From the NCBI GenBank assembly GCA_016464825.1, contig JAEKNQ010000033.1, positions 1 through 64,000 of the forward strand: DNA of 64,000 nt. Reading direction: 5' to 3'. The position numbers were made by a program, and so were the translations under genes. Below, piece by piece: positions 1 to 64,000 of the stretch; positions within the stretch are counted from its first letter, which is position 1; each line of letters begins with the position of its first letter. Source of the DNA: Candidatus Dormiibacter inghamiae. Lineage in GTDB: Bacteria > Chloroflexota > Dormibacteria > Dormibacterales > Dormibacteraceae. The notes under the pieces were generated by a model. That model ran no database searches. It saw nothing but the letters and a program-made list of their open reading frames with translations, and was not told the DNA's origin.

Positions 1-184
1 TTGGGCCGTAGCTCGGGGCAGGCGCCCGCCCAGGGCGCCGGTCAGGGCGTCGAGGCGAAGGAAAGGGTGGAACGAGGAGGAGCGGATTTGAAAATCCGTA
101 ACGACGAAGGGCCGGGCCCCTTGACGCCCGCATCGGCGGCCTGAGCCCCGAGATACGGTCCTTTCGGCTGGTACAGGCAACTAG
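1..184. repeat. Right part of a palindromic repeat element (copy E, cut by the window edge)
   Basis: Positions about 4-22 (CCGTAGCTCGGGGCAGG) pair with about 141-160 as an imperfect inverted repeat. The right end runs to TA at 182-183. Inside lies the core shared with the other copies: GTGGAACGAGGAGGAGCG (67-84), a local hairpin just after it (CGGATTTGAAAATCCG, 83-98) and ACGCCCGCATCGGCG (124-138). The outer left arm lies before the window. No convincing coding frame is seen. Confidence 0.7.
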
Positions 185-262
185 TAGGTTGCTCCTCCGC
201 CATCGCAGTGAGGGCAGGTTTCGGGTCGGCCGGGTAGTCCAAAGCAAGCCTGCCTCCGGCCT

Positions 263-268
263 GATACT
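263..268 (+). promoter_or_regulatory. -10 hexamer GATACT for the luciferase-like gene
   Basis: GATACT ends 6 nt before the GTG at 275, the spacing expected for a leaderless transcript. No Shine-Dalgarno sequence precedes the gene. Confidence 0.5.
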
Positions 269-274
269 CGGAAC

Positions 275-1222
275 GTGGCCGACTACAACCACGAGCTGCT
301 CTTCGGAGCCTTCCTGCCCCCGAACGCGCGTGACCAGCAGGCGGTCGTAGCCGCGGCGGAGGTGGCCCACGACCTGGGCCTCGACATCGTCGGGTTCCAG
401 GACCACCCCTATCAGCAGGCGTTCCTGGACGCCTGGACGCTGCTCTCCTACGTGGCCGCTCGAACCAAACGGATAAGACTCGTCCCCGACGTCGCCAACG
501 TGCCTCTGCGGCCGCCAGCTGTCCTGGCCCGCAGCGCCGCCGCCCTCGACATCCTCAGCGGTGGACGGGTTGAGCTCGGCCTGGGTGCCGGCGGCTTTCT
601 GGACGCGATAGTGTCGATGGGCGGCCCGCGCCGCTCCAGGTCGGAGCACGTGGACGCGCTGACCGAGGCCATAACCGTGATCCGCAGCCTCTGGCGGCCC
701 GGACCGCCGGTTCACTTCAAGGGCTCGTACTACTTCCTGGGAGGAGCAAAGCCGGGCCCTGTGCCACCGCATCCGATCGGCATCTGGCTCGGCGCCTACA
801 AGCGACGGATGCTGCAGCTCACCGGCAGGACCGCCGATGGCTGGATTCCCTCCCTCGGTTATGCCGCGCCCGAGGACCTGCGCAGGATGAACCTGACCAT
901 CGACAGCGCCGCCAAGGACGCGGGTCGGCATCCCGCCGAGATTCGGCGGGCTTTCAACGTCAGCGGCGCCTTCGGACTGCCGGGTGCGGGATTCCTGATG
1001 GGACCGGCCACTGAGTGGGCCGAGCAGCTCGCTGAGCTCGCGCTGCAGGACGGGATGAGCACGTTCATCCTGGGCCCCGGACCGGAAGTGGCCTCGGACC
1101 TGCGGCGCTTCGCCAAAAGAGGTCGCGCCCGCCGTCCGCGAGGCTGTCGGCCGAGAGAGGCAGCGTCGCTCGGCGCTCCCGCCTGGGCCGGCAAGCACTC
1201 GCGTCTCGGCGGCCGGGTCTGA
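275..1222 (+). CDS. LLM-class flavin/F420-dependent oxidoreductase, 3' end frameshifted
   Basis: The protein is a luciferase-like monooxygenase TIM barrel, with typical segments such as SGGRVELGLGAGGF, the RSEHVDALTEA helix and FILGPGPE near the end of the barrel. Such enzymes use FMN or F420; the substrate cannot be told. The GTG start is set by the -10 at 263. From codon 282 the frame turns into Arg/Pro-rich sequence. Dropping one A from AAAA (1115-1118) restores a normal ending (FAKEVAPAVREAVGRE) and then runs without a stop into the hemerythrin gene at 1275. The intact form was therefore probably an LLM-hemerythrin fusion of about 503 residues. The extra A may be a sequencing error or a real mutation. 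Confidence 0.85.
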   Translation: MADYNHELLFGAFLPPNARDQQAVVAAAEVAHDLGLDIVGFQDHPYQQAFLDAWTLLSYVAARTKRIRLVPDVANVPLRPPAVLARSAAALDILSGGRVELGLGAGGFLDAIVSMGGPRRSRSEHVDALTEAITVIRSLWRPGPPVHFKGSYYFLGGAKPGPVPPHPIGIWLGAYKRRMLQLTGRTADGWIPSLGYAAPEDLRRMNLTIDSAAKDAGRHPAEIRRAFNVSGAFGLPGAGFLMGPATEWAEQLAELALQDGMSTFILGPGPEVASDLRRFAKRGRARRPRGCRPREAASLGAPAWAGKHSRLGGRV

Positions 1223-1274
1223 GCCGACCGCTGATCGCCCCGCCCGCGAGGCGGCGCGTGAAGCAGAGCGGCTG

Positions 1275-1787
1275 GTGAGTGAGGACGAGGAGCCGATCAG
1301 CGGCCTCGGGCGTGCCGGACAACAGATGCTGCTGGCCGTCCACGAGCACCTGAGGGAGGAGCTGGCGAAGCTCCGCGAAGTCATCTCGGAGGTCGCCAAG
1401 GGCCGGGCCTCGGCGGTCCAAGCGAGGTCATACCTGAACCAGATGACCATGCGCCAGAACTACTGGACGCTCGGCGCGTTCTGTGCCGCCTACTGCCGGG
1501 TGGTGAGCGTCCACCACGCGATCGAGGACCAGCAGATGTTCGCCGACCTGAGAGCAGCCGACCAGTCCCTGGGTCCGATCCTGGAGCGCCTCCGCCAGGA
1601 ACACGAGGGGATCGCCAGGGTCCTGGCCGAGGTCGACGCCGCCCTGGTTGCGATGGTGGACGATGAGAACCGTCTCAGCGACACGTCGGCAGCTGTCGAT
1701 CACCTGGCCGAGCTTCTGCTGGCGCACCTGCAGGACGAAGAGGAGCAGCTGCTGGAACCTATAGGCCGCCTCGGGATTCGAATCTAG
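1275..1787 (+). CDS. Hemerythrin HHE cation-binding domain protein (probable C-terminal half of an LLM-HHE fusion)
   Basis: The 170 residues form a four-helix HHE domain. Candidate metal ligands are HEH near residue 24, HHAIED near 79-84, EHEG near 111 and HLQDEEE near 152. Such domains bind a diiron centre and sense or carry O2 or NO. The GTG at 1275 has no ribosome-binding site and no -10 box. The same frame is open upstream to 1119, where it matches the shifted tail of the oxidoreductase. It may therefore not be a separate gene: an oxidoreductase tethered to a diiron domain is the simpler reading. Confidence 0.8.
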   Translation: MSEDEEPISGLGRAGQQMLLAVHEHLREELAKLREVISEVAKGRASAVQARSYLNQMTMRQNYWTLGAFCAAYCRVVSVHHAIEDQQMFADLRAADQSLGPILERLRQEHEGIARVLAEVDAALVAMVDDENRLSDTSAAVDHLAELLLAHLQDEEEQLLEPIGRLGIRI

Positions 1788-1821
1788 TATCCCGCGCGCC
1801 GGGCGCCGGCCAGGCGGCGGT

Positions 1822-1827
1822 CATAAT
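1822..1827 (+). promoter_or_regulatory. -10 hexamer CATAAT for the GT2 gene
   Basis: CATAAT ends 9 nt before the ATG at 1837, predicting a leaderless or nearly leaderless message. Confidence 0.5.
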
Positions 1828-1836
1828 GCCGTTCCA

Positions 1837-2643
1837 ATGTTGGGGTCGCCGGACGTCGATGGACTGCGGACGCTGGTCGTCATGCCGACGTACAACGAGC
1901 GGCCCAACCTGGAGCCGGTGGTGGCGTCGATTCGGGAGCAGGGGTTCCAAGTGCTGGTGGTCGACGATAGCTCCCCCGACGGCACCGGCGAGCTGGCCGA
2001 CCAGCTGGGGGCTGTCGACCCCGGGGTAATGGTCCTCCATCGAGCCGGCAAGCTCGGCCTCGGCAGCGCCTATATCGAAGGCTTTCGGCGCGGGCTCGCA
2101 CTAGACCACGACCTGCTGGCCGGGATGGACGCCGACGGCTCCCATCCGGCATCAGTGCTGGGTGCGCTGGTTCAGGCGGCCGCGTCCGCGGGCGGGCTGG
2201 CGATCGGGTCCCGCTACGTCCGCGGTGGTGCCATCGCAGGCTGGAACCGGCGGCGTCGCTTCCTATCCCACTCCGCCAACCTCTACTGCCGCCGCATCCT
2301 TGGCGTGCAGGTGCGAGACTCCACGTCTGGCTTCCGGTGCTATCCGCGCGAGCTGCTGGAAAGGATTGACCTGGACACGATGGTCTCCGACGGCTATGCC
2401 TTCCTGATCGAGATGGTGTACCGATCGCTGCGGCTGGGTTACCCGGTGGTCGAGATCCCGATCCGCTTCGAGGACCGGCTGGCCGGCCGCTCGAAGGTGT
2501 CCTCCGCCGAGATCGGCAAGGCGATCGCGCTGGTCCCGCGGCTCCGCTGGGAGGAGATGACCGGTTCCCGGCCGCAGCCCGAGAAGGCCCCACCGGAACC
2601 GACAGAGGCGGCTCCGCGGCGGCGCCGGCTAGAACGGGAGTGA
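1837..2643 (+). CDS. Polyprenol-phosphate glycosyltransferase, GT2 (DPM1-like)
   Basis: The 268-residue protein has the dolichyl/polyprenyl-phosphate mannose synthase layout. The nucleotide-sugar motif VDDSSPDGT lies near residue 45, MDADGSHP (the DXD-type metal site) near 95, GSRYVRGG near 125 and TSGFRCY near 160. It has no C-terminal membrane segments, so it is the soluble DPM1 type that transfers mannose or glucose from a nucleotide sugar to a lipid phosphate at the inner membrane face. Its stop overlaps the start of the next gene by GTGA, so the two are translationally coupled. It probably supplies the lipid-linked sugar used by that neighbour. Confidence 0.88.
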   Translation: MLGSPDVDGLRTLVVMPTYNERPNLEPVVASIREQGFQVLVVDDSSPDGTGELADQLGAVDPGVMVLHRAGKLGLGSAYIEGFRRGLALDHDLLAGMDADGSHPASVLGALVQAAASAGGLAIGSRYVRGGAIAGWNRRRRFLSHSANLYCRRILGVQVRDSTSGFRCYPRELLERIDLDTMVSDGYAFLIEMVYRSLRLGYPVVEIPIRFEDRLAGRSKVSSAEIGKAIALVPRLRWEEMTGSRPQPEKAPPEPTEAAPRRRRLERE

Positions 2644-4187
2644 CCACAGCCAGGCACCGATTCCGTTGGCCGGCCGCCGTATTGCCGATGCTGCCGGTGG
2701 CGGCGGCGGCGGGGCTCGCCGTCTGGAGCCTTGGCTTCGGGCTGCCCTACCTCCTTCGTTCGGACGAGGACGTGATGGTTGGCCGCTCGGTCCGGATGGT
2801 CGTCGAGCACAGCCTCGACCCTCTCTTCTATAACTACCCCCCGCTCGGCTTCTACGTGTTCGCGGCAGCGGAGGCCGCTCTTCGCCTCCTGCCCGGCCAG
2901 CACCTGGGCCCGGCGACACGGATCGATCCCAGCGCCGAGTACCTGGCCGCGCGCGCTGTGTCAGCCCTAGCCCTGGTGGCGGCCACCGCCCTCGTCTATC
3001 GGGCCGGCCGATCGGCCTACGGCACCACCGGCGGGGTTCTGGCCGCCACGTGCCTGGCGCTCGCCCCCCTGGCGGTCAGGCAAGCCCACTTCGCGACCAC
3101 CGACAGCCTGGCGATGGCGCTGGTTGCGCTTACCTTCTGGGCCGGACAGCGGGCCGGCGGTCGCGGCGGCTTCCTCCTGGCGGGGGTCGTCTGCGGCCTG
3201 GCGGCGGCGACCAAGTACACCTCCGCCGCCGCCGCCGTTTACCTCGTCGTGCTGGTTCTCGCCGGTCCCGACCGCTGGGGCCGGTTGGTGGCGGCAGCAG
3301 GGGGCGCAGCGATCGCGTTCGCCGCCGTGTTCGTCCCCGCCACTCACCCGCTCGACTATCTCCGCGGGCTCGCCTTTCTCGGCGGCCGCGCCGGCCAGGA
3401 GTACGCGGGCCTGCCGCTGGGACTGGTCTACCACCCGACAGTCAGCCTGCCGTTTGGGCTCGGCTTCGGCGGCTACGCCATGGCGCTGGCGGGGATGGTG
3501 GTGGCAGTGGTTCGACGAGCCCGCACCGACCTGGCGCTGCTCGCCTTTGTTGGCGGGTACTTCCTCGCCTCCGGCCTGACCCACGAGGTGTTCTTCCGGT
3601 ATGCCCTGCCTATGCTGCCCGCGCTGTGCCTTCTGGCGGGCGGCGTGGTGCGAGCCGTGCCGGGTCAAGCTGGGATGCAGGCGGCCGCGGGCGCGCTGGC
3701 GCTGTTGCTGCTGGCGCCGGCGGCCTACGCCTCGGTGACCAGCGACCGGCTGCTGGGCGCCGAGGACACGCGTCAGCAGGCGGCCGGGTGGCTGCAGGCG
3801 AACGCTCCTCCGGGCTCACAGATTCGGATCGGGTCTTACTGGTGGCAGCCCTTCTACGACGCCTCCGAGTTGGGTGACGGTGGGCTGCACGCAATCTATG
3901 CCACGGGCAACCCGATAGTTGACAGCTTCCAGATGGGTCGCTACACGGACCGTTTTAGCGTCGCCCGTGTAGGGTCGCCCTGCTACGCACTGGCAGCCTC
4001 AGGTCCCCCATGGCAATCCCCTCCCCCGGGCACGGCGTCACCGCCGGTGGCGACCTTCAAGCCCTACACAGGTGCTGCGCCTGCGGGCGCCGTTTACGAC
4101 CCGATCGACTCCTTCTACCTGCCCATCTGGGGCTTCGCCAGCCTCGATCGGCCTGGGCCGGCTTTGGTGATCGAGGCCTGCGGGTAG
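2640..4187 (+). CDS. Integral membrane glycosyltransferase, PMT/ArnT-like (GT39/GT83 type)
   Basis: This is a 515-residue polytopic membrane protein. The first membrane segment (about residues 15-33) is followed by a loop with RSDEDVMVGRS. The D-E pair there matches the catalytic acidic site of GT-C enzymes. Many hydrophobic segments follow, with a C-terminal soluble part from about residue 370. GT-C enzymes use a lipid-phosphate sugar donor and glycosylate proteins or envelope lipids outside the membrane, which fits the GT2 gene that overlaps its GTG start. The acceptor is unknown. The 3' end adjoins the aconitase promoter. Confidence 0.78.
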   Translation: MTTARHRFRWPAAVLPMLPVAAAAGLAVWSLGFGLPYLLRSDEDVMVGRSVRMVVEHSLDPLFYNYPPLGFYVFAAAEAALRLLPGQHLGPATRIDPSAEYLAARAVSALALVAATALVYRAGRSAYGTTGGVLAATCLALAPLAVRQAHFATTDSLAMALVALTFWAGQRAGGRGGFLLAGVVCGLAAATKYTSAAAAVYLVVLVLAGPDRWGRLVAAAGGAAIAFAAVFVPATHPLDYLRGLAFLGGRAGQEYAGLPLGLVYHPTVSLPFGLGFGGYAMALAGMVVAVVRRARTDLALLAFVGGYFLASGLTHEVFFRYALPMLPALCLLAGGVVRAVPGQAGMQAAAGALALLLLAPAAYASVTSDRLLGAEDTRQQAAGWLQANAPPGSQIRIGSYWWQPFYDASELGDGGLHAIYATGNPIVDSFQMGRYTDRFSVARVGSPCYALAASGPPWQSPPPGTASPPVATFKPYTGAAPAGAVYDPIDSFYLPIWGFASLDRPGPALVIEACG

Positions 4188-4216
4188 AGGAGGGGCCTGC
4201 TTCGCCGGCATGGAAG

Positions 4217-4222
4217 TACATT
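4217..4222 (+). promoter_or_regulatory. -10 hexamer TACATT for aconitase
   Basis: TACATT ends 6 nt before GTG 4229. It supports that start over the upstream ATG at 4010, which would overlap the preceding gene by 178 nt. Confidence 0.5.
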
Positions 4223-4228
4223 TGCACG

Positions 4229-6961
<2,733 letters not shown>

Positions 6962-7138
6962 GCCAAGGCGGCCGCTCGCTGGAGCCACGGCTCTGAGGCT
7001 CGTCAGTGTGAAACCGATCGCGCAGGGAGTCGAACGGCTTCGCCTGATCCGCAACCCTTGAGCGCTGGCCTGTCCATTCTGACCGGCAGTCTTCGTCGTA
7101 GGTGCAGGATCAACGTTTATCGCATAGGAGGAACCGAA

Positions 7139-7483
7139 ATGAAGTACATGCTGTTGCTGACCCGCGGCGAATGGGAGGACACCGCCCCTGAGGACGAACG
7201 GCAGCACATCTATGCCGAGATCGGCGAGTGGTGGGGCAAGCTGGCGGCCAAGGGAAAGATCGTCGGCGGCCATCAGCTCCAGCCACCGCACACCGCAACG
7301 ACTCTGGTCCTGAACGGCCGCCGCGAACCGACTGTCATCGACGGGCCTTTCATGGAGGCCAAGGAGTCCATCGGTGGCTACGGCATCCTGGAGGTCGCCG
7401 ACCTCGACGAGGCGCTGGCCATTGCTCGCACCTTCCCTTCGCCGAGCAGCAAGGTGGAGGTCAGACCTGTCATCGAGCGGTAG
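7139..7483 (+). CDS. YCII/DGPF-domain protein
   Basis: This 114-residue alpha/beta protein carries the family signature VIDGPFMEAKE near residue 65 and opens with the usual KYMLLL strand. One of the window's few strong Shine-Dalgarno sequences, AGGAGG at 7126-7131, lies 7 nt before the ATG. DGPF proteins are routinely encoded next to ECF42 sigma factors, as here. Their biochemical role is unknown; the fold resembles the YCII and dimeric ferredoxin-like families. Confidence 0.9.
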   Translation: MKYMLLLTRGEWEDTAPEDERQHIYAEIGEWWGKLAAKGKIVGGHQLQPPHTATTLVLNGRREPTVIDGPFMEAKESIGGYGILEVADLDEALAIARTFPSPSSKVEVRPVIER

Positions 7484-8729
7484 TGCAACCAGCAGCGAGG
7501 TCTCGCTCGAGCGAGTCTTCCGAGAGGAGGCGGGCCGGCTCACCGCGAGCCTGGTCCGGCTTCTCGGCGACTTCGACCTGGCCGAAGACCTTGTCTCGGA
7601 AGCGCTGCTCGAGGCCCTCGAGCACTGGCCCAAGGATGGCATGCCAGAGCGGCCTGGCGCCTGGCTCCTGACGACAGCGCGCCGCAAGGGCCTCGATCGG
7701 CTCCGGCGTGACGCCAAGCAGCGCGAGAAGCTCGCACTGATTGGCGCACTTCCGGAACGCCCGCGGCGGGAGGCCGACGATCGGCTGCGGCTCATCTTCA
7801 CCTGCTGTCACCCCGCCCTCAACCGGGCTGCGCAGGTCGCCCTCACGCTGCGCGCGGTGGTTGGGCTCACAACCCCCGAGATCGCGCGCGCCTATCTCCT
7901 GCCGGAGCCGACGCTCGCCAAGCGGATAGTGCGAGCCAAGCGCAAGATTGTGGACGCCGGCATCCCTTACCGAGTGCCGGGCCCAGACGACCTGCGGCCG
8001 CGGCTCGACGAGGTGCTCACCGTGCTCTACGTGGTCTTCAGCGAAGGCCACCTCGCCACTGGCGGTGACGCCCCCATCCGCCACGACCTGGCCCGCGACG
8101 CGGAGTGGCTGGCTGAGCTGGTCGTACGCCTGCTGCCCGATGAGCCTGAACCCCTGGGCCTGCTCGCGCTGATCCGCCTTCACCTCGCCCGCTGGTCTGC
8201 CCGGCTGGACGGTCAGGGCCGGCTCGTGCTGCTGGAGCACCAGGACCGCTCGCTCTGGGATCGGCGGGCAATCGCCGAGGCGGTTCGGCTCATCCATCGC
8301 GCCGCAGCGCTGCACCGCCTGGGCCCCTACCAGGTGCAGGCTGCGATCGCCGCGGTGCACTGCGAGGCACCGACTTGGGAAGAGACCGACTGGCGGGAGA
8401 TTTTCGGTCTCTATACGATGCTCTTGGCACTCGATCCATCACCCGTGGTGAGGCTCAACCGGGCGATAGCGCGGAGCCATGTCGAAGGTCCTGGGAAGGC
8501 CCTGGCCGAGATCGACGAGGTGCGAGACCGGCTGGACCACTACCACCTCTTTCACGCGACCCGCGCAGTGCTGCTGCGCGATTTGGGTCGGGAGGCGGAG
8601 GCGGTGACTGCCGGCCGGCGCGCATCGGCCCTGACCACAAACTCGGCTGAGCAGGCTCTCATCGAGCGACGTCTAGCCGGTGACGTGGACAGCCTCGCCA
8701 ACGCTGGGAAGGTAGTCGACGGCGCCTGA
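7422..8729 (+). CDS. RNA polymerase sigma factor, ECF42 group (with C-terminal DUF6596/TPR-like extension)
   Basis: Sigma region 2 (LERVFREEAGRL through GDFDLAEDLVSEAL, then PGAWLLTTARRKGLDRLR) is followed by region 4 (TTPEIARAYLLPEPTLAKRI). A roughly 250-residue C-terminal helical domain typical of ECF42 includes LTVLYVVFSEGH and LNRAIA. ECF42 factors have no dedicated anti-sigma; the extension is thought to control them, and the DGPF gene just upstream is the usual partner. The start is unclear. The conserved part begins near 7500, but the only in-frame usable starts are TTG 7422 and GTG 7374, both inside the DGPF gene. Confidence 0.88.
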   Translation: MLAPSLRRAARWRSDLSSSGSATSSEVSLERVFREEAGRLTASLVRLLGDFDLAEDLVSEALLEALEHWPKDGMPERPGAWLLTTARRKGLDRLRRDAKQREKLALIGALPERPRREADDRLRLIFTCCHPALNRAAQVALTLRAVVGLTTPEIARAYLLPEPTLAKRIVRAKRKIVDAGIPYRVPGPDDLRPRLDEVLTVLYVVFSEGHLATGGDAPIRHDLARDAEWLAELVVRLLPDEPEPLGLLALIRLHLARWSARLDGQGRLVLLEHQDRSLWDRRAIAEAVRLIHRAAALHRLGPYQVQAAIAAVHCEAPTWEETDWREIFGLYTMLLALDPSPVVRLNRAIARSHVEGPGKALAEIDEVRDRLDHYHLFHATRAVLLRDLGREAEAVTAGRRASALTTNSAEQALIERRLAGDVDSLANAGKVVDGA

Positions 8730-8777
8730 GCGTAAACTCCGAGAAGCACGCCGTCGGCTACTTCGGAACTAGTGTTG

Positions 8778-8783
8778 TAAGCT
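8778..8783 (+). promoter_or_regulatory. -10 hexamer TAAGCT
   Basis: TAAGCT ends 6 nt before ATG 8790, the leaderless spacing. Confidence 0.4.
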
Positions 8784-8789
8784 TCTGCC

Positions 8790-9356
8790 ATGGAAATGGC
8801 AAAGCGGAACTTCAGTGACATAGTCCGCCGAAGCGGTGAGGTGCTGAAGGTCAGTGAGTCAGGCCAGGACGTGCTGCTCCAACGGCGGGACGGAGCTGAC
8901 CTGATGCTTGTCCCGGCTGAGCGCGAGGAAGGCATTCGGGACAGCCTGCGCACTGCCGCATCCCTGCTGCTGGCGGGGTTGGAGGGTGACGCTGCGCGGA
9001 AAGCATTGACTGCCAAGGCGCCCGGCACGCTGCCCTGGCTGCGGCTGCTACCGGTGGAATGGCACGCCCAGTTCCTGCGCGAGTTTGCTGAGACCGCCCA
9101 GGCCGCCGTCGACACGGGAGCGTTCGGGGCGCTGGGCCAACTCGAGCGCAGCTGGAACGTTACAGCCCGACTCTATGCCGAGCCGGCTATGCGCGAGTGG
9201 CTGCTGGAGCCTATCGAGATCAAGCCTGAATATGGCCACCGCCGGCTTCGGGAACTGAAGAAAGTGGGCGTCGGGCGCCAGCCGAAGGCGGTCGCCAGCA
9301 CCCGTCCTGGGAAGACAGGCCGCCGCCGATTGGGAAGCCAAGCCCAACCGGCGTGA
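8790..9356 (+). CDS. Phd/YefM-like DNA-binding antitoxin-type protein with a C-terminal helical domain
   Basis: The first 50 residues (AKRNFSDIVRRSGEVLKVSESGQDVLLQRRD) look like a Phd/YefM antitoxin N-terminus. A helical segment with LPVEWHAQFLREFAET follows, resembling actinobacterial DUF6247 proteins, then a basic tail. At 188 residues it is longer than a simple antitoxin. Its stop overlaps the next start by GTGA, the usual antitoxin-toxin coupling. Neither function nor neutralising activity can be shown from the sequence alone. Confidence 0.6.
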   Translation: MEMAKRNFSDIVRRSGEVLKVSESGQDVLLQRRDGADLMLVPAEREEGIRDSLRTAASLLLAGLEGDAARKALTAKAPGTLPWLRLLPVEWHAQFLREFAETAQAAVDTGAFGALGQLERSWNVTARLYAEPAMREWLLEPIEIKPEYGHRRLRELKKVGVGRQPKAVASTRPGKTGRRRLGSQAQPA

Positions 9357-9655
9357 GCGCCGAGCGCTGGCGCGTCACCTGGGCCGATGCCGAGGCGGAA
9401 GCCCAGTGGCAGGCAGGTGAGGCTGAGTATTCGACGCAGGCCGCCGAGGCCTGGCAGCAGCTCGAGTCCAACCCTTTGGCGCACGGCCTCACCCTGCCCT
9501 CGCCCGCCGCCCAGGTGATTGTGATGGGCAGGCCCATGAGCAAGCGCCTGCTCTGGCTCACGCCTGATGTGGTCGTGGGCTTCGCCGTCGACCTGGCAGA
9601 GCGAGAGGTCTGGATCCTGACTGTGCGAAAGTATCCCAGCGGAACAGTGCTCTGA
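9353..9655 (+). CDS. Small protein coupled to the antitoxin-like gene; possible RelE/ParE-type toxin
   Basis: The 100 residues start at a GTG overlapping the previous stop. The order helix-helix-strand (LLWLTPDVVVGFAVDL, REVWILTVRKYPSG) is compatible with a ParE/RelE fold: two N-terminal helices, then strands ending in a conserved basic stretch. No catalytic set is certain. The toxin call rests on size, gene order and coupling more than on motif identity. Confidence 0.5.
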   Translation: MSAERWRVTWADAEAEAQWQAGEAEYSTQAAEAWQQLESNPLAHGLTLPSPAAQVIVMGRPMSKRLLWLTPDVVVGFAVDLAEREVWILTVRKYPSGTVL

Positions 9656-9656
9656 A

Positions 9657-10166
9657 GTGGAGCCGGCCCAGTTGCAGGCGGTCTATCAGGAGCTCTCACG
9701 CGCCGTTGACGCTCGGGTTCAGAACTTGCGGGCGCTGCAGCAGAGAGCTGCGACGGGAGCCGCTGCAACTGGCATCCTGCTGGGACTGCTGGCTTCAGAG
9801 CGCTCGGCTCGGCCGGCCTACATCTGGTTGGTGAGTCTGCTGGCGATACTGACCCTGCTGGCCGGCCTCTACTGCGCCGCGAAAGCGCTCTGGCCGCGAC
9901 GCCTTCAGATCCGCTGGCCTCTGCTGCCGCCCGCCTCCGGCGAGCTGTTCACTGTCGAGGCATATCTGGAGGCGTCGCCGAGCGACCTGCTGCGCGGCTT
10001 CTGCGAGCAGCTCTTCGATCAGCTGTACTCAGCCGAGCTTCAGGAATCCGAGGCGGACGTGGAGCGCTGGGTGCGGCGGCAGGCGCTCTGTCTGGCCGGG
10101 GGCTTCGGCCTCGTGTTGCTCGTCGCCCTCGCGGTGACGCTCACAAATGCGGGGATCAGGCTCTGA
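9657..10166 (+). CDS. Small integral membrane protein, third gene of the antitoxin-like module
   Basis: The 169-residue protein has an N-terminal amphipathic helix (about 1-28), hydrophobic segments near 30-47, 54-76 and 144-166, and a soluble loop between. GTG 9657 lies one base after the previous stop. The plan, a helix followed by a membrane pair and later segments, resembles small membrane effectors of nucleotide-signalling defence systems (Pycsar-TM/SLATT-like). The sequence has no feature that proves this. The function is unknown. Confidence 0.55.
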   Translation: MEPAQLQAVYQELSRAVDARVQNLRALQQRAATGAAATGILLGLLASERSARPAYIWLVSLLAILTLLAGLYCAAKALWPRRLQIRWPLLPPASGELFTVEAYLEASPSDLLRGFCEQLFDQLYSAELQESEADVERWVRRQALCLAGGFGLVLLVALAVTLTNAGIRL

Positions 10167-10211
10167 AAAGGATCGCGGATCAATGCCTCGAGCCGCTGGC
10201 CGTAACCCGTT

Positions 10212-10925
10212 TCAGCGTCCCGGCTTCGACCGGTGCTGAGCGCCGGCCGGCGGGTGACCACCCGGCTTCGCCGGGTGCTGCCTGCGAGCTGGATGGCGCG
10301 CCGAGGCCGGCGCGGAACCCGGATCGCCGATGTAGCTCCAAGGCTGCGACTCGTCGTTGGGATCGCTCGCCGCCGGGCAGGCGACAGCGTCGACGCCGCC
10401 TGTCGTCAGCGTCCGGTTGCCGTCGCTGAGGTCAGTCGTGATGCCGTCGATGGTCACATGGGCGACTGGGATGGGCGCATTCGGGTCAGGGGTGCACTGG
10501 CCGCGGGGCGGATTGGGCCCGAAGTCCGAGGTGTCGAAGTCGCCGTCGGGGCTGTCGGGCGTCGGCAGCTTCTGGCTCTCAGTGAGGACCAGGGTTGCGC
10601 CGGCGGGAACTGTCTGTGCCCCCCAAAGGTCGTAGAAACGGTCACCCACGCTGACGGTGATGGAAACGGTCATGTCGGCGCCGCTCGGATTGTCGAGTCG
10701 GATGGCGCCCGCATCCCAGTTGCTGGTGATGTTGGGCGTGACGACGTTCGCATCGCCGATCCAAGGCGTGGGGAAGTTCGGCCCCGGCGTGCCAGGTGTG
10801 GAACCATGATGAAGGTCGGCATAGCCTGTGTAGATTTGCAGGCCGCCTGCGGCGAAAACGGAGGCGGCGGCGAGGAGCACAGCGACCATCAGGATCTCAG
10901 GTCTCCGGGATCTCGGAGTCGTCAC
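10212..10925 (-). CDS. Secreted or membrane-anchored hypothetical protein
   Basis: From GTG 10925 the protein has 237 residues. A basic start (TTPRSRRPE) is followed by a hydrophobic segment (about residues 12-33), so it is exported or anchored. The exterior domain is rich in Pro, Gly, Asp and Thr, with beta-type stretches (DMTVSITVSVGDRFYDLWG; PVAHVTIDGITTDL) and ends in a low-complexity basic Ala/Pro/Arg tail. The start is chosen because AAGGAG lies about 11 nt before it; the frame is open further upstream without support. I recognise no family. Confidence 0.65.
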   Translation of the reverse strand: MTTPRSRRPEILMVAVLLAAASVFAAGGLQIYTGYADLHHGSTPGTPGPNFPTPWIGDANVVTPNITSNWDAGAIRLDNPSGADMTVSITVSVGDRFYDLWGAQTVPAGATLVLTESQKLPTPDSPDGDFDTSDFGPNPPRGQCTPDPNAPIPVAHVTIDGITTDLSDGNRTLTTGGVDAVACPAASDPNDESQPWSYIGDPGSAPASARHPARRQHPAKPGGHPPAGAQHRSKPGR

Positions 10926-11232
10926 CTTGTCGGGGTCTCCTTTACCTCCAGCCAGAGATTCGTCATCTCGCAGGATGGGGCCAAACCTCGACCGTTTCAA
11001 TGGGCGCTGTCTCCCGGCTCGGGCGCGCTGTCCCGCTGCGGTATAAGCGGCTCGTCCTAACCGGCGCACGGCGCCGGGCACCGGCTCACGTGACCAGCTC
11101 GACGTCAGGCAGGCAAGTCCGGCTGAACGTCATTACGTCGACTCAATCGTCGCCCACGGCGGACCGACTCAGTTCGTTTTGGCCGCAAGCTGAGAACCTG
11201 GGTCGGCCGTCTGCGTGCCCGGCCACCGCTGT
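10926..11232. other. Intergenic region upstream of the secreted protein gene
   Basis: This stretch of about 307 nt has no convincing gene. A TTATAC hexamer on the minus strand (11046-11041) could be the -10 of the gene at 10925, giving a leader of about 110 nt. Within the region is a GC-rich hairpin, CCGGCGC-ACG-GCGCCGG (11061-11077). I could not match it to a known riboswitch. Confidence 0.35.
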
Positions 11233-11400
11233 TCAGTTGTAGCAGCGCACCAGCTGCACCATCACTGACTCCTGGGCGAAGGCCGCCTGGGGTCGCTCGC
11301 CGGCCTGAACCCGCTCGGCCGCCCGACGGCACGCAGCTTCGTCCAGCTCCCCAAAACTCCTGCGCAGCTGGTCGTAAGTCTCTCGTTCCTGTTCCATCAT
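11233..11400 (-). CDS. Small hypothetical protein, 55 aa
   Basis: ATG 11400 is preceded by AGAGG at a suitable distance. The product is a small charged helical protein containing ETYDQLRRSFGELDEA and ending VQLVRCYN. It lies just downstream of a strong terminator hairpin and a 26-codon leader frame on the same strand, so its expression may depend on read-through. No family is recognised. Confidence 0.45.
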   Translation of the reverse strand: MMEQERETYDQLRRSFGELDEAACRRAAERVQAGERPQAAFAQESVMVQLVRCYN

Positions 11401-11424
11401 GTTTACCTCTGATCCTGACAACAA

Positions 11425-11458
11425 AGAACCCCGCCCCAGTCAACTGAGGCGGGGTTCT
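11425..11458 (-). terminator. Strong hairpin terminator or attenuator
   Basis: AGAACCCCGCC (11425-11435) pairs perfectly with 11448-11458, and the loop holds a further CAGT/ACTG pairing. Read on the minus strand the stem is followed by TTCTTTGTTGT, a usable though imperfect U-rich tract. It lies between the 26-codon leader frame and the 55-residue gene. Confidence 0.7.
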
Positions 11459-11468
11459 CGGGGCGCTC

Positions 11469-11549
11469 CTAGGGCACCGGCAAACCCGCCTTACCAATGA
11501 GGCGCCCAAGCCGGAGCTCCAAGATCAGTGAGCTGCGAGAGCCTGCCAT
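11469..11549 (-). CDS. Putative 26-residue leader peptide or microprotein (leaderless)
   Basis: The frame ATG 11549 to TAG 11469 has a TAACCT hexamer (11563-11558) ending 8 nt before the ATG. The peptide begins MAGSRSSLILELRLGR and is rich in Leu and Arg. Its stop codon lies 10 nt before the terminator stem, the arrangement of an attenuator leader. It could also be a short membrane-active peptide, or chance. It is divergent from the PucR gene. Confidence 0.4.
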   Translation of the reverse strand: MAGSRSSLILELRLGRLIGKAGLPVP

Positions 11550-11632
11550 CACACTCCAGGTTAAGACTGCGCGGACGGCCCGGCTAGGCAGCGGTTGACA
11601 ATCTGCATCGTCGGGCTTTGTGTGGCGAACAC

Positions 11633-11638
11633 CATAAT
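11633..11638 (+). promoter_or_regulatory. -10 hexamer CATAAT for the PucR gene
   Basis: CATAAT ends 7 nt before ATG 11646 and sets the start there rather than at TTG 11595. Confidence 0.5.
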
Positions 11639-11645
11639 TAGTGAC

Positions 11646-13445
11646 ATGGCCGACTCTGCCCGCGCCCCTGAGCCTGGCGAGGAGCCGCGGATTCCGCCCC
11701 CCACCCTCCGCCAGGCCATGCAGTTCGACGGCCTCTCCCGGGCGGTCTTGGTCGCCGGCGGCGCCGGGCTCGACAGGTCGATCGAGTGGGTCCGCATGAT
11801 GGAGACACCAGAGACAGAGGACCGGTTGCGCGCGCACGACCTGCTGCTGACCACAGGTTTCCGTCTCCAGGAAGACGTCGACGCGCTGACGCGCCTTCTC
11901 AGCAAGATCGCCGCGGCGGGGGGCTCAGGCCTCGTCGTGAAGCTGGGCCGCTCCCTGACTCAGCTGCCGCCCGAGATGGTCAGGGAGGCGGACCACCTCG
12001 GCATCCCCCTCTTGACTGTCGGAGAGGAGGTGGCTTGGGCAGACCTGATGGAGCCGCTGTTGGAGCGCATCATCAACGCCGAGCACTGGCGGCTGAAGCG
12101 CTCGCTCGATATCCATCGCCGCTTCACCGAGCTGCTCCTCGACGGCAAGGGCGTGAGTGAGATCTGCCGCACGTTGGCGGAACTGCTGGGCAGCCCGGTC
12201 TCGGTCGAGGACGCCTCCTTCCATCTGCTGGCTCACGCCGGTGGCAGCGTTGACGCTCACCGGCGGGAGACCATCCACCACCACGGCACCCCGCCCAGGG
12301 TGCTTTACGACCCTGAGATCCAAAGCGTCCTCCGCCAAGTCGCCGAGCACAGGCATCCCATGAAGGTGCCGGCCTTCCCCCATCTGGGTATGCAGCGGCC
12401 GCGCATCATCGCGCCAATCATGGCCGCCCGCGAACTGCTGGGTGTCATCTCCATCTTGGACCAGCCGCCCGACAACGAGGAACTCGCTTATATGGCCGTT
12501 GAGCAGGCGGCTCTCGTCACGGCTTTCGCCCTGACCAAGGAGCGAGAGGTAGCGGAGGCTGAAGAGCACGTGCGGGGCGAGTTCGTCGACGACTTGATCC
12601 ACGGCACTTATGGCGACGAGTCGGCCGCCCAGCGGCGTTCCCGGCACTTGCGCTACCCGCTGCTGGGGCGCCATGTCGTGCTGGTCACTGATGTCGACGA
12701 CTTTCGGGGCTTCCTGCGCAACCGGAACCTGACTGAGGAGTCGATCCAGGCGGTGAAGCGCGAGCTGTATCGGCGCGTCTCAGGAGTTGTGCGCGGTTCT
12801 CATCCCCGCGCTCTCCTCCAAGCCCGCTCCGACAGCGTCGTCGCGCTGATTCCGCTCGGCCCGGAACCCGGCGACCCGCAGGCTCGCCTGCGCGCCCTGG
12901 CGGTCCAGGTCCGGGAGGCGCTCGGCGACTGGCGCCCAGGTTTTACTGTCTCGGTCGGTTACTCGGCGGCGGTCGAGGCCCCGGCCGGTGTCGCTACAGC
13001 TCACCGGGAGGTGCGAGCCGTGATGGACACCCTTGCCCGCTTCCGGCGCTGGGCGCAGATAGTGGCAGTCCCGGAGCTGGGATTGACGGGGCTCTTGGCA
13101 GGAGTCAGCCCTGACCGCCTGGTGGAGTTCTCCCAACGCTATCTCGGCACGCTGGTCGAGTACGACGAGGAACGGGGCGCCGACCTGGTGGCGACGCTCA
13201 AGGCGTACCTGGAGCAAGGTGAGCAGCAGGCAGCGGCCCGCCGGCTCCGGATCCACACGAACACGCTCCGCTACCGGTTGGAGCGGATCCGTGAGATCAC
13301 CGGCTCCTCTCTGGAGGATCCGGAGATCAGGCTCAACCTCACAGTGGCGCTGCGGGTGCACAGCTTGCTCGGCGACGGCAGGGAACGGCGGAGGAGAGAG
13401 GGTCCGCAGGCCTCGCCTGCTGCAGCCCCAGCGCGTCCTGCTTGA
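11646..13445 (+). CDS. PucR/CdaR-family transcriptional regulator
   Basis: The 599-residue regulator has an N-terminal PucR domain (about residues 15-140, from TLRQAMQFDGLSRAVLV), a central GAF-like/GGDEF-like CdaR part and a C-terminal PucR-type helix-turn-helix (AARRLRIHTNTLRYRLERI, about 545-565). Relatives activate purine, amino-acid or other catabolic operons on sensing a metabolite. No catabolic operon adjoins it: downstream lies an EamA transporter with a gap of about 126 nt. The target is therefore unknown, though that transporter is a candidate. Confidence 0.9.
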   Translation: MADSARAPEPGEEPRIPPPTLRQAMQFDGLSRAVLVAGGAGLDRSIEWVRMMETPETEDRLRAHDLLLTTGFRLQEDVDALTRLLSKIAAAGGSGLVVKLGRSLTQLPPEMVREADHLGIPLLTVGEEVAWADLMEPLLERIINAEHWRLKRSLDIHRRFTELLLDGKGVSEICRTLAELLGSPVSVEDASFHLLAHAGGSVDAHRRETIHHHGTPPRVLYDPEIQSVLRQVAEHRHPMKVPAFPHLGMQRPRIIAPIMAARELLGVISILDQPPDNEELAYMAVEQAALVTAFALTKEREVAEAEEHVRGEFVDDLIHGTYGDESAAQRRSRHLRYPLLGRHVVLVTDVDDFRGFLRNRNLTEESIQAVKRELYRRVSGVVRGSHPRALLQARSDSVVALIPLGPEPGDPQARLRALAVQVREALGDWRPGFTVSVGYSAAVEAPAGVATAHREVRAVMDTLARFRRWAQIVAVPELGLTGLLAGVSPDRLVEFSQRYLGTLVEYDEERGADLVATLKAYLEQGEQQAAARRLRIHTNTLRYRLERIREITGSSLEDPEIRLNLTVALRVHSLLGDGRERRRREGPQASPAAAPARPA

Positions 13446-13571
13446 GGTTTTGCGCTGCCCGAAACGGCTGGTCGAGTGAGATCGCTGCTGCCACTAGATT
13501 GCGGATTTGGGTACGGGCCGGGATGAACCGGACCACTCAAACGTGGCGGCCAGCCGCGGCCGCCGGCTGAC

Positions 13572-14477
13572 TTGGGCAGCGGGGCGCAGACCACCGCCCG
13601 CCCTGGCCTCTCGCTGCTAGAGGCGACTCTTCTGCTGCTGATCGCACCTATCCTCTTCGGCACGACGGGCACCGCCCAGGCCCTGTCCGGAGCCCAGGCG
13701 GCGCCCCTCGCGGTGGGCGCGCTTCGCATAGCCGTCGGGGGTCTCGCCCTGCTACTCTTCGCCCTGGTCAGCGGGGGCCCACGGCCACTGCTTCAGGTTC
13801 TCTTTGGCCGGCCGCTGACTGCAACAGTGGCGGCGGTCAGCGTAGCCGCCTATCAGCTGTTCTTCTTCTCCGCAGTGGCGACCACTGGCGTGGCTCTCGG
13901 CACGGTGGTCGCCATCGGCTCCGGCCCTGTGTTCGCCGGGCTGTTGGGCCTTCTCATCGGCGAACGTCCCGGCCTGCGCTGGGCGGCCGCCACAGCGCTC
14001 GCCCTTGCGGGCGTGCTGGCTCTGCTCGGGCCGGGCGCGCGGGCGGTGCCGGCCGGCGTCGCCACCGCCCTCGGCGCCGGCCTGGCCTACGCCTGCTTCA
14101 CAGTCAGCGCGCGGCGACTGCTGCGAGCGGGGCACCCGAGCGGAGCTGTGGTTGCCGCGAGCTTCGGCCTCGGCGCACTGTTGCTGGTGCCGTTCTGGCT
14201 GGGCCAGAACCTGCAGCGACTTGCCGGGCTGCCCGGGTTGCTACTGATCGGCTGGTTGGGGTTCATCACGACGGCTCTCGCGTACCTGCTCTTCGGACGC
14301 GGCCTTCGCGCGGTCCCCGCAGCCCGTGCCACTACGCTCGGCCTGGCGGAGCCTCTGACCGCCGCGACGCTGGGGCTGCTGCTGCTTCATGAGCGCCCCA
14401 CGCCGATCGGCTGGCTGGGCGGGGCGTTGATTGCCGCCGGTCTGCTCGTCCAAGCGCTGCCGAGCGGCAGGCGTTGA
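13572..14477 (+). CDS. EamA/DMT-superfamily transporter
   Basis: The 301-residue protein has ten predicted membrane helices in two EamA repeats. The first repeat includes LRIAVGGLALLLFALVSGG and ends GERPGLRWAAATALALAG. The second ends with GLAEPLTAATLGLLLLHERP. These proteins export or import metabolites, amino acids or drugs; the substrate is not predictable. The TTG 13572 start is the first in frame and has no clear ribosome-binding site. It follows the PucR regulator on the same strand. Confidence 0.88.
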   Translation: MGSGAQTTARPGLSLLEATLLLLIAPILFGTTGTAQALSGAQAAPLAVGALRIAVGGLALLLFALVSGGPRPLLQVLFGRPLTATVAAVSVAAYQLFFFSAVATTGVALGTVVAIGSGPVFAGLLGLLIGERPGLRWAAATALALAGVLALLGPGARAVPAGVATALGAGLAYACFTVSARRLLRAGHPSGAVVAASFGLGALLLVPFWLGQNLQRLAGLPGLLLIGWLGFITTALAYLLFGRGLRAVPAARATTLGLAEPLTAATLGLLLLHERPTPIGWLGGALIAAGLLVQALPSGRR

Positions 14478-14715
14478 CCAATCGGCCAGCATGGGATTGC
14501 GAACTGGCACGTGCGGCAGCCGCAGGCTGCAGCGTCTCACCCCCGCCATCCCAACGGTGACGGCCGTTCAGCCGGCTCGCGTCGCTCTGAAGGTGACCGG
14601 CTGAGCAAGCTGACAGCCATCTGAGTCGAACCTGTGGTCCGAACACCATAGATCGGGGCAGACCTTGGCCCCTGGCCACGACCGCCTCGGCCCGACGTTC
14701 CTTAGCCTCGACGCG

Positions 14716-17700
14716 ATGGCCTCTGCCTCTGCGCCCTCGCGCGCCCACTGGCCCGGTGATCTGCGCGCCGATCGAGCAGCCTGCGGCATGGGCTTCGTCG
14801 CGACCCCCGGGGCCCCGCCCAGCCATCGTGTTGTCACCCTCGGAACAGGTGCCCTGGCGAGCCTGGCCCACCGCGGCGGCCTCGACGCCGATGGCAAGAG
14901 TGGCGACGGCGCCGGCCTCCTGATCCAGATCCCTCGCCGCCTCTTCCCTGCCGACACGGCAGTCGCTGTGCTCTTCGATTGGGACGAGCGAGCGCGCGCA
15001 ACGCTTGCCCAAGGGCTCGCCAAGGAAGGTTTGGGAGTGGTCGACTGGCGCTCGGTGCCGATCGATCTCGAGAGCTTGGGCAGCCGAGCGCGCGCAACAG
15101 TGCCGAAGATCTGGCACGCGGTAGTCACCCGGCCCGACTGCGGCGAAAGCGAGTGGGAAGGGCTGCTCTACCGGGCCCGACGCCTGGCTGAAACGCGCGC
15201 CGCGAAGCAGGGGGTGCGGATGTACATCCCATCCTGCTCCAGCCGCACCATCGTCTACAAGGGCCTGATGGCAGGGACGCATCTGGCCGCCTTCTACCTT
15301 GACCTCCAGGACTCCGCCTCGGAGAGCCAGCTGGCGGTCTTCCACCAGCGATATTCGACCAACACGCTAGCCGACTGGCGGCTGGCTCAGCCGTTCCGTT
15401 TGCTGGCCCACAACGGCGAGATCAACACCATCACAGCCAATCGAGCCTTCATGCGCGCTCGCCAGGCGGAACTGACTGAGGAGCTGCGACCCGTGGTGGC
15501 TGCAGGCTCCGACTCCTCCGCACTCGACAATGTCCTGGAGCTGCTGGTCCAGCAGGGCTTCGACGCCGCCGAAGCGCTGATGACCCTGGTGCCGGACGGG
15601 TGGGAAGCTCGAGGTGATATGGCGCCCAGGGTGCGCGACTTCTACCGCTTCCAGTCCACTCGATTCGAGCCTTGGGATGGCCCGGCAGCGCTGGCTTTTT
15701 CAGACGGCCGGGTGGCCGGTGCTGCGCTCGACCGCAACGGTCTGCGGCCAGTCAGGTATCAGATCACGCGCAGCGGACTGGTGGTCGCGGCCTCGGAGGC
15801 CGGGGTGGTGCCGCTCGAACCCGCCGACGTCATCGAGCGCGGTCGCCTCGGGCCGGGCCAGCTCCTCCTCGTCGACGTCCGCGATGGCACTGTCAACCGC
15901 GACGCCGAGGCGAAGAGCCTCGTCGCCTCGCGGCAGGATTACGGACTGCTGGCCGACCGGGTGCTGGTGCCGATCGAGCGCCGTCATCGCGACGTCGAAA
16001 CGCCTCACGATCTGGTGCGTCAGCAGCTGCTGCATGGTTGGGGCGCGGAGGACGTCAAGATGGTGGTCCAGGTCATGGCGGCGACCGGCCAGGACCCCGT
16101 TTACTCGATGGGCGACGACACTCCGATCTCGCCGCTCGGTCGTACGCCCCGCCGGGTCAGCCACCGCCTCCGGCAGCGCTTCGCCCAGGTCACCAACCCG
16201 GCGATCGACTCGCTCCGGGAGCGCTCGGTCATGTCGCTGCGGGTGATCCTCGGCGCTCGGGGCCGAACTCTGTTGCCCGGCAACATCGCCGGCGACGAGC
16301 TCCGCCTTCGCCATCATCCGGCGATCAGCGCCAAAGGCCATCCGCTGCTGGAGTTGGAGTCGCCGGTGTTGGGCGCCGGCGAACTCGCCCGCGTACTCGA
16401 CTCGGCACTTGTACTGGACGCGACCATTAGTCCCGGCGAGTCGCTGCGCGATGCGCTGCTCCGCCTCTGCGACCAGGCCGAACACGCGCCTGACGGCATC
16501 CTGACCCTGAGCGATCGGAACGCGGGGCCCGATCGGCTGCCCATTCCTTCCCCGCTCGCCGCCGGCGCCGTTCACGAGCGGTTGCTGGCATCTGGTCAGC
16601 GTCTCCAGAAGGACCTCGTGAGCGTCGCCGGGGATGTCATAGACGTGCACGACCTCGCCTGCCTCATCACAGTCGGGGCTAGTGCTGTGCATCCCTATCT
16701 TGGCTTTGCCACCGCCGACACCGGTGAGGGCGAGGCGGGCCAGGTGCAGTACAGGCATGCACTCGAGCACGGCCTGCTGAAGGTGATGGCGAAGATGGGC
16801 ATCAGCTGCGTGGCCTCCTACCGCGGGGCGCAGGTTTTGGAGGCGCTGGGGCTCGGGGCCGAGGTGATGCAGCTCTGCCTGTGCGGGGTGCCGTCGCGGC
16901 TCGGCGGCGACGACCTCGCTTCCCTGCAAACGCAACTGGAGGCCTGGAGCCGGTCGGCCTGGGGAGGCGACGCCGTAGCGGCGGGCAAGGACGCGCTGCC
17001 CGACTACGGCCGCGTCCGCTTCCGGAAGACTGGCGAATTCCACGCTTACAACCCACAGGCCGTGCGGGCGGCGCAGAAGGCGGCTGAAACCGGCGACCAA
17101 GAGCAGTACCTTCGCTGGCGGGAGCTGTCCACCATGGGTCCCCCGCAGGACGTGCGCGACCTGCTCAAGATCCGGCGGCCGAGTCACGCTGTGCCGCTGG
17201 AGCAAGTGGAGCCGGCCAGCGAGATACGCAAGCGCTTCATCTCGACTGCCATGTCCCTGGGCGCCCTCTCACCCGAGGCGCACGCTGCGCTCGCTGAGGC
17301 GATGAACCAGATGGGCGCCCGCTCCAATTCCGGTGAGGGTGGCGAGGAGCCGGCTTACTACTCTGACCCCGAGCCGGTTCGCGACAATCGAATCAAGCAG
17401 ATCGCCTCAGCTCGCTTCGGGGTGACGCCCGCCTACCTGCGCCGGGCTCAGGAGATCGAGATCAAGATCGCCCAGGGCTCGAAGCCGGGGGAGGGTGGCC
17501 AGTTGCCCAGCCTGAAGGTGACTGAGCTGATCGCCCGTCTGCGCCATGCTCAACCTGGCCAGCAGCTGATCTCACCCCCGCCGCACCACGACATCTACTC
17601 GATCGAAGACCTGGCGCAGCTGATCCTGGACCTGAAGACCGTGAACCCTCGGGCCCGGATCGGCGTCAAGCTGGTCAGCGAAGCGGGGGTGGGGACCATT

Positions 17701-19038
17701 GCTGCGGGTGTGGCCAAAGCCCGGGCCGACTACGTGCTGATCAGCGGCCACAACGGGGGCACCGGAGCGTCGCCGCTCTCCTCCATCAAGGGCGCCGGCT
17801 CGCCCTGGGAGCTGGGCCTGGCCGAGACGCAGCAGGTGCTGGTCGCCCACGACCTGCGGCGGCGCCTGAGCGTCAGGACCGACGGCGGCCTGAAGAGCGG
17901 CCGGGACGTAGTGATCGCCGCCCTGCTGGGCGCCGAGGAATTCGGCTTTGGCACAGGCGTACTGGTAGCGCTGGGCTGCGACATGGCCCGTCAGTGTCAC
18001 CTCAACACCTGCCCCACAGGCATCGCCACCCAGCGGGAGGATCTGCGCGCCAAGTTCACCGGCCGGCCCGAGCACGTGATCAACTACCTGACACTGATTG
18101 CGGAAGAGGCCCGCGAGTATCTGGCTCAGGCAGGTGCTCGCTCGATTGACGAAGTGGTGGGTCGGGTGGAACTGCTCCAACCGAGCGGGCAGCGACCCGA
18201 CCTGGATGTGAGGTTCCTGCTTCAGGCCCCGGCCGATCCGGCCGCACCCCGGCGGCGGCTCTGGCGACGCAACGGCGAGCCACCCGCTGCGGCGCCCAGC
18301 AGCGGTCGGATTCAGAACTGCGATCGCACTGTGGGCGCTGATCTCAGCCCCGGTCAGCGCCGCGCCTACCGGGGGAGCGCGGGCCAGAGCTTCGGCGCCT
18401 TCTTGGATCGAGACGTCGAGCTAGCGCTGGAAGGCGAGACCAACGACTATGTGGGCAAGGGCATGGGCGGCGGAGTCATAGCCATCCGTCCCTTTGCCGA
18501 AGATGCCAGCGTGGATCCGGTGCTGGCCGGCAACACGTGCCTCTACGGCGCCACCGGCGGCCGGCTCTTCCTGGCCGGCCGGGCGGGGGAGCGTTTCGGC
18601 GTCCGGAACTCGGGTGCCACCGCAGTCCTGGAAGGTGCCGGCGACCATTTCTGCGAGTACATGACGGGCGGCGTGGTGGTCGCTCTGGGAGCTGTCGGCT
18701 GGAACGTCGGCGCAGGCATGACGGGCGGCGTGGCCTACATCCGGGAGTGGGCCCAGCACAATCCCGACAGCGTGACTGTGAGGCCCGTGCCGCCCGCCGA
18801 CTTGCCCGCCCTGAAAGCGCTCGTCGACGAGCATCGTCAGCGCACTGGCAGCGCCAGGGCAGCTGCGCTGTTGGCGGACTGGGAGGCGGCGGCGGCCGGC
18901 TTCAAGCAGGTGGTGCCGCTGACAACCTTGGCTTCAATCCCCGCCGAGCCGGCCGCCGGAGCGGCTTCTGGCCCAGCTGCGGCCGCAGTCGCCGAGCCGG
19001 CGAGGGGCGAGCCGGCAAAGGCAGCACGGCCCAGCTAA
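14716..19038 (+). CDS. gltB: Glutamate synthase, large (alpha) subunit
   Basis: It transfers the glutamine amide to 2-oxoglutarate. From ATG 14716 (1440 residues; TTG 14665 is an alternative) the order is propeptide, Cys23 nucleophile of the class II amidotransferase (CGMGFVA), central domain, FMN-binding synthase domain and C-terminal GXGXG beta-helix (about 1190-1380). The [3Fe-4S] ligands are Cys1088, Cys1094 and Cys1099, the canonical spacing. Residue identity throughout is typical. No small subunit gltD follows (next is an alkD-like gene), so the electron-donor subunit must lie elsewhere, or ferredoxin serves. I see nothing certain in the 238 nt before it. Confidence 0.96.
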   Translation: MASASAPSRAHWPGDLRADRAACGMGFVATPGAPPSHRVVTLGTGALASLAHRGGLDADGKSGDGAGLLIQIPRRLFPADTAVAVLFDWDERARATLAQGLAKEGLGVVDWRSVPIDLESLGSRARATVPKIWHAVVTRPDCGESEWEGLLYRARRLAETRAAKQGVRMYIPSCSSRTIVYKGLMAGTHLAAFYLDLQDSASESQLAVFHQRYSTNTLADWRLAQPFRLLAHNGEINTITANRAFMRARQAELTEELRPVVAAGSDSSALDNVLELLVQQGFDAAEALMTLVPDGWEARGDMAPRVRDFYRFQSTRFEPWDGPAALAFSDGRVAGAALDRNGLRPVRYQITRSGLVVAASEAGVVPLEPADVIERGRLGPGQLLLVDVRDGTVNRDAEAKSLVASRQDYGLLADRVLVPIERRHRDVETPHDLVRQQLLHGWGAEDVKMVVQVMAATGQDPVYSMGDDTPISPLGRTPRRVSHRLRQRFAQVTNPAIDSLRERSVMSLRVILGARGRTLLPGNIAGDELRLRHHPAISAKGHPLLELESPVLGAGELARVLDSALVLDATISPGESLRDALLRLCDQAEHAPDGILTLSDRNAGPDRLPIPSPLAAGAVHERLLASGQRLQKDLVSVAGDVIDVHDLACLITVGASAVHPYLGFATADTGEGEAGQVQYRHALEHGLLKVMAKMGISCVASYRGAQVLEALGLGAEVMQLCLCGVPSRLGGDDLASLQTQLEAWSRSAWGGDAVAAGKDALPDYGRVRFRKTGEFHAYNPQAVRAAQKAAETGDQEQYLRWRELSTMGPPQDVRDLLKIRRPSHAVPLEQVEPASEIRKRFISTAMSLGALSPEAHAALAEAMNQMGARSNSGEGGEEPAYYSDPEPVRDNRIKQIASARFGVTPAYLRRAQEIEIKIAQGSKPGEGGQLPSLKVTELIARLRHAQPGQQLISPPPHHDIYSIEDLAQLILDLKTVNPRARIGVKLVSEAGVGTIAAGVAKARADYVLISGHNGGTGASPLSSIKGAGSPWELGLAETQQVLVAHDLRRRLSVRTDGGLKSGRDVVIAALLGAEEFGFGTGVLVALGCDMARQCHLNTCPTGIATQREDLRAKFTGRPEHVINYLTLIAEEAREYLAQAGARSIDEVVGRVELLQPSGQRPDLDVRFLLQAPADPAAPRRRLWRRNGEPPAAAPSSGRIQNCDRTVGADLSPGQRRAYRGSAGQSFGAFLDRDVELALEGETNDYVGKGMGGGVIAIRPFAEDASVDPVLAGNTCLYGATGGRLFLAGRAGERFGVRNSGATAVLEGAGDHFCEYMTGGVVVALGAVGWNVGAGMTGGVAYIREWAQHNPDSVTVRPVPPADLPALKALVDEHRQRTGSARAAALLADWEAAAAGFKQVVPLTTLASIPAEPAAGAASGPAAAAVAEPARGEPAKAARPS

Positions 19039-19095
19039 TCCACTCTTGCGCGTTCTGCGGGTGCGATTGTCTGGTGCGGAGCGTTCGGGCTTTAG

Positions 19096-19842
19096 ATGAA
19101 TGCCGCCTCCTCGGTCAGAGCCGACATCGAAGCCCTGCACAACGCTGAAACCGCGGCTTTCTCGCAGCGCTTCTTTCGTACTGAGGCCGGTGGCTATGGT
19201 GAAGGCGATCGCTTTCTAGGAGTTCGCGTCCCGCTGATCCGACGGGTGGTGCGCAAGTACTACCAAGGCCTGTCGATTCGTGACATCAGGACACTGCTGT
19301 CCAGCCAATGGCATGAAGTACGGCTGGCGGGGGCCTTGGCGATCGCCGCCCAGTATTCCAAAGCAGGCGAGGGTCTGCAGCGAGCGCTCTTCGAGCTGTA
19401 TGTGGATCAGCTTGGGGTAGGCCTGAACAGCTGGGACATCATCGATGTGACGGCGCCAACTGTGCTAGGCGCGTACGTCGCCCGGCATGACGGGGACCGG
19501 CTCGAGCACCTGGCTGCTGGCGGCTTATGGCAGAAGCGGGCGGCGCTCGTGGCCACCTTGTACTTCTTGCGCCGAGGCGAGCCTGGCCACACGCAGCGGC
19601 TCGCCGAAGCAATGGTCAGCGAAGAGGACGATCTCCTCCAGAAGGCCGTGGGCTGGGTGTTGCGCGAGATGGGCAAGGTGGACGCGAGGTTGCTGGAGCA
19701 CTTCCTGCGCGAACACGCGCCGACGATGCCGCGGACCATGCTCCGCTACGCAATTGAGCGATTGCCTGAAGACCAGCGCCGGCAATACCTGTCGGTGCGG
19801 CCTCGAACCAAACGGCGGATGTCCGCGCGCCGACCAGCTTAG
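19096..19842 (+). CDS. AlkD-like DNA alkylation repair protein (HEAT-like repeats)
   Basis: The 248-residue all-helical protein shows the AlkD family pattern: FLGVRVPLIRRVVRKYYQ near residue 42, EVRLAGALAIA near 78, NSWDIIDVTAP near 110 and WQKRAALVATLYFLRRG near 145. These match the HEAT-like helices that embrace alkylated DNA. AlkD excises bulky or cationic N3/N7-alkylpurines without base flipping; D in NSWDIID is the catalytic-acid position. It ends 4 nt into the convergent glycosyltransferase gene. Confidence 0.9.
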   Translation: MNAASSVRADIEALHNAETAAFSQRFFRTEAGGYGEGDRFLGVRVPLIRRVVRKYYQGLSIRDIRTLLSSQWHEVRLAGALAIAAQYSKAGEGLQRALFELYVDQLGVGLNSWDIIDVTAPTVLGAYVARHDGDRLEHLAAGGLWQKRAALVATLYFLRRGEPGHTQRLAEAMVSEEDDLLQKAVGWVLREMGKVDARLLEHFLREHAPTMPRTMLRYAIERLPEDQRRQYLSVRPRTKRRMSARRPA

Positions 19843-20921
19843 CTCACGCGGTCGAGCAACCGCCAAACGCGCGCCGCCATCCCCGACCAGGTGTAGTGCA
19901 CGGCCCTGGACCTACCGGCGACGCTCAGACGCCGACGCAGATCTGAGTCCCCGAGCAGCCGCTCAAGACCGTCAGCGATCGCCTCGGGCTGCCGTGGATC
20001 CACAGTCAGTGCCGCCTCTCCGGCCACTTCGGGCAAAGAGCCGGCGTTGCTGACCAGAGCCGGAAGGCCGGCTTCCAGCGCTTCCAGCAGCGGCAGACCG
20101 AACCCCTCGTAGAGGCTGGGATAAGCGAGCACCGAGGCATTGCGGTAGAGCGCTTGAAGAGCGGCGTCGTCCACGTGACCCAGGAGGCGCACACCTGGCT
20201 CCACGGCGAGGCGCTGCGGCAGGTCACCGTAGCCCCACCCAGGTCCTCCGGCTATCACCAGCGGCACCGTCACGCCGCGTGCCTTGAGCAGACCGTAGGC
20301 GGTGAGCAGGCCGTGATAGTTCTTGCGCGGCTCGACGGTGCCCACCGCCAGCAGGAAGCCTGGCTCAAGGCCGCTTGGCAGCCGTCCGGGGCTGGCGCCG
20401 GCGGGCCGGCCGCCCAGGCCGATGGCATGCACGCGCTTCTCCAGCCCGGGCAGCGGGTAGTGCTCCAACAGGTCCCGACGCGTCGCCTGCGAAGGCGTGA
20501 GCACCAACGCTGCTCGGCGCAGAGCCGGCGGCAGCAAGCTGCCGAGGTAGGCGCGCTGCTGCCAGGGAACCTCCTCCGGGCGGATTCGAAAGGCCAGATC
20601 ATGCACCAGGAAGGCGGCGGCCGGAGCCTGGCGATGGCGCAGCCCCGGTGGCCAGTAGGGGTAGAGCATGCAGTCAAGGCCGGCTGCGGCTTCGGCGCCC
20701 CGCAGCCAGAGCTTGTTGGCCAGCTCGTGCCGGTGGGGCGAGAGCCGAAGCTGGCAATCGGCCGCATCGAGCCCGGCTACCGGTTCGCGACTGGCGAAGA
20801 GAGTGAGTTCACTAACTCCCCGCTGGGCGATCAGCTCCCGCGTCAGCTCGACTGAGGCCGTCACCATCCCGACGCGGCGACGCCAGCAGGCGGTGAGATC
20901 GACGCCGAGGCGCTTTATCAC
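19839..20921 (-). CDS. Glycosyltransferase family 4 (GT-B)
   Basis: The 360-residue GT-B enzyme has VGTVEPRKNYHGLL near residue 195, the donor-binding motif YEGFGLPLLEALEAGLP near 285 and SNAGSLPEVAGEAAL after it. It probably transfers mannose or a related sugar from a nucleotide donor to an envelope glycan or lipid. GTG 20921 is the start. It follows the MerR gene by 33 nt and may end the minus-strand cluster that begins with the ribosomal-protein genes. Confidence 0.88.
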   Translation of the reverse strand: MIKRLGVDLTACWRRRVGMVTASVELTRELIAQRGVSELTLFASREPVAGLDAADCQLRLSPHRHELANKLWLRGAEAAAGLDCMLYPYWPPGLRHRQAPAAAFLVHDLAFRIRPEEVPWQQRAYLGSLLPPALRRAALVLTPSQATRRDLLEHYPLPGLEKRVHAIGLGGRPAGASPGRLPSGLEPGFLLAVGTVEPRKNYHGLLTAYGLLKARGVTVPLVIAGGPGWGYGDLPQRLAVEPGVRLLGHVDDAALQALYRNASVLAYPSLYEGFGLPLLEALEAGLPALVSNAGSLPEVAGEAALTVDPRQPEAIADGLERLLGDSDLRRRLSVAGRSRAVHYTWSGMAARVWRLLDRVS

Positions 20922-20954
20922 GCGGAGACCGGACGGCCGGGGAGGGGCACGAGC

Positions 20955-21299
20955 TCAGAGAATCTCGGCGTAGCGCCCGAAGACGTCCTCCAGGTCTGGC
21001 GGCGGCTTTAAGGCATTGCCCGCGAGCGCCTGGAACAAAGTCAGGATGTGCTTCACGCCTGCCAGATTGACGCCCTTCTCGCGGGTGAGGTGCTGGATCA
21101 CCTGCAGCTTGCGAATGTCGCGCTGCGAGTAGCGTCGGCGATTGGTGGTGGTTCGGAATGGAAGCACGAGGCCGACGTCCTCGTAGAGCATCAACGTGCG
21201 CGGGTGCGTCTCTAGGATCTCGGAAGCGACGCTGATCGTGTAGAGCGGCTTGTCGAGGTCGAAGCCTCCACCTCTGAACTCGCTGCTGACCATGCTCAT
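20955..21299 (-). CDS. MerR-family regulator, HspR-like
   Basis: The 114-residue protein has a MerR winged helix: YTISVASEILETHPRTLMLYEDVGLV, then RRRYSQRDIRKLQVIQHLT and LAGVKHIL. This resembles HspR heat-shock repressors, which lack effector-binding cysteines. No HAIR operator or dnaK operon is visible here. The start overlaps the response-regulator stop by ATGA, so the pair is co-translated. Confidence 0.82.
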   Translation of the reverse strand: MSMVSSEFRGGGFDLDKPLYTISVASEILETHPRTLMLYEDVGLVLPFRTTTNRRRYSQRDIRKLQVIQHLTREKGVNLAGVKHILTLFQALAGNALKPPPDLEDVFGRYAEIL

Positions 21300-21715
21300 G
21301 TCTCTCCGAGCCAGCCTTGGACTGAGCTCGAGAGACGGCTGGGCGTGGTCTGGCTCTTGATCAGATAGTCCAGGGCGCCCAGCTTGACACCGCGCTCCCT
21401 CAGGTCAGTCTCGCTGTAGTTGGACAGGATCACCACCGGCACCTGCCGCGTGCGTTCGGACTGTCGCAGACGCTCCAGGACCTCGAGGCCGTCCATCGCC
21501 GGAAGCCGGATGTCAAGGAAGATGAGATCAGGCGAGCGCTCATCGGCCAGCCGCAGGCCCTCGAGTCCGTCCTTCGCCATCACCACCCGGTAACCGTCAA
21601 GCTCGAGCTTGAGCCTGTACATCTCGGCCACCATGGGGTCATCCTCTACATAAAAGGACCGTGACCTCATCGCTGGAATGGTGAGTACCTTCAGCCTCTG
21701 CCATCTGCCAGTCAT
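21296..21715 (-). CDS. Stand-alone response regulator receiver domain protein
   Basis: The 139-residue single-domain receiver has acidic residues D25/D26, phosphoacceptor D68 (FLDIRLP), a Ser switch in VVILSNYSE and the conserved Lys in DYLIKSQ. It has no output domain, so it probably acts through partners. Its ATG overlaps the stop of the nadD-rsfS gene by ATGA and the MerR gene overlaps its end in the same way, making one coupled unit with ribosome-assembly genes. No histidine kinase is nearby. Confidence 0.88.
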   Translation of the reverse strand: MTGRWQRLKVLTIPAMRSRSFYVEDDPMVAEMYRLKLELDGYRVVMAKDGLEGLRLADERSPDLIFLDIRLPAMDGLEVLERLRQSERTRQVPVVILSNYSETDLRERGVKLGALDYLIKSQTTPSRLSSSVQGWLGET

Positions 21716-22713
21716 ACTATCGCGTTATCCTCGTCTTCCAACGCAGTTTTCCGTTTCCTTCGATGCTGAGAACCTGCCTGCCAGAGCGCCTCCAAATCGT
21801 AGTAGGAGCGCTCGCCGGGAAGAAACACATGGGCGAGCACCGAGTCGAAGTCGAGCAGAATCCAGCCGGCCGCGGCGTCCAGCCCGCTGGCCGAGAGAGG
21901 CCTGATTCGCCTCTCCCGGGCCTGGTCGATCATCTCCTCGGCGATCGCGCGCAGCTGCCGATCCGTCTCGCCGTCACAGACCACCATGTAGTCGGCCATG
22001 GTCGTCTTTCCGGCCAGGTCGATGATCACCGGGTCCCAAGCCTGCTTCGACTCTGCCGCGCTGACCAGCAGCTCGGCGAGCTGGCGGGAAGGGACCTCGG
22101 CTGATTCGGTCATGTTGCCTCCGTACAGATGCTTTTCGCGAATGTAGGCGGCGACGGGCGGTTCCAGCCGGTCGGCTGCCGGCTCTCCTTCCCGCCGCGC
22201 CAGGCGGCGGCGGATGTCGCTGGCCTTGATGTCAGGAGTCGACTGGCGGCAGACAAGCGTCCGTCTGGCGCTGATGCCCGACTCCCGCAGGTCCTGGAGG
22301 TTCGGGCCGGGTAGACCAGGACGATCGACGATCACCAGTCGGGCCCGCCGCAGGACCTCTTCCTGCTCTTTCCAGGATCGGAGGTCGCGGGCGGCGTCCC
22401 AACCCAGAATCAGGTGCAGCTCGTCTCCGGGCCGCTCCGCCTGGAGCTCACGCAGAGTGTCAACGGTATAGGAAGGGCCCGCCCGGCGCAGCTCAACGTC
22501 CGATACCTCGACGCGGTCCTCGCCGGTCAGGGCCAGGCGGCACATCTCGAAACGATCAGCGGCGCTGGCCTTCGGCTGGCTTCGGTGGGGCGGCTCGCCG
22601 GCGGGCACGACGAGCACCAAGTCCAACCGTGCGCATTTCAGAGCTGCCCTGGCCAGGGCCACGTGGCCGCGGTGCACTGGGTCGAAGGTGCCGCCCAGCA
22701 CGCCAACTCTCAC
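21712..22713 (-). CDS. nadD: Nicotinate-nucleotide adenylyltransferase fused in frame to ribosomal silencing factor RsfS
   Basis: Residues 1-200 are NadD: GGTFDPVHRGH nucleotide-binding motif at the N-terminus and the C-terminal DIKASDIRRRL signature (the usual SSTEIR). They make deamido-NAD from NaMN and ATP. Residues 201-333 are RsfS (TMADYMVVCDGETDRQLRAI, then WILLDFDSVLAHVF), which binds L14 and blocks subunit joining. No stop codon separates them. An internal ATG at 22113 carries its own GGAGG (22122-22118), so a free RsfS may also be made. It follows obg with a 4-nt overlap and is followed by the response regulator. Confidence 0.9.
   Translation of the reverse strand: MRVGVLGGTFDPVHRGHVALARAALKCARLDLVLVVPAGEPPHRSQPKASAADRFEMCRLALTGEDRVEVSDVELRRAGPSYTVDTLRELQAERPGDELHLILGWDAARDLRSWKEQEEVLRRARLVIVDRPGLPGPNLQDLRESGISARRTLVCRQSTPDIKASDIRRRLARREGEPAADRLEPPVAAYIREKHLYGGNMTESAEVPSRQLAELLVSAAESKQAWDPVIIDLAGKTTMADYMVVCDGETDRQLRAIAEEMIDQARERRIRPLSASGLDAAAGWILLDFDSVLAHVFLPGERSYYDLEALWQAGSQHRRKRKTALEDEDNAIV
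22111..22122 (-). promoter_or_regulatory. Internal Shine-Dalgarno and ATG for free RsfS
   Basis: GGAGG (22122-22118), 4 nt of spacer and ATG (22113-22111) lie inside the nadD-rsfS reading frame, exactly at the domain boundary. They would yield a separate RsfS of 133 residues. Confidence 0.6.
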
Positions 22714-24014
22714 GGCTGGTATTCGAACTCCAGGTCGCCCGCGCGGACAGTATCGCCAGCTACCGCACCTGCCTCTTCCAGCGCTGTCGAGACGCCGATT
22801 CGGTCCAGCTGGAGCTGGAAGCGCTGGAGCGCGCTGACTGAATCGAAGTCGGTTGCTGCGATGAGCCTGTCGAGCGCCGCGCCGGCGATCCGATAGCCCC
22901 AGGCTTCCTTCACCACGGCCGGCGGTGGGGGCGCGGACCGGCGCCGGCGGAGCCGGATCACGGGCTCCGCCGGCAGTGCCGGCGCTGGTTGGGGCACAGC
23001 TGTCAGCTTGCTGGCCAGCTGCCCCACCAGCTGGGTGACACCTTCTCCGGTGTGGGCGGAGATCCAGTGCAGCGCTCTGAGTTCGACGCCAGGCGGCAGA
23101 TCGACTGCCCGCAGCCTCTTCCGCAGCTGCTGCGTCTCTTCCAGATCCACCTTGTTGACAGCCACCAGGGCGGGCCGGCTCGCCAGCTCAGGCGAGTGGT
23201 GAGCGATCTCCCGGCGCACGATGGTGAAATCCGCCCAGGGATCCGGCGCTGCCCCGTCGACCAGATAGACAAGCATGCGCGTCCGCTCCACATGCCGCAG
23301 GAAGCGCAGCCCCAGCCCAGCCCCGAGGGCGGCCCCCTCGATCAGGCCCGGGATGTCGGCGATAACCAGGCGGGTGCCTCCCGGCGCCTGTACCACGCCC
23401 AGCTCTGGATCAACTGTGGTGAAGGGATAGGCCCCGACCTTCGGGGTGGCGGCGGAGATGGCGCGGAGCAGCGAGGACTTGCCTGCGTTGGGCGCTCCCA
23501 CCAAGCCTGCGTCCGCGATCAGCTTGAGATCCAGCCGAAGGTCTCGCTCCTCGCCCTTCTGGCCGGGCTCAGCTGTCATCGGTGAGCGGTTCACAGAGCT
23601 CTTGAAGTGGACGTTTCCGCGACCGCCACGGCCGCCCGAAGCGACGACTGCCTCAGCGCCCTCGCTGGCGAGGTCGGCCAGCATCGCACCTGTCACATCG
23701 TCCGTCACCACAGTTCCCAGCGGCACTGGCAGCCGCAGGTCGGCCGCGCTCTTCCCCGCCTTGAGGCCGGCGTGCCCAGCCTCCCCGTCGTGGGCCTGCA
23801 GCTGCTTTTGGCGGAGGTAGGCGGCCAACGACGATTCCTCCCTGGTGGCGTAGAGGATGACCGAGCCGCCCCGCCCCCCATCTCCACCGTCAGGGCCACC
23901 GCGGGGTTGATAGGGCTCGCGACGGAAAGATACGGCTCCCCGGCCACCCCTGCCGGCGTGGACGTGGACGACGGCTGAGTCGATGAACGAACCGTGTTGG
24001 TTGTGTTCGGGCAT
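22710..24014 (-). CDS. obg: Obg/CgtA GTPase
   Basis: The 434-residue ribosome-assembly and stress GTPase has an N-terminal glycine-rich Obg domain (VHVHAGRGGRGAVSFRRE to about residue 160). The G domain follows with GAPNAGKSS (G1), TTVDPELGV (switch region), DIPGLIEGA (G3) and NKVDL (G4), and then a C-terminal OCT domain (YRIAGAALDRLIAATDFDS). It acts on the 50S subunit and sits in the classical rplU-rpmA-obg order, overlapping nadD by 4 nt. Confidence 0.96.
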   Translation of the reverse strand: MPEHNQHGSFIDSAVVHVHAGRGGRGAVSFRREPYQPRGGPDGGDGGRGGSVILYATREESSLAAYLRQKQLQAHDGEAGHAGLKAGKSAADLRLPVPLGTVVTDDVTGAMLADLASEGAEAVVASGGRGGRGNVHFKSSVNRSPMTAEPGQKGEERDLRLDLKLIADAGLVGAPNAGKSSLLRAISAATPKVGAYPFTTVDPELGVVQAPGGTRLVIADIPGLIEGAALGAGLGLRFLRHVERTRMLVYLVDGAAPDPWADFTIVRREIAHHSPELASRPALVAVNKVDLEETQQLRKRLRAVDLPPGVELRALHWISAHTGEGVTQLVGQLASKLTAVPQPAPALPAEPVIRLRRRRSAPPPPAVVKEAWGYRIAGAALDRLIAATDFDSVSALQRFQLQLDRIGVSTALEEAGAVAGDTVRAGDLEFEYQP

Positions 24015-24047
24015 CAGCGCCCGAGCCGGCGGGATCCGGTCAGTCCG

Positions 24048-24305
24048 CTAGCCGGCCGGCGCGATTGAGACGCGGCGGCCATCCTTGCCCACCCGCTCGT
24101 AAGTGACCTGACCTGTCTCGGTTGCGAAGAGCGTGTGGTCACGGCCCTGACCGACGTTGGCACCGGCTCGGATCCTGCTGCCGCGCTGGCGGACCAGGAT
24201 GGCCCCGGCCGTGACTGTCTGGCCGCCGTAGGCCTTGACCCCCAGCATCTGCGGGTTGGAGTCCCGGCCGTTGCGCGATGAGCCTCCACCTTTCTTATGT
24301 GCCAT
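24048..24305 (-). CDS. rpmA: 50S ribosomal protein L27
   Basis: The 85-residue protein has the full L27 pattern: [17 protein letters not shown], then [19 protein letters not shown] and DHTLFA. The N-terminal arm reaches the peptidyl transferase centre. Here Met1 is followed directly by AHKKGG, so there is no cleaved Firmicutes-type prepeptide. It starts one base after the end of rplU. Confidence 0.97.
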
Positions 24306-24755
24306 CTATTGGGCCTCCTGGGCCGACCGGGACGCGCGGGCACGTGGCTTGCTGGACTTTGGCTTGCTCTCGGCCTTCGCCTCCCCAACGTCGGCCTGCG
24401 GCTCGGCCTTCGCGTTCTTCGCTGGCTTGCCGATGCTGACAATTTCCACTGCGGTCAGATCGGCCCGAGCGCCCCGATGGACCCGCACCCGCTTCTTGGA
24501 CTTGTAGCGAAGCACGTCGATCTTCTTCCCGCGCGGATGGCCGATCACCCTGCCGGTGACCACCTGGCCCGCCAGCTCCTTGGGGCGAGCCAGTAGGGTA
24601 TCGCCGTCGGCGACCAGCAGGACACGCTCGAAGGTCAGCTCCGAGTCCGTCTCGGCGGCTATGCGATCCACCAGGATTCGGTCTCCGGCTGCTACGCGAT
24701 ACTGCTTGCCACCGCTGATGACGACGGCCGTGGCTGCTCCTTTGGCTGCGGGCAC
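24306..24755 (-). CDS. rplU: 50S ribosomal protein L21 with a long C-terminal tail
   Basis: Residues about 10-110 are L21 (VVISGGKQYRVAAGDRILVD, then GRVIGHPRGKKIDVLRYKSK). The last 40 residues form a Lys/Ala/Pro/Ser tail not found in the usual 100-110 residue L21; it is probably disordered and RNA-binding. The GTG 24755 start follows a TAGAAT -10 by 8 nt, so L21-L27-Obg has its own leaderless promoter inside the 51-nt gap after the membrane cassette. Confidence 0.93.
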   Translation of the reverse strand: MPAAKGAATAVVISGGKQYRVAAGDRILVDRIAAETDSELTFERVLLVADGDTLLARPKELAGQVVTGRVIGHPRGKKIDVLRYKSKKRVRVHRGARADLTAVEIVSIGKPAKNAKAEPQADVGEAKAESKPKSSKPRARASRSAQEAQ

Positions 24756-24763
24756 GAGGCGGC

Positions 24764-24769
24764 ATTCTA
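24764..24769 (-). promoter_or_regulatory. -10 hexamer TAGAAT for rplU
   Basis: On the minus strand TAGAAT ends 8 nt before GTG 24755. Confidence 0.55.
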
Positions 24770-24806
24770 CCTGATCCTCGGACCGCCGAACCGCGGCTTC
24801 ACGGGT

Positions 24807-25601
24807 TCAGGCGAGGCGGCTGGCGAAAGCCGCCAGGCCCAAAGTGCTGGCAGCGAGAAGGACCAGCAGGAGCCTGTAAGTGCGGCCCTCGCGCGGAAGC
24901 AGCCGGCAGAGCACAGCTGCTGCCAGTGCGATGGCGGCGGTTTCGACACCGAAGCGCAGGATCCCAGCGAGGTCGTCGCCGACCGGCGGCAGGAGGACCG
25001 AAGTGCCGAGCGCGCAGGCGGGCAGCCAGAGCGCCGCCCGCGTCGCCCGCTCCGACCAGTCGACCGGCGGGGCCGAGAACCTGAGCAGGACAGCCGGTAG
25101 GCAGAGCAGGTAAAGCAGTCCGGCCACCGCCTTGAGACCGAGGTGCAGGGGCACGGCGATGGCTGCGATGGCGGTGGGGCGGAACGTGCCGGCGGCGACG
25201 GCCGGGCCGAGCAGCGCCAGGCTCCAGCCGAGCTGGGCCACAAGCAGACCGCCAGGTCCGCGCTCCGACCTGGCTGAATCCCCGCGACTGCCCGACCAGA
25301 TCGCCCAGCCAGCGCCGGCCACGCACACAGCCCCCAGCAGCGTGCTTCTTTCGGCCGCCGGCACCGGATTGAATGGCGCAGCCAGCTGGGTGGCGGCGAC
25401 CGCCGCCAGGAGGAGCGCCAGCCGTGCGGCCAGCGACAGATTGCCTGGCCTGCTATGCCGCAGGCTCAGGCCAGCGCCGGCACGCTCACGAGCCAGGCGG
25501 CCCAGTCCCCATTCGGCGCCGAGGCCGAGCAGCAGGACGCTGAGCAGCCCTGGGTAGGCGATCAGGGCCAGGCTGTGCAGGCCGAGATCCGTCAGGCTCA
25601 C
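24807..25601 (-). CDS. NuoH/HyfC-like membrane protein, diverged
   Basis: The 264-residue protein has about eight membrane segments. The frame is set by a GTGA overlap with the upstream gene. The pattern LLVAQLGWSLALLGPAVAAG and the later LHLGLKAVAGLLYLLCLPAVLL align roughly with NuoH/HyfC helices. The acidic quinone-site loop of NuoH (APFDLPEAE...ELVAGYHTEYSG) is replaced by SAPPVDWSERATRAALW, so neither quinone chemistry nor proton coupling of the classical type is expected. It is the last gene of the four-gene cassette. Assignment rests on topology, order and weak similarity. Confidence 0.6.
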   Translation of the reverse strand: MSLTDLGLHSLALIAYPGLLSVLLLGLGAEWGLGRLARERAGAGLSLRHSRPGNLSLAARLALLLAAVAATQLAAPFNPVPAAERSTLLGAVCVAGAGWAIWSGSRGDSARSERGPGGLLVAQLGWSLALLGPAVAAGTFRPTAIAAIAVPLHLGLKAVAGLLYLLCLPAVLLRFSAPPVDWSERATRAALWLPACALGTSVLLPPVGDDLAGILRFGVETAAIALAAAVLCRLLPREGRTYRLLLVLLAASTLGLAAFASRLA

Positions 25602-26776
25602 GCCGCAGCTGCCAGGAAGACGTTGGGCGCGAGGCCCAGCACCAGGCTGAGGCCGAGTGTAAGCAGAACTCCCACGGTGGTGCGGCGGCTCGGCCTGCCC
25701 AGCGTCCGGGCGAGCCGCAAAGCGTGCGCCGTCCAGAGCAGGAAGGCGATCACCAGGAACGCCACCAGGAGCCAGGAGAACTGCGCAGCCGCGCGCAGAG
25801 CGTAGAGACGAAGGGCAAAGCCCGCGAACGGCGCGCCACCCGCCAGCACCAATGCGGTCACCACATTCAGGCCGCGGAGGTCCGGCTCCGCTCTGCCCAG
25901 CAGCACCGGCCGGGCCCAGAGATAGAGCGGAAAGCGCACGAGGATGAGCGAGAGCAGGGCCAGGACCGCCGCCTTGCTGCCGGCGCCGGCGTAGAGGCCG
26001 AGTCCGATCAGCGCCACCCCCCACTCGGCCACGAACGAGAGCCGCCAGGCCTCGGTACCGCCCGCCGCCCGCCAGGCGCCGACGACTCCCCAGAGCAGAT
26101 TGAGGACTCCGGCCAGCAGGAGTGTCGCCCCAAACACGCCCCGCTCGTCTCCGCTCAGCAGCGGGAGAAGCCGGGCAGGCAGACCGAGTGCCAGGGCAGG
26201 CCCGAAAAGGCCCGTCCAGGGCACCGGCGAGGAGCTGGCCGGTTCGTCGCTGCGCAACTCGGGCAGATACGGAACGAGCGCGGCCACCGCCACGAGTCCC
26301 AACGCCACCAGCAAAGCTCCCGCACGGCCGAGGGGAACGCTGCCCGAGCGCAGCAGCAGCCAGCCGAGGGCGAGAAGAGCCGCGGCGATGACTGAGGGCC
26401 TAACCCTGACCGCGAAGGTGCGGCGGCCCGGCTGACTGGCCTGAAGGACTCCCAGCAACAAGAGGATGATGGCCACCGAGTTGGGATCCGGCATCACAAG
26501 GAGCGCCGCCAAGGCACCCAGCGCTATGCCGCCGGCGGCGATGAGGTTCCCGCGCTGGACAGTCAGCGGAGCGAAGACGCAGGCCAGGCCGAGGCTGGCC
26601 GCGCAGGCGAGAAGGCCGAGGCGGGCGGAGCCCGGAAGCGGCGGAACCACGCCTCGAGTCACCGCCGGTCCCAACACCGTGAGCGCCCACAGCGTCAGAC
26701 CGCCGAGTCCGAGGCCCACTGTGCCTGCCGACAGCCGACTAGCGGGCGCTTGCGATACAGGGTCGAACGCGCTCAC
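25598..26776 (-). CDS. Antiporter-like (NuoN/NuoM/HyfF-type) membrane protein, diverged
   Basis: The 392-residue protein has about twelve helices. The C-terminal part (LVLAGGAPFAGFALRLYALRAA) matches the late helices of NuoM/N (typically AGIPPTAGFFGKFYL). The helix-8 signature (DLKRVLAYSSISHLG) appears as GTEAWRLSFVAEWG, without its Lys. It overlaps both neighbours by 4 nt. It is shorter than NuoN (about 480), and I could not find the usual helix-5 Glu or helix-7 Lys. It may be a structural paralogue of a pump subunit. Confidence 0.62.
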   Translation of the reverse strand: MSAFDPVSQAPASRLSAGTVGLGLGGLTLWALTVLGPAVTRGVVPPLPGSARLGLLACAASLGLACVFAPLTVQRGNLIAAGGIALGALAALLVMPDPNSVAIILLLLGVLQASQPGRRTFAVRVRPSVIAAALLALGWLLLRSGSVPLGRAGALLVALGLVAVAALVPYLPELRSDEPASSSPVPWTGLFGPALALGLPARLLPLLSGDERGVFGATLLLAGVLNLLWGVVGAWRAAGGTEAWRLSFVAEWGVALIGLGLYAGAGSKAAVLALLSLILVRFPLYLWARPVLLGRAEPDLRGLNVVTALVLAGGAPFAGFALRLYALRAAAQFSWLLVAFLVIAFLLWTAHALRLARTLGRPSRRTTVGVLLTLGLSLVLGLAPNVFLAAAA

Positions 26777-27303
26777 GCCAGCGCCTCGGGGTCGCTGACC
26801 GGCAGGCTGGAGACGACCAGGCTCACCAGCCCGCCCGCCACCAAACCCAGTTGACCGCTGAGCAGGGAGAGGCCAAGGGCCAGCGCGGCGCCTCCGGTGA
26901 GTGCGCCCGAGCGGGCGCCCCCAGACAGCATGCGAGCGGCGCCCAGACCTGCGACTGTCAGCGCCGCCAGACGAGTGGCTCCGCCCTCCGCCGAGATGAG
27001 ATAAAGGGCGACGTAGGCTGAGAGCGGGAGCATGAGCAGAGCGAGGATGAGGCGTGGTGTCGAGCCTGCCTGCAGCACTCGCCAGCCGGGCTCGCCGGCG
27101 CGCAGGCGCAGCCCGGCCGACAGCGCGGCGGCGGCGACCAGAACGGCGGCGGCAGCGGGGCCGGCTTGCTGGAGAGCGGGTAGACCCAGCCCTCCACCCG
27201 CCAGGGCGAGTCCCAGTGCCAGCGCCCGGCGGCCGTCAGAAACAGTGATGGCGGCTGCTCCCAACCAGGCCAGCAGGGCGCCGGCCACAGCAAGCGAGGT
27301 CAA
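26773..27303 (-). CDS. Small HyfE/NuoK-like membrane protein
   Basis: The 176 residues are almost wholly hydrophobic, with five to six short helices. By size, topology and position between two antiporter-like subunits it corresponds to hydrogenase-4 component E. Sequence similarity is too weak to be sure. It overlaps both neighbours by 4 nt (ATGA-type junctions). Confidence 0.5.
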   Translation of the reverse strand: MTSLAVAGALLAWLGAAAITVSDGRRALALGLALAGGGLGLPALQQAGPAAAAVLVAAAALSAGLRLRAGEPGWRVLQAGSTPRLILALLMLPLSAYVALYLISAEGGATRLAALTVAGLGAARMLSGGARSGALTGGAALALGLSLLSGQLGLVAGGLVSLVVSSLPVSDPEALA

Positions 27304-28940
27304 AGGCGGGCCACGATGATCGCAATCCCGAGCGTCAGCGCCACACCCAGCCAGGGCCGGCGGCCGAGAGCACGAGCATGCGCCGGAAAGTCGAACAGGC
27401 TCCTGTAATCCTCCGGCAGGGTCGGCAGCCTGAAGATCCGCGGCCTGGCCGGCCAGGCTGGCAGCCGGAGCGCCGGTTCGGGCGCTGACCCCGGCTCCTC
27501 CGCCGGATGCCTGACCAATAGAACCAGCACTAGAAGCCCGGCGAGCGGCAGCCCGAGTAGCAGCGGCTCCCAGCCTAGACCCGCCACCTGAGTCGCCGCC
27601 GGCTGGCCCGGAGCCGGTGCGGGGATCAGCTCGGCCGCGGCACTCAGCGAGAGCCCCGTCTCAAAGAGACCGAGCGCCAATCCCAGCGCCAGCGCAGCCG
27701 CAAGAGCCACGCACGCCGTCCACGCGAGCGCTGAACCGCCGGCTTCCCCAGCCACCGCCGGCAGCCGCAGCGCCCGCACTGCAGCGGCTACCAGGACGAT
27801 CCAGGCGGCGACTTCGCCAAGAGCAAAGAAGCCGCTCAGACCGCCGCTGTCCACCGCCGCCTGCAGCACCAGCACGCGGGCTCCGAAGAGGACTGCCGGA
27901 GGAGCGCCGGCCGCGAGCAGGAAGCCGACCACCGCCAGCCGGCGCGGAACGGCGGGCAGCAGCGGGCCGATGCCGCTCCAGAGACCTGACGCCGCCAACA
28001 CGGCCAGAGCTGCAGCCACCCCGGCCTGACTGCCAAGGGACAGCGCCAGCAGTGCTGTGCCGAGGTTGAACGCTGTCACCTCGGCCAGAAAGCCACCTGC
28101 CTCTGCCACCGCGTGCGCCCGAATGGCGGCAGCCAGTGCCACCGCGACACCCAGTAGCTGCAGGGTGGGGTTGAGCCAGCTCCCCGGCCAGTGGCCGGCG
28201 CCCAGGTTGTAGCTACGCGCGAGGAGGAGGAAACCGAGCGGCGGGAGCAGGGCGATCGCGACCGCCCGCGAGTGGGGGGCGCCAGTCCGCCAGGCGGTGA
28301 CTGGCCACGGCCGCCAGGGCGCGAGGCCCGCTGTCGCCGCTCCACCGCCGGCGAGCAACATAAAGGCTGGCAGCGTCAGGGCCAGGACGGGTGTGGCGCT
28401 GTAAATCGAGGTGCCACCGGCCAGCTCGACGCTCACCGCGCCCGCCAGCAGCAGAAGGGTGGCGGCCGCCAGCCAGAGCCAGAGGGAAGCGAAGCCACTC
28501 TCGCTAGTGTCATCGCGCAGGCTGGGCGAGGCCAGCGCCAGCAGGCTGCAGCAGGTGGCCAGCGCCGCTACAGCCAGCACCAGCCGGTCGGCCTCGCTGC
28601 AGACCACCGCCGCTGTGACCGCCAGGCTGGTCAAGCCTGCCTGTCCCGCCTTACCTCCTTCAGCGGCCAGAAGCATTGCCACCGGCGCCAGGGCGCAGAG
28701 CAGAACAGCCAGCGAGAGGGCGTCCAGCCGGAGGCCGAAGGCGGTGCCGGCGACGGCCACCGGCGCCGAGAGCTCAATCGGGTTGCGGCCGCCGGCCAGC
28801 CACAGCGCCAGGGCGGCTCCCCCGGCGGCCAGGCAACCCGCGGCCGCCAGCGCGGAGCCGCCGGGCAGCCGGAACGCGTGCAGCAGCAGCGTTAGGACTC
28901 CCGCCAGCAGCAGCAGCCCCGGTGGAACTAGAGCAAGCAA
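27300..28940 (-). CDS. Antiporter-like (NuoL/NuoN/HyfB-type) membrane protein lacking pump residues
   Basis: The 546-residue protein has about fourteen helices and a C-terminal soluble tail with a final helix. It aligns with the complex I antiporter fold: LSLAVLLCALAPVAMLLA for helices 3-4 and PAFMLLAGGGAATAGLAPWRPW for the broken helix 7. The pump Lys of the usual VKAGLVPFHFW is Thr203, the His is Arg210, and the helix-5 Glu (FLGLELLSL) is replaced by a Leu near 127. The start is TTG 28940, 16 nt from repeat D. It heads the cassette. Confidence 0.65.
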   Translation of the reverse strand: MLALVPPGLLLLAGVLTLLLHAFRLPGGSALAAAGCLAAGGAALALWLAGGRNPIELSAPVAVAGTAFGLRLDALSLAVLLCALAPVAMLLAAEGGKAGQAGLTSLAVTAAVVCSEADRLVLAVAALATCCSLLALASPSLRDDTSESGFASLWLWLAAATLLLLAGAVSVELAGGTSIYSATPVLALTLPAFMLLAGGGAATAGLAPWRPWPVTAWRTGAPHSRAVAIALLPPLGFLLLARSYNLGAGHWPGSWLNPTLQLLGVAVALAAAIRAHAVAEAGGFLAEVTAFNLGTALLALSLGSQAGVAAALAVLAASGLWSGIGPLLPAVPRRLAVVGFLLAAGAPPAVLFGARVLVLQAAVDSGGLSGFFALGEVAAWIVLVAAAVRALRLPAVAGEAGGSALAWTACVALAAALALGLALGLFETGLSLSAAAELIPAPAPGQPAATQVAGLGWEPLLLGLPLAGLLVLVLLVRHPAEEPGSAPEPALRLPAWPARPRIFRLPTLPEDYRSLFDFPAHARALGRRPWLGVALTLGIAIIVARL

Positions 28941-28955
28941 GCCCGCAACCGGCGC

Positions 28956-29131
28956 CTAGAGGTGCGGCCGGGAACCCGGCCGAGAGATTGGGTGGCAAGG
29001 TGGGTCAGATCCAAGGGTCCGACGAGCACCGCAGTGAGCGGAATACGCGCAGCGAGGAGCGCAGGAGGCGACGCCGGAGAATGCCCGCATGGACCCCAAG
29101 ATCCGGATGGGCTTTTCGGCCGCACCTCTAG
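28956..29131. repeat. Palindromic repeat element, copy D
   Basis: Perfect 15-bp terminal inverted repeats (CTAGAGGTGCGGCCG, 28956-28970, against 29117-29131) are flanked by TA. Inside are a GCGAGGAGCG core (29053-29062) and GCCCGCAT (29083-29090) in the order seen in the other copies. It fills the gap between valS and the membrane cassette. It has no coding frame of note. Confidence 0.75.
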
Positions 29132-29187
29132 CGGCAGCCGCGAAGGGGGCAGCTCATCCGCGCCTGCCGTCCTGAACCGGGCAGCGG

Positions 29188-31758
29188 CTAGGCATGGGCC
29201 AGGCGCTCGAGGACCGACTTCAGCTCGGCCGCCTTGACCCGCTCTTTCTCCACCACCGCGGCCGGCGCCTTGGCCAGGAACTCGGGGTCGCTCAGCTTGG
29301 TCTGGCTCCGCTCGTACTCCTGGCGAAGGCGTTGGGCCTCGCCATCGCTGGCTGGCCGGCCGGGCTTGGTGGCGTTCGGGAAAGCTATCCGAGCGCGCCC
29401 TTCAGCGAGCTCGAGGGGTGCCCCGGCAAGCTCATCCACCAGCTCCAAGCCGGCGAGCTGAGCCGTCAGCTCGGCCAGCTCCGGATCCGTCCCCGGCGCG
29501 ACTGCCAGGTGACCGCCACGGGCGGGGGCGCCCGCCGTGCGCCGCTCGCGCCGGATCTCCTCGACCAGCGCTATCAGGCGGGCGGCGGCGTCCTCGGCAT
29601 CCGCATCGGCAAATCGCTGATCAGGCGCCGGCCAGGCAGTTCGCACCAGGAACGTCCTCTCGCCCGGCAGGCGGTGCCAGAGCTCTTCCGTCAAGAAGGG
29701 CAGGAACGGATGCAGCAGGCGCAGGAGCGAGTCGAGCACGTGCAGACAGACTGCACGCGCCGCCGGGTCGGCGTCGCGCAGCCTCGGCTTGGCAGCCTCC
29801 AGGTACCAGTCGCAGAAGTCGTGCCAGCAGAAGTCATAGAGCCTGTTGATCGCTAGGTGGAACGAGTAGCTTTCGATGCCCTCGGTCGCCGTCTTCACGG
29901 CCGCCTGGAGGCGCGAGAGCAGCCAGCGGTCCACCAGCGCCAGGCTGGCGTCCGGCGCTGGCGTGGGTACAGGCTCGTCACCGATGCCCATCAACACCAG
30001 CCGGCTTGCGTTCCAGAGCTTGTTGGCGAAGCGTCGGAAGCCCTCGATCCGACTCTCGTCGAAGCGGACGTCCTGGCTGGACATGGCCACAGCTGCGGCC
30101 CAGCCGCGAAGGGCGTCGGCGCCGTAGCGGCCGATGATCACCCGGGGATCGACGACGTTGCCCTTTGACTTGCTCATGCGCTGGCCGTCCGCCGTCTGGA
30201 CGACGCAGTGGATGGCGACATCTTTGAAGGGCACGGCGCCCATGAACTCCAGGCCGCTGAAGATCATCCGCGTGACCCAGAGGTTGATGATCTCGCGGGC
30301 GGTGGCGTTGAGCGAGGTCGGGTAAAACGTCCGCAGGTCCTCGTTGTCGTCCGGCCAGCCGAGCGTGGCGAAGGGCCAGAGCGCTGAGCTGAACCAGGTG
30401 TCCAGGACGTCGGGGTCAGCTATGAGCACGGAGGAATCGCAGTGGACACAGGCTGCCGGCTCCTCGACAGAGGCGAACCGGTGGCCGTTGGCGCAGGTGT
30501 ACACGGGGATGCGGTGGCCGAGCCACAGCTGCCGGCTGATGCACCAGTCGCGGATTCCGCCGAGCCAGTCCAGGTAGGTGCGCTCGTAGCGCTCCGGGTG
30601 CCAGCGGACCTCGCCCCGCGAGCTCGCCTCGACGCACTTCTGGGCCAGCTCGCGCATGCGCAGGAACCACTGCTCGGAGACCAGCGGCTGGATGACCGCC
30701 CCGCAGCGGTCGCAGTGGCCAACCTGGTGGACGTAAGGCCGGGTCGCGACCAGGCGCCCCTCCGCCCGAAGGTCGGCCACCACCCGCTCCCGGGCAACCA
30801 GGTCGGGAAGACCGTCGTATCGGGGAAGCTCGGGTACGTTCAGGCGGGCGTCAGGGTGCAGGGCGTTGATGACGGAAAAGCCGTGCCGCTCGCCGATCTC
30901 CCAGTCCATCGGATCGTGACCGGGGGTGACCTTCAGAGCGCCGGTCCCGAAGTGGCGGTCGACTGCCGGGTCGGCCACAATCGGCAGGCGGCGGCCGACC
31001 AGCGGCAGTACAGCGAAGCGACCGACGAGGTCGCTGTAGCGGTCGTCGTCGGGGTGGACCGCTATCCCGGTGTCGGCCAGCATGGTTTCCGGGCGGACCG
31101 TGGCGATCTCGAGCCGGCGGCCGGTCCCCGCGACGTCGTATGCGATGTGGTACAGGGTGTCGGTGTGCTCCTGCCAGTCGACCTCCAGATCGGAGATCGC
31201 CGACAGGTTCTGTGGGCACCAGTTGACAATGCGTGGCCCCCGGTAGATCAGCCCTTTCTGGTAGTAGCGCACAAAGGCGGTGCGGACTGCGCGCACGTAC
31301 GCCGGATCCATCGTGAAGCGGACGCGGGAGAAGTCCAGCGAGGCGCCCAGCTCACGGTACTGCTCGATGATGGTCGTCCCGACCGTCTCGTACCAGTGGT
31401 CGACGCGGGCGTTGAATGCTTCTCGGCCCAGCTCTTCCTTGCTGGTGCCCTCCTCCGCCAGCTGCTTCTCGATCACGTTCTGGGTGGCGATCGCAGCGTG
31501 ATCGGTGCCCGGCAGCCAGAGCACCTCATAGCCGGTCATCCTCCTGTAGCGGGCCCAGATGTCCTGCGGAGTGCCGCTCAGGGCGGTGCCCATGTGCAGC
31601 TCGCCTGTCACGTTCGGAGGCGGCAGCGCTATCGAGTACTTCGGCTTCGGGCTGCGTGCGTCGGCCCGGAAGAGCCCCGCGTCCTCCCAGCGAGCCGACC
31701 AACCGGCCTCTACGGCCTGAGGGTCATACGCGGAGGGAAGGGCGTGATGGTCTTTCAT
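29188..31758 (-). CDS. valS: Valyl-tRNA synthetase
   Basis: The 856-residue class I synthetase charges tRNA-Val. The HIGH-type motif is PPPNVTGELHMG near residue 47, an editing (CP1) domain lies about 200-330, and KMSKS appears as RMSKSKGNV near 530. An anticodon-binding domain and a C-terminal coiled-coil arm (about 790-856, ending LKSVLERLAHA) follow. Expression is probably set by the leader at 31758-31878, which contains a short peptide with three Val codons and a terminator-like hairpin. Confidence 0.96.
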   Translation of the reverse strand: MKDHHALPSAYDPQAVEAGWSARWEDAGLFRADARSPKPKYSIALPPPNVTGELHMGTALSGTPQDIWARYRRMTGYEVLWLPGTDHAAIATQNVIEKQLAEEGTSKEELGREAFNARVDHWYETVGTTIIEQYRELGASLDFSRVRFTMDPAYVRAVRTAFVRYYQKGLIYRGPRIVNWCPQNLSAISDLEVDWQEHTDTLYHIAYDVAGTGRRLEIATVRPETMLADTGIAVHPDDDRYSDLVGRFAVLPLVGRRLPIVADPAVDRHFGTGALKVTPGHDPMDWEIGERHGFSVINALHPDARLNVPELPRYDGLPDLVARERVVADLRAEGRLVATRPYVHQVGHCDRCGAVIQPLVSEQWFLRMRELAQKCVEASSRGEVRWHPERYERTYLDWLGGIRDWCISRQLWLGHRIPVYTCANGHRFASVEEPAACVHCDSSVLIADPDVLDTWFSSALWPFATLGWPDDNEDLRTFYPTSLNATAREIINLWVTRMIFSGLEFMGAVPFKDVAIHCVVQTADGQRMSKSKGNVVDPRVIIGRYGADALRGWAAAVAMSSQDVRFDESRIEGFRRFANKLWNASRLVLMGIGDEPVPTPAPDASLALVDRWLLSRLQAAVKTATEGIESYSFHLAINRLYDFCWHDFCDWYLEAAKPRLRDADPAARAVCLHVLDSLLRLLHPFLPFLTEELWHRLPGERTFLVRTAWPAPDQRFADADAEDAAARLIALVEEIRRERRTAGAPARGGHLAVAPGTDPELAELTAQLAGLELVDELAGAPLELAEGRARIAFPNATKPGRPASDGEAQRLRQEYERSQTKLSDPEFLAKAPAAVVEKERVKAAELKSVLERLAHA

Positions 31759-31784
31759 CTGGGCGTGCTTGAGCCTCGCTTCGG

Positions 31785-31829
31785 AAAAGGCCGGAGTCGT
31801 TCCGCTGGATCAGCGGGCGCGCGCCGGCC
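31785..31829 (-). terminator. Candidate attenuator hairpin in the valS leader
   Basis: On the minus strand GGCCGG (31829-31824) can pair with CCGGCC (31794-31789), which is followed directly by TTTT (31788-31785). An inner hairpin CCGCTG/CAGCGG (31816-31802) covers the stop codon of the leader peptide. The layout suits termination that depends on ribosome position. Confidence 0.5.
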
Positions 31830-31863
31830 GGGCTACGTCTACGACTGCCTCCTGGCGGCGCAT
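31810..31863 (-). CDS. Putative valS leader peptide, 17 aa
   Basis: ATG 31863 to TGA 31810 encodes MRRQEAVVDVARPARAR, with three Val codons (GTC, GTA, GTA) among four in the middle. A TACAAT -10 ends 9 nt before the ATG, so it would be leaderless. A hairpin overlaps its stop and a GC stem with TTTT follows, 26 nt before valS. Stalling at scarce Val-tRNA would favour read-through. This is inferred from layout only. Confidence 0.5.
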   Translation of the reverse strand: MRRQEAVVDVARPARAR

Positions 31864-31872
31864 GATCCGCCC

Positions 31873-31878
31873 ATTGTA
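31873..31878 (-). promoter_or_regulatory. -10 hexamer TACAAT for the valS leader
   Basis: TACAAT on the minus strand ends 9 nt before the leader-peptide ATG and about 115 nt before valS. Confidence 0.45.
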
Positions 31879-31950
31879 GGTGCTGCCGGCCGGCCGGGAA
31901 CCCGCCGATGCCCGAAACCACTTGCTGGGCCGGGTGAATCGACCGCCGAG

Positions 31951-32379
31951 CTAAGCTCGCTCCTTCTGAACCGGCCTGCCCTCCCAATCTCGGGCCCAAT
32001 CAGCCAGCTCCAGCACATGTTCGTCAGGGTCCGTCACAAAGATCGAGCTGCCATGCCGGAAGCTAACCGGGCCCTCCACCTCGTAGCCAGCCTGAAACAG
32101 TCGTTCACTCCAGGCTGCGAGCGACCCCTCCTCGATGTAAACGGCGTAGTGCACACGATTTCCTCCGCGACCCTCGTGCAGTCCCACACCCGGACCGCCC
32201 GACTTCGGCTCCCAGAGCCCCAGCACCTCATTGCGGCCCAGCCGGACCCAGGCGCCGGGCCGCTCAGCGGGCCAGCGCTCCACCACGGCGAGGCCCAGCA
32301 CGTCGCGATAGAAGGCGAGCGAGCGATCCAAATCCTGGACCTCCAGAACGAGTTCGAGGAGTCCTCGTAAGCGGAGCAT
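31951..32379 (-). CDS. VOC-superfamily (glyoxalase/bleomycin-resistance-like) protein
   Basis: The 142-residue protein has two beta-alpha-beta-beta-beta units: LELVLEVQDLDRSLAFYRDVLGL at the start and HYAVYIEEGSLAAWSERLFQAGYEVEGPV later, with a final SIFVTDPDEHVLELADW. The usual metal-ligand places are a Glu near residue 10, a His in RVHYAVYI and the Glu of VLELADW. The substrate (glyoxal adducts, dioxygenase type or antibiotic) cannot be told. It is transcribed toward valS with a 192-nt gap. Confidence 0.88.
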   Translation of the reverse strand: MLRLRGLLELVLEVQDLDRSLAFYRDVLGLAVVERWPAERPGAWVRLGRNEVLGLWEPKSGGPGVGLHEGRGGNRVHYAVYIEEGSLAAWSERLFQAGYEVEGPVSFRHGSSIFVTDPDEHVLELADWARDWEGRPVQKERA

Positions 32380-32569
32380 TTGGAAAGCGGTGCGTCTCTG
32401 CCCGCTAAATGAAAGCGGAGATCCGTTCAGTCAGACAGTCGTCAGGTCGACAGGCCGGGTTCATCCCGGCCGGTACACGACGTCCGCGCCGAAGACAGTC
32501 ATCGGATTCACAACTGGCGTCCGCCTCCGAGATCACCGTCCGTGTTGATGCAGCCTGGTGGGGTTTTGG

Positions 32570-32591
32570 AAGGGGAGGCCTGCCTCCCCTT
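32570..32591 (-). terminator. Hairpin downstream of clpX
   Basis: AAGGGGAGGC (32570-32579) pairs perfectly with GCCTCCCCTT (32582-32591), with a CT loop. It lies 7 nt after the clpX stop codon. The following sequence on the minus strand (CCAAAACCCC) has no U-tract, so termination may be weak or the stem may protect the 3' end. Confidence 0.6.
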
Positions 32592-32597
32592 GCCCCT

Positions 32598-33869
32598 TTA
32601 TGCCGATTCGCCGAGGCGCTGCGGCGGATCCACGACGCCGTACTCGAACTCCGGTTCGGCGCGATCGCGGATCGAGTCGGCAGTGATGATGCAGCGCTTG
32701 ATGTCCGGTCGCGATGGAATCTCGAACATCGTGTTGAGCAGCACCTCTTCAATTATAGATTTCAGCGCTCGCGCTCCCGTGCCGCGGCCGACCGCCTTCT
32801 CAGCTATCGCTTCCAGCGAGCCCCGCTTGAAGACAAGCTCCACATTGTCAAGGTTGAAGAACTTCTGATATTGCTTAGCCAGCGCGTTCTTGGGCTCGGT
32901 CAAGATCCGGACAATATCCGACTCGTCCAGCGGATGCAGGGTGACTGTAATCGGTAGGCGGCCGATGAACTCGGGAATGAAGCCGTACTTCATCAGGTCC
33001 TCGGGCTGCAGCAGGGCGAAGATTTCGGCCTTCTCGCGCTTGGCCAGCTTGGTGTTCGGCGAACCGAAGCCGATCGAGCGGCGACCTACGCGCTGCTCGA
33101 TGATCCGCTCCATGCCATCGAAGGCGCCGCCACAGATGAAGAGGATGTTGGTCGTGTTGATCTGAATGAAGTCCTGGTGCGGATGCTTGCGGCCGCCCTG
33201 GGGCGGCACGTTGGCAACCGTTCCCTCCAGGATCTTGAGCAGCGCCTGCTGGACCCCCTCCCCCGACACGTCTCGCGTGATCGAGGGGTTATCAGACTTC
33301 CGCGCGATCTTGTCGATCTCGTCGATGTAGATGATGCCCCGCTCGGCTCGGCTGATGTCGAAGTCGGCGGCCTGGATGAGACGCAGGAGGATGTTCTCGA
33401 CGTCCTCGCCCACATAGCCGGCCTCCGTCAGGCTGGTCGCATCGGCGATGGCGAAGGGCACGTCCAGGATCTTGGCCAGTGTTTGGGCTAGATATGTCTT
33501 GCCACAACCTGTGGGTCCCACGAGCAAAACGTTGGACTTGGACAGCTCCACATCGCCGACCGATTTGGAGGCGGAAACGCGCTTGTAGTGGTTGTACACC
33601 TGGACCGAGAGGACCTTCTTGGCCTCCTCCTGGCCGATGACGTATTGATCGAGGGAGGCGGAGATCGACTTGGGGTTGGGCAGGAAACCCGGCTTAGCCT
33701 TCTTGGTGGTGCCGCTCCGCCCATCCTCCTCCAGCACCTCCTGGCAAAGGTCGATGCACAGGTCGCAGATGTAGACACCGGGGCCGGCGACCAGCTTGCG
33801 CACCTGATCCTGGCCCTTGCCGCAAAACGAGCAGCGGGTGTAGCGGCGGCGGTCTTCCCGTTCGCTCAT
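32598..33869 (-). CDS. clpX: ATP-dependent Clp protease ATPase subunit ClpX
   Basis: The 423-residue AAA+ unfoldase has an N-terminal zinc-binding domain (Cys13, 16, 35, 38), Walker [13 protein letters not shown], Walker [12 protein letters not shown], pore motif GYVGEDV and a C-terminal D2 small domain. It delivers unfolded substrates to ClpP, whose gene lies just upstream. Between them is a separate 64-residue copy of the zinc domain. Confidence 0.97.
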
Positions 33870-33881
33870 GAGCGGTACATG

Positions 33882-34076
33882 CTACGTCCCCAGGGGTGCC
33901 GGAGGCGTGTGACCGCGCAGAATCTCATTCGCGACACTCACGCATTCGCTGCAGATGTAGACCCCGCCGCCGGCAATAAGCTTCACACCCCGCTCTCCCC
34001 GTTGAGTACCGCAGAAGGAGCATTTGGGCAGATGCCGGACACTCTGGGGCTTCTTCGGCTTGCGGCGGAAGATCAT
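33882..34076 (-). CDS. Free-standing ClpX-type zinc-binding domain protein, 64 aa
   Basis: A basic N-terminus ([16 protein letters not shown]) is followed by CSFC (Cys19, Cys22), [12 protein letters not shown] and SEC (Cys42, Cys45). This is the same C4 pattern as the zinc domain at the start of ClpX (CSFCGKGQ...GVYICDLC). It sits 2 nt after clpP and 12 nt before clpX, so all three are co-transcribed. ClpX zinc domains dimerise and bind adaptors. A free copy could compete for adaptors or mix into the ring; this is inference. It is not a fragment of clpX, which is complete. Confidence 0.82.
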
Positions 34077-34078
34077 GG

Positions 34079-34765
34079 TTACGCCTTCGCGATTGTCCCG
34101 GCGCCGTTGGCTCCGTTGGTTCCGGACGGGTTTCCATTCGCGGCCGCCAGTCGAGCCGCCAACGCCGGGGACTGGATGATGTCGTCGATCAGCCCGTAGA
34201 TCTTGGCCTGCTCGCTGGTCAGGAAGTAGTCGCGCTCGGTGTCCTGCTGAACCCGCTCAATTGGCTGACCAGAGTGCTTGACCAGGATGTTGTTCAACAC
34301 CTCTCGAGTGCGCAGGATCTCCTTGGCTTGGATCTGCATGTCGGTCGCCTGGCCCTGCATGCCGCCGGAAGGTTGATGGAGCAGGATGTTGGCGTGCGGT
34401 AGCGCGAAGCGCTTGCCCGCGGCCCCACCGGCCAGCAGAATGGCGCCCATCGAAGCCGCCATGCCAATGCACATGGTGGATACCTCGGGCCGAATGTACT
34501 GCATGGTGTCATAGATGGCGAGGCCGGCGGAGACGTGGCCGCCGGGGCTGTTGATGTAGAGGTAGATGTCCTTTTCGGGATCCTCGCTCTGCAGGAACAG
34601 AAGCTGCGCGATGGCCAGGTTGGCGATCTCGTCGTTGATGGGCGTTCCGATGAAGACGATCCGATCTTTCAGCAGGCGGGAGTAGATGTCGAAGGCCCGC
34701 TCACCGCGGTTAGTGCTCTCGACGACCATGGGTACTAGATAGCCCTGCGCCTCACTGCCAGCCAT
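34079..34765 (-). CDS. clpP: ATP-dependent Clp protease proteolytic subunit ClpP
   Basis: From ATG 34765 the 228-residue serine protease has catalytic Ser ([10 protein letters not shown]), His ([11 protein letters not shown]) and Asp (QQDTERDYF) in normal context. The tail after about residue 200 is Asn/Gly/Ala-rich and longer than usual. The frame is open to 34807, but a TACAAT -10 ends 6 nt before 34765 and fixes the start. Gene order is tig, clpP, zinc-domain gene, clpX. Confidence 0.95.
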
Positions 34766-34771
34766 GCCGAC

Positions 34772-34777
34772 ATTGTA
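34772..34777 (-). promoter_or_regulatory. -10 hexamer TACAAT for clpP
   Basis: TACAAT ends 6 nt before ATG 34765 in the 31-nt gap after tig. A separate leaderless clpP promoter is therefore likely. Confidence 0.55.
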
Positions 34778-34796
34778 GGTAGGGGGCGGGCTCTCG

Positions 34797-36176
34797 CTAT
34801 TCGGCAATCTGCACCTCCTCTTTGGCTTCGACCTGGCTGCCGCTGGCAGCGAGCGGCTCTCCGGCCCGGGCGACCAGCGCCTCCAGGATCCTGAGCCGGG
34901 TCAGGCGATGGCGAAAGTAGTCGCGCGCGACCTCATTCTTCTCCAGCTTGGCGATGTCCTCTTCCTTGGACTCGGGATCCTTCGCTGATTCGTTGCGGAG
35001 GTACTCGGTCACCTCGTCCTCGCTGGGCTGGATGGCGAGTTCCTTACCCGCGGCCTCCAGCACCATGTCCACCTTCAGGCGGTCGCCGGCGACCGGGGCT
35101 TCCTCGGCGCGGTACTCAGCCAGCGATTGCTTGCGATACTCCAGATACCTATCCAGGCGCAGGCCCCGATGCTGGAGCTTGTGCTCCAGCTCGTCGATCT
35201 GACGGTCCAGCTCGCGCTCGATCAGCGCCTTGGGAACTGTGACCTCGGACGAGTCGACCACTGCCTTCAACACCGAGCGCTCGAAGTTCAGCTCGTCCAG
35301 CCGCGCCGCTCTCTCCAACATCTGCTCGCGCAAAGCGCTGCGAAACTCTTGGGCTGTCTCTTGGTCGTTGTTGCTCAGCTGCTGGGCAAGCTCGTCGCTC
35401 AGCTCGGGTACGCGCTTTTCCTTGACCCCTGTCACCTTGACGTGCAGCGTGGCTGCCTTGCTCTTCAGCTTGTCGTTGACGTGGTCCTCAGGCATTTGCA
35501 CAGGGACCTCGACGAGATCGCCCTCTCGCCTGCCGGGCAGTGCGGCCAGAAGCTCAGGCACCAGCACCCCTTCCGAGACTTCCAGCTCGAGTGCGGGCCG
35601 CGCCTCTTCAGGCAGCTCTTCACTGTCCACACTCACTGTGAGATCGCCGATGACTATGTCGCCAGTACGAATCTCCCGCTCGACGGGTTCGATCTCGGCG
35701 TGCTCGGCGCGGAGCTCGGCGATGCGCTCCTCCACCAGCGTGTCATCGACAGTGCTGACTAGGCGCTCGACCCTGATCGAGTCAAGGTCGGCGAGCCTGA
35801 CATCGGGCCAGACTGTGAGGGTGGCAACGAGCGAGGCTGGCTTGCCCCGCTCCAGTTCAGTCACCTCCACTTCTGGCCGGTCGACCGACTCGATGCCCTG
35901 CTCTCGGATGGCTTCACTCACCACCGGCGGGATCAGGGCGTCGATGACCTCTTCCCGTAGTGCCGGCTCGCCGATGCGAGCTTCCAGCAGAGCCCGAGGC
36001 GCCTTGCCCGGCCGGAAACCTCCGATCTTGACGCGCTGGCTCAATCGCTGCAGCACGCGCTCGTAGGTCTGGTCCACCCGCTGGGCCGGAACCTCGATCG
36101 ACAGCTTCAGCTGGCTTTCGGGCAGGGTCTCCTGGCTCACGGTGATGCCCACCTCGGCAAGGGGGGTGATCGACAT
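34797..36176 (-). CDS. tig: Trigger factor, ribosome-associated chaperone/PPIase
   Basis: From ATG 36176 the protein has 459 residues. The N-terminal ribosome-binding domain contains the signature [18 protein letters not shown] near residue 44. The middle PPIase domain ([17 protein letters not shown], then [19 protein letters not shown]) and a helical C-terminal chaperone domain follow. It binds L23 at the exit tunnel. The frame is open upstream to 36380, but that part is Arg-rich and unlike trigger factor. A TAGAAT -10 ends 10 nt before 36176. Confidence 0.94.
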
Positions 36177-36186
36177 GCGGTCGCCC

Positions 36187-36192
36187 ATTCTA
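36187..36192 (-). promoter_or_regulatory. -10 hexamer TAGAAT for tig
   Basis: TAGAAT (minus) ends 10 nt before ATG 36176. It overlaps an alternative ATG at 36188, which would be upstream of the transcription start. Confidence 0.5.
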
Positions 36193-36258
36193 CGCAGCGG
36201 GTACCGGCCGCCGACCAAGCCCGGCCAGCCTCTATGCTGGCGGCCGGGGGACGCTAAC

Positions 36259-38475
36259 TCAGCGTCCGGGCGGACTCGGCCGAGGCGGCGAGCACTGCGG
36301 CGGACAGTGGCCCGCGACTGGACCGCCAGGATCGGGCGGGACGCCCGGCGCCGCCGAAGGCGTCGGAGCGCCGGGCGCACCCGGGGAGGGACTGGCCGCC
36401 GGCGTGGCCTTCACCTCGCCGTTAAGGCTCTCGACCCCAGGCGCATCCTTCAACGCCCAGCTGTTGCCGGCGGCCTTCATCACGTCGCTGGGCGGCTGGT
36501 ACCACTCGTTCGGCTGGCCCTTCAGCGCCCCCTCCATGAAGCGATGCCAGGCGGGCGCCGCTACGTAGACGCCGTCTGAGTTGCCGCTCATGAAGTGTTG
36601 CTTGTTCGGGTCTGGCGATTGGTCGCCAACCCAGAAGACGCTGGCCAGCTGCGGCGTCCAGCCCACCGTCAACGCGTCGTGGAAGTTCTCGGTGGTTCCC
36701 GTCTTGGCGGCGGCATGGCGGTCAGTCAGATGCAGCGGGGTGCCTCGGCCGAAGACGAGGCTGCGGTTCTGATCGTCGTCGAGGATGGAAGAGATCATGA
36801 ATGCGACGCCGGGATCGAGCGCCAGGCGCTTGCCGCGCTCGGGGTCTGCCTGGTACAGCGTCTGGCCTCGGTTCGTCGTCACCTGCAGGATCACCTCCGG
36901 CTGGTGGTAGTAGCCGAGATCGGCCAGCACCGAAAGCGCAGCCACATGTTGGAGCAAGGTGATGGCGTGGCCGCCGAGAGTCAACGTCGGTCCGTATTGA
37001 GTGGGAGCAGCATCCGGCTGGCCCCCGGCCAGCGGCCGCAAACCGAGGTTGCGGTAGAAGTCGACGAGCTGCGGAATGCCTACCGCCTCCTCCGCCTTCA
37101 CCGCTGACACGTTGAGTGAATTGGCCAGCGCCACCCGCAGCGGTTGGGGTCCGTAGTAGGTGTTGACGTTGTAGTTGTGGGGGGTGAACTTACCGCCGCC
37201 CGGAATCGGGACTGAGTAGTCCTTTGGCCCGTCCAGGATCAGCGTGTCCATGGTGGCCTTGCGGCTGTTGATCAGCGCCGCATACGTGTAGGGCTTGACG
37301 GAGGAGCCCGGATTCACAGGCACGTCGCCCACGAAATCGAAGTTCCCGGCTGGTCCATTGAAGTCCGGCGACCCGACATAGGCGATGAGCTCACCGTTGC
37401 GCGGATCCATGGCGACCATGGCTGAGGTCAGGAGCCCTTCTTTGTCCCGGAACTTGTTGGCGTTCAGGTTGTCCCGCACGACCTGCTCGCCGAGCTGCTG
37501 CTGCTTCCAGTCCAGCGTCGTGCGGACGATCAGCTGCTGATCTGAGTTGGCGAGGCCCAGCCGCTCCAGCTCAGCCTGGACGTAGTTGACGAACTGCGTC
37601 GCCAGGGCACCGTTCGTCGGCGCGTTGATCTGCAGCACTTCGGCCGCGGCCTTGTCCCGCTCGTCGACTGTGATGTCGCCGGCCCGCAGCATGGCGTCCA
37701 GCACCTCCGCCTGCCGCACCTTGGCCGCCGGGAGGCGAAGCACAGGGTCGTAGCTCGAGGGCGATTGGGGTAGGCCGGCCAGAAGTGCTGACTCGGCCAA
37801 ATCCAGCTCCTTGGCGTGCTTGTGAAAGTAGGTGAGCGCGGCCGACTCCACGCCGTACTGCTGCTCTGAGTAGTTGTTCTGGTTCAGATACATCTGCAGG
37901 ATCTGCTGCTTGGAGTAGGACTGATTGAGCTGATAGGCCAACGCAAGTTCTTTGAGCTTGCGCTGGTAGGTCTGATCGGAGTTCAGGAAGCGCTGCTTCA
38001 CCAGCTGCTGGGTGATGGTGGATCCACCACCCACCACTGTGCCGTGGCGAACGTCAGCCAGAGCGGCCCTGAGGATGCCCTGGGCGTCATAGCCCTCATT
38101 CCTCCAGAAAGTCCTGTCCTCCGTGTCGACGGTGGCCTGGATCAGCTTGGGCGAGATCTTGTCAAGCGTGACGTCCTGGTGATGGTCTCCGTGATGGCCG
38201 ATGTCGGCCAGCTGGGCGCCGTTACGGTCGTAGATCAGGGTGTCGCCCCGAAACGCGCTGGAGTCGAGCCCCTGGACCGAGGGCAGGCTGTCGAAGAACG
38301 AGGTGGCATAGACGTCGCCGACCCCGGCCAGCACTATCAATCCGCAGAGGAGGATCAAGAGCGTACGCAGGGCCGCCCGGCGGGAACGCTGGCGACCCAG
38401 CGGGGACCAGGGGGCATGCAGCCTCGCTCTTGGCCGGCGCCCCGAATCCGTTACGTAATGGGAAGGGTCCTTCAT
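36259..38475 (-). CDS. Class A penicillin-binding protein (PBP1A-like)
   Basis: The 738-residue bifunctional peptidoglycan synthase has a cytoplasmic basic start, one membrane anchor (about residues 36-58) and a GT51 transglycosylase domain (catalytic Glu in VDTEDRTFW; GGSTITQQLVKQRFL). The transpeptidase domain has SSVK (GSSVKPY), SLN (LANSLNVSAVKA) and KTGT (AAKTGTTENFHD). The C-terminus is a Pro/Ala/Gly/Ser tail. It polymerises and cross-links glycan outside the membrane. A TAGAAT lies 12 nt upstream of ATG 38475. Confidence 0.94.
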   Translation of the reverse strand: MKDPSHYVTDSGRRPRARLHAPWSPLGRQRSRRAALRTLLILLCGLIVLAGVGDVYATSFFDSLPSVQGLDSSAFRGDTLIYDRNGAQLADIGHHGDHHQDVTLDKISPKLIQATVDTEDRTFWRNEGYDAQGILRAALADVRHGTVVGGGSTITQQLVKQRFLNSDQTYQRKLKELALAYQLNQSYSKQQILQMYLNQNNYSEQQYGVESAALTYFHKHAKELDLAESALLAGLPQSPSSYDPVLRLPAAKVRQAEVLDAMLRAGDITVDERDKAAAEVLQINAPTNGALATQFVNYVQAELERLGLANSDQQLIVRTTLDWKQQQLGEQVVRDNLNANKFRDKEGLLTSAMVAMDPRNGELIAYVGSPDFNGPAGNFDFVGDVPVNPGSSVKPYTYAALINSRKATMDTLILDGPKDYSVPIPGGGKFTPHNYNVNTYYGPQPLRVALANSLNVSAVKAEEAVGIPQLVDFYRNLGLRPLAGGQPDAAPTQYGPTLTLGGHAITLLQHVAALSVLADLGYYHQPEVILQVTTNRGQTLYQADPERGKRLALDPGVAFMISSILDDDQNRSLVFGRGTPLHLTDRHAAAKTGTTENFHDALTVGWTPQLASVFWVGDQSPDPNKQHFMSGNSDGVYVAAPAWHRFMEGALKGQPNEWYQPPSDVMKAAGNSWALKDAPGVESLNGEVKATPAASPSPGAPGAPTPSAAPGVPPDPGGPVAGHCPPQCSPPRPSPPGR

Positions 38476-38487
38476 TGAGCAGGGGGG

Positions 38488-38493
38488 ATTCTA
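38488..38493 (-). promoter_or_regulatory. -10 hexamer TAGAAT for the PBP gene
   Basis: TAGAAT (minus) ends 12 nt before ATG 38475, so the 5' leader would be only a few nucleotides. The rest of the 184-nt gap holds an imperfect inverted repeat around 38599-38646 (GAGCTGAC against GTTAGCTC) of unknown role. Confidence 0.45.
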
Positions 38494-38659
38494 GGCACGT
38501 TCAGCCTGGGTGCCCATTGTGCGGGCGTACGTGCTGGCGAGAACCGCGGCAGGCGAGAAAAGGTAACGCGGCCGCCGGCCCGATCTCCCACATCAAGAAG
38601 AGCTGACGGAAAGCGGGTCCCCTACGTACGTCCTCTTCAGTTAGCTCGGATTCGATGCT

Positions 38660-39403
38660 CTAGGCGTTGCCGAGGGGACTGCTCGCGGTCGTCAGGTTGA
38701 CTACTGCCACCACACCCTCGATGGAGTGCGCGCGCTCAGCGGCCGCATCAGCCGCCGAGGCATCCCCAACAGCGCCGCGCAGGTAGACGGTGCGGCCCTC
38801 CACGGCCACTCGAAGACCCTGCGGATTCTCGCCGATGGCAGCTCGCACCTTCGACTCCAGTTCTGCTTCGCCCAGCGCTACGCTGCCGGCGCCACCGTTC
38901 CCGCGAACCTTCTGGACCTTGTCCATCACGCCGCCGATGCCCTGGGTCTGAACCTTGTCCACCACGCCCCCGATCCCGCCCAACTCCGCATAGCGCTGGC
39001 GGGCAGTCCGCTGCAGCTGCTTGGCCTGTCCGGCCAGGGCTTCGCGGCGGCCGCGGTCGTAGGCCAGATAGGCGATCGCCGCCCCCAGTCCGATCAGAAG
39101 CAGCCCACCCGCGATGGGCAGACCGCGGCGACGGGGCTGGGGACGAAGTCGTTCTTCGACCGAGGCGAGCAGGGAATCCGCATAGCGGCCGCCCTGGTCC
39201 GCGTAGCGCGCCCCCTGCTTCTTAGCCAGCTTCGAATACCGCTCGCTGTGCTTACGCGCCTCCTTGGCGTACTTGCTGCCGCGATCGCGGAGGTCATCCA
39301 CGTCGACGCCCTCGAATCGGCGCTCCAACGAGTTCCGCAGGGAGGTCAGGCCCTTGATGAGCTGATCGAGCGCCAGCTCTCCTGTCGATAGTGCTGTTTT
39401 CAT
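38660..39403 (-). CDS. Membrane-anchored coiled-coil protein with C-terminal BON domain
   Basis: The 247-residue protein has an N-terminal charged helical/coiled-coil region (SLERRFEGVDVDDLRDRGSK and repeats around KQGARYADQGGRYAD), one membrane segment near 100-117 (GGLLLIGLGAAIAYLAY) and repeats with GGVVDKVQTQGIGG. A BON domain follows (ELESKVRAAIGENPQGLRVA, then GRTVYLRGAVGDAS). BON domains bind phospholipid or help envelope stability. It begins 5 nt after the previous gene, so both belong to the unit divergent from sufR. Confidence 0.8.
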   Translation of the reverse strand: MKTALSTGELALDQLIKGLTSLRNSLERRFEGVDVDDLRDRGSKYAKEARKHSERYSKLAKKQGARYADQGGRYADSLLASVEERLRPQPRRRGLPIAGGLLLIGLGAAIAYLAYDRGRREALAGQAKQLQRTARQRYAELGGIGGVVDKVQTQGIGGVMDKVQKVRGNGGAGSVALGEAELESKVRAAIGENPQGLRVAVEGRTVYLRGAVGDASAADAAAERAHSIEGVVAVVNLTTASSPLGNA

Positions 39404-39408
39404 AGGCC

Positions 39409-39945
39409 CTAGGCTACGCCGTTGGACGTTTCTTCGGCCAATTTGGCACCGATCGCGAAGACGTCGGCGGCGGGGCTCAGGCGCTCCTGCCGGGTGCCCG
39501 GAAAGTGAACGCGCACGCCAGGTCGGCCAGGTCCGCCCAGCTCCCAGCCGGCTGCGAACAAATCTGCGGCCTGCTGGAAGTCTCGGGCCTGCACAATCTG
39601 CTTGCCATCGGTGAACGCGATGGTCTGCTGCCGAGCGCCGGGAAAGCCGAGCCGGACCTCCCCTCCCGTCTTCAAGTTGAACCTGTAATCGTCGAAAGAC
39701 CCTTCCGCCGCGGCGGCGATCAGCGCCTCCATGCTGACCGAATTTCCTGCCCGCATGTCCAGCTTCACGCTCTTGCGACGCTCCATCGAGCGCAGGCGCT
39801 CGCGACGGCGGAGCTCCACGAGACAGCCATCGCGCTCGGCGCGCAGCCGGCCGAGCTCCTCCTCCAGCGGTCGCATCTGTGCCATCAGTCGCTCGACGCG
39901 CTCCTTCAGTTCGGCGTCGGCAAGCTGCTCGAGCTGGTCACTCAT
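39409..39945 (-). CDS. Hypothetical protein divergent from sufR
   Basis: From ATG 39945 there are 178 residues. A coiled coil (about 1-55, ELKERVERLMAQMRPLEEELGRL) precedes a domain with two similar halves, KTGGEVRLGFPGARQQTIAF and GRPGVRVHFPGTRQERL, suggesting an internal duplication. The start is set by TAAACT (39959-39954) 8 nt upstream. Because the SufR-type site lies next to this -10, the gene may answer to Fe-S status. No family is recognised. Confidence 0.65.
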   Translation of the reverse strand: MSDQLEQLADAELKERVERLMAQMRPLEEELGRLRAERDGCLVELRRRERLRSMERRKSVKLDMRAGNSVSMEALIAAAAEGSFDDYRFNLKTGGEVRLGFPGARQQTIAFTDGKQIVQARDFQQAADLFAAGWELGGPGRPGVRVHFPGTRQERLSPAADVFAIGAKLAEETSNGVA

Positions 39946-39953
39946 TGAGACCG

Positions 39954-39959
39954 AGTTTA
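39954..39959 (-). promoter_or_regulatory. -10 hexamer TAAACT for the divergent gene
   Basis: TAAACT (minus) ends 8 nt before ATG 39945. The SufR-type palindrome begins 1 nt beyond it. Confidence 0.5.
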
Positions 39960-39960
39960 T

Positions 39961-39974
39961 CAACCGCCGAGTTG
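39961..39974. promoter_or_regulatory. SufR operator, CAAC-N6-GTTG
   Basis: CAACCGCCGAGTTG is an exact CAAC-N6-GTTG palindrome, the site described for SufR repressors. It lies 1 nt from the minus-strand -10 (39954-39959) and 9 nt before the plus-strand -10 (39984-39989), covering the -35 region of both promoters. Apo/holo SufR could thus control sufR-sufT and the divergent pair together. Confidence 0.7.
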
Positions 39975-39983
39975 ACAAATCGG

Positions 39984-39989
39984 TAGAAT
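39984..39989 (+). promoter_or_regulatory. -10 hexamer TAGAAT for the suf operon
   Basis: TAGAAT ends 9 nt before the sufR ATG at 39999. TTGACA at 39972-39977 is only 6 nt away and cannot be its -35. Confidence 0.55.
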
Positions 39990-39998
39990 TCAAGCCTC

Positions 39999-40628
39999 AT
40001 GGATCGCAAGCCAGACGTCCTCGCGTTTCTGAAGGAGAGCGGACAGGCCAGCCTGGCCCAGGTGGCAAACCATCTCCAGGTTTCGAAGCAGGCGGCCCTG
40101 CGCCATCTCGAGGCCCTGGAGCAGCAGCGCCTGGTCCAGGTGCAGACCGGTGCTCCCAGCGGTCCCGGCCGGCCCGGTCACATCTACCGGCTGACGGAGG
40201 CGGCCCAGCAGGCATTCCCCAGCGGCCACCGTGAGCTGGCCCAAGAGCTGGTCTCCTTCTTGGACGGGGAAGCTCTCGAGCGCTTCTTCGCCAGCCGCTC
40301 GGAACGTCTCGAGCGCCAGTATCAGGAGCGGCTGGCCGGTCGAGACTTGAGTGAGCGCGTGCTGGAGGTGGCCCGGCTGGCGACCGAGAAGGGTCACATG
40401 TCGCAGGTCACCGAGGCGGACGGCAAGCTCTCGCTCAAGCACTGCAACTGCCCCATCGGGGACGTCGCTGTGCGCACAGGCCATGCCTGCCGGCAGGAGC
40501 TCGACATGTACAAGCGCCTGTTCGAGGCCGAAGTCGAACGCAAGACATGGGCAGCTGGTGGTGACACTGACTGCTCCTACGAGATAGTGATTTCCCCGGA
40601 GCAACGCTCTCCGGGGCCACAGGGGTGA
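39999..40628 (+). CDS. sufR: SufR-type Fe-S-sensing transcriptional repressor
   Basis: The 209-residue regulator has an N-terminal winged helix (DVLAFLKESGQASLAQVANH, VSKQAALRHLEALEQQ, then GRPGHIYRLTEAA). The C-terminal domain carries Cys149, Cys151, Cys164 and Cys192, of which three or four would hold a [4Fe-4S] or [2Fe-2S] cluster. The holo form represses suf; cluster loss under iron limitation or oxidative stress relieves it. The CAAC-N6-GTTG site 25 nt upstream implies autoregulation. First gene of the suf operon. Confidence 0.92.
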   Translation: MDRKPDVLAFLKESGQASLAQVANHLQVSKQAALRHLEALEQQRLVQVQTGAPSGPGRPGHIYRLTEAAQQAFPSGHRELAQELVSFLDGEALERFFASRSERLERQYQERLAGRDLSERVLEVARLATEKGHMSQVTEADGKLSLKHCNCPIGDVAVRTGHACRQELDMYKRLFEAEVERKTWAAGGDTDCSYEIVISPEQRSPGPQG

Positions 40629-40634
40629 ACACAG

Positions 40635-41426
40635 TTGGCTGATTTCGAGATCAAGGATTTGCGCGTCGGCGTTGAGGGCCGCGAGATCCTGAAGGGCGTC
40701 TCCCTCCAGGTGAACCGGGGTGAGGTCCACGCAGTGATGGGACCGAACGGCTCGGGCAAGAGCACACTCTCCAATGCCCTGATGGGCCATCCGAGCTACC
40801 AGGTCCTCGGCGGCGAGGTCCTGCTCAACGGGCAGAGCCTGCTCGAACTGCAGCCCGACCAGCGCGCGCGCCTGGGCCTCTATCTCGCCTTTCAGTACCC
40901 CATTGTGGTGCCTGGCGTCACCATGGCCAACTTCCTCCGCACCGCGCTCAACGCCCAGCGCGGCTACGACGGCAAGGATAAGGCCAAGGCGATTGGCCCC
41001 AAGGAGTTCCGCGAGCTGCTGGCCGAGCCGATGAACACGCTGCGGATCGACAAAAGCTTCCTCTCCCGCTACGTCAACGAGGGGTTCTCGGGCGGCGAGA
41101 AGAAGCGGGCCGAGATCCTGCAGATGGCGGTGCTGCGGCCGACGATGGCACTGCTGGACGAGACCGACTCCGGCCTGGACATCGACTCCATCAAGTACGT
41201 GAGTGAGTCGATCAACTCCATGCGGGGGGGCGAGCTCGGCATCCTGATCATCACTCACTACACGCGGATTTTGAAGTTCATCCAGCCTGACTACGTGCAC
41301 GTCTTGGTCAACGGTCAGGTGGTGCGTTCGGGCGGCTCCGAGGTCGCGGACCAGCTGGAGAACACGGGTTATTCGGAATGGGTGGACGAACCCGCCGCGG
41401 CAGCGGCGGTGGCAGAGGAGGTCTAG
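40635..41426 (+). CDS. sufC: Fe-S cluster assembly ATPase SufC
   Basis: The 263-residue ABC-type ATPase has Walker A GPNGSGKSTLSNAL, a Q-loop region (FQYPIVVPGVTMANF), signature FSGGEKKRAEILQ, Walker B MALLDETDSGLDID and switch His in IITHYTRIL. It works with SufB and SufD in the scaffold complex. Start TTG 40635 lies 6 nt after the sufR stop, with AGGGG about 11 nt upstream. It comes before sufB, unlike the mycobacterial R-B-D-C order. Confidence 0.95.
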   Translation: MADFEIKDLRVGVEGREILKGVSLQVNRGEVHAVMGPNGSGKSTLSNALMGHPSYQVLGGEVLLNGQSLLELQPDQRARLGLYLAFQYPIVVPGVTMANFLRTALNAQRGYDGKDKAKAIGPKEFRELLAEPMNTLRIDKSFLSRYVNEGFSGGEKKRAEILQMAVLRPTMALLDETDSGLDIDSIKYVSESINSMRGGELGILIITHYTRILKFIQPDYVHVLVNGQVVRSGGSEVADQLENTGYSEWVDEPAAAAAVAEEV

Positions 41427-41429
41427 GCG

Positions 41430-42839
41430 ATGGCGGTTGCTCCCAGGATCAACGTCGGCGACGACTACAAGGAGAAGTACGGCTTCTTCGATCCCGAGAA
41501 CTACGTCTTCAAGGCAAAGCGAGGGCTTTCCCCCGAAATCATTCAGGAGATCTCTTGGATGAAGCAGGAGCCTGAGTGGATGGCCAAGCTGCGCCTGCGC
41601 GCGCTCGACATCTTCAGGAAGAAGCCGATGCCGACGTGGGGCGCCGATCTCTCCAAGATCGACTTCGAGAACATCTTCTACTACTTGAAGTCGAGCGAGA
41701 AGCAGAGCACTTCCTGGGAGGACGTTCCCGACGACATCAAGCGCACCTTCGACCGCCTGGGCGTGCCCCAGGCCGAGCGCAAGTTCCTGGCCGGCGTGGC
41801 CGCCCAGTACGAGTCCGAGGTCGTCTACCACTCACTGCACAAGGATTTGGAGAAGAAGGGCGTCCTCTTCCTGGACACCGACTCCGGCCTGCGCGACCAT
41901 CCTGAGCTCTTCCAGGAGTACTTCGGCACAGTCATCCCGGCCGCCGACAACAAGTTCGCGGCCCTGAACACGGCAGCCTGGTCGGGCGGCTCCTTCATCT
42001 ATGTGCCCAAGGGCGTGAAGGTCGATATCCCGCTGCAGGCCTACTTCCGCATCAACGCTGAGAACATGGGTCAGTTCGAGCGGACTCTCATCATCTGCGA
42101 CGAGGATTCTTTCGTCCACTACATCGAGGGCTGTACGGCGCCGATCTACACGACCGATTCCCTCCACTCGGCGGTGGTCGAGATCATCGTCAAGAAGGGC
42201 GCTCGCTGCCGCTACACCACCATCCAGAACTGGTCGACCAACGTCTACAACCTGGTCACCAAGCGCGCATTGGCTTACGAGGGCGCGACCATGGAATGGG
42301 TCGATGGCAACCTGGGCTCCGCCGTCACAATGAAGTACCCCTCTGTCTACCTGATGGAGCCCGGCGCCAAGGGCGACGTGCTCTCGATAGCGTTTGCCGG
42401 CAAGGGCCAGCACCAGGACGCGGGGGCCAAGATGGTGCACGCAGCGCCCAACACGACTTCAACCATCACCTCCAAGTCGATCTCCAAAGCGGGCGGCAGG
42501 ACTTCCTACAGGGGCCTGGTCAAGGTCCAGCCCGGCTCCAGCCACGTCAAGTCGTTCGTCAAGTGTGACGCTCTGCTGCTGGACGACCAGTCGATCAGCG
42601 ACACCTATCCCTACATCGAGTGCGATGAGAGCGAGGTCACGATCGGCCACGAGGCGACAGTTTCCAAGGTCTCGGACGAGCAGCTCTTCTATTTGATGAG
42701 CCGCGGCATCAGCCAGGTGGAAGCGGAGACCATGATTGTCAACGGCTTCATCGAGCCGTTCACCAAGGAGCTGCCGCTTGAGTATGCAGTGGAGCTGAAC
42801 CGGCTGATCCAGCTGGAGATGGAGGGCTCTGTCGGTTGA
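41430..42839 (+). CDS. sufB: Fe-S cluster assembly protein SufB
   Basis: The 469-residue scaffold subunit has its start ATG 3 nt after sufC. Typical SufB segments are present: [20 protein letters not shown] at the N-terminus, beta-helix repeats with [16 protein letters not shown], and the C-terminal [20 protein letters not shown] and [20 protein letters not shown]. Conserved Cys and Glu residues there build the nascent cluster. Confidence 0.96.
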
Positions 42840-44110
42840 CGGCACTGGTCCTGAGCGCCGCCGACGAGCTGGCGGGCCTTCATGACGAGCCTGCCTGGCT
42901 GCGCGCCAAGCGGAGGCAGGCGTTCGCCGTCTACGAGCGGCTGCCGCTGCCCCAGCGCACCGAGGAGGAATGGCGCCGGACGAGCCTCAAGGGCCTGGAC
43001 CTGGACGCGTTCCAAGCCTTTGAGGCGGCCGGCGCTTCTGCGCCCGCCACGCCCATCGCTGACACGGCTGGAGTGCTGCGCCAGAGCGGCTCCGAGCCGG
43101 GCAAGGTGGAGATTGACCCCGAGCTGAGCCGCGCCGGCGTGCTCTTCGTGCCGCTCTCGCAGGCGGCACGCGAATACCCAGAGCTGGTGCAGAAGCACCT
43201 CTTCCAGGAGGTACGGCCTGACCGCGACAAGCTGGCCGCGCTTCACGCCGCGCTGTTCAGCGGTGGCACCTTCCTCTACGTCCCGGACGGCGTCAGCATC
43301 GCGAAGCCGTTCGTCTCCCAGTTTTGGTCCTCGACCGGCGGCGCACTGGTGCTGCCACACACGCTGATCATCGCGGGCCGCGGCAGCTCCTTCAACCACG
43401 TCGACGAGTTCCTCTCGCCGGACCTGGAGCAGCCTTCTTTGACCAGCGGCTCGGCCGAGATCTTCGCCGGAGAGGCCTCGAATGTGGGCTACGTGGCTCT
43501 GCAGCGCTGGGGCAACCACGCTTGGCAGTTCGCCGACGAGCGAGCCCGTCTGGAGAAGGACTCGACTGTCCGCATGGTGCACGCCGGGCTGGGCGCGCGC
43601 TTCAGCAAGAACCGCGTGGAAGCGTCGCTCAACGGCCCTGGCGCTCGGGCGGAGCTGAAGGCGCTTTACTTCGGTACCGGCCAGCAGTTCTTCGACTTCC
43701 ACACGCTCCAGCAGCATGTGGTAGGGCACTCGACCTCGGACCTGCTCTTCAAGGGCGCTCTGCGCGAGCAGGCCCAGAGCGTCTACGCGGGGCTGATCCG
43801 GATCGAGGTGGGCGCCAGCGGGTCGGACGCATACCAGGCCAATCGCAACCTGCTTCTGTCGAACCAGGCCAAGGCGAACTCCATCCCCATGCTCGAGATC
43901 ATGAACAACGACGTGCGCTGCACCCACGGTGCCACCGTGGGCCCTGTGGATCCCGAGCACCTCTTCTATCTGGAGAGCCGGGGCATCCCGCCGATGGTCG
44001 CCCAGAGGATGGTGGTGCACGGCTTCTTCGGCCAGGTGCTGGAGCGCATCCCCGTCCAGCAGGCGCGAGAGCTGGTCGAACAGGAGCTCGAGGATCGGAT
44101 CGGCTTCTAG
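42836..44110 (+). CDS. sufD: Fe-S cluster assembly protein SufD
   Basis: The 424-residue partner of SufB starts at a TTG overlapping the sufB stop (TTGA). It has the N-terminal helical part ([20 protein letters not shown]) and the beta-helix, with [27 protein letters not shown] (in part) near the end; the His in CTHGAT is the conserved SufD residue needed for cluster assembly. Confidence 0.95.
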
Positions 44111-44135
44111 TGGACAGTCGGTGCCAGGTGGACCA

Positions 44136-44441
44136 GTGAAACACCTGGTGGGCAAGGTCGAGGACCAGGCGGTCGACACCATTCGCAAGGTCGTCGTCGA
44201 CGGCGAGGAGGTGTGCCTGGCGCATGCTGAGGACGGGGCCTACTACGCCATCTCGGACATCTGCAGCCATGAGGAGTTTTCGCTCAGCGACGGTGAGCTG
44301 TGGGGCCTCCAGGTGGAGTGCCCTGTGCACGGCTCCCGCTTCAATCTGGTCACCGGAGCCTGCTCCGGCCCGCCGGCCACCGAGCCTGTGCGGGCCTATC
44401 CGGTGACTGTGGAAGGAGACGATGTCTACGTCGAGCTCTAG
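44136..44441 (+). CDS. Rieske-type [2Fe-2S] ferredoxin (dioxygenase ferredoxin-like)
   Basis: The 101-residue protein has the Rieske signature CSHEEFSLSDGE...VECPVHGSRF, that is C-x-H and C-x-x-H pairs for one [2Fe-2S] cluster. GTG 44136 follows AGGTGG. It sits between sufD and sufS and overlaps sufS by 20 nt. Similar ferredoxins occur in some actinobacterial suf operons and may supply electrons for assembly or sulfur reduction; that role is inferred. No oxygenase gene is nearby, so a ring-hydroxylation role is unlikely. Confidence 0.9.
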   Translation: MKHLVGKVEDQAVDTIRKVVVDGEEVCLAHAEDGAYYAISDICSHEEFSLSDGELWGLQVECPVHGSRFNLVTGACSGPPATEPVRAYPVTVEGDDVYVEL

Positions 44442-45675
44442 TGCCCTGAATGCCGGTTTGGCCGCGCCGCCGCTGGACGTGGAGCGAATCAGGCGTGACT
44501 TCCCCTTCCTGGCGACTGGCGTGGCCTACCTCGATTCCGCCAACACCTCGCAGCGACCGCTGCCGGTGCTGGCGGCGATGGACGCCTACCATACGCAGTT
44601 CAACGCCAACGTCCACCGCGGCGCCTACAAAGCCTCGGAGCAGGCGACCGAGCGGTACGAGGCGACCCGCGAGACTGTCAGGCGCTTTCTCAACGCCCGC
44701 TCCCGGCGCGAGATCATCTACACCCGCGGCACCACGGAGGGCATCAACCTGGTCGCCCATTCGTGGGCTCGGCCCAGCCTGCGCCCGGGCGACCTGATGG
44801 TGCTGACGATCATGGAGCACCACTCCAATTTGGTGCCCTGGCAGCTGGTCGCCGAAGCGACGGGGGCCAGGATCGAGTACGTCGACATCGACGAGGGGGG
44901 CGAGCTCCGCCAGGATCAATTCAGGGCGCTGCTGGAACAGGAGCCCAAGCTGGTCGCCTTCGCCCAAGTGTCAAACAACCTTGGCACCATCAATCCCTAT
45001 CGAGAGATGACGGCCGCGGCCAAGGCCGCCGGGGCGGTGGTCTTGATCGATGGGGCGCAGGGGGCGCCGCATCTGGGCGTCGACGTCCAGGCGACCGGCT
45101 GCGACTTCTACGCCTTCAGCGGACACAAGATCTGCGGTCCGACAGGGGCCGGCATCCTCTACGGCCGGCGCGAGCTGCTGGAGGCGATGCCGCCGTTCAT
45201 GGCCGGCGGTGACATGATCAAGACTGTCACCACCAGCGGAACCACCTTCGCGCCGCTCCCCGAGAAGTTCGAAGCCGGAACTCAGGCGATCGCGCAGGTC
45301 ATCGGGCTCGGCACAGCCATCGACTACGTGAGCGAGATCGGCCTCGCCGCCATCCACGAGCATGAGCAGCAGCTGACCGAATACGCGCTGGAAGCGATGT
45401 CCGAGATCGACGGACTGCGCCTGTTCGGTCCACCGGCGCAGCGCCGCGCGGGCGTCGTGCCGTTCGATCTGGCAGGTGTGCATCCGCATGACGTGGCCAC
45501 CATCTTGGACCGCCACGGCGTCGCGGTCCGGGCCGGCCATAACTGCGCGCAGCCGCTGATGCGGCGGCTCGACGTGCCGGCCGTTGCTCGTGCGTCGTTC
45601 TACCTGTACACGACGCGCGCCGAGGTGGACCGCCTGCTGGTCGCCCTCAGAGATGCCCAGAGGATCTTCGCCTGA
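44422..45675 (+). CDS. sufS: Cysteine desulfurase SufS
   Basis: The 417-residue PLP enzyme of the group II type has PLP Lys in FSGHKICGPTGAG, HHSNLVPWQ near residue 134 (stacking His) and catalytic Cys in RAGHNCAQPL near 375 within the short group II lobe. It removes sulfur from cysteine and hands the persulfide to SufU, the next gene, whose ATG overlaps its stop by one base. Confidence 0.96.
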   Translation: MSTSSSSALNAGLAAPPLDVERIRRDFPFLATGVAYLDSANTSQRPLPVLAAMDAYHTQFNANVHRGAYKASEQATERYEATRETVRRFLNARSRREIIYTRGTTEGINLVAHSWARPSLRPGDLMVLTIMEHHSNLVPWQLVAEATGARIEYVDIDEGGELRQDQFRALLEQEPKLVAFAQVSNNLGTINPYREMTAAAKAAGAVVLIDGAQGAPHLGVDVQATGCDFYAFSGHKICGPTGAGILYGRRELLEAMPPFMAGGDMIKTVTTSGTTFAPLPEKFEAGTQAIAQVIGLGTAIDYVSEIGLAAIHEHEQQLTEYALEAMSEIDGLRLFGPPAQRRAGVVPFDLAGVHPHDVATILDRHGVAVRAGHNCAQPLMRRLDVPAVARASFYLYTTRAEVDRLLVALRDAQRIFA

Positions 45676-46082
45676 TGGTTGACGACCAGTTCTATCGCGA
45701 GTACATCCTGGACCACTACAAGAACCCGCGGAATTTCGGTCGGCTGGAGAAGCCCGACGTCAGCCACGAGGAGCTGAACCCGCTCTGTGGCGACGTGATT
45801 GGCATGGACTTCAAGCTGGCGGAGGGAAGGATCGAGGACGTGCGCTTCCACGGCCGCGGTTGCGCGATCTCGCAGGCCTCCGCCTCACTCTTGACTGAGC
45901 GGCTGAAGGGCATGCCACTGGAAGAAGCGCGGAAGATCTCCAAGGAAGAAGTGCTCGAAGAACTCGGTATCCAGATCTCGCCGGCTCGGATCAAGTGCGC
46001 GCTCCTTTCGCTGAAGGTGGTGAAGGTGGGCGCCTACGGCCTGGCGGAGGAGGAATTCGAAGAGGATGAGGATGACAGCTGA
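45675..46082 (+). CDS. sufU: Sulfur-transfer protein SufU
   Basis: The 135-residue zinc-binding sulfur acceptor carries ligands Cys38 and Asp40 (NPLCGDVI), Cys63 (GRGCAISQASAS) and Cys108 (RIKCALL). The 18-21 residue insert before the last Cys and the lack of an LPPVK motif mark it as SufU, not IscU. It accepts persulfide from SufS. The acidic tail ends EEFEEDEDDS. It overlaps the rhodanese gene by 17 nt. Confidence 0.95.
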   Translation: MVDDQFYREYILDHYKNPRNFGRLEKPDVSHEELNPLCGDVIGMDFKLAEGRIEDVRFHGRGCAISQASASLLTERLKGMPLEEARKISKEEVLEELGIQISPARIKCALLSLKVVKVGAYGLAEEEFEEDEDDS

Positions 46083-46416
46083 GGAAATGACTGAGAGTGG
46101 CTTTCGGGACCTGACGATCGAAGAGATCCAGAAGCTGATCGACTCGGGCGAGTATGAGGTGGTCGATGTGAGGGAGGGCTGGGAGCGCGAGAGCGGGCAC
46201 ATCCCCGGCTCGCGCCACATGGTGCTGAACCAGATTCTAATGAACCCCACCGCTCAGAAGTTCACTGACAAGACGATCTTCGCCTGCGAGGTGGGCGAAC
46301 GCTCAGCTGTCGCCTCCGAGATGGCCGTCGCGCTGGGCGCCAAGGATGTCGTCAACTTCCGCGGCGGCCACAAGGCCTGGCGGGAAGCGGGCAAACCGAT
46401 GGAGAAAGGACTCTGA
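46066..46416 (+). CDS. Rhodanese-like sulfurtransferase in the suf operon
   Basis: The 116-residue single rhodanese domain has VVDVREGWERESGHIPGS near residue 32 and active-site loop CEVGERS near 74, with Cys as persulfide carrier. ATG 46072 is an alternative to 46066. It lies between sufU and sufT, overlapping both. A second sulfur carrier in the Suf route is the natural reading. Rhodaneses with the loop C-x-x-G-x-R-S usually act in sulfur trafficking. Confidence 0.9.
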   Translation: MRMTAEEMTESGFRDLTIEEIQKLIDSGEYEVVDVREGWERESGHIPGSRHMVLNQILMNPTAQKFTDKTIFACEVGERSAVASEMAVALGAKDVVNFRGGHKAWREAGKPMEKGL

Positions 46417-46745
46417 TGACCGAGGAAGCGCAGGCAGCAACGGCGACTATCAAGGAGGAGGACGTCTACCAAGTCCTCCGTGAGTGCTACGACCCCGAGA
46501 TCCCTGTCAACGTGGTGGACCTGGGGTTGATCTACGAAGTGGCGATCCAGCCGCAGCGCGTGGACGTCAAGATGACACTCACGGCGATGGGCTGCCCCAT
46601 GGCCGGCGAGGTGATGACGGATGTCCGGGAGCACCTGCTGCGGCTGCCAGGCATCGAGGACGCCGGCGTGGAGATCGTCTACGACCCGCCCTGGACCCCC
46701 GAGCGGATGACCGAAGACGCCCGCTGGGAACTGGGCATGGTCTAG
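46416..46745 (+). CDS. sufT: SufT (MIP18/DUF59 family) Fe-S maturation protein
   Basis: The 109-residue DUF59 protein has YDPEIPVNVVDLGLIYEV near residue 25, TLTAMGCPMA near 55 (conserved Cys) and VYDPPWTPERMTEDAR at the end. SufT helps deliver clusters to apo-targets when demand is high. Its ATG overlaps the rhodanese stop. It is the last gene of the suf operon. Confidence 0.93.
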   Translation: MTEEAQAATATIKEEDVYQVLRECYDPEIPVNVVDLGLIYEVAIQPQRVDVKMTLTAMGCPMAGEVMTDVREHLLRLPGIEDAGVEIVYDPPWTPERMTEDARWELGMV

Positions 46746-46787
46746 TCAGGGTCCTGAGGATCCAACTCTCCTCCGCTGGCGCTCCGA

Positions 46788-47348
46788 TCAGCGGGAGCGA
46801 CGGCTGTCGAGGAGCCAGCCGAGTGATGGGTAGACCACGAGCCCTAGGGCGAGAGCCGATGAGGCCGCCACCGAGAACAGCATCCACCCGACGGCAAGTC
46901 CGTGTTCACAGTCGTTCGACGGTCCGCAGTCCCGACCGTCCATGGCTCCCGCGAAAGGAAAGAGGTGACCAAGGCTGAGGACTCCACTGCCGTAGGGCCA
47001 GAGCGAAAGCAGCCGCAGGGACCTGACGCCAGGCCACTTCAGAGCGCCGCCAAGTAACCCCAGGGCTAGTGGCGTCAGGAGCAGTGGGAGCAGGATCCGA
47101 GGCCACGACATGAGCCGAAAGGGGGGACCGACAGCACCACCGACCGCGACGATCTGACAAGCGACCGCCCAGACCCCGGTCACCACAACCGCGAGAATTC
47201 TGGGCGGGGCAAGGGCGCGTTCAAGTCCCCGCGGCGAGCGGTCTGGTGCAGGTGACTTAGCTTGCCCACGAAACGAGAGAGCGGTGACTGGGGTACGGCC
47301 CCACAGGTGGCGGCCTTTTCGCCCGACCTGCTCCGGTACTGCCTCCAA
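46788..47348 (-). CDS. Small integral membrane protein, unknown
   Basis: Up to 186 residues; the real start is unclear because the first 50 residues are Arg/Pro-rich and overlap the region just before citrate synthase. Four hydrophobic segments (about 51-72, 80-103, 110-132, 152-178) and a short loop with DGRDCGPSNDCEHG (two Cys, probably outside) are visible. The layout is convergent with suf and divergent from citrate synthase. No family is recognised. Confidence 0.5.
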   Translation of the reverse strand: MEAVPEQVGRKGRHLWGRTPVTALSFRGQAKSPAPDRSPRGLERALAPPRILAVVVTGVWAVACQIVAVGGAVGPPFRLMSWPRILLPLLLTPLALGLLGGALKWPGVRSLRLLSLWPYGSGVLSLGHLFPFAGAMDGRDCGPSNDCEHGLAVGWMLFSVAASSALALGLVVYPSLGWLLDSRRSR

Positions 47349-47388
47349 GTGCCATCGCCGCCGGTCAAGATCGCGGGTCCGAAGTGCC

Positions 47389-47394
47389 TAAACT
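47389..47394 (+). promoter_or_regulatory. -10 hexamer TAAACT for citrate synthase
   Basis: TAAACT ends 10 nt before ATG 47405 and lies downstream of GTG 47384, so the ATG is the likelier start. Confidence 0.5.
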
Positions 47395-47404
47395 CATTTT
47401 TCGG

Positions 47405-48529
47405 ATGGAGACTGTCCCGTTTCGGCCTGGACTGGAGGGCGTGGTCGCCGCCCAAACCGAGATCAGCGAGGTCGATGGGCAGAACGGCCGCCTGATCTAT
47501 CGCGGCGGCCACCTCATCAACGAGCTTGCCGATCGCTCGTACGAAGCGATCGCCTACCTGCTCTGGCACGGTGAGCTGCCCAGCCAGGAGCAGGAGGCCG
47601 AGCTCAAGGCTCAGTTCGCCCAGCATCGCGGGCTGAATGAACAGGCCCGAGCGGCGCTGGCGGGCCTCGGCGCGGACGTGGACCCGATGGACGCTCTCCG
47701 CACCCTGCTCTCCGCCCAGACTGCAGCTCCCGGCTGTCCCAAGCCCACGCTGGAAGAGGCGGTCAAGATAACTGCCGTCATGCCGACCGAGGTGGCGGCC
47801 TTTTACCGACGGGTCCAAGGTAAGGAGCCAATCGATCCTCGCAGCGACCTCGGCCACGCCGCCAACTTCGTCTACATGCTGGAGGGCAAGGAACCGAGCC
47901 CGGACAGAGTCCGCTACCTGGAGAGCTACCTGGTCCTGCTGGCCGATCACGGCCTCAACGCCTCCACCTTTGCCACCCGGGTGACTGCCTCGACTGGCAG
48001 CGATTTGGCCTCTGCCATCGTCGCCGGCGTTGCGGCCCTGAAGGGGCCCGCTCACGGCGGAGCCGCCACAGCAGCGATGGTGATGCTGCACCAGGTTGGC
48101 GGCGCTGACAACGCTGAAAAGTTCGTCGTCGACCTGCTCAACACCAAGGGCCGGCTGATGGGGTTCGGCCACCGGATCTACCGCACCTACGACCCGCGCG
48201 CCAAGATCCTGAAGCAGCTGGCGGAGCAGGGCAATCCCGAGTTCTACGCAGTCGCCGCCAAGGTGGAGGAAGTGGCCCTACGCGAACTGCTGGCTCGCCA
48301 CCCTGAACGGCCCAACGCCACCAACGTGGACTATTACTCAGCCGGCGTGCTGGCCGCGGCCGGCTTCCCGAAGGAGTTCTTCAGCTGCGTCTTCGCCGCC
48401 TCCCGCGTGGTGGGTTGGACCGCCCACGTGCTGGAGTACATGGCGAAGGACGGCCGCATTCTCCGTCCCGCCTCCGAATGGCTGGGCCCGGAGCCAGGCG
48501 CCCACAACTCAAGCGGCAAGCAGAACTAG
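47405..48529 (+). CDS. Citrate synthase (type II-like, CitZ/PrpC group)
   Basis: The 374-residue protein condenses acetyl-CoA (or propionyl-CoA) with oxaloacetate. Catalytic His residues lie in ADHGLNASTF and GPAHGGAAT. FGHRIYRTYDPRAK and the late Asp in NVDYYSAGVL are intact. Length and motifs fit the Gram-positive dimeric group, in which citrate and methylcitrate synthases cannot be told apart by eye. Its TAG stop now forms the left edge of repeat A. Before insertion lpd probably followed directly. Confidence 0.93.
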   Translation: METVPFRPGLEGVVAAQTEISEVDGQNGRLIYRGGHLINELADRSYEAIAYLLWHGELPSQEQEAELKAQFAQHRGLNEQARAALAGLGADVDPMDALRTLLSAQTAAPGCPKPTLEEAVKITAVMPTEVAAFYRRVQGKEPIDPRSDLGHAANFVYMLEGKEPSPDRVRYLESYLVLLADHGLNASTFATRVTASTGSDLASAIVAGVAALKGPAHGGAATAAMVMLHQVGGADNAEKFVVDLLNTKGRLMGFGHRIYRTYDPRAKILKQLAEQGNPEFYAVAAKVEEVALRELLARHPERPNATNVDYYSAGVLAAAGFPKEFFSCVFAASRVVGWTAHVLEYMAKDGRILRPASEWLGPEPGAHNSSGKQN

Positions 48530-48743
48530 TGTCCTGCGTCAGCTGTTCGGTGGACAGATTGTTGCAAGCGCCCGAAGGGTGCTGGTCCGGGTGCCGAGGA
48601 CAAGGAACGGGTGGAACTAGGAGGAGCGCACTTCCAGCCGGGGCCCGCGCAGCGGGGGCGTGCTGCGACGGGCCCCATTCCGAAACGCCGGCATCGGCGC
48701 CCGAAGCCGCAATCGGCCGCCGAATCTCTGGCGCAGGACACTA
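48527..48743. repeat. Palindromic repeat element, copy A
   Basis: Left arm TAGTGTCCTGCGTCAG (from 48527) is complementary to the right arm ending CTGGCGCAGGACACTA (48743). The shared core is GTGGAACTAGGAGGAGCGC (48611-48629) and ACGCCGGCATCGGCG (48685-48699). A second long-range pairing joins AGATTGTTGC near 48556 with GCCGCAATC near 48710. It fills the whole gltA-lpd gap: the left TA is part of the gltA stop, the right TA touches the lpd ATG. Confidence 0.85.
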
Positions 48744-50117
48744 ATGGCGGCGAGTGAGTACGACGTCGCCATCCTGGGCGGCGGTACCGGCGGCTACACC
48801 GCGGCGATCCGAGCAGCGCAGCTCGAACAGCGCGTGGTTCTGGTGGAGCAGGCCAAGCTGGGCGGAACCTGCCTCCACCTCGGCTGCATCCCGACTAAGG
48901 CCCTTCTGGAGTCGTCGAACCTCTTCCACAAACTTCACGCGCGGGGCAGCGAGTACGGTATCAGCGGCGAGGTCAAATTCGATGCCGCTACCGTGGCCAG
49001 CCGCCGCGACGCTATCGTGAACCAGCTCTGGAAGGGAGTTCAGGGCCTGATGAAGAAGAACCGCATAGATGTCATCGAAGGCCACGGAACGATGACCGGC
49101 AGAGACAGCATCCAGGTGGGCGAGCAGACTGTCAAGGCCAAGGCAGTCATCGTGGCGACAGGCTCCCGCCCTCGAGGCCTACCCGGAGTCGAGTTCGACG
49201 GGCGGCGCGTGATCAACTCCGACCACGCGGTCCTGGCCACTGAGATCCCCCAGTCGGTGGCCATCATCGGCGCCGGTGCCATCGGCGTCGAGTTCGCCAC
49301 CTACTACCGGCAGCTCGGAGCCGAGGTGACGCTGGTGGAAGCACTGCCCCGGCTCGTCCCTCTGGAGGACGAGGAAGTCTCGAAGGTCATGCTGCAAGCG
49401 TTCAAGAAATCAGGCATCGACTGCCGCGTGAACGCCAGGGTCCGAGAGGTGAGGCCAGCGGAAGAAGGCGTGACTCTGCAGCTGGAAGATGGTGAGGTGA
49501 GAGCTGAGCAGCTGCTGATCGCCATTGGGCGGGTGGCCAACAGTGAAGACTGCGGGCTTCAGGAAGCCGGGGTCGAGTGTGACCAGCGTGGTTTCGTCAA
49601 GACCAATGAGTGGATGCGAACGAACGAGGCAGGCATCTGGGCGATCGGCGACGTGGTCGGGGGCTACCTGCTGGCCCATGCGGCGGCGCACGAAGGTGTC
49701 ACGGCGGTCGAGGACATCGCCGGCCGGCGAATCCAAGCCATGGAGCAGGATCTCATCACACGCTGCACCTACTCGACACCAGAGATCGCTTCAGTCGGCC
49801 TGACTGAGACCCAGGCCCGCGAGCAGGGCCACGAGGTGAAGAGCGGGAAGTTTCCCTTCCTCGCCAATGGTCGCGCCCTGATTCACGGTGAGACCGAAGG
49901 TTTCGCCAAGCTGATCGCCGATGGCAAAACAGGCCAACTGCTGGGAGCCCATGTCGTCGGCGTGCAGGCGACGGAGCTGATCGCCGAGCCTGCCCTGGCC
50001 CGCCTGTTCCAGGGCGACGCCTGGGAGATCGGCCGCAACATTCACCCCCACCCGACCCTGACCGAGGTGCTCGGCGAGGCAGCGCTCGCGGTCGATGGAG
50101 CCGCGCTCAACATCTAA
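48744..50117 (+). CDS. lpdA: Dihydrolipoyl dehydrogenase (E3)
   Basis: The 457-residue flavoprotein has FAD motif AILGGGTGGYTAAIRAA, redox disulfide GGTCLHLGCIPTK, NAD motif AIIGAGAIGVEFATYY and C-terminal base His/Glu in NIHPHPTLTEVLGEA. It reoxidises lipoyl-E2. ATG 48744 directly abuts repeat A; the frame upstream belongs to the repeat. E1 and E2 genes follow. Confidence 0.95.
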   Translation: MAASEYDVAILGGGTGGYTAAIRAAQLEQRVVLVEQAKLGGTCLHLGCIPTKALLESSNLFHKLHARGSEYGISGEVKFDAATVASRRDAIVNQLWKGVQGLMKKNRIDVIEGHGTMTGRDSIQVGEQTVKAKAVIVATGSRPRGLPGVEFDGRRVINSDHAVLATEIPQSVAIIGAGAIGVEFATYYRQLGAEVTLVEALPRLVPLEDEEVSKVMLQAFKKSGIDCRVNARVREVRPAEEGVTLQLEDGEVRAEQLLIAIGRVANSEDCGLQEAGVECDQRGFVKTNEWMRTNEAGIWAIGDVVGGYLLAHAAAHEGVTAVEDIAGRRIQAMEQDLITRCTYSTPEIASVGLTETQAREQGHEVKSGKFPFLANGRALIHGETEGFAKLIADGKTGQLLGAHVVGVQATELIAEPALARLFQGDAWEIGRNIHPHPTLTEVLGEAALAVDGAALNI

Positions 50118-50131
50118 GAGGCAGACTAAAC

Positions 50132-52201
50132 ATGGCGCAGACGCAATCCAAGGCACAAGAGACGACCACCAAGGTCGGAGCGTGGTACTACCAGGAACCC
50201 GTGGACTGGCGAGACACCGATCTGGACGAGGAGACGCTGCGCAGCTGGTTTCATCTCATGCTTCTTGGCCGTCAGATCGATTACCGCTGCCAGGTCCTGA
50301 ACCGCCAGGGTCGCGCTCCCTTCATCATTTCGTGCGCCGGCCACGAGGCTGCCCAGATCGGGGCCTCCTGGCCGCTTCGGCCCCAGCACGACTGGATCTC
50401 TCCCTACTATCGCGACGTCGTCCTCTGCTTCCGCATGGGCTTGACGCCGCTGGACCTCATGCTCTCGGTGCTGGCCAAGCCGGCGGACCCCGCCTCCGGC
50501 GGCAAGCAGACTCCCGGCCATTTCAGCGACACCCGGCTCAACATCATCTCCGGCGGTTCCCCTCTGTCGACACAGATGGTCCACGGCGCCGGCGCGGCCT
50601 ACGCGCTCAAGATGGACGGCTCGGACAAGATGGTCATGACCTCCTACGGTGAGGGCGCCGGCTCCGAGGGTGACGCCCATGAGGCCTTCAACTTCGCAGC
50701 CATCTACAAGCTGCCCATCGTCTTCCTCTGCCAGAACAACGGCTTTGCCATCTCGACGCCCTTCAGCAAGGAGTACGCGGTCGAGCACGCTGCGCAGCGG
50801 GCTCTCGGCTATGGTTTCCCCGGCGTCACCCTCGACGGGCGCGACCCGGTAACCGTCTACCACGTCGCCAAACAGGCGGTGGCTCGAGCGCGTGGGGGCC
50901 AGGGCCCGACGCTCATCGAGACGATCGTCGACCGTCTGGGGGCGCACTCGTCAGAAGACGATCAGCGGCGCTACCGCACCCAGGAGGAGCTGGAAAAGCT
51001 TGCCTCCAACGATTGCCTAAGCCGCTTTCGCACCAAGCTGGTCGAGCAGGGCATCCTCAGCGAGAAGCAGGTCCAAGAGTACGAGGATGATGTCAAGGAG
51101 GAGGTCACCCAGGCCACCCGACAGGGGCTCGACTCGCCCGACGCCAAACCTGAGGACGCGCTGACCAACGTGTACGCGCCGAGTGTGCCCGAGGCCACGG
51201 ACCCCGCGCCGGACGCCGAGACGGAAGAGGTCAACATGGTGCAGGCGCTGCGGGATGCCCTCGCCTGGGAGATGGAGCACGACGAGCGCGTGGTGGTGCT
51301 GGGCGAGGACGTCGGACCGAAGGGCGGCGTCTTCCTGGTCACCGACGGCCTCTACCATCGCTTCGGCGCCGAACGTGTGCTGGACACGCCGATCGCCGAG
51401 TCATCCATTGCGGGCGTCGCATTGGGTTTAGCGCTTGCCGGCAAGCGGCCCATGGCGGAGATGCAGTTCACAGACTTCGCCCACATGGCCTTCAATCAGA
51501 TCACCAACGAGATAGCGAAGTTCCGCTACCGAAGCAACGGGGACTGGGGCGTGCCCATGGTCATCCGGGCGCCGATGGGCGGTCACGTACATGGCGCTCT
51601 CTACCACTCGCAGTCGATTGAGGCGCGCTTTGCGACACCGGGCCTGAAGATAGTCATTCCCTCGACCCCGTATGAGGCGAAGGGATTGCTCTTCGCAGCC
51701 ATGCGCGATGAGGATCCTGTGCTCTTCTTCGAGCACAAGCGCCTCTACCGCATGTTCAAGGAGGCTGTGCCCAAGGGTGAGTACCTGATCCCCCTCCAGC
51801 AGGCCAGGGTCGTGCGAGCGGGGGATGACATCTCGGTATTCTGCTACGGCCTGATGGTGCACTACGCGCTGCAGGCGGCGAAGAACCTGGAGGAAAAGGG
51901 TTACAGCGTCGAGGTGGTCGACCTGCGGACAGTCTATCCACTGGACAAGGACGCCATCCTCACCTCAGCCCGCAAGACCGGCAAGTGCCTGGTCCTCTAC
52001 GAGGACAACTTCAGCGTGTCGGTGGGCTCCGAGGTAGCAGCCATCATCGCCGATGAGGCGTGGCGCTGGCTCGACGCTCCTGTCAAGCGGCTGGGCGGCC
52101 TGGATGTGCCGGCGATGCCGTATGCGGAGCCGATGGAGAACTTTTTCATGCCCAATCCCGAAAAGGTCTCGCAGGCGCTGAAGGAACTGGCGGAGTTCTA
52201 G
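50132..52201 (+). CDS. 2-oxoacid dehydrogenase E1, alpha and beta subunits fused (branched-chain type)
   Basis: The 689-residue thiamine-diphosphate enzyme starts 14 nt after lpd. Residues about 1-340 are E1-alpha (TPP-binding GEGAGSEGDAHEAFNF ending in CQNN; HSSEDDQRRYR phosphorylation-loop-like region). A 40-residue acidic linker precedes E1-beta (about 375-689, LGEDVGPKGGVFLVTDGL, TPIAESSIAGVALGLA). Similarity is greatest to branched-chain 2-oxoacid dehydrogenases, but pyruvate cannot be excluded. The TAG stop forms the edge of repeat B. Confidence 0.92.
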   Translation: MAQTQSKAQETTTKVGAWYYQEPVDWRDTDLDEETLRSWFHLMLLGRQIDYRCQVLNRQGRAPFIISCAGHEAAQIGASWPLRPQHDWISPYYRDVVLCFRMGLTPLDLMLSVLAKPADPASGGKQTPGHFSDTRLNIISGGSPLSTQMVHGAGAAYALKMDGSDKMVMTSYGEGAGSEGDAHEAFNFAAIYKLPIVFLCQNNGFAISTPFSKEYAVEHAAQRALGYGFPGVTLDGRDPVTVYHVAKQAVARARGGQGPTLIETIVDRLGAHSSEDDQRRYRTQEELEKLASNDCLSRFRTKLVEQGILSEKQVQEYEDDVKEEVTQATRQGLDSPDAKPEDALTNVYAPSVPEATDPAPDAETEEVNMVQALRDALAWEMEHDERVVVLGEDVGPKGGVFLVTDGLYHRFGAERVLDTPIAESSIAGVALGLALAGKRPMAEMQFTDFAHMAFNQITNEIAKFRYRSNGDWGVPMVIRAPMGGHVHGALYHSQSIEARFATPGLKIVIPSTPYEAKGLLFAAMRDEDPVLFFEHKRLYRMFKEAVPKGEYLIPLQQARVVRAGDDISVFCYGLMVHYALQAAKNLEEKGYSVEVVDLRTVYPLDKDAILTSARKTGKCLVLYEDNFSVSVGSEVAAIIADEAWRWLDAPVKRLGGLDVPAMPYAEPMENFFMPNPEKVSQALKELAEF

Positions 52202-52408
52202 TGTCCTGCGCCAGAAGTTCGTTGAGTAGATTGTGGCAGGCGCCCAGTGCGCGCCCGTCCGGGCGCCGACAGGAATCGGTGGGACTAGGACGAGCGCACT
52301 TCCAGCCGGGGCCGCAGCGGGGGCGTGCGACGACGGGCCGGGCCCCACGACGCGCGCATCGGCGTCCGGAGCCGCAATCTGCCAGCGAATGTCTGGGGCG
52401 AGACACTA
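52199..52408. repeat. Palindromic repeat element, copy B
   Basis: This is the closest relative of copy A, 210 bp. Arms are TAGTGTCCTGCGCCAGA (52199-52215) and TCTGGGGCGAGACACTA (52392-52408). The core is GTGGGACTAGGACGAGCGC (52279-52297) and ACGCGCGCATCGGCG (52350-52364). An inner pairing joins AGATTGTGGC near 52229 and GCCGCAATCT near 52371. Its left TA lies in the E1 stop codon and its right end is 4 nt from the E2 start. Confidence 0.88.
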
Positions 52409-52412
52409 GCTG

Positions 52413-53786
52413 ATGCCCACGACCAAGGTAACGATGCCGCAGCTGGGCGAGTCCGTCCATGAGGGGACCATCGCCAAGTGGCTGGTGAAGCCGGGTGACA
52501 AGCTGGTGGAGTTCGAACCCATGCTCGAGGTGGACACCGACAAGGTGAACGCCGAGGTGCCGGCGCCGGTGACGGGCGTGCTGAAGGAGATCCTGGCCCA
52601 AGAAGGCGCGACAGTCCAGGCCGGCAGCGAGATCGCCGTCGTCGAGCTGGAGGGTGAGGGCAACGGCGCAGCCGCTCCTGAGAAGGTGGAGGCGACCGCC
52701 GCGGCGGCAGATGAGCCGGCCGGCGGCGGCGACGCCATGCCGTCGGCTGAACAGGCGAGAGCCGCCGACGCGCAGCCCAGACCGTCGCCGCAGTCGGCGC
52801 CGGAGTCTCCCAGTCAGGGTCCAGCGGAAGCGGCCAAAGCCCCAGCGGCCGCCCAGCCGGACAGCCCGGTGCATCGCTTCTCGCCGGGCGTGCTCATGCT
52901 GGCCGAGGAGAGCGGCGTTGATCTCGCTCGGATCAAGGGGACAGGGCTCGGCGGCCGGGTGACCAAGCGGGACGTGCGCCAGTTCGTGGAAGGACAGCAC
53001 GGCCCGGAAGCTGCACCGGGGGAACTGGCGCCGACCGGCGCCACCTCGACGCCAGACACCGCGGCCGACCGGCCGATTGCCACCGGCGAGGGCGACCAGA
53101 CAGTCCCGCTCACGCGCATGCGCAGGCTGATCGCCGAGAACATGACCAAGTCGAAGGCGACCATCCCCCACGCCTGGCAGACGCAGGAGGTGGACATGAG
53201 CGGCGTGGTGGCCAACCGCTCTCACCACAAGGCGGCCTTCGCCGAGCGCGAAGGCTTCTCACTCACCTACCTGCCTTATGTGATCGCCGCCGCGGTAGCG
53301 TCCCTGCGCGAGCATCCCCAGGTAAACGCCACCTTCAATGGCGACGCGATCCTGGTCCACGGCAAGATCAACCTCGGCGTCTCGGTTGGCTTCGAGGACA
53401 CGCTGCTGGTGCCGGTGATCAAGAGCGCCGACTCCCTCTCGTTGGCAGGCATCGCCCGGGCGGTGAACGACCTCGCCGGCCGCGCGAAGACACAGCAGCT
53501 GAAGGGGGATGACCTGCAGGGCGGCACCTTCACTGTGAACAACTCGGGCACTTTCGGCACGCTGTTCAGCTACTCGGTGATCAGCCCGGGCCAGGCCGGC
53601 ATCCTGACCATGGAGGCCATCGTCGAGCGCCCCGTGGCGGTCGGGGGGATGATCGGGATCAAGCCGATGATGTACCTGTGCTTCAGCTTCGACCATCGGA
53701 CGCTGGACGGTCTGCAAGCAGCGCGCTATCTGACCAGTTGCCGCCGGTGGCTGGAAGCGGTCACCGCCGAGACCCCTATCTACTGA
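52413..53786 (+). CDS. Dihydrolipoyllysine acyltransferase (E2) of a 2-oxoacid dehydrogenase complex
   Basis: The 457 residues comprise one lipoyl domain (lipoyl Lys44 in EVDTDKVNAEV), an Ala/Pro/Glu-rich linker, a peripheral-subunit-binding domain (VLMLAEESGVDLARIKGTG, then GGRVTKRDVRQFVE), a second linker and a catalytic domain from about 230 (PLTRMRRLIAENMTKSK). The active site is CFSFDHRTLDGLQAARYL (His and Asp). It forms the complex core with the E1 and E3 encoded just upstream. Confidence 0.94.
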   Translation: MPTTKVTMPQLGESVHEGTIAKWLVKPGDKLVEFEPMLEVDTDKVNAEVPAPVTGVLKEILAQEGATVQAGSEIAVVELEGEGNGAAAPEKVEATAAAADEPAGGGDAMPSAEQARAADAQPRPSPQSAPESPSQGPAEAAKAPAAAQPDSPVHRFSPGVLMLAEESGVDLARIKGTGLGGRVTKRDVRQFVEGQHGPEAAPGELAPTGATSTPDTAADRPIATGEGDQTVPLTRMRRLIAENMTKSKATIPHAWQTQEVDMSGVVANRSHHKAAFAEREGFSLTYLPYVIAAAVASLREHPQVNATFNGDAILVHGKINLGVSVGFEDTLLVPVIKSADSLSLAGIARAVNDLAGRAKTQQLKGDDLQGGTFTVNNSGTFGTLFSYSVISPGQAGILTMEAIVERPVAVGGMIGIKPMMYLCFSFDHRTLDGLQAARYLTSCRRWLEAVTAETPIY

Positions 53787-53804
53787 GCCTCCTCGCGACG
53801 ACAC

Positions 53805-54464
53805 ATGACATCTGAGCCGGAGGACCGGAGGCTGGCCCTGCTCGTTCAGACGAGGGATGAGCCAGGCGTTCTGCACGAGATAGCAGGCGCCATCCTGAGC
53901 CATCAGGCCAACATCACCTATATCGCCACCTCAGCGGTGGGCGAGACGCAGATTGAGCTTGAGGGGTTCGCCGACAGCGGGAAGCTGCTGGCCGACCTGC
54001 AGGCGCTGGGAGTGGTGGAATCGGTGCTGCCTGTGCCCTCCTTTGACCATATCTTCGGCAAGCGCGTCATAGTGGTCGGAGGTGGCGCGCAGGTAGGGAT
54101 GGTGGCGCAGGGCGCCATCGCCGAGGCGGATCGCCACAACATCCGCGGTGAGCGCATCTCGGTCGACACCATCCCATTAGTCGGAGAAAGTCAGCTGGCA
54201 CAGTCGGTGCGGGCTGTGGCCCGGCTGCATCGCGCTCGAGCACTGGTGCTGGCCGGAGCGCTCATGGGCGGTGAGATCACGACTGCCGTTCGCCAAATTC
54301 AAGAGGCGGGGATCATAGTCCTGTGCACAAGCATGGCCGGCTCGGTAGTGGAAACGGCCGATCTGGTGGTGAGCGACCCGTTGGAGGCTGGCGTGATGGC
54401 GGTGATGCTGGTTGCCGACACTGCGCAGTTCTCGATCGACCGAGTTCGCGGCCGCCGGTTCTAA
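53805..54464 (+). CDS. ACT-domain regulatory protein with a C-terminal DUF5612-like domain
   Basis: The 219-residue protein has an N-terminal ACT fold (LALLVQTRDEPGVLHEIAGAI, about 8-75) followed by an alpha/beta domain (KRVIVVGGGAQVGMVAQGAIAEAD, then IIVLCTSMAGSVVETADLVVSDPLEAG). The latter resembles DUF5612, found mainly in archaeal regulators of amino-acid metabolism. It lies 18 nt after E2, so it may sense a branched-chain amino acid and adjust the complex. No enzymatic motif is evident. Confidence 0.78.
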   Translation: MTSEPEDRRLALLVQTRDEPGVLHEIAGAILSHQANITYIATSAVGETQIELEGFADSGKLLADLQALGVVESVLPVPSFDHIFGKRVIVVGGGAQVGMVAQGAIAEADRHNIRGERISVDTIPLVGESQLAQSVRAVARLHRARALVLAGALMGGEITTAVRQIQEAGIIVLCTSMAGSVVETADLVVSDPLEAGVMAVMLVADTAQFSIDRVRGRRF

Positions 54465-54562
54465 CCCTGCCTTTGCCAGCCGCTAACCGCTAGGCAATCC
54501 AAAACAAGTGATCAGTCAAGACAATGCACACGTGTGCGTACTCTGTGGAAAAGTGCCACCAC

Positions 54563-54583
54563 CACCGCCAGCAACTGGCGGTG
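54563..54583 (+). terminator. Hairpin ending the 2-oxoacid dehydrogenase operon
   Basis: CACCGCCAG-CAA-CTGGCGGTG is a perfect 9-bp stem about 100 nt after the ACT gene, followed by a U-rich but interrupted tract (CCGTTTCTGTTTCC). Confidence 0.55.
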
Positions 54584-54795
54584 TGGCCTAACCGTTTCTG
54601 TTTCCGACCAAATTCAGGTTAAGCGACAGCGCCGTGTCGGCGCAACTTCGAAAACCCGTTCGCCGCCAGGCCGAAGTTTGTAGCTTTCTGAGTAAGCCCT
54701 GGGAAATCCGCCCAGCGCCGCTGTGGTGGTTCGCGCGCCGACTCGGGCACGGGAGAGGGTACCTAGCGCTGGACGCTTGCCCATCCGGCGCCATC

Positions 54796-54801
54796 TACAC
54801 T
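54796..54801 (+). promoter_or_regulatory. -10 hexamer TACACT for the DUF336 gene
   Basis: TACACT ends 6 nt before ATG 54808 and selects that start over the longer open frame. Confidence 0.5.
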
Positions 54802-54807
54802 CGGCGG

Positions 54808-55209
54808 ATGCCTTGCTCTCAGACAGACGCCGAAGCCGTAGTCGCCGCCGCCCACGCCAAGGCCCGAGAGCTTGGCATCGAGGTGACAGTTGCAGTGGTC
54901 GACGAAGGGGGCCTACTCCAAGTGCTGAGTCGCATGGACGGCGCCCCACCGATCTCGGCTCAGATCGCCGAGGCCAAGGCGGTCGGGGCCGCTCTATGGC
55001 ATCGCGAGGGCGACTCGCTGGCGCAGGTCCAGCAGCAGCGGCCGGCCTTCTTCACGCAAGTCGACCGCTTGGCGCGGCTGCCGATCATGCCCGGCGAGGG
55101 CTCGCTGCTCATCCGCCGGGGCGACAAGATTCTGGGCGCAGTGGGTGTAAGCGGGGGTGCGCCGGCCCAGGACAGGGAGTGCGCCCAGGCAGGCCTCGAC
55201 CGGCCCTAA
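54808..55209 (+). CDS. GlcG/HbpS-family (DUF336) heme-binding-like protein
   Basis: The 133-residue PASTA-size alpha/beta protein has the DUF336 pattern: AVVAAAHAKARELGIEVTVAVVDEGG, then AQIAEAKAVGAALW, PGEGSLLIRRGDKILGAVGVSGG and the final AQDRECAQAGL. Relatives include GlcG, PduO C-terminal domains and the heme sensor HbpS; cofactor binding is unproven here. Its 3' end overlaps the degraded EamA frame on the other strand. Confidence 0.88.
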   Translation: MPCSQTDAEAVVAAAHAKARELGIEVTVAVVDEGGLLQVLSRMDGAPPISAQIAEAKAVGAALWHREGDSLAQVQQQRPAFFTQVDRLARLPIMPGEGSLLIRRGDKILGAVGVSGGAPAQDRECAQAGLDRP

Positions 55210-55860
55210 GCCAGGGGTCCGCCGAGCTCAGGGGGGACAGTTGACTCGGAGGCCTTGCCCCTGGCGGCGGAGCGGAACCAGCTGAGTGGCGGCGTCGGGT
55301 CGTCGCCAGGGCCGCGCCCAAGACCACGAGCACGAAACCGGCGCCCATCCCCAACGTGAAAGTCTCGCCCAGCACTACCACGCCAGTAGCGCCGCAACCG
55401 CCGGGTTGATGTAGGTGATGACTGTGGCCCGAACCGGCCCGATCTCCGCGATGAGCGCGAAGAAAAGCAGGAACGCAACTGCCGTGCAGACCAAGGCCAG
55501 GGCAGCGACGGAGCTCAGTACGCCGGTGGCTGGGATCATCCTAGGCCACTGTGCCGCGGCGACTGGCGCATAAGCCGATGCGCACAGTCCGAGTGAGACA
55601 GCGATGACATTGACCGCCGGCAGGTCGCTCAGGTGGCGCGCCAGGATCACCGGCCCCAAGGCGTAACCGACCACTACAAGAACGAGCTGGGCCAGGGGCA
55701 GGAAGCCTGTCGCGCGCAGATCAGACCCCAATATCGCTGCCACGCCGAAGAGGCCGATGGCCAAGCCGGCAAGACTGGTCGGGCTGATCCGGTCGCGCTG
55801 GCCAAGGAGAACCGCGACGACTGTGGCCACGAGTGGAACTGCGCGCGCCGGACAGTCATT
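55109..55860 (-). pseudogene. Remnant of an EamA/DMT transporter, truncated and frameshifted
   Basis: The piece begins abruptly in frame at ARAVPLVATVVAVLLGQRD (end of the first EamA repeat) right after the neighbouring stop, so about the first 80 residues are gone. The second repeat reads to ITYINPAVAALLAW, then stops at TAG. Adding one base between 55377 and 55378 restores VLGETFTLGMGAGFVLVVLG, the normal end. Truncation plus frameshift points to a dead gene. Confidence 0.75.
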
Positions 55861-56207
55861 TCGTAGGCTGGGCAGCGAGGGCCCGGGCGTCGAAGGTCAC
55901 GCGCACGGCGGTTATCTTGCCGTTTTCCACATGGCTCCAGTTGGCGGTCGCGCAGGGTGGGGCGATTGTGGTGTGCAAATCAAACCAGGTCAACACATCG
56001 GGGCCCTCAACGAAGGTCTTGTGCACGACGATGTCGGTCACGATTTGGGAGAGACTCTCGATGCCCTGCCGGCAGGCTTCGGCCCCCGTCAGCTGGCGGT
56101 CCGACGAAGCTGACGTCATCGGCCAGTATCGAGCGCAGCCGATCGAAGTCCCTCGCCTTCCAGGCGCTGAAATAGATGCCGGCCAGGACCTTTGCGTCTT
56201 CAGTCAT
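55856..56207 (-). pseudogene. SnoaL/NTF2-like protein, split by a one-base frameshift
   Basis: Frame one gives EDAKVLAGIYFSAWKARDFD to VGPPADG. Frame two gives GAEACRQGIESLSQIVTDI to the end, with VEGPDVLTWFDLHT and NWSHVENGKITAVRVTFD. Together they make a normal SnoaL-like cone of about 117 residues. The switch lies in a run of five C/G (56083-56087); four would restore the frame. It could be a true lesion or a consensus error. Confidence 0.8.
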
Positions 56208-56261
56208 TCTTGGTCTCGTGCCTAAGTCGCCTGCGGACTGTTGTTGCCGGCTGGGCGGCAG

Positions 56262-56714
56262 TCACGAACCCGGCTGGAGCCGCGTGGCAACACCTATCCG
56301 GTTGCAGCCGTTGATCGTCAGGATGAGGCTCATCAGTTGAGCCAGCTCCTCTTCTGAGAAGTGGCTCGCCGCTCGCTCATACACGCCATCTGGCACGTGG
56401 CTCTCGCTCAGCAGCGTCATGGAGTCAGTCAGCTCGAGAGCCGCCCGCTCCCGCTCGGTGTAATAGGGCGCCTCCCGCCACGCGGGCAGCGCGTAGAGGC
56501 GCTGCTCTGCCTCGCCGCCGTTGCGAGCGTCTGAGCTGTGCGCGTCTATGCAGTAGACGCAGCCGTTGAGCTGAGAGGCGCGAACTCGCACCAGCTCCTT
56601 CAGAGGCGGCTCGAGCCCCTCTCCCGCGACCGCGTCGAGAGCCAGTATCGCCTTGTAGACGCGAGGGGCCAATGACTTGATGGAAATCCGTTGTTTGGTC
56701 TGGGTGCTTGCCAT
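56262..56714 (-). CDS. Carboxymuconolactone decarboxylase-family (AhpD-like) protein
   Basis: The 150-residue protein has the peroxidase-type active site CVYCIDAHSSDAR near residue 52-64 (Cys-x-x-Cys and His) and conserved ERAALELTDSMTLL. Such proteins reduce alkylhydroperoxides with a thiol partner. It is divergent from the MocR regulator; their leaderless promoters are back to back within 46 nt, so the regulator may act on it. Confidence 0.9.
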   Translation of the reverse strand: MASTQTKQRISIKSLAPRVYKAILALDAVAGEGLEPPLKELVRVRASQLNGCVYCIDAHSSDARNGGEAEQRLYALPAWREAPYYTERERAALELTDSMTLLSESHVPDGVYERAASHFSEEELAQLMSLILTINGCNRIGVATRLQPGS

Positions 56715-56720
56715 GTCTCA

Positions 56721-56726
56721 AACCTA
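56721..56726 (-). promoter_or_regulatory. -10 hexamer TAGGTT for the AhpD-like gene
   Basis: TAGGTT (minus) ends 6 nt before ATG 56714. Confidence 0.45.
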
Positions 56727-56746
56727 AGCTGTTGGCGGCCCACAGA

Positions 56747-56752
56747 TATAGT
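56747..56752 (+). promoter_or_regulatory. -10 hexamer TATAGT for the MocR-like gene
   Basis: TATAGT ends 8 nt before ATG 56761; it is 20 nt from the opposite -10. Confidence 0.5.
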
Positions 56753-56760
56753 CAAATTCC

Positions 56761-58170
56761 ATGCCGCGAACATGGGCCAGTTTGGCCCCCGACCTCTACC
56801 TTGAACCGCGCGGGAAGCGTCGGCGCGCAGGCCTGGAACAGGCCCTCCGGGAGGCTGTCAGGAGTGGCCGCCTGGGCCCGGGGACTGCCCTTCCCTCTTC
56901 CCGCGCGCTGGCTCAAGAGCTCGGTCTGGCTCGAAACACTGTGGCCGACGCCTACGGTCAGTTGATCGCCGAGGGCTGGCTCAGCGCCCGCCAGGGTTCC
57001 GGCACTCGAGTGGCGGATCGCGCCATGCCGGCGGAACCGGCGGCCGGCGTGAGTCGGCTTTGGCCGGCGCGCAGGCGCACGACCTACGACCTGACCCCCG
57101 GCACGCCAGATTTGGCAGGCTTTCCCCGCAGCCTCTGGCTGGCCGCCGCCCGCAGAGCCCTGCCAGCGGCGCCCAATCATGAGCTCGGCTATCAAGACCC
57201 AAGAGGCCTGCTCGGGCTCCGGGAGACGCTTGCTCAGTACCTGGCCCGGGTGAGGGGAGTGCGGACGACCGCCGAGAGGATCATCGTCTGCTCAGGCTTC
57301 GCTCAGGCGCTGAGCCTGCTGGCGACCACCTTGCACGGCCAGGGCGCGAGAGTCTTCGCCGTCGAGTCGTACGGAATCGCCCTGCACAGGGACATCATCC
57401 GCGCCGCCCGGGTTCGCACTCAACCGCTGGCGATCGACAGCTCAGGCGCCATCATCGATCAGCTCGTCGGCATCGGCGCGAGCGCGGTGCTGCTCACCCC
57501 CGGACACCAGTTTCCACTCGGTGTCTCGCTGGCGGCGGAACGTCGTGTCGCAGCACTGGAGTGGGCGCAGGGCAGCGGCGGGCTGGTCGTGGAGGACGAC
57601 TACGACGGTGAGTTCCGCTATGACCGAACGCCGCTCGGCGCGCTCCAGAGCCTGGCTCCAGACGTTGTCGCCTATGTCGGCACAGCCAGCAAGAGCCTGG
57701 CACCGGGGCTGAGCCTGGCCTGGCTGGTGGCGCCGGCTCAGCTGGTCGACGCTCTGGTCGAAAGCAAGCGAGTCAGCGGCGCGCGCACGGGCGTGCTGGA
57801 GCAGCTGACCATGGAAGAGTTCATCCGGTCGAGTGCGTACGACCGGCACATTCGCCGCTCGAGGCTGGTCTACCGTCAGCGGCGCGACCTACTGGTGGCT
57901 CGGCTGACTCAGCGGTCGCCGGGGGTCAGCGTGACGGGTATGGCTGCCGGTCTCCAAGCGGTTCTGGCGCTGGGTGGCGGCCTGCGGGGTCGAGATGAGC
58001 CAAGTATCCGGACGCGCGCCCACCGGGCAGGTCTGGCCGTCCAGGGGCTGGGTGAATACCGCCACGATCCGGACCCCGAAGCCCCGGCGGCCCTGGTGGT
58101 GGGTTACGGGACCCCGCCCGATCACGCCTTCGCAGGTGCGCTCGAAGCTCTCTGCGACCTCCTCGGCTGA
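56761..58170 (+). CDS. MocR/PdxR-type GntR regulator with aminotransferase domain
   Basis: The 469-residue protein has an N-terminal GntR winged helix (LEQALREAVRSGRLGPGTALPSS, LARNTVADAYGQLIAEGWL) joined to a fold-type I aminotransferase domain (from about 95). The PLP Lys is in GTASKSLAPGLSLAW near residue 320, and EDDYDGEFRYDR gives the ring-stacking Asp/Tyr. Such regulators sense PLP or amino compounds. No vitamin B6 genes adjoin it; the divergent AhpD-like gene is the likeliest target. It converges with thpR, overlapping by 49 nt. Confidence 0.9.
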   Translation: MPRTWASLAPDLYLEPRGKRRRAGLEQALREAVRSGRLGPGTALPSSRALAQELGLARNTVADAYGQLIAEGWLSARQGSGTRVADRAMPAEPAAGVSRLWPARRRTTYDLTPGTPDLAGFPRSLWLAAARRALPAAPNHELGYQDPRGLLGLRETLAQYLARVRGVRTTAERIIVCSGFAQALSLLATTLHGQGARVFAVESYGIALHRDIIRAARVRTQPLAIDSSGAIIDQLVGIGASAVLLTPGHQFPLGVSLAAERRVAALEWAQGSGGLVVEDDYDGEFRYDRTPLGALQSLAPDVVAYVGTASKSLAPGLSLAWLVAPAQLVDALVESKRVSGARTGVLEQLTMEEFIRSSAYDRHIRRSRLVYRQRRDLLVARLTQRSPGVSVTGMAAGLQAVLALGGGLRGRDEPSIRTRAHRAGLAVQGLGEYRHDPDPEAPAALVVGYGTPPDHAFAGALEALCDLLG

Positions 58171-58688
58171 GGAACGCGCAGCGGCAGGCTGAAGATAGGG
58201 AGGTAGTTAGCTCCAGAAGCACGTGGCCGGCTTTGGAAGAGAACCACCTCTCGCACCGGCCAGGGTCTGATGGCAGGTACCGGCGGCAGCTCACCCAGCG
58301 GTGCGCCCCGCCGGTCACGCGCTCGCGCCAATGTGACATGGGCGCGGAACTGGCGATCCGCAGGCGGCAAGCCCACCCGCCGGCAGACATCTTCGACTTG
58401 AGCGGCCAGCTCGATCAGCGGCTGAGCGCCGCGACGCACCCCCAACCACACAACCCGCGCCAGGCCGGAGCCGCCGAATATGCCCAATTCGCTCACACCC
58501 AGCTCGAACGGCTGTGCTCGTAGCCCGCTGAGCTCTGTTATCAGGCGCGCCACCGTGGTCTCGTCCAGGTAACCCAGGAAGCGCAGGGTCAGGTGCAGGT
58601 TTTGCGGCTCGACCCAACGAAACCCTGGCATCGCCTCTCGAGCGGCAGCCAGGAACGTGGCCAACGCCTTGGCAGGCGGCACGGGCAC
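58122..58688 (-). CDS. thpR: RNA 2',3'-cyclic phosphodiesterase (2H family, ThpR/LigT)
   Basis: The 2H phosphodiesterase has both HxTx motifs, LHLTLRFLG near residue 31 and AHVTLARAR near 115. From GTG 58688 it has 188 residues but lacks the first strand. The missing part (RLRAFVA) is visible in the same frame just upstream, preceded at 58712 by GTA where a start codon (GTG) would be expected. Either GTG 58688 is used and the strand is lost, or a non-standard start is used. Confidence 0.85.
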   Translation of the reverse strand: MPVPPAKALATFLAAAREAMPGFRWVEPQNLHLTLRFLGYLDETTVARLITELSGLRAQPFELGVSELGIFGGSGLARVVWLGVRRGAQPLIELAAQVEDVCRRVGLPPADRQFRAHVTLARARDRRGAPLGELPPVPAIRPWPVREVVLFQSRPRASGANYLPIFSLPLRVPQPRRSQRASSAPAKA

Positions 58689-58756
58689 GGCGACGAAGGC
58701 GCGGAGACGTACAACCGGCTGGTCGCCGTCGCCGCCTCCCGGAAGCGGCCTCCCGC

Positions 58757-58891
58757 TCAGACCAAAGGCGTGGTCGAAGGCCGGTCGCTCGAGGGAAAGC
58801 TCTCCTCGGTCCCCTCCTGCCCCTCGTGCTCAGGGGTTTCGGTGGGCTCCTCGGGAAATGTGTCGGGGTTGTCAGTAACAGGATCGGTCAT
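58757..58891 (-). CDS. Small acidic protein, 44 aa, ending in an ESFPASD-like motif
   Basis: ATG 58891 follows AAGGTGA at 6 nt. The product (MTDPVTDNPDTFPEEP..., then TEESFPSSDRPSTTP) carries the EESFPxSDxPS motif seen in short conserved bacterial proteins of unknown function. It is probably disordered. It precedes thpR on the same strand. Confidence 0.65.
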   Translation of the reverse strand: MTDPVTDNPDTFPEEPTETPEHEGQEGTEESFPSSDRPSTTPLV

Positions 58892-58995
58892 GAGGTCACC
58901 TTTGTTGAGCGCCAACGGATTTCGAGGCGAGATCTTACGCTCTGGCCTCTGGCGCGTGCCCGCTTTGCTCAGGCGGCGTCTCTGACCCGGCGGGC

Positions 58996-59001
58996 GATAC
59001 T
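58996..59001 (+). promoter_or_regulatory. -10 hexamer GATACT
   Basis: GATACT ends 10 nt before ATG 59012; a GATGAGG stretch in between could also act as a ribosome-binding site. Confidence 0.4.
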
Positions 59002-59011
59002 GGGATGAGGT

Positions 59012-59236
59012 ATGAGGCTTGTGCTTGGCGGCCTGGTGGGCGTCATGGCGATAGTGGTTGGCGTGGCGTGGTGGTTCGGGACCATCAACCGTCAGCGGCA
59101 GCAAGCGGAGAGCGCTGCCACCTACGCAGCCATGGGCGGTCCTGTCTTCACTGTCTTCTCACTCGGCTGCGGAACCGTGCTGATCCTGGCCGGCATCGGC
59201 ATCCTCGCCCTGATGGTGGTGTTCCGCCCGAGCTGA
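59012..59236 (+). CDS. Small membrane protein, 74 aa
   Basis: Two hydrophobic segments (about 3-24 and 43-70) are separated by a charged loop with NRQRQQAESA. No family is recognised. Its TGA stop forms the left edge of repeat C. Confidence 0.6.
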   Translation: MRLVLGGLVGVMAIVVGVAWWFGTINRQRQQAESAATYAAMGGPVFTVFSLGCGTVLILAGIGILALMVVFRPS

Positions 59237-59555
59237 CCAGTGGACTGTGACGGTCGGATGTGGAGCAGGCCGGAGGCTCGTAGACCGGCGTTCCAGACGG
59301 GCGGTGCCAACCGGGTCCGGCGAAGTCGAAGACTTCGTGGGGTGGGAGGATCGGGTGGCGCAACTAGGAGCCCATCTCAAGATGGGCGGCGAAGCGCGCC
59401 GGGCCCCCCTGCTTAGGGGACCCCGCTTGCGAAGAATGGAGCGCCGGCATCAGCGCCCGCAGGCCGCCCGTCTGTCGGGGTCCCCACGTAGCGTGCTTCG
59501 TGGGGTGGCTCTGGGGCGGCGGATGCTCCATATTGGGCTGTCACGGTCCACTAGT
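59236..59555. repeat. Palindromic repeat element, copy C
   Basis: Arms of 32 nt (59236-59267 and 59524-59555) pair imperfectly, e.g. AGTGGACTGTGACGG against CCGTGAC...GTCCACT. The core keeps CAACTAGGAGC (59361-59371), the adjoining hairpin CCCATCTCAAGATGGG (59371-59386) and GCGCCGGCATCAGCG (59441-59455). TA follows the right end and CA precedes the left. It fills the gap between two convergent genes, touching both stop codons. Confidence 0.82.
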
Positions 59556-60697
59556 CAGATGACGTTGCGCTCGCTCTCCAGCCGGCCCGCCGCAAAGCGG
59601 GCAGGAGTGAAGGCACTGAGGTCGACAGCCGGCGCTTCGCCGGTGATCATCTGCGCCAGCGCCAGGCCAACCGCCGGCGCCTGCATGAAGCCGTGGCCGC
59701 TGAAACCACAGGCGCACCAAAAGCCCTGCAGGTTCGGATGCGGGCCGAGCAGTGGTTGGTGATCCGGCGTCATCTCATACAACCCCGCCCAGGCCGTCTT
59801 CAAGCCCGCGGCGGCCAGCGGGGGCGCCCTGTGCGCCGCCACCGCCACCACCTGCTCCAGCCAGGCCCAGTCAACCTCCTGCCGAAAGCTGCTCGGTTCG
59901 TCTCGATCGCTCATGCCGAAGAGCACGCCGTCGCCTTCGGGGTGAAAGTAGAAGGCTGTGCTGAGATCGATCGTCATAGGATTGCGCCTTCCCACCGCCG
60001 CAAAGGGACCTGTTACGAACACGTGCCGCCGGTAGGGCAGCACAGGCACCTCGGCTCCCGCCAGGCGACCCACCTCGCCTGACCAGGCGCCCGCGCAGCA
60101 GAGCAGCAGCTCGGTGGCCACGGGGCCCGTAGTCGTCTCCACCTGCCGCACCCGGCCGCCGTTGTGGCTGACGCCTGTGAGGGCCACGCCCTCCTCCAAC
60201 CTGGCGCCGAGGCGGCGGGCCGCGGAGACATAGCCCTGGGTGACGCCTGCCGGGCTGGCCAGGCCGTCGCTGGGACAGAACGTACCGCCCAGCACGTCCT
60301 CCACATTGAGCGCAGGAGAGAGCCGCTGGATCTCTTCCGGATCCACCCAGCGTGCCTCAGTCACGCCCTCGGCGTGCCAGAGGCGCAGCTGGGCGCGGAG
60401 GTCGGCTACCTGGGCCGGCTCGGTCAGCACGAACAGGTAGCCCACCTGGCGGAGCTCGGGGTCCATGCCGGTCTCCACTTCAAACTCCTGGAGCAGGCGG
60501 AGCGAGACCTTCTGCAAACGCACGTTGGCAGCGTGCGAGAACATCTGCCGCACTCCGCCGGCGCATTTGCCGGTCGACTCAGCCCCGAGCTGACCGCGCT
60601 CCAAGAGGAGCACGTCTGCTCCCCGACGACCCAGCTGGTAAGCCAGAGCGCAGCCGACGACGCCGCCGCCGGCGATGACTACCTCAGCGGTGCGCAA
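59555..60697 (-). CDS. FAD-dependent amine/amino-acid oxidoreductase (DAO family)
   Basis: The 380-residue protein of the glycine/sarcosine oxidase group has the FAD dinucleotide motif VVIAGGGVVGCALAYQLGRRG at the N-terminus, ESTGKCAGGVRQMF near residue 40 and the C-terminal GLYEMTPDHQPLLGP and GFSGHGFMQAPAVG, which close the flavin site. It would oxidise a secondary amine or amino acid. It overlaps the agmatinase-like gene by 14 nt and follows it, suggesting a shared catabolic substrate. Confidence 0.9.
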   Translation of the reverse strand: MRTAEVVIAGGGVVGCALAYQLGRRGADVLLLERGQLGAESTGKCAGGVRQMFSHAANVRLQKVSLRLLQEFEVETGMDPELRQVGYLFVLTEPAQVADLRAQLRLWHAEGVTEARWVDPEEIQRLSPALNVEDVLGGTFCPSDGLASPAGVTQGYVSAARRLGARLEEGVALTGVSHNGGRVRQVETTTGPVATELLLCCAGAWSGEVGRLAGAEVPVLPYRRHVFVTGPFAAVGRRNPMTIDLSTAFYFHPEGDGVLFGMSDRDEPSSFRQEVDWAWLEQVVAVAAHRAPPLAAAGLKTAWAGLYEMTPDHQPLLGPHPNLQGFWCACGFSGHGFMQAPAVGLALAQMITGEAPAVDLSAFTPARFAAGRLESERNVI

Positions 60698-61571
60698 CCG
60701 CGCTCCAGGTTTCGAAGAGAACCTTGAGCGCCGCGAGGCCTGTCACATCGGCGTGATCGAGATTCGGCGAGATCTCGCAGATGTCCAGCCCGACGAGCCG
60801 GCAGCGCCGATTTGCCTCGGCCAGCAGGTCCAGCACCTGTCGCGTGGTCCAGCCGCCGGCCGAGGCGATCTCGGTTCCTGGCGCATAGGCTGGGTCGAGC
60901 ACGTCGATGTCCAGCGAGACATGCACAGGCCGGTCCCCCAGCGCGTCCAGCACTCGCTTGCCGGCGGTGGCGAAATCGCTGGCGAAGTCGACTGTCGGGA
61001 CCATCACCAGCCCTTGTTCACGCACGTACTCCAGCTCGTCCGCGTCGATGTCGCGGCAGCCTGCCAGGGCGACGCGCCGGGGCTCCAAACCGGCCACCTC
61101 GAGAGCCCGCCGGAGCGCGCAGCCACAGGTCCAGCGACCGCCTCGGGAGGCATCGCAAAGGTCGGGATGAGCGTCGACCCAGAGCACTGCCAGCTCGGGA
61201 TGGCGGCGGGCTTGAGCAGCGAGGATGGGGATTGCGCAGCAGTGGTCGCCGCCCAGGACTGTCAGGAAAGCGTCGTTTGGGACTGTCGCCAGACGTTCAG
61301 CGGCAGCCTGCCAGCCGGTCTCGACAGCCTCCCCCAGGCTCAAGTCGCCCAGGTCAAAGATGCTGAGCCGATCGAGTCCCCGGCCGCGCTCGTCCACCGC
61401 CGGCATGACGGGCGACAGCCGACGGATGGCGACCGGCGCTTCGGCGGCGCCTCGCCGGTAGACAGCTGAGCCGTCGTAGGCAAGGCCGGCCAGCACTATG
61501 CGAGCGGATTCCAATGGAGCTTCCGGGATGCCCCCCCAGGCCTTCAGGCCCACCAGATTCATGGAGGTCAT
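60684..61571 (-). CDS. Agmatinase/arginase-family ureohydrolase
   Basis: The 295-residue manganese enzyme has metal ligands in LGGDHCCAIPIL (His), WVDAHPDLCD (Asp, His, Asp) and SLDIDVLDPAYAPG (two Asp). It hydrolyses a guanidino compound (agmatine, guanidinobutyrate or similar) to urea and an amine. ATG 61571 overlaps the MFS stop by ATGA. The amine could be substrate for the following FAD enzyme. The true substrate is uncertain, since this family is broad. Confidence 0.9.
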   Translation of the reverse strand: MTSMNLVGLKAWGGIPEAPLESARIVLAGLAYDGSAVYRRGAAEAPVAIRRLSPVMPAVDERGRGLDRLSIFDLGDLSLGEAVETGWQAAAERLATVPNDAFLTVLGGDHCCAIPILAAQARRHPELAVLWVDAHPDLCDASRGGRWTCGCALRRALEVAGLEPRRVALAGCRDIDADELEYVREQGLVMVPTVDFASDFATAGKRVLDALGDRPVHVSLDIDVLDPAYAPGTEIASAGGWTTRQVLDLLAEANRRCRLVGLDICEISPNLDHADVTGLAALKVLFETWSAVAHR

Positions 61572-62943
61572 GGGTGGTGCCCCCGCTGCACCGGCAGTAC
61601 CAAGAGTGAACCCACCAGGATCCAGGCTAACAGCAGCGCGAACACCACCGGATAGCCGCCTGGCAAATTCAGAAGCTGGCCGCGGGCATTGAAGTGGTCG
61701 AGCAGCAAGCCCGCCACGAAGCGCGCGATCACACCCGAACCGGCGGTGGCGATGTTGGAGAAGCCGAAGAACAATCCGGCGTGCTCGATCGGAATCACAT
61801 CGGTGATGTAAGCCCAATCGACTGACATGAAGGCGCCGAAGCCCAGGCCCAGCAGCACGCCGGCGAGCAGGGTCTGAGCGGCCAGAGGCGGCAAAGCGAG
61901 GAGTTCCGCCAGCCGGTTGAGCAGTTGCTCGGGCAGCCACCGGTAGCCACTGAAGAGGAGCACTGAGACGCCTGCCGCTGCAAGCAGTCCGCCCAGTACG
62001 ATCAGCGGCTTGCGGCCTATGCGGTCGGAGAGCCGTGCCGCCGGCCAGGTGACCAGCACGGCGATCAGGATCACAGCTCCGACGAGACCTGTGGTGGCTC
62101 CTGTCGCGGCTCTCGTCGAACCGTGAAAGTAGGTGTCGCTGAAGTAATAGAGGACGAAGCTCTGGATCCCTACCACCCCCATCAGGATGAGCAGGCGGGA
62201 AGCCATGAGCCAGAGGAAGTCGGGATGATCGAGCGGGGTCAGGAAGGTTGACCTGACCACGCCCAGGAACGGGCCGACGCCACCCGGCCGCAGTGGCCGG
62301 ACAGGCTCCTTAACCCCCCAGACCGTCGCCAGGCAGCCCAGAGCCAGGAGCGCCATGATGCTGGCAACTGCTGCCGGCCGGCCGGCGGCTGCCAGGATCA
62401 GGCCGCCACCCACTGTGCCGCTCAAGATGCCGAGCAGGTTGGCCAGGCCGTAGAAGCCGCTGGCCGTCCCCCGCTGCTCTTCCGGAACTATGTCAGGCGC
62501 GAGCCCCTGGTAGGGCCCCTGGGCAGTGTTGGAGCTGAACTGCAGAAATGTGTAGGCGACGACAAGGGGCCAGAAGCTGCCGGCCAGGGCGAGTCCCACC
62601 AGGAAGAGCAGATCGGCCGCCGTCCCACCCACCAGATAGGGTCGCCGCCTTCCCCACCGCGTGTGTGTGCGGTCGGATAGGGTGCCCGCGACAGGCTGCC
62701 AGACGATCGCGATCACCGTCCCGATGCCCTCCAGCACGCTGAGCCCAGTGCCCTTGGCGGCGCCGCCGACCAGGCGCTCGACGACATCCGGCAGGATCAG
62801 CGTGCCCAGGCTTTGCCAGAGATAGCCGATCGCCACCCAGTACGCGACGAGAGCCAGGAACTGAGGGCGCGAGAGCTTGGCCGCGGGCGCCGCCGGCGCC
62901 AGCGTGAGCACAGCCGGCGCTGCGGCGGCGGGCGGCGCGCTCA

Positions 62944-62944
<1 letters not shown>
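61568..62944 (-). CDS. MFS transporter (GPH/sugar-cation symporter-like)
   Basis: The 458-residue transporter has twelve helices and the loop 2-3 motif GTLSDRTHTRWGRRRPYLVGG, typical of the GPH/SLC45-like branch, with a second-half ARLSDRIGRKPLIVLGG. Branch members usually carry sugars, but the operon partners (ureohydrolase, amine oxidase) hint at a nitrogen compound. Start GTG 62944 overlaps the cvpA stop by one base. Confidence 0.88.

Positions 62945-64000
<1,056 letters not shown>

Follow-up and report, generated by a model that had tools for sequence, protein, structure and literature searches.

Two probable IS630-dependent MITEs with a conserved folded core at stop codons of a 2-oxoacid dehydrogenase operon in Candidatus Dormiibacter inghamiae

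Introduction

How can a transposable element enter a tight operon without breaking its genes? The question is raised by the gltA-lpd-E1-E2 operon of Candidatus Dormiibacter inghamiae (G000), in which two palindromic sequences, copies A and B, separate gltA from lpd and E1 from E2, respectively. Both are located in the window, i.e., the whole stretch of 64,000 nucleotides that was analysed, and its relevant features are as follows:

47384..48529 (+): gltA, citrate synthase (Pfam PF00285), reading into A
48529..48741 (+): copy A, 213 bp, between TA 48527-48528 and TA 48742-48743
48597..48688 (+): folded core of A, conserved, long-apex form (covariance model R1, 31.7 bits)
48744..50117 (+): lpd, dihydrolipoamide dehydrogenase (Pfam PF07992/PF02852)
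50132..52201 (+): fused E1 alpha-beta of 2-oxoacid dehydrogenase (Pfam PF00676, PF02779, PF02780), reading into B
52201..52406 (+): copy B, 206 bp, between TA 52199-52200 and TA 52407-52408
52264..52359 (+): folded core of B, conserved, long-apex form (covariance model R1, 29.7 bits)
52413..53786 (+): E2 acyltransferase (Pfam PF00198, PF00364)

Results

Copies A and B and their relatives in the genome

A and B had been described as two similar, TA-flanked elements with inverted ends, and this was borne out. They are 77% identical over their whole length, and A carries terminal inverted repeats of 27 nt (81% complementary), as expected of an IS630-dependent MITE. The lengths of 217 bp and 210 bp in the original prediction are correct if both TAs are counted; the elements alone have 213 and 206 bp. 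The left TAs do lie inside the stop codons of citrate synthase and E1: both stops are TAG, formed by the left TA and the first G of A or B, and the right TA of A touches the ATG of lpd. Both elements folded better than 200/200 dinucleotide shuffles, with z-scores of -6.2 for A and -4.6 for B.

Further copies, sought by BLASTN in the same genome, were present. Their number is uncertain, being at least 33 by pieces matched with A as the query (40 of 68 candidates were scored, so that this is a lower bound), at least 31 by the bounded copies examined (84-288 bp each) and 56 by matches to the core (94 candidates scored). The 31 bounded copies were hand-selected from inverted-repeat pairs, with nested or spurious-looking pairs dropped beforehand, and include L008 and L010 in addition. 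Two more elements are located in the window itself:

59240..59551 (+): third element, 312 bp, whose inverted repeats (GTGGACYGTGACRGYC) are not those of A and B; flanked by CA on the left and by TA 59552-59553 on the right
59341-59420: core of the third element, the same as in A and B (covariance model)
1..181 (+): fourth element, truncated by the start of the contig so that its right part remains, with the core at 53-133 and TA 182-183 after the right end

With lengths of 84-312 bp, the elements are within the limit of about 500 bp for MITEs, and do not have room for a transposase gene, the enzyme being about 300 amino acids long.

Empty, remnant and shared sites in the sister genome

To compare insertion sites, we used "Ca. 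Dormiibacter spiritus" (G001), in which 25 sites were readable on both flanks, although L030, L002, L011 and L006, each with 79-111 nt unaligned at the edge of one flank, were judged by eye. The full element was absent from 21/25 sites, both operon sites included, in agreement with the expectation that relatives would have empty sites. Four of these sites, all outside the operon, were exact empties with a single TA, 11 had diverged edges and no clean TA, and 6 contained short remnants. The remaining sites were shared (3, one of them partially) or carried an unrelated insert (1). At named sites, the sister genome thus shows the element in full, as a remnant or absent. In G000, 22/31 copies keep both TAs, and the exact empties support the proposed insertion at TA targets.

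The operon junctions fitted the original prediction in part. The gltA-lpd site of the sister is empty and tight, as predicted, but reads AAC-TGATG, and the predicted AAC-TAATG allele was not seen. Its E1-E2 site contains an 8-bp remnant, GTGGACGC, between two TAs. The view that the operon was continuous before the insertions is supported by the tight gltA-lpd junction and by an E1-E2 junction that is near-continuous. E1 and E2 overlap or are at most 25 nt apart in 22/28 relatives.

Could A and B nevertheless be chance palindromes, or ancestral intergenic sequence in which nothing was ever inserted? Hairpins are generally frequent in G+C-rich DNA, and nothing else speaks for this reading. The dispersed copies together with the shuffle z-scores exclude chance, and the empty alleles refute the absence of insertion, so that we give this explanation practically no credence.

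CTAG target and stop codons

IS630 reportedly prefers TA in CTAG, as Tenzen and Ohtsubo are said to have described in 1991. The same target was found here: CTAG occurred in 15/22 copies with both TAs. Among all TAs in the window the figure was 51/854 (p = 5e-14), and among non-coding TAs 23/142 (p = 7e-8). When three copies abutting another element were removed, the fraction was 12/19 (p = 7e-11 against all TAs, 5e-6 against the non-coding ones).

Exactly at a stop codon were 15/31 copies, as counted with a home-made gene finder and with two weak gene calls (L162, L022) among the 15. Fourteen of these stop sites were found in G001, and the stop was at the same place in 10 and within 9 nt in 4. 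Special targeting of stop codons would seem to follow from the comparison with non-coding TAs (23/142, p = 3e-5). However, 9/23 non-coding CTAG sites are themselves stops, and when these sites serve as the reference, the excess loses significance (p = 0.19). Stop-codon targeting as such was therefore rejected as very unlikely; the CTAG preference accounts for the excess. Since coding DNA contains few CTAG sites and stops contain many, a large number of copies would end up in stop codons without special targeting, by the CTAG preference combined with loss from genes.

Resident IS630 transposons and their ends

Two types of IS630 with readable ends reside in the genome. IS630 alpha is represented by eight ends (TA-GTGTCCTGTC), four of them left and four right, which are located at the edges of contigs and translate as N- and C-termini of a transposase; only 138-252 nt of these ends are in the assembly, and the identity of alpha rests on short translations. 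The ends of IS630 beta (C34), TA-GTTGCCTGTACCAG, were read by eye, as the automatic search found no inverted repeats at either IS630 locus of this genome (C34 beta and C49); for the C49 copy, no ends could be located.

The right end of the window-start element, read inwards, is GTTGCCTGTACCAG, and its outer 14/14 nt are identical to those of IS630 beta. The outer GTGTCCTG of A and of the left end of B is common to IS630 alpha. Over 34 nt, the ends of A and B agree with alpha at 19-22 positions and with beta at 13-20 (B left, 22 versus 20), and the agreement with alpha is close only in the outer 5-8 nt. The likeness to alpha is thus modest and hardly above that to beta, and either of the two may serve A and B. 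The proposed assignment to MITEs of the IS630/Tc1-mariner type is nonetheless supported by resident IS630 transposons with matching outer ends and by the TA target.

A conserved folded core

Usually, though not strictly, the interior of a MITE varies or comes from the parent IS. In this family, the interior was the better conserved part across end types. A core of about 80 nt with covarying stems was found in 43/110 genomes of the class Dormibacteria, and outside the class no convincing case appeared among the sampled genomes. One match there (G130, 35.5 bits) was judged to be due to chance; it is single in its genome and lies inside an ORF of 570 codons that, by its motifs, probably encodes an ATPase.

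The search started from 39 candidate cores (none in L162), of which 37 were kept after the E1-E2 element of G007 and L047 were left out; alignment A1 comprises 30 of the 37, and A2, the source of the model, 13 short-apex cores. In alignment A3 (47 matches, 43 distinct), 94.2% of cells were paired and 8/17 pairs had double changes; 0/500 shuffles reached as much, and in slid controls at most 52.7% of cells were paired. As A3 combines model-building and new sequences, its pair counts are biased in favour of the model. Two wobble pairs are conserved, U-G in 38/43 and G-U in 32/43 distinct sequences, and so is the loop sequence around AGGAGGA and GACGACG. The + strand folds better than the - strand in 39/40 distinct elements (41 entries, one duplicate).

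No Rfam family matched the window at the gathering threshold, and A, L021 and L158 gave no relevant weak match. One string of the core, AGGGUGGNRC, is similar to AGGGUGGNAC, a string of T-box leader RNAs, but the pairing differs; a relation to T-boxes, suggested by this one string, was rejected, as the T-box family of Rfam did not match the same three elements even at E values up to 10.

Several end types surround the core, two of them matching two different IS630s of the same genome, and in copy L047 the left and right ends are of different types. Among 60 core loci from various genomes, 35 lacked a good inverted repeat flanked by TA at either end. The other 25 passed the score limit; in six of them (L275, L276, L278, L279, L283, L298) an inner TA was chosen, and L265 and L300 represent a single locus, whose score does not exceed that of the best control, leaving 17 firm loci.

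Discussion

Judging from their sequences, A and B are very probably IS630-dependent MITEs, which transposases of the IS630/Tc1-mariner type, encoded in the same genome, would mobilise in trans, and which would be modular, with a folded core between changing ends. IS630-dependent MITEs are a known kind of element, and the new part is the conserved folded core inside.

These elements insert at CTAG, or less strictly at TA, and duplicate the TA. As their inverted repeats start with G, a copy landing in a stop codon restores TAG for the upstream gene, and where the next ATG is close, as in this operon, the right TA rejoins it. A right end with the sequence ..AGGACAC-TA can in addition supply a Shine-Dalgarno-like AGGA 5 nt ahead of the start. 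With the stop restored and the start rejoined, the operon would tolerate insertions, presumably through selection among them. As each insertion also creates a pair of CTAG-like junctions, the occurrence of abutting copies would be explained too. The sequences show one way for a transposable element to enter a tight operon while the genes stay intact.

Why the core is conserved can be answered in several ways. One is that the elements are domesticated regulatory RNAs, the folded + strand in gltA-lpd and E1-E2 tuning mRNA stability or translation and being kept for that. The strand asymmetry of folding, the covarying stems with conserved G-U pairs, and the core-bearing E1-E2 elements in genus g10 (G010, G019) would fit, as would a different element at that place in G007. 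However, G001 of the same genus lacks both full elements, the E1-E2 junction is tight in most relatives, and 17 copies of G000 located between tandem genes are oriented 6 with and 11 against transcription. With no bias in favour of the transcribed orientation, and no intrinsic terminator in A or B in a simple pattern scan, regulation of the host operon in cis was rejected, and domestication of this kind seems quite improbable. The paired changes could instead originate in DNA, by template switching or homogenisation in palindromes or by single-stranded structure during transposition, with no functional RNA. Such copying errors are plausible in palindromic mobile DNA, and we consider this origin a real possibility, though short of probable: the two conserved wobbles are A-C mismatches on the other strand, which template switching would tend to remove, and the loops are conserved as well.

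The ends pose a related problem. They might have descended together with the core and drifted faster, each lineage following its own transposase, without any repackaging. Different genera do have the inner parts of some end types in common, which leaves room for a gradual drift of the ends: GAGGTCCGC / GAAGTTC is found in G000 (type II), G002, G024 and G029, and TGTAACGGCC in G000 (window-start type) and G019. Against this stand the several end types around the same core in one genome and the two different ends of L047, and the case for drift appears evenly balanced. Only tentatively, and with more doubt than confidence, do we propose that the core is a mobile folded RNA module, a selected structure of about 80 nt that spread in Dormibacteria and was repackaged between successive IS630-type ends, these changing to suit whichever IS630 was active. 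If so, the cargo would be conserved and the transposon ends replaceable, and the RNA would itself perform a function, which might serve its spread (e.g., by promoting its own mobilisation) or the host. Mobile structured RNAs of a new class could thus be represented by the core. Why a MITE keeps its inside and changes its ends is a testable question posed by the covarying core.

Among known systems, autonomous members of the Tc1/mariner/IS630 family such as IS630 and ISY100 duplicate TA (PMC2170065). The present family likewise duplicates TA and, like IS630, prefers CTAG; A and B differ from these transposons in being too short to encode the transposase. Correia, ERIC and CIR, as outlined in the portions of their descriptions used here, are folded repeats able to enter transcripts; they resemble our elements in this description and belong to other hosts. 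A close parallel is RUP of Streptococcus pneumoniae with IS630-Spn1, described in the excerpts used as short (107 bp), non-coding, present in more than 100 copies, targeted to TA and provided with ends like those of the resident IS630 (PMC2229807, PMC3049150). The family of A and B shares with RUP the short length, the lack of coding capacity, the TA target and the resemblance of its ends to a resident IS630, and is set apart by its lengths, RUP having 107 bp, and by two features that do not figure in those excerpts, a core common to different end types and exact placement in stop codons.

Elements A and B in the Operon

The operon of the window that encodes citrate synthase, lipoamide dehydrogenase (lpd), a fused E1 and E2 hosts two elements with inverted-repeat ends, A and B:

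48529-48741: element A, with TA at 48527-48528 on the left and at 48742-48743 on the right
52201-52406: element B, with TA at 52199-52200 on the left and at 52407-52408 on the right

These elements are real. Each is bounded by TA on both sides, and in both cases the left TA lies within the upstream stop codon, which consists of TA and the first G of the element. A and B are 77% identical (BLAST). The lpd ATG directly adjoins the right TA of A, and the CAGGACAC-TA-ATG end formed there would place AGGA five bases 5' of the lpd start. The suggestion that A and B add folded RNA between the genes of the operon appears likely from their structure.

A BLAST search with A in the draft host genome (3.09 Mb, 64 contigs) gave at least 33 matching pieces, and further copies thus exist outside the locus. 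The 31 copies examined that are bounded by inverted-repeat ends fall into at least three end groups (GTGTCCTGCGCCAGA, GTGTCCTGGAACC and GTGGCCTGCTTCC-like). Matches to A were found in 27 of 61 genomes, own included, all of them among the 37 genomes of the same family, and in none of the 24 genomes of other families. A 312-bp element at 59240-59551 of the window, located between a + strand gene and a - strand gene, has different inverted repeats but the same core.

Empty and Remnant Sites in Relatives

For 28 copies, matches to the flanking sequences were looked for in the sister genome G001, the closest of the relatives compared. We take G001, with an E1 of 95% identity, to be that of Candidatus Dormiibacter spiritus, and the host of the window to be another Dormiibacter species of the family Dormibacteraceae. 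Flanks of 27 copies were found, A and B being read from locus L119, and 25 copies had both flanks placeable at one site.

State of the 25 sites in G001
Exactly one TA (4 sites): L012, L025, L164, L021
No element, edge somewhat diverged (11 sites; L002, L006 and L030, with one flank's edge unaligned, judged by eye): L001 (A), L002, L006, L008, L009, L018, L019, L022, L023, L030, L158
Remnant-like sequence of 8-24 nt (6 sites; one flank of L011 poorly aligned): L007 (B), L047, L011, L013, L043, L058
Element common to both genomes (2 sites): L005, L017; partly common: L028
Unrelated insert: L003

The empty sites expected in relatives were thus seen for A, with a diverged edge. At the E1-E2 site of B the full element is absent, but a remnant-like stretch, TA-GTGGACGC-TA, is present rather than an empty site with a single TA. 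The remnants may reflect imprecise excision or internal deletion. Those at two unrelated G001 sites, L119 (of B) and L225 (of L047, TA-GTGGCGGC-TA), are similar and are possibly excision footprints.

Among 28 relatives whose E1-E2 junction was read (29 loci, of which L144 stops short of it), 22 have E1 and E2 overlapping or at most 25 nt apart. Apart from the G001 remnant, the junction holds a core-bearing element with ends of another type in two genomes of one genus, G010 and G019. In G007 it is occupied by an element of about 179 bp with inverted repeats, and in G003 and G016 (L145, L146) by an unrelated palindrome of ~60 nt, CCCTCCCCACCAGTGGGGAGGG.

Target Site and Stop Codons

CTAG would be rebuilt in 15 of the 22 copies that keep both TAs, whereas CTAG accounts for 51 of all 854 TAs in the window (p 5e-14) and, among the non-coding TAs, for 23 of 142 (p 7e-8); without three CTAG copies that abut another element, the count is 12/19 (p 7e-11 and 5e-6). 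A preference of IS630 for TA within CTAG is known, according to the title of Tenzen and Ohtsubo (1991) as cited in PMC2170065.

According to a purpose-written codon-usage gene finder, a flanking gene ends exactly in TAG (TA plus G) for 15 of the 31 copies, the gene calls at L162 and L022 being weak. As 10 of the 14 such genes located in G001 stop at the same place there and 4 within 9 nt, these genes were not shortened by insertion. Stop-codon copies are in excess when compared with all non-coding TAs (23/142 in stops, p 3e-5), but not significantly so when compared with non-coding CTAGs (9/23 in stops, p 0.19). The CTAG preference and the loss of insertions from genes are enough to account for this placement.

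IS630-Type Transposons and Element Ends

Two genes of the host genome encode a DDE_3 domain. One, on contig C34, belongs to the IS630-type transposon beta, which is flanked, as read by eye, by TA-GTTGCCTGTACCAG and GACTGGTACAGGCCTC-TA, and which an element of the A/B kind adjoins at a common TA; the ends of the transposon with the other gene, on C49, were looked for and not found. Of a third IS630-type transposon, alpha, only the ends are visible, four left and four right ones at the borders of contigs, all beginning with TA-GTGTCCTGTC, and their translations are read as the start and end of a putative transposase of this type. G046, which belongs to another family of the class, carries a complete IS630 that likewise ends in GTGTCCTGA and is flanked by TA.

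The outer bases of A and B support a putative IS630 origin, without settling which IS630 serves them, because 19-22 of 34 nt agree with the right end of alpha and 13-20 of 34 with the ends of beta. The A-type elements have the outer GTGTCCTG in common with alpha, and the end of the element cut by the window start is GTTGCCTGTACCAG, which is identical to the beta end over 14 nt. Both end types meet in a single copy, L047 (1276-1511), with GTTGCCTGTAACC on the left (beta-like) and GTGTCCCGCGCC on the right (alpha-like), possibly a recombinant between them. At L148 (1391-2752), L154 and L163, an element and an IS630 copy, or two elements, adjoin at a common TA, as would be expected if every insertion restored CTAG at both borders. 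At L153/L155 the reading frame of the alpha transposase extends into the inverted repeat (..TSETGH), and the flanking TA seems to supply its stop.

Conserved Core and Variable Ends

A stretch of about 80 nt, the core, is common to the element subfamilies. A covariance model built from 13 sequences had matches in 27 of the 49 near relatives, namely G046 and 26 of the 30 that belong to the family. Searches with stricter filters, in which 15-94 candidates were scored per genome and weak out-of-class matches could escape, covered 110 genomes of the class, of which 43 matched (37 of the 42 listed for the same family, 5 of family f2 and 1 of f3), and a sample of 301 genomes of the phylum, of which 16 matched, fifteen within the same class. 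The one remaining match falls within a long reading frame and appears to be a chance hit. In an alignment of 43 distinct core sequences, fitted to the model and hence biased towards it, 94.2% of cells are paired and 8 of 17 pairs have both-sided changes; none of 500 shuffles reached these values, and slid versions paired at most 52.7%. Two wobble pairs are kept. For 39 of 40 distinct whole elements, which are related and not independent, the better fold is that of the + strand. Rfam had no counterpart for the window, A, L021 or L158.

TA-flanked inverted repeats above the score limit surround 25 of 60 core loci, eight of them unsafe: six picked an inner TA, and two represent a single locus with a score of 6, which the best of 43 displaced controls also reached. 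The 17 firm loci (scores 8-19) vary in their outer ends (GTGTCCCGGATCRGAA in G046, GTGGACTGTAACGG in G019, GTGGCYCACARCG in G006; GTGTC-CG types in G002, G020, G024 and G029). Inner end parts are common between genera, namely GAGGTCCGC and GAAGTTC to type II of the host genome, G002, G024 and G029, and TGTAACGGCC to its window-start type and G019. This speaks against a clean exchange of ends, which may instead have drifted step by step.

The core bit scores at the starts of contigs C29, C34 and C35 are identical to that at the window start, and the C29 and C34 starts are alike up to TA, suggesting recent spread. With the element at window 1-183, which has an IS630-beta-like end, four contig starts share this score, which suggests that amplification was very recent and interrupted the assembly.

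Comparison with Known Elements

The best-supported reading is that of an IS630-dependent MITE, tolerated in operons because the element end rebuilds the stop codon. Its core may work at the RNA level, in the form of single-stranded DNA, or as a binding site. Among the openly licensed papers searched, none has a title or abstract opening that describes such elements in Dormibacterota, bacterial MITEs with a covarying core, or stop-codon restoration by IS630-type MITEs. A term search of a review on prokaryotic MITEs from 2024 (PMC10969869) gave no hit for stop codon, for IS630, for conserved core or for Chloroflex. As described in two papers (PMC2229807, PMC3049150), RUP of pneumococcus is the closest known case.
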